Source: a bacterium (GTDB lineage: Bacteria; UBA9089; CG2-30-40-21; SBAY01). Taken from it: DNA of 6,114 nt. Made by a program: the position numbers and the translations under genes. Positions 1 through 6,114 of this stretch are shown here, piece after piece. Numbering within the stretch: the first letter of the stretch is position 1; each line of letters starts with the position of its first letter. The stretch is taken from NCBI GenBank assembly GCA_040757115.1, contig JBFLYA010000221.1:1-6114 (forward strand), read 5' to 3'. The notes under the pieces are model-generated. The model worked only from the letters and a program-made list of their open reading frames with translations, was not told where the DNA came from and did no database searches.

Positions 1-2
1 AT

Positions 3-112
3 AGAAGGAGGCCAATGTCAATCATTTTTGTTAAAAAATCTACAGATTTTTTAACAGATTAACTACTGATATATCAAGGGGTTAACGCTATTCTGGTTAG
101 CTCACTTGCCGA
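3..112 (+). pseudogene. Decayed N-terminal part of TPP-dependent decarboxylase
   Basis: Read in the frame starting at base 3, this stretch gives RRPMSIIFVKKSTDF, a stop at 60-62, then NAILVSSLAD. The first piece resembles the 'P-V-A-L-V-V-R-K-G-T-F' strand that ends the PYR domain in phosphonopyruvate decarboxylases. The second resembles the 'A-I-V-V-S-N-L-G-x-x-S-R-E-L-Y' segment just before the 'F-Y-M-L-G-S-M-G' motif of the PP domain. That motif continues at about 119, but in another frame, so a stop, a frameshift and missing spacer codons separate the pieces. An AAGGAGG (5-11) lies 3 nt before an ATG at 15, which opens only a 15-codon frame. The homology is judged by eye from short stretches and is only moderately secure. 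The rest of the N-terminal domain would lie before the window. Confidence 0.45.
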
Positions 113-607
113 TTGCAGGTTTATATGTTAGGCTCAATGGGTCTTGCTGCTTCAATTGGTATTGGAATTGCAATCAATGTACCCACTAAACCAGTAATAA
201 TTATAGAAGGTGATGGTAATTTTTTAATGAATCCTACAAATATGTTTTTAGCTGGGGAATATGCGTTAAAAAATTTGATTCATATTATTATAGATAACAA
301 CATGTATAAATCTACCGGGGGACAAAAAATATTGAATTCCCAACTTAATATTGCACATTTAGCGCAATTAAGTAATTATCGTAAATGTCATTTTATTACT
401 AATGTTGAAGATCTAGAAAAAGATATAAAAAATGCAATTACCAGCTTAAACGGTCCATATTTATTTCATTTAAAAATAACAAGGGATATCAATGAACTGT
501 ATCCAAGAGTAGATATTAAACTTAAGGAAATGAAGGACAGATTCATGAAATTTCTATGTAACTATTCAGCAAAAAGTCAAAAGGAATGCGGAAATGATTG
601 TGGATAA
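113..607 (+). CDS. TPP-binding C-terminal domain of phosphonopyruvate decarboxylase-like enzyme (truncated)
   Basis: This 164-residue frame is the pyrophosphate-binding domain of a TPP-dependent 2-oxoacid decarboxylase. Visible motifs are YMLGSMGLAASIGIGIA (4-20), the TPP/Mg motif GDG (33-35) followed 26 residues later by NN (62-63), STGGQ (67-71), and a C-terminal K-E-M-K-D-R-F-M-K-F-L stretch typical of the family. STGGQ favours phosphonopyruvate decarboxylase (phosphonopyruvate to phosphonoacetaldehyde, which drives C-P bond formation) over sulfopyruvate decarboxylase, whose motif is usually STGNQ. Full single-chain enzymes have roughly 370-400 residues, so the PYR domain that supplies the catalytic glutamate is absent. 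The TTG start is formal only: a stop lies at 98-100 and no ribosome binding site precedes it. The product is probably not functional alone. A separate beta-subunit gene is possible, but such subunits normally carry more sequence before the GSMG motif. Confidence 0.7.
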   Translation: MQVYMLGSMGLAASIGIGIAINVPTKPVIIIEGDGNFLMNPTNMFLAGEYALKNLIHIIIDNNMYKSTGGQKILNSQLNIAHLAQLSNYRKCHFITNVEDLEKDIKNAITSLNGPYLFHLKITRDINELYPRVDIKLKEMKDRFMKFLCNYSAKSQKECGNDCG

Positions 608-659
608 GATTTAAATTTTTGCCATTATGTTCCGATAATTTAATTTTTAAATAGAAAGA

Positions 660-669
660 ACACACGAGG
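660..669 (+). repeat. Left target-site duplication of the MITE
   Basis: ACACACGAGG here is repeated exactly at 807-816. The two copies immediately flank the 137-bp inverted-repeat element, as expected for a 10-bp target duplication. Confidence 0.75.
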
Positions 670-806
670 CATCAATTCTCGGTGAATTTTTAGAGACTGA
701 ATTCACCTATGTTTAGGAGAGATAGAAAAAAATATTTTTCGTAAAGATTTTGAGAGGAAAATAAGGAATAATGAGTCTCTATCTAATTTTTCACCGAGAA
801 TTGCTG
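670..806. mobile_element. 137-bp MITE-like non-autonomous element
   Basis: The element begins CATCAATTCTCGGTGAA (670-686). It ends with a sequence (790-806) whose reverse complement is CAGCAATTCTCGGTGAA, a 16/17 match. The inverted similarity extends inward to AGAGACT (692-698) and AGTCTCT (774-780) with a few unpaired bases, so the whole element can fold into one long hairpin. A smaller hairpin, GGTGAATT (681-688) with AATTCACC (700-707), lies inside the left arm. No coding frame of note is present. Exact 10-bp direct repeats flank it. CA-initial ends and a duplication of about 10 bp fit mobilisation by an IS4-family transposase, but that is inference because no partner IS is in view. It lies just before the TTG start of the IS66-type remnant, and the duplication keeps the GAGG of that gene's ribosome binding site. 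Confidence 0.75.
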
Positions 807-816
807 ACACACGAGG
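807..816 (+). repeat. Right target-site duplication of the MITE
   Basis: This is the second exact copy of ACACACGAGG. Together with the next base it forms the GAGGG that lies 7 nt before the TTG at 825, so the MITE entered at the ribosome binding site of the IS66-type remnant. Confidence 0.75.
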
Positions 817-824
817 GTAATTAA

Positions 825-976
825 TTGACAATAGAAAATATAAATGTGGATGTGATAGTTAAAAGAGTAAAAAGAGTTCTCAAAGAAGAAAGGGAGTTAT
901 CGTCGTCTGTAAAGTCTATAATTAAATTGCTGGCTATAGTGGTGACATTACTGGGCAATCGATAAATCTTAACAGC
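825..976 (+). pseudogene. IS66-type transposase, N-terminal remnant
   Basis: The frame runs from TTG at 825 (GAGGG at 813-817) to TAA at 963-965 and gives 46 residues. It begins M-T-I-E-N-I-N-V-D and continues with a basic helix (V-K-R-V-K-R-V-L-K-E-E) and a hydrophobic stretch ending V-T-L-L-G-N-R. IS66-type TnpC proteins of this sort continue with R-L-N-L-N-S-S-N-S-S-x-P-P-S. The bases after CGA are TAAATCTTAACAGC. If one base were restored (TTA for TA) they would read L-N-L-N-S, so a single-base deletion appears to have created the stop. A TGA follows immediately after that serine. The catalytic core is missing downstream, so the gene is dead. Confidence 0.7.
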
Positions 977-998
977 TGAAACAATAGGAGGCTGAGAA

Positions 999-1088
999 TT
1001 GTCATTTTTTGATTTTCATTATTTGGAAACCCACGTAAAGAGAGGGGGGGTATTTATTCAAAATTTGCATTGTTGGTCAGTCTGGTGA
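999..1088 (+). other. 29-codon frame behind a strong Shine-Dalgarno, unassigned
   Basis: A perfect AGGAGG (986-991) lies 7 nt before a TTG that opens a 29-residue frame beginning (M)SFFDFHYLETHVKRGG and ending at a TGA at 1086-1088. It contains a G7 run (1044-1050). It lies where the middle of the IS66-type transposase should be but shows no recognisable part of that protein. It may be chance, a small peptide, or the 5' stub of a gene lost in the same rearrangement. No function is assigned. Confidence 0.2.
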
Positions 1089-1159
1089 CAAAAATCTTTC
1101 TTTTACGAGTAACCAGAGTGAAAATGATATTCGAATGACAAAAGTTTAGCAAAAGATTT
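1087..1159 (+). pseudogene. IS66-type transposase, C-terminal remnant, part 1 (before IS insertion)
   Basis: Read from GAC at 1087, the frame gives D-K-N-L-S-F-T-S-N-Q-S-E-N-D-I-R-M-T-K-V, a stop (TAG 1147-1149), then Q-K-I. This is the end of the IS66 DDE domain, usually 'D-F-x-x-P-F-x-N-N-x-A-E-x-D-I-R-M-x-K-V-x-Q-K-I-S-G'. It includes the third catalytic acidic residue (E at 1120-1122). The in-frame TAG and the roughly 1 kb or more missing before it show a decayed gene. The reading continues at 2828 after the inserted IS is removed. Confidence 0.75.
1152..1159 (+). repeat. Left target-site duplication of the inserted IS
   Basis: AAAGATTT here is repeated exactly at 2820-2827, directly outside the two terminal inverted repeats of the IS. 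Removing one copy and the IS restores the interrupted IS66-type reading frame. Confidence 0.85.
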
Positions 1160-1176
1160 CGACCTGTGAAATAGGT
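1160..1176 (+). repeat. Left terminal inverted repeat of the IS
   Basis: CGACCTGTGAAATAGGT pairs perfectly with 2803-2819. The similarity would extend a few bases outward only because the target AAAGATTT is itself nearly symmetrical. Confidence 0.9.
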
Positions 1177-1209
1177 TTTAAAGGAAAAGGGAAAAACCTC
1201 CGATAATAT

Positions 1210-1241
1210 ATATATCCAGTAGAAACAAAAACTGGCTATAT
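1210..1241 (+). promoter_or_regulatory. Hairpin in the IS leader, before the transposase start
   Basis: ATATATCCAGT (1210-1220) pairs with ACTGGCTATAT (1231-1241) at 10 of 11 positions around a 10-nt A-rich loop. It lies 7 nt before the AGGGGGT ribosome binding site of orfA. Hairpins in IS leaders can limit translation of read-through transcripts from outside promoters. That role is inferred from position only; the stem does not cover the ribosome binding site. Confidence 0.4.
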
Positions 1242-1263
1242 AAAGAAAAGGGGGTTAGGTAAA

Positions 1264-1515
1264 ATGAGAAAGAAAATGAAGATTTTGGTATCGATCGAGG
1301 ATGAATTTGGCAATGAAGAAATACAACCTGTAACAATTGAGGCAGATGTACCTGATTACAAGGAATTTGAGAATTTCAGGCAAGGCTTTGATGTGTATGA
1401 AAGAGCAGTTTTGAGAGCTCGAAAAGAAGCTACAGAAGAGGCTACAGAGAGATATATGGAGGGAATGTCTAAAAAAAAAGCCATGATGAGAATGAACGAA
1501 TTAGAGGAGAAGTAA
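1264..1515 (+). CDS. IS transposase orfA (N-terminal part, 83 aa)
   Basis: This small acidic and basic protein begins with a strand-rich segment (K-I-L-V-S-I-E-D-E-F-G-N-E), followed by a helix rich in A, R and E (residues about 44-66) and a basic tail. It corresponds to the N-terminal domain of two-frame transposases. The ATG is supported by AGGGGGT (1249-1255) 8 nt upstream. Its last 11 codons overlap the orfB frame, and an A9 run (1471-1479) at codons 70-72 offers a -1 slip. Translated alone it would give an 83-residue product, which in other two-frame IS elements often acts as a regulator or DNA-binding partner. That role is not shown here. It should be read as the first 72 residues of the full transposase. 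Confidence 0.75.
   Translation: MRKKMKILVSIEDEFGNEEIQPVTIEADVPDYKEFENFRQGFDVYERAVLRARKEATEEATERYMEGMSKKKAMMRMNELEEK
1458..1479 (+). promoter_or_regulatory. Candidate programmed -1 frameshift signal
   Basis: The orfA codons TCT AAA AAA AAA GCC contain an A-AAA-AAA slippery heptamer (1473-1479). GGAGGG (1458-1463) lies 9 nt before the heptamer, the sort of internal Shine-Dalgarno that stimulates -1 frameshifting in dnaX and several IS elements. The orfB frame is closed by a TAA at 1470-1472 and open from there on, so the slip can only occur at or after this run. No strong stem-loop was seen downstream. Transcriptional slippage on the nine A residues is an alternative route to the same fusion. 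Confidence 0.7.
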
Positions 1516-2789
1516 CTGAAAACGATTCAGAATACAAGATTGAGGCAGAATTAGGAAGATTAAGTTCAAAAACACATATAATTAGTAAGGATCAAAAGGT
1601 AGTATTTGACACTTCAAGGGATTATTTTGAACCAATATGTTCACGGGAATCTTATCGGACAGCATGTTTTGATGAGGTTTTGCTATCGTTAGTAAAAGAT
1701 GAATCTTATAGAGACAGTGAGAAGAAAATAAACCGTATCAGGTGGCAAGAAAAGGACATTACCCAATCAAGGACAATAGCCAATATTGTAGAAGTAGAAG
1801 GGAGCAAAATAGACCAGGAGATTGAGAAGAGGAGTGATAAGATACTGGAGGCATACGGTTTTGATCGGGATGGCCAACCTAAAGGATGGGATGGGAGTTC
1901 CAGAATAGAGATAGAAACAGAATTAATAAGTGAAGAGATAGTCCAGAGGACAATAGAAGAATACAATAAAGGCAAAGAAGAGGAATTACAAATATCTGCA
2001 TCTGAGTTAAATGAAACATACGAGAATCCTTGGACATGTGTAAATATATCAATAGACGAGGTAGGGGTAAAGAAGCAGAAAGAGAATGGAAGGAAACCGA
2101 ATTGTCCGAGGAAAGAAGGGAAAGAATATGTGAGAAATAGTATTATCCAAGTCCAGAAAGTGGGGAGTGGGTATATACTTAATGGGTTAGGGATAGTTGA
2201 GACGATAAGGAGATTAATCGCCTTTCTCTTGCATAATGATTTGCTAAGGAAAGGGAGTTTATTATTTTTTGTGGATGGAGCAAAGGATTTGCATTCAGCA
2301 ATAAAATCAATGTTTGGTTGGATACCATATAGAATTATTCTTGATTGGTATCATTTAGTTAAGAAGTGTGAAATGCAGTTAAGTCTTGGTTTAAAAAACA
2401 AGGGAATTCGGAATGAGATACTTAGGAAGGTAAGGGGTTATTTATGGGTAGGAAAGATTGACCATGCGGTTAAGGTCTTGGGAGCGGTTGAAGAAAAGGA
2501 TATTAAATCACAGGTAGCCATTGATTGCTTAATTAGTTATTTTGAGAGGAATCGAAGCTATATTCCTTGTTATGGACTCAGGAAAAGACTTGGGTTGCGA
2601 ATATCCAGCAATAGAGGAGAGAAAGCAAATGATCTTGCTGTAGCGGATCGGCAAAAACATAATGGTATGAGTTGGAGTAAAAAAGGGTCAAGTGCTTTGG
2701 CTTCAGTTATTACCTTGCACCAAAACAATGAACAAGATAATTGGATTAAGAAGAGGCAGATACTCTTTGAGCTAAAAAAGGCTGCATAA
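1479..2789 (+). CDS. IS DDE transposase orfB (catalytic part, made by -1 frameshift)
   Basis: The frame is open from 1473 to the TAA at 2787-2789. Joined to orfA at the A9 run it gives a 508-residue protein. Counting from the TTG at 1680, which is only a formal start with a poor ribosome binding site, the likely catalytic residues are D126 (S-I-D-E-V), D199 (F-F-V-D-G-A-K-D-L-H) and E314 (N-R-G-E-K-A-N-D). In the fusion they are D265, D338 and E453. Other landmarks are I-L-D-W-Y-H-L-V-K-K (220-229) and G-M-S-W-S-K-K-G (329-336), shared with the ISLre2/ISKra4 type. About 66 codons between the slip site and 1680 are open and would be lost if translation began at 1680, which supports the frameshift model. 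The enzyme would cut and join the IS ends. The frame is intact. Confidence 0.8.
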   Translation, partial: SHDENERIRGEVTENDSEYKIEAELGRLSSKTHIISKDQKVVFDTSRDYFEPICSRESYRTACFDEVLLSLVKDESYRDSEKKINRIRWQEKDITQSRTIANIVEVEGSKIDQEIEKRSDKILEAYGFDRDGQPKGWDGSSRIEIETELISEEIVQRTIEEYNKGKEEELQISASELNETYENPWTCVNISIDEVGVKKQKENGRKPNCPRKEGKEYVRNSIIQVQKVGSGYILNGLGIVETIRRLIAFLLHNDLLRKGSLLFFVDGAKDLHSAIKSMFGWIPYRIILDWYHLVKKCEMQLSLGLKNKGIRNEILRKVRGYLWVGKIDHAVKVLGAVEEKDIKSQVAIDCLISYFERNRSYIPCYGLRKRLGLRISSNRGEKANDLAVADRQKHNGMSWSKKGSSALASVITLHQNNEQDNWIKKRQILFELKKAA

Positions 2790-2802
2790 ATAAAAAGGAT
2801 AG

Positions 2803-2819
2803 ACCTATTTCACAGGTCG
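2803..2819 (-). repeat. Right terminal inverted repeat of the IS
   Basis: ACCTATTTCACAGGTCG is the exact reverse complement of 1160-1176. It starts 13 nt after the transposase stop codon, so the IS has almost no 3' untranslated sequence. Confidence 0.9.
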
Positions 2820-2827
2820 AAAGATTT
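2820..2827 (+). repeat. Right target-site duplication of the inserted IS
   Basis: This is the second copy of AAAGATTT, abutting the right inverted repeat and matching 1152-1159 exactly. Confidence 0.85.
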
Positions 2828-2964
2828 CAGGTGGTTTCAGGTTTTTGGAAGGGACTAAAATATTTTGCCGTATCCGTAGTTACATTTCAACTTGTGGGAA
2901 AAAATGGAATTGGTTCGATTCAATTTCTGACTTTATTATTCCAAGAGGAATTATCAGAGTTTAG
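2828..2964 (+). pseudogene. IS66-type transposase, C-terminal remnant, part 2 (after IS insertion)
   Basis: With the IS and one copy of the duplication removed, the frame from 1087 continues as S-G-G-F-R-F-L-E-G-T-K-I-F-C-R-I-R-S-Y-I, then S-T-C-G-K-K and S-I-S-D-F, to a stop at 2962-2964. This is the conserved IS66 C-terminal block ('K-I-S-G-G-F-R-x-x-E-G-A-x-x-F-C-R-I-R-S-Y-I-S-T'). The matching phase on both sides of the IS confirms the insertion point. No clear IS66 terminal repeat was found downstream. Confidence 0.75.
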
Positions 2965-3087
2965 GAGATAATTGTGCTGAATAGAGGTTAACTACAATTG
3001 ACATTATTATAGCAAATCCCATGAGTCTTTTTCAATAAGAGAAATATCTAAATAAGTATTATACGAGTTACAATAAAGGTATATATT
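2965..3087 (+). promoter_or_regulatory. Leader of the decarboxylase-radical SAM operon
   Basis: This AT-rich gap must hold the operon promoter if transcription does not come from the IS region. A perfect TTGACA lies at 2998-3003, but no good -10 hexamer is placed 16-18 nt after it. TATTAT (3057-3062) and TACAAT (3069-3074) lack a matching -35. AAAGG (3075-3079), 8 nt before the ATG at 3088, is a plausible ribosome binding site. No strong terminator or riboswitch-like structure was seen. Confidence 0.3.
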
Positions 3088-4290
3088 ATGGAAAATAGAA
3101 TAAAGGAAAAAATAATAAGAATTGCGCAGCAAAAGAGTTTTACAAACAAACCATTTTTTTATTTATATGATATTAAAAAAATCAAAAAGCAATTGTCTAT
3201 GCTTAAACAAAGTATACTTCCTAATGTTTCGATATACTATGCAATTAAAGCAAATTCAAATAAGGAAATTCTAAAAATTATAAAAAATAATAAAGTTATT
3301 AAAGGCTTTGAAGTAGCATCTGTTGGAGAGTTAGAAAAGGCGTTAACAGAAGTTGAGGCTGCCCAAGTATTATTCACTGGTCCTGGTAAGCGCGTTCCTG
3401 AGCTGTTCGAAGCCGTTAAGCAGAGGATACGATTCATTAATGTTGAATCGCTAACAGAAATTCATAGAATTAACCAGATTGCACAAGAACAGAAAGTTGG
3501 AAAAGTTGACATTTTAATCAGGATTAATCCTAATTACAGGATACAAAATTCAGTTTTGGAAATGACAGGATTTTCTACTAAGCTTGGAATAGATGAAAGA
3601 TACATACCAGAAGTCATTGAGCAAATAAAAAAAATAGATCATATTAATGTAAAAGGGATACACGTGTTTGCAGCGAGTGGTATTCTTGATTATAATGTCA
3701 TAGTTGATTATATAAAATATATTTTTAATCTGGTTTCCTGGCTCGAAAGGGATGTCCAAAAACTTGATATTGTTGATTTTGGTGGAGGTCTGGGAATTGA
3801 TTATTTTAGTACTGGAAAAAAATTTGATACTTCCGCTTTTTTCAGCGAATTAAACGATTTGATCATAAAATACAAATTTCAGAATAAAGAATTCATTCTG
3901 GAATTAGGCAGGTATATTGTAGGTAAAGCAGGATATTATGTTTCTGAAATCATCGATATCAAAGAATCGTATAATAAAAAACAAGTTATACTGTCAGGCG
4001 GTATTAATCATTTACGTCTTATTAAGAAACATCCCTTCACAATAATTCACATGGCTAAAGATTGTGTGTATGAAGAACAACCCTTTGTTAATAAGAATGT
4101 TGTTGATATTAATGGGCCATTGTGTTTTAATGGAGACAAATTATATGATGATCTATTTATTGATTGTGCACATATAGGTGATTTATTTGTTGTTCATTTG
4201 GTTGGGGCATATGGATATAATATGGCCTCTCTGAATTTTCTTGAACATCCTAAACCTGAAGAGGTTTTTTATTACAGTGAAGGAGAATAG
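3088..4290 (+). CDS. PLP-dependent fold-type III decarboxylase (LysA/BtrK-like)
   Basis: This 400-residue protein has the usual length for the ornithine/diaminopimelate/arginine decarboxylase group: an alanine racemase-like barrel followed by a beta domain. Visible landmarks are Y-Y-A-I-K-A-N with the PLP lysine K54, G-I-H-V-F-A-A-S-G with H192 expected to stack on the cofactor, the phosphate-binding D-F-G-G-G-L-G (230-236), L-E-L-G-R-Y-I-V (271-278; E272 toward the pyridine nitrogen), G-P-L-C-F-N-G-D (343-350; C346) and G-A-Y-G-Y (373-377). It removes a carboxylate from an amino acid or an amino-acid derivative. The HVFAASG block and the C-F-N-G-D in place of the LysA-type C-E-S-G-D differ from housekeeping diaminopimelate decarboxylase as I recall it. 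They recall pathway enzymes such as BtrK, which acts on carrier-bound glutamate. The substrate cannot be told from sequence. The start has AAAGG 8 nt upstream. The stop is one base before the next gene's start, so the two are cotranscribed. Confidence 0.85.
   Translation: MENRIKEKIIRIAQQKSFTNKPFFYLYDIKKIKKQLSMLKQSILPNVSIYYAIKANSNKEILKIIKNNKVIKGFEVASVGELEKALTEVEAAQVLFTGPGKRVPELFEAVKQRIRFINVESLTEIHRINQIAQEQKVGKVDILIRINPNYRIQNSVLEMTGFSTKLGIDERYIPEVIEQIKKIDHINVKGIHVFAASGILDYNVIVDYIKYIFNLVSWLERDVQKLDIVDFGGGLGIDYFSTGKKFDTSAFFSELNDLIIKYKFQNKEFILELGRYIVGKAGYYVSEIIDIKESYNKKQVILSGGINHLRLIKKHPFTIIHMAKDCVYEEQPFVNKNVVDINGPLCFNGDKLYDDLFIDCAHIGDLFVVHLVGAYGYNMASLNFLEHPKPEEVFYYSEGE
4280..4285 (+). promoter_or_regulatory. 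Ribosome binding site that sets the radical SAM start
   Basis: AAGGAG lies 6 nt before the ATG at 4292. It selects this start over the in-frame TTG at 4241, which lies inside the previous gene without a comparable site and would add 17 residues. Confidence 0.8.
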
Positions 4291-4291
4291 T

Positions 4292-5962
4292 ATGTCTTCA
4301 TCTACTAATAGTTTGTTAATAAATTATGTAAGTAATCTGGAATTGTTAAGCGGTTTAATCCCAGATATAGGACTGGCTACTTTGGCTGGCGCCCTTAAAG
4401 CAAATGGACATAAAGTCAAAATTATTGATTATGCTACCATAGATATGATTGACAGACTAGAGCCTACACCTGAGTTGAAACTAGAATATAATGCAATAGT
4501 AGGACCACTGGCAATCTATTTTCAAAATAATTATCCAATCCCTGATGACATTTTAAAAGGTTTTAATTATGACAAATATCTGAAACTTCTAGAAAGCGAA
4601 AAGGCGGAAAGACAAATTGTATTAAAGGAAATAATACACGAGCTCTGTAAGGAGATCGAGAATTCTAATATTGATTTTTTAGGATTTAAATTATGGGCCG
4701 GGGATGCTTTTGAAGAAACTTTAATAATTGCTGAATATTTAAAAGCAAAATTTCCTAATCTGAAGATTTTCGGTGGGGGACCACTAGTTGATTGGTTAAA
4801 AGAAATTATTTTTAGTAAAACCCATGCGTTTGATATCGTAGTTTTTGGTGAAGGCGATGAAACGATTGTAAAATTAGCCGATTATTGCCTTAAAAAAGAA
4901 AAATTAGAAAATATTCCCAATATTATTTTCAGGAATGGTGCTAAAATAAAAATTAATGATAGTGTCATTGTAGAAAATCTAGAAAAGAATTATAAACCCT
5001 GTTACTCCCCAGAAATTTATCCTGCCTTAGCCGGTAACAATAAATTAAAAGTATTTATGCTTGAGGAAAGTAGAGGCTGTCCCTATTTATGTAATTTTTG
5101 TGCACATCCGCTTAAATCAGGTAAGAAGTGGCGTATCAAATCTGCAGATAATATAACAGAAGAAATGGAAAGTATAATTGCTCATCACAATTCTAATACA
5201 TTTAGATTTTGTGGTTCCAGTACACCAGCAAGACTACAAACCAGGATTGCTAAAAAAATCATCGAAAAAGGATTGCAGGTCAGGTATAGTAGTTTTGCCC
5301 ATTTTCAAGATTATAATAAATGCAACTTTGAGTTGCTGAGTTGTGCAGGATGTAAATCTTTATTATTCGGGTTAGAATCAGGAAGTCCTAAAATACAGAA
5401 GCATATAATGAATAAGGTTATTAAAATTGAAAATGCAAAAAAAATCATAGAGGAATGCCGAAGGAATAAGATTCAGACTGTTATTTCTATAATATATCCA
5501 GCTCCCAAAGAGACAATAGAAACAATGCAAATGACAATCGAAGCATTGAAACATATCAGACCTGATTCGGTTTTTACTTGTATTCCGGTTATTGTACCAT
5601 ATACAAAATGGTTTAATTATCCAGAAGAATATAATATTGATATTGATTCTAAAATACAGTATATTGAAATGATTTCCAGTTACAAACCGCGGTATAATGG
5701 TCATCCTATTCTATGGAGATCAGGGGTGCATAGAGTAAATGGTTTGGACTATAAACAGCAAACCTTAAAATGCGGTATTATGATTAATGAATTGAAAAAA
5801 AATAATTTTTATACTCAGATTACAGAAGAAGAAATACTATTTGCCTCGGTTCTTGGGATTTCTGCTGCCGAACTGGCATATAAGTATCAGAAAATTAGGC
5901 AAGATGGCGATATTATCGCATTATGGCAACTAGTAACGGATATTAATAATAATTGTAAATAA
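4292..5962 (+). CDS. Cobalamin-binding-domain radical SAM enzyme
   Basis: This 556-residue protein has an N-terminal B12-binding-like domain and a radical SAM core (class B-like layout). The first part shows P-D-I-G-L-A-T-L-A-G-A-L-K-A-N-G-H (24-40), F-G-G-G-P (160-164) and V-F-G-E-G-D-E-T (184-191). The DxHxxG cobalamin-ligand motif is absent, as in many enzymes of this class. The core has R-G-C-P-Y-L-C-N-F-C, a CX3CX2C triad for the 4Fe-4S cluster (C263, C267, C270), then A-G-C-K-S-L-L-F-G-L-E-S-G-S (352-365) and M-N-K (373-375). Such proteins usually methylate unactivated carbon or phosphorus, but some catalyse ring or other rearrangements. A ribosome binding site 6 nt upstream fixes the start, one base after the decarboxylase stop. 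The two probably act on the same pathway intermediate. The last 100 residues or so match nothing I recognise. The substrate is unknown. Confidence 0.85.
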   Translation: MSSSTNSLLINYVSNLELLSGLIPDIGLATLAGALKANGHKVKIIDYATIDMIDRLEPTPELKLEYNAIVGPLAIYFQNNYPIPDDILKGFNYDKYLKLLESEKAERQIVLKEIIHELCKEIENSNIDFLGFKLWAGDAFEETLIIAEYLKAKFPNLKIFGGGPLVDWLKEIIFSKTHAFDIVVFGEGDETIVKLADYCLKKEKLENIPNIIFRNGAKIKINDSVIVENLEKNYKPCYSPEIYPALAGNNKLKVFMLEESRGCPYLCNFCAHPLKSGKKWRIKSADNITEEMESIIAHHNSNTFRFCGSSTPARLQTRIAKKIIEKGLQVRYSSFAHFQDYNKCNFELLSCAGCKSLLFGLESGSPKIQKHIMNKVIKIENAKKIIEECRRNKIQTVISIIYPAPKETIETMQMTIEALKHIRPDSVFTCIPVIVPYTKWFNYPEEYNIDIDSKIQYIEMISSYKPRYNGHPILWRSGVHRVNGLDYKQQTLKCGIMINELKKNNFYTQITEEEILFASVLGISAAELAYKYQKIRQDGDIIALWQLVTDINNNCK

Positions 5963-5989
5963 GTTTCTAAAAATATTATTGAATTTTTT

Positions 5990-6051
5990 ATAGGGCTTCA
6001 CGAAATTAAAGATTAGGTGCTACATAGCATAACATCGTGCACCCTATTTTA
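5990..6051 (+). terminator. Weak terminator-like hairpin after the operon
   Basis: ATAGGG..CACGA (5990-6003) can pair with TCGTG..CCCTAT (6035-6047), with a small internal mismatch and a loop of about 31 nt, followed by TTTT. A shorter alternative stem is GGTGC (6016-6020) with GCACC (6039-6043). The position, 27 nt after the last stop, suits a transcription terminator, but the long loop and short T run make it weak. Confidence 0.35.
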
Positions 6052-6083
6052 ATACAAATTTATAGCAGGACATCGTGCACTCT
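6025..6083 (+). repeat. Two direct copies of a 21-nt motif
   Basis: TAGCATAACATCGTGCACCCT (6025-6045) and a second copy at 6063-6083 agree at 18 of 21 positions, with the core ACATCGTGCAC identical. The core recurs inverted in the right arm of the palindrome at the window end. It could be a protein-binding site or the end of a mobile element. Neither can be decided here. Confidence 0.6.
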
Positions 6084-6114
6084 CACCCCATGGGGTGAGA
6101 GTGCACGATGTCCT
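6067..6114. repeat. 48-nt perfect palindrome at the window edge
   Basis: AGGACATCGTGCACTCTCAC (6067-6086) and the following CCCC form a left arm of 24 nt with the central A. It is matched base for base by the right arm, with the centre at CCCCATGGGG (6086-6095). The last window base is the last palindrome base. As RNA it would form a very strong hairpin. As DNA it may be a real inverted repeat or a fold-back product at a contig end. Confidence 0.8.

Follow-up and report, generated by a model that had tools for sequence, protein, structure and literature searches.

The pyridoxal phosphate (PLP) dependent decarboxylases SbnH, AcsE, FigC, MccE and BtrK form one polyamine-unrelated clade that uses conjugated amino acids (PMC7857480). 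The residues with which one of them, the N-citryl-2,3-diaminopropionate decarboxylase SbnH, contacts citrate have been published as R304, S308, W309, K347 and H379 (PMC7857480). Among the cobalamin radical SAM enzymes, methylation is the commonest chemistry (PMC11659888), and PEP mutases are mostly fused to further domains, mainly nucleotidyltransferases (PMC6697681). This paper describes a locus in which a decarboxylase and a radical SAM protein of these general types are encoded side by side.

The window, i.e., the whole stretch of DNA analysed, is an entire contig of 6,114 bases (G000:C221) of a draft genome of 4.3 Mb. On its forward strand, an open reading frame at 3088-4290, with an ATG start and a TAG stop, encodes a PLP decarboxylase of fold III (alanine-racemase fold) of 400 amino acids, assigned by Pfam, alignment and tree, and a second one at 4292-5962 encodes a B12-binding/radical SAM protein of 556 amino acids, assigned by Pfam and a structure model. 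The intergenic gap is one base (4291), in agreement with the original prediction of two intact genes lying one base apart, and both reading frames are unbroken (956 codons together) with their catalytic residues kept. The ATG at 4292 was chosen on basis of its Shine-Dalgarno sequence, an AAGGAG read at 4280-4285 (forward strand), six bases upstream; the alternative, longer start, TTG at 4241, would overlap the decarboxylase gene. Since this AAGGAG lies within the end of the decarboxylase gene, the two genes are likely to be translationally coupled, as judged from this arrangement. The decarboxylase start is itself preceded by AAAGG at 3075-3079.

The decarboxylase matches the Pfam families Orn_Arg_deC_N (1.4e-37) and Orn_DAP_Arg_deC (8.3e-10) far above chance, and it retains Lys54 (IKAN), His192 (GIHVF), G232-G234, E272, C346, D350 and Y375. 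Both domains, the PLP lysine, the GGG stretch and the C-terminal Cys/Asp/Tyr of the polyamine-unrelated fold-III decarboxylases are thus present, while the specificity loop reads C-F-N-G-D and is new. The best NCBIfam model is that of BtrK and the exosortase-A-associated decarboxylases (TIGR03099, 268.3 bits), with which the protein shares membership of the polyamine-unrelated group; however, it scores below the cut-off of 478.45 bits, lacks the CTP loop, and is placed by the tree outside the BtrK/TIGR03099 group. Because the catalytic core is kept and the loops of LysA, of the NRPS-independent siderophore (NIS) enzymes and of BtrK are absent, the protein very probably works as a decarboxylase, on a substrate that its relatives do not reveal; decarboxylation as such is well supported.

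In a maximum-likelihood tree, a branch with 99/94 support separates LysA from the clade of the window decarboxylase, which also lies outside the LysA group itself (95/98). Together with two relatives, designated L044 and L071, it forms a three-member clade (100/99) in which all members keep the catalytic residues, and which is sister, with modest support (90/78), to the NIS citryl-amino-acid decarboxylases; the latter clade, of the SbnH/AcsE/FigC type, is supported at 100/100 and does not include the window protein. The nearest relative, L044, from an Erysipelotrichaceae metagenome-assembled genome (MAG), is 47-48% identical, and L071 (G162:C13) is 46% identical. L071 was the one further close decarboxylase found among 386 genomes of the family of the L044 genome, and 395 genomes of its class yielded no additional one. 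The useful relatives were found by motif-directed alignment, in which rows 2-4 were artificial and steered which stretches were scanned; the matches were confirmed with the real protein, and loci without the two motifs would escape such a search.

The L044 gene adjoins one small open reading frame. The L071 gene belongs to a cluster of seven, encoding a DUF6271 protein, a phenylacetate-CoA-ligase-like (PaaK-like) protein, a RaSEA-like radical SAM protein, a threonine-synthase-like protein, a GntC-like aminotransferase, the decarboxylase and an agmatinase-like protein, which looks like an undescribed small-molecule pathway. This cluster occupies positions 2766-11010 of its contig in a genome of 1.0 Mb, and its radical SAM protein scores 199 bits, slightly below the RaSEA cut-off of 212. 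That protein is of a non-B12 kind, unlike the one in the window. The different partners of the clade members suggest that the decarboxylase is a module serving several pathways. A very divergent fold-III decarboxylase with a C-F-P-G-D loop was additionally seen on a long branch (L072, G005:C6, 6209-7438; also L033), in a run together with several genes that by eye resemble beta-ketoacyl synthases, one that resembles a methyltransferase and one a phytoene desaturase; a search of the genome to which the window belongs retrieved no counterpart at E 1e-15.

The second protein of the pair matches Radical_SAM (2.4e-15) and B12-binding (2.0e-13) in Pfam, again far above chance. Its N-terminal B12-binding domain (PF02310) scores 50.6 bits against a cut-off of 32.1 and has a full-length structural match, and the CxxxCxxC motif of the radical SAM core is found at residues 263-270 (RGCPYLCNFC). 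Structure prediction covered this protein of the pair and drew on 42 remote homologues encoded on viral contigs, giving an AlphaFold model with a pTM of 0.80 and a mean pLDDT of 77.8, in which confidence is low at about residues 454-478 and 508-556. The best structural matches, over 368-445 residues, were OxsB (Z 26.4), MgmA (25.4), AprD4 (25.3), TsrM (25.2) and CysS (25.2). With OxsB, TsrM, CysS, TokK and MgmA the protein shares an N-terminal Rossmann domain followed by the radical SAM barrel (about 370-445 residues) and the CxxxCxxC motif, but identity across the structural match is 15-19%, the C-terminal tail is its own, and there is an extra helical stretch at about 50-125. The protein thus models as a full cobalamin-type (class B) radical SAM enzyme, in line with what had been predicted. 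AprD4, a diol dehydratase, nevertheless matches the model equally well, and the overall architecture is also shared by MiaB; because neither of these is a B12 methylase, cobalamin use and methylation are proposed here rather than read from the architecture.

The further suggestion that this class of enzyme C- or P-methylates its substrate could not be read from the sequence: the best NCBIfam models, ApyD (118 bits against a cut-off of 750) and PhpK (TIGR04479, a P-methyltransferase model; 107.4 bits against 600), are the closest in sequence, but the protein stays far below both cut-offs. Methylation would be the default guess, since this is the reaction that enzymes of the cobalamin radical SAM type most often carry out (PMC11659888). 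The searches made retrieved no relatives above about 30% identity: plasmids gave matches of 22-28% identity at best, with coverage up to about 65%, a single-sequence search of phages and viral contigs gave no match, and neither did a genome-contig scan with exact 8-mer patterns, by which close relatives alone are reachable. A role in anti-phage defence was considered on basis of a weak PADLOC match (PDC-M51A, 55 bits) and rejected, as this was read as generic radical SAM similarity.

The pairing did not recur at any locus tested, an outcome that the original prediction had itself named as counting against it. Within the stored flanks of 36 decarboxylase loci (10 on plasmids, 25 on genome contigs, and L071), nothing related to the radical SAM protein is encoded, and the closest decarboxylases are accompanied by a small open reading frame (L044) or by a radical SAM protein without B12-binding character (L071). 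Moreover, the L044 genome, a MAG of unstated completeness, had no radical SAM match at E 1e-10, and 392 genomes across its phylum had none at E 1e-25, in a search whose query does retrieve the match in its own genome. In 18 further genomes of the window's phylum, among them a sister species of the same genus, neither gene is present. The pairing is so far unique among the genomes searched, and close relatives of its second protein could occur in genomes beyond these. With a single occurrence, the adjacency of the two genes argues only weakly for a shared pathway.

The region upstream is decayed, as had been noticed at the outset. At 113-607 on the forward strand, profile matches reveal a truncated thiamine pyrophosphate (TPP) enzyme of the phosphonopyruvate/sulfopyruvate decarboxylase beta type. 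Its N-terminus is missing, since the open reading frame begins at position 38 of the 182 of the sulfopyruvate decarboxylase beta profile, or at 215 of the 360 of the phosphonopyruvate decarboxylase profile, and an in-frame TAG lies ahead of it at 98-100. Between this remnant and the gene pair, profile matches and a repeat search identified an ISKra4/ISLre2-like insertion sequence (IS) at 1152-2827, also on the forward strand, with terminal inverted repeats of 25 nt (1152-1176 and 2803-2827) and a transposase reading frame that is split into two pieces. A short element with imperfect 25-nt inverted repeats (84%), which may be a miniature transposon, was observed at 670-806, between the remnant and the IS. 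At the other end of the contig, sequence comparison revealed a repeat at 6018-6114, without assigned strand, that includes a perfect palindrome of 2 x 24 nt (6067-6114); the neighbouring 82 nt are identical near several other contig ends and in the sister genome, and the right contig end therefore probably marks the end of an IS where the assembly broke off. The pair thus lies between stretches of mobile or repeated sequence.

The GC3 values of the TPP remnant, the decarboxylase gene and the radical SAM gene are 0.21-0.25, all within the lowest 3% of the genome (reference 0.309 +/- 0.054, 75 genes), unlike that of the transposase, which is not low. This composition fits, without proving it, a single foreign AT-rich segment that was cut by the IS afterwards, although low GC3 can also occur in AT-rich native islands. 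The low GC3 of all three genes, together with the absence of the pair from the sister species and the phylum genomes, argues for a foreign and shared origin.

Taken together, we consider the chances about even that the pair, bounded by IS-type sequence, is what remains of a horizontally acquired cluster for amino-acid tailoring in which both enzymes act on one scaffold. The two genes would then be a coupled unit left after insertion sequences had cut up a cluster that tailored a small molecule (or a surface glycan). The first enzyme would form a PLP aldimine on Lys54 and remove the alpha-carboxylate from an amino-acid unit, yielding an amine; by analogy with SbnH, AcsE, FigC, MccE and BtrK, the substrate would probably be side-chain-conjugated (or carrier-bound). 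The second enzyme would hold a [4Fe-4S] cluster by Cys263, Cys267 and Cys270, cleave SAM, bind cobalamin in its N-terminal Rossmann domain and modify the scaffold on which the first had acted, with C-methylation as the likeliest reaction. The fold, family and catalytic residues of the proteins, the placement outside LysA, the coupled layout and the rarity of the pair are observations, whereas the common pathway, the conjugated substrate, the cobalamin use, the methylation and the order of the steps are what we infer from them; the two enzymes probably tailor one amine product.

Other readings place the decarboxylase in a known pathway. That it is a second diaminopimelate decarboxylase, or a polyamine decarboxylase, would be suggested by its score with the lysA model (TIGR01048, 235.4 bits), but this is below the curated cut-off of 297.9, and the genome encodes a separate LysA (G000:C176). 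Moreover, the E of the C-E-x-x-D loop and the C-terminal Arg (SbnH column 385) are found in nine of nine LysA proteins, while the window protein has F and H at these positions, reading C-F-N-G-D in the loop and FLEHP where LysA has its Arg. These differences, and the branch that excludes LysA from its clade, bear out the original view of a non-housekeeping enzyme that departs from the LysA motifs, and leave the diaminopimelate or polyamine reading barely credible. Slightly less improbable, but still very unlikely, is that the locus is what remains of an NIS siderophore pathway, with the decarboxylase acting on a citryl-amino acid as SbnH does. SbnH (PDB 6knh) is the best PDB match (217 bits), belongs to the sister clade, and shares the fold, the catalytic lysine and the GYYVxEIIDIK and FLxHPxP stretches. 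In contrast, of its citrate contacts R304 alone is kept: Lys347 is replaced by Gly and His379 by Ser, Ser308 and Trp309 fall within a deletion, the specificity-helix region is shortened, and F-N takes the place of T-P in the CTPK loop. Among 27 NIS-type loci, T-P is present in all 27, a basic residue at position 347 in 26 and His379 in 25. Within the 6.1 kb of the contig itself, no IucA/IucC gene is seen.

An unlikely reading, but less so than the two above, is that the locus was a phosphonate pathway unit, with the TPP enzyme as the source of phosphonoacetaldehyde and the pair acting on the phosphonate head group or on a partner derived from an amino acid. The original prediction had raised such a link through the TPP remnant, and it stands in so far as phosphonopyruvate decarboxylase is the best model of the remnant (120 bits), the remnant and the pair are alike in composition, and the genome does contain an intact phosphonate cluster (L160, G000:C86, 261-3035). 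In this cluster, the gene of a 559-residue protein with an above-cut-off PEP mutase domain (residues 12-280) and the EDKxxxxxNS motif, of which the C-terminal half looks by eye like a nucleotidyltransferase, is followed by separate genes for the alpha and beta subunits of a TPP decarboxylase. However, the cluster is on another contig, it is common to the sister species (L161, G005:C86), and in both species it is without the decarboxylase and the radical SAM gene. The remnant and the intact beta subunit of the cluster share only 32% identity, and the remnant was on this ground rejected as a piece of the cluster. Sulfopyruvate decarboxylase is a further match of the remnant (102 bits), the IS separates the remnant from the pair, and the PhpK score is low; the phosphonate link is weak, and a role of the pair in such a pathway is no more than possible. 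A higher, though still minor, probability is assigned to an accidental or stranded pair, of separate origins or bereft of the rest of its pathway, that makes no joint product. The IS on the left, the genome-wide repeat at the right contig end, the truncated TPP gene and the lack of recurrence are consistent with this, but the integrity of both frames with their catalytic residues, the tight coupling of the genes and their similar composition argue against it.

The best supported conclusion is that the pair, with a decarboxylase of a new subfamily within the known fold-III PLP decarboxylases and a cobalamin-type radical SAM enzyme, was left over from such an acquired tailoring cluster. Since the clade of the window, L044 and L071 proteins is without the specificity loops of the LysA, citryl and BtrK types, it should act on a substrate class outside those tested so far, and the CoA-ligase-like, threonine-synthase-like, GntC-like and agmatinase-like proteins of the L071 cluster provide clues to the chemistry. 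More tentatively, and at odds of well under even, the pair may turn a conjugated amino acid into a C-methylated amine by a route not described before, and the three-member clade would then define a new substrate class employed in several cryptic clusters. The clade is a concrete target for enzymology from poorly sampled bacteria.
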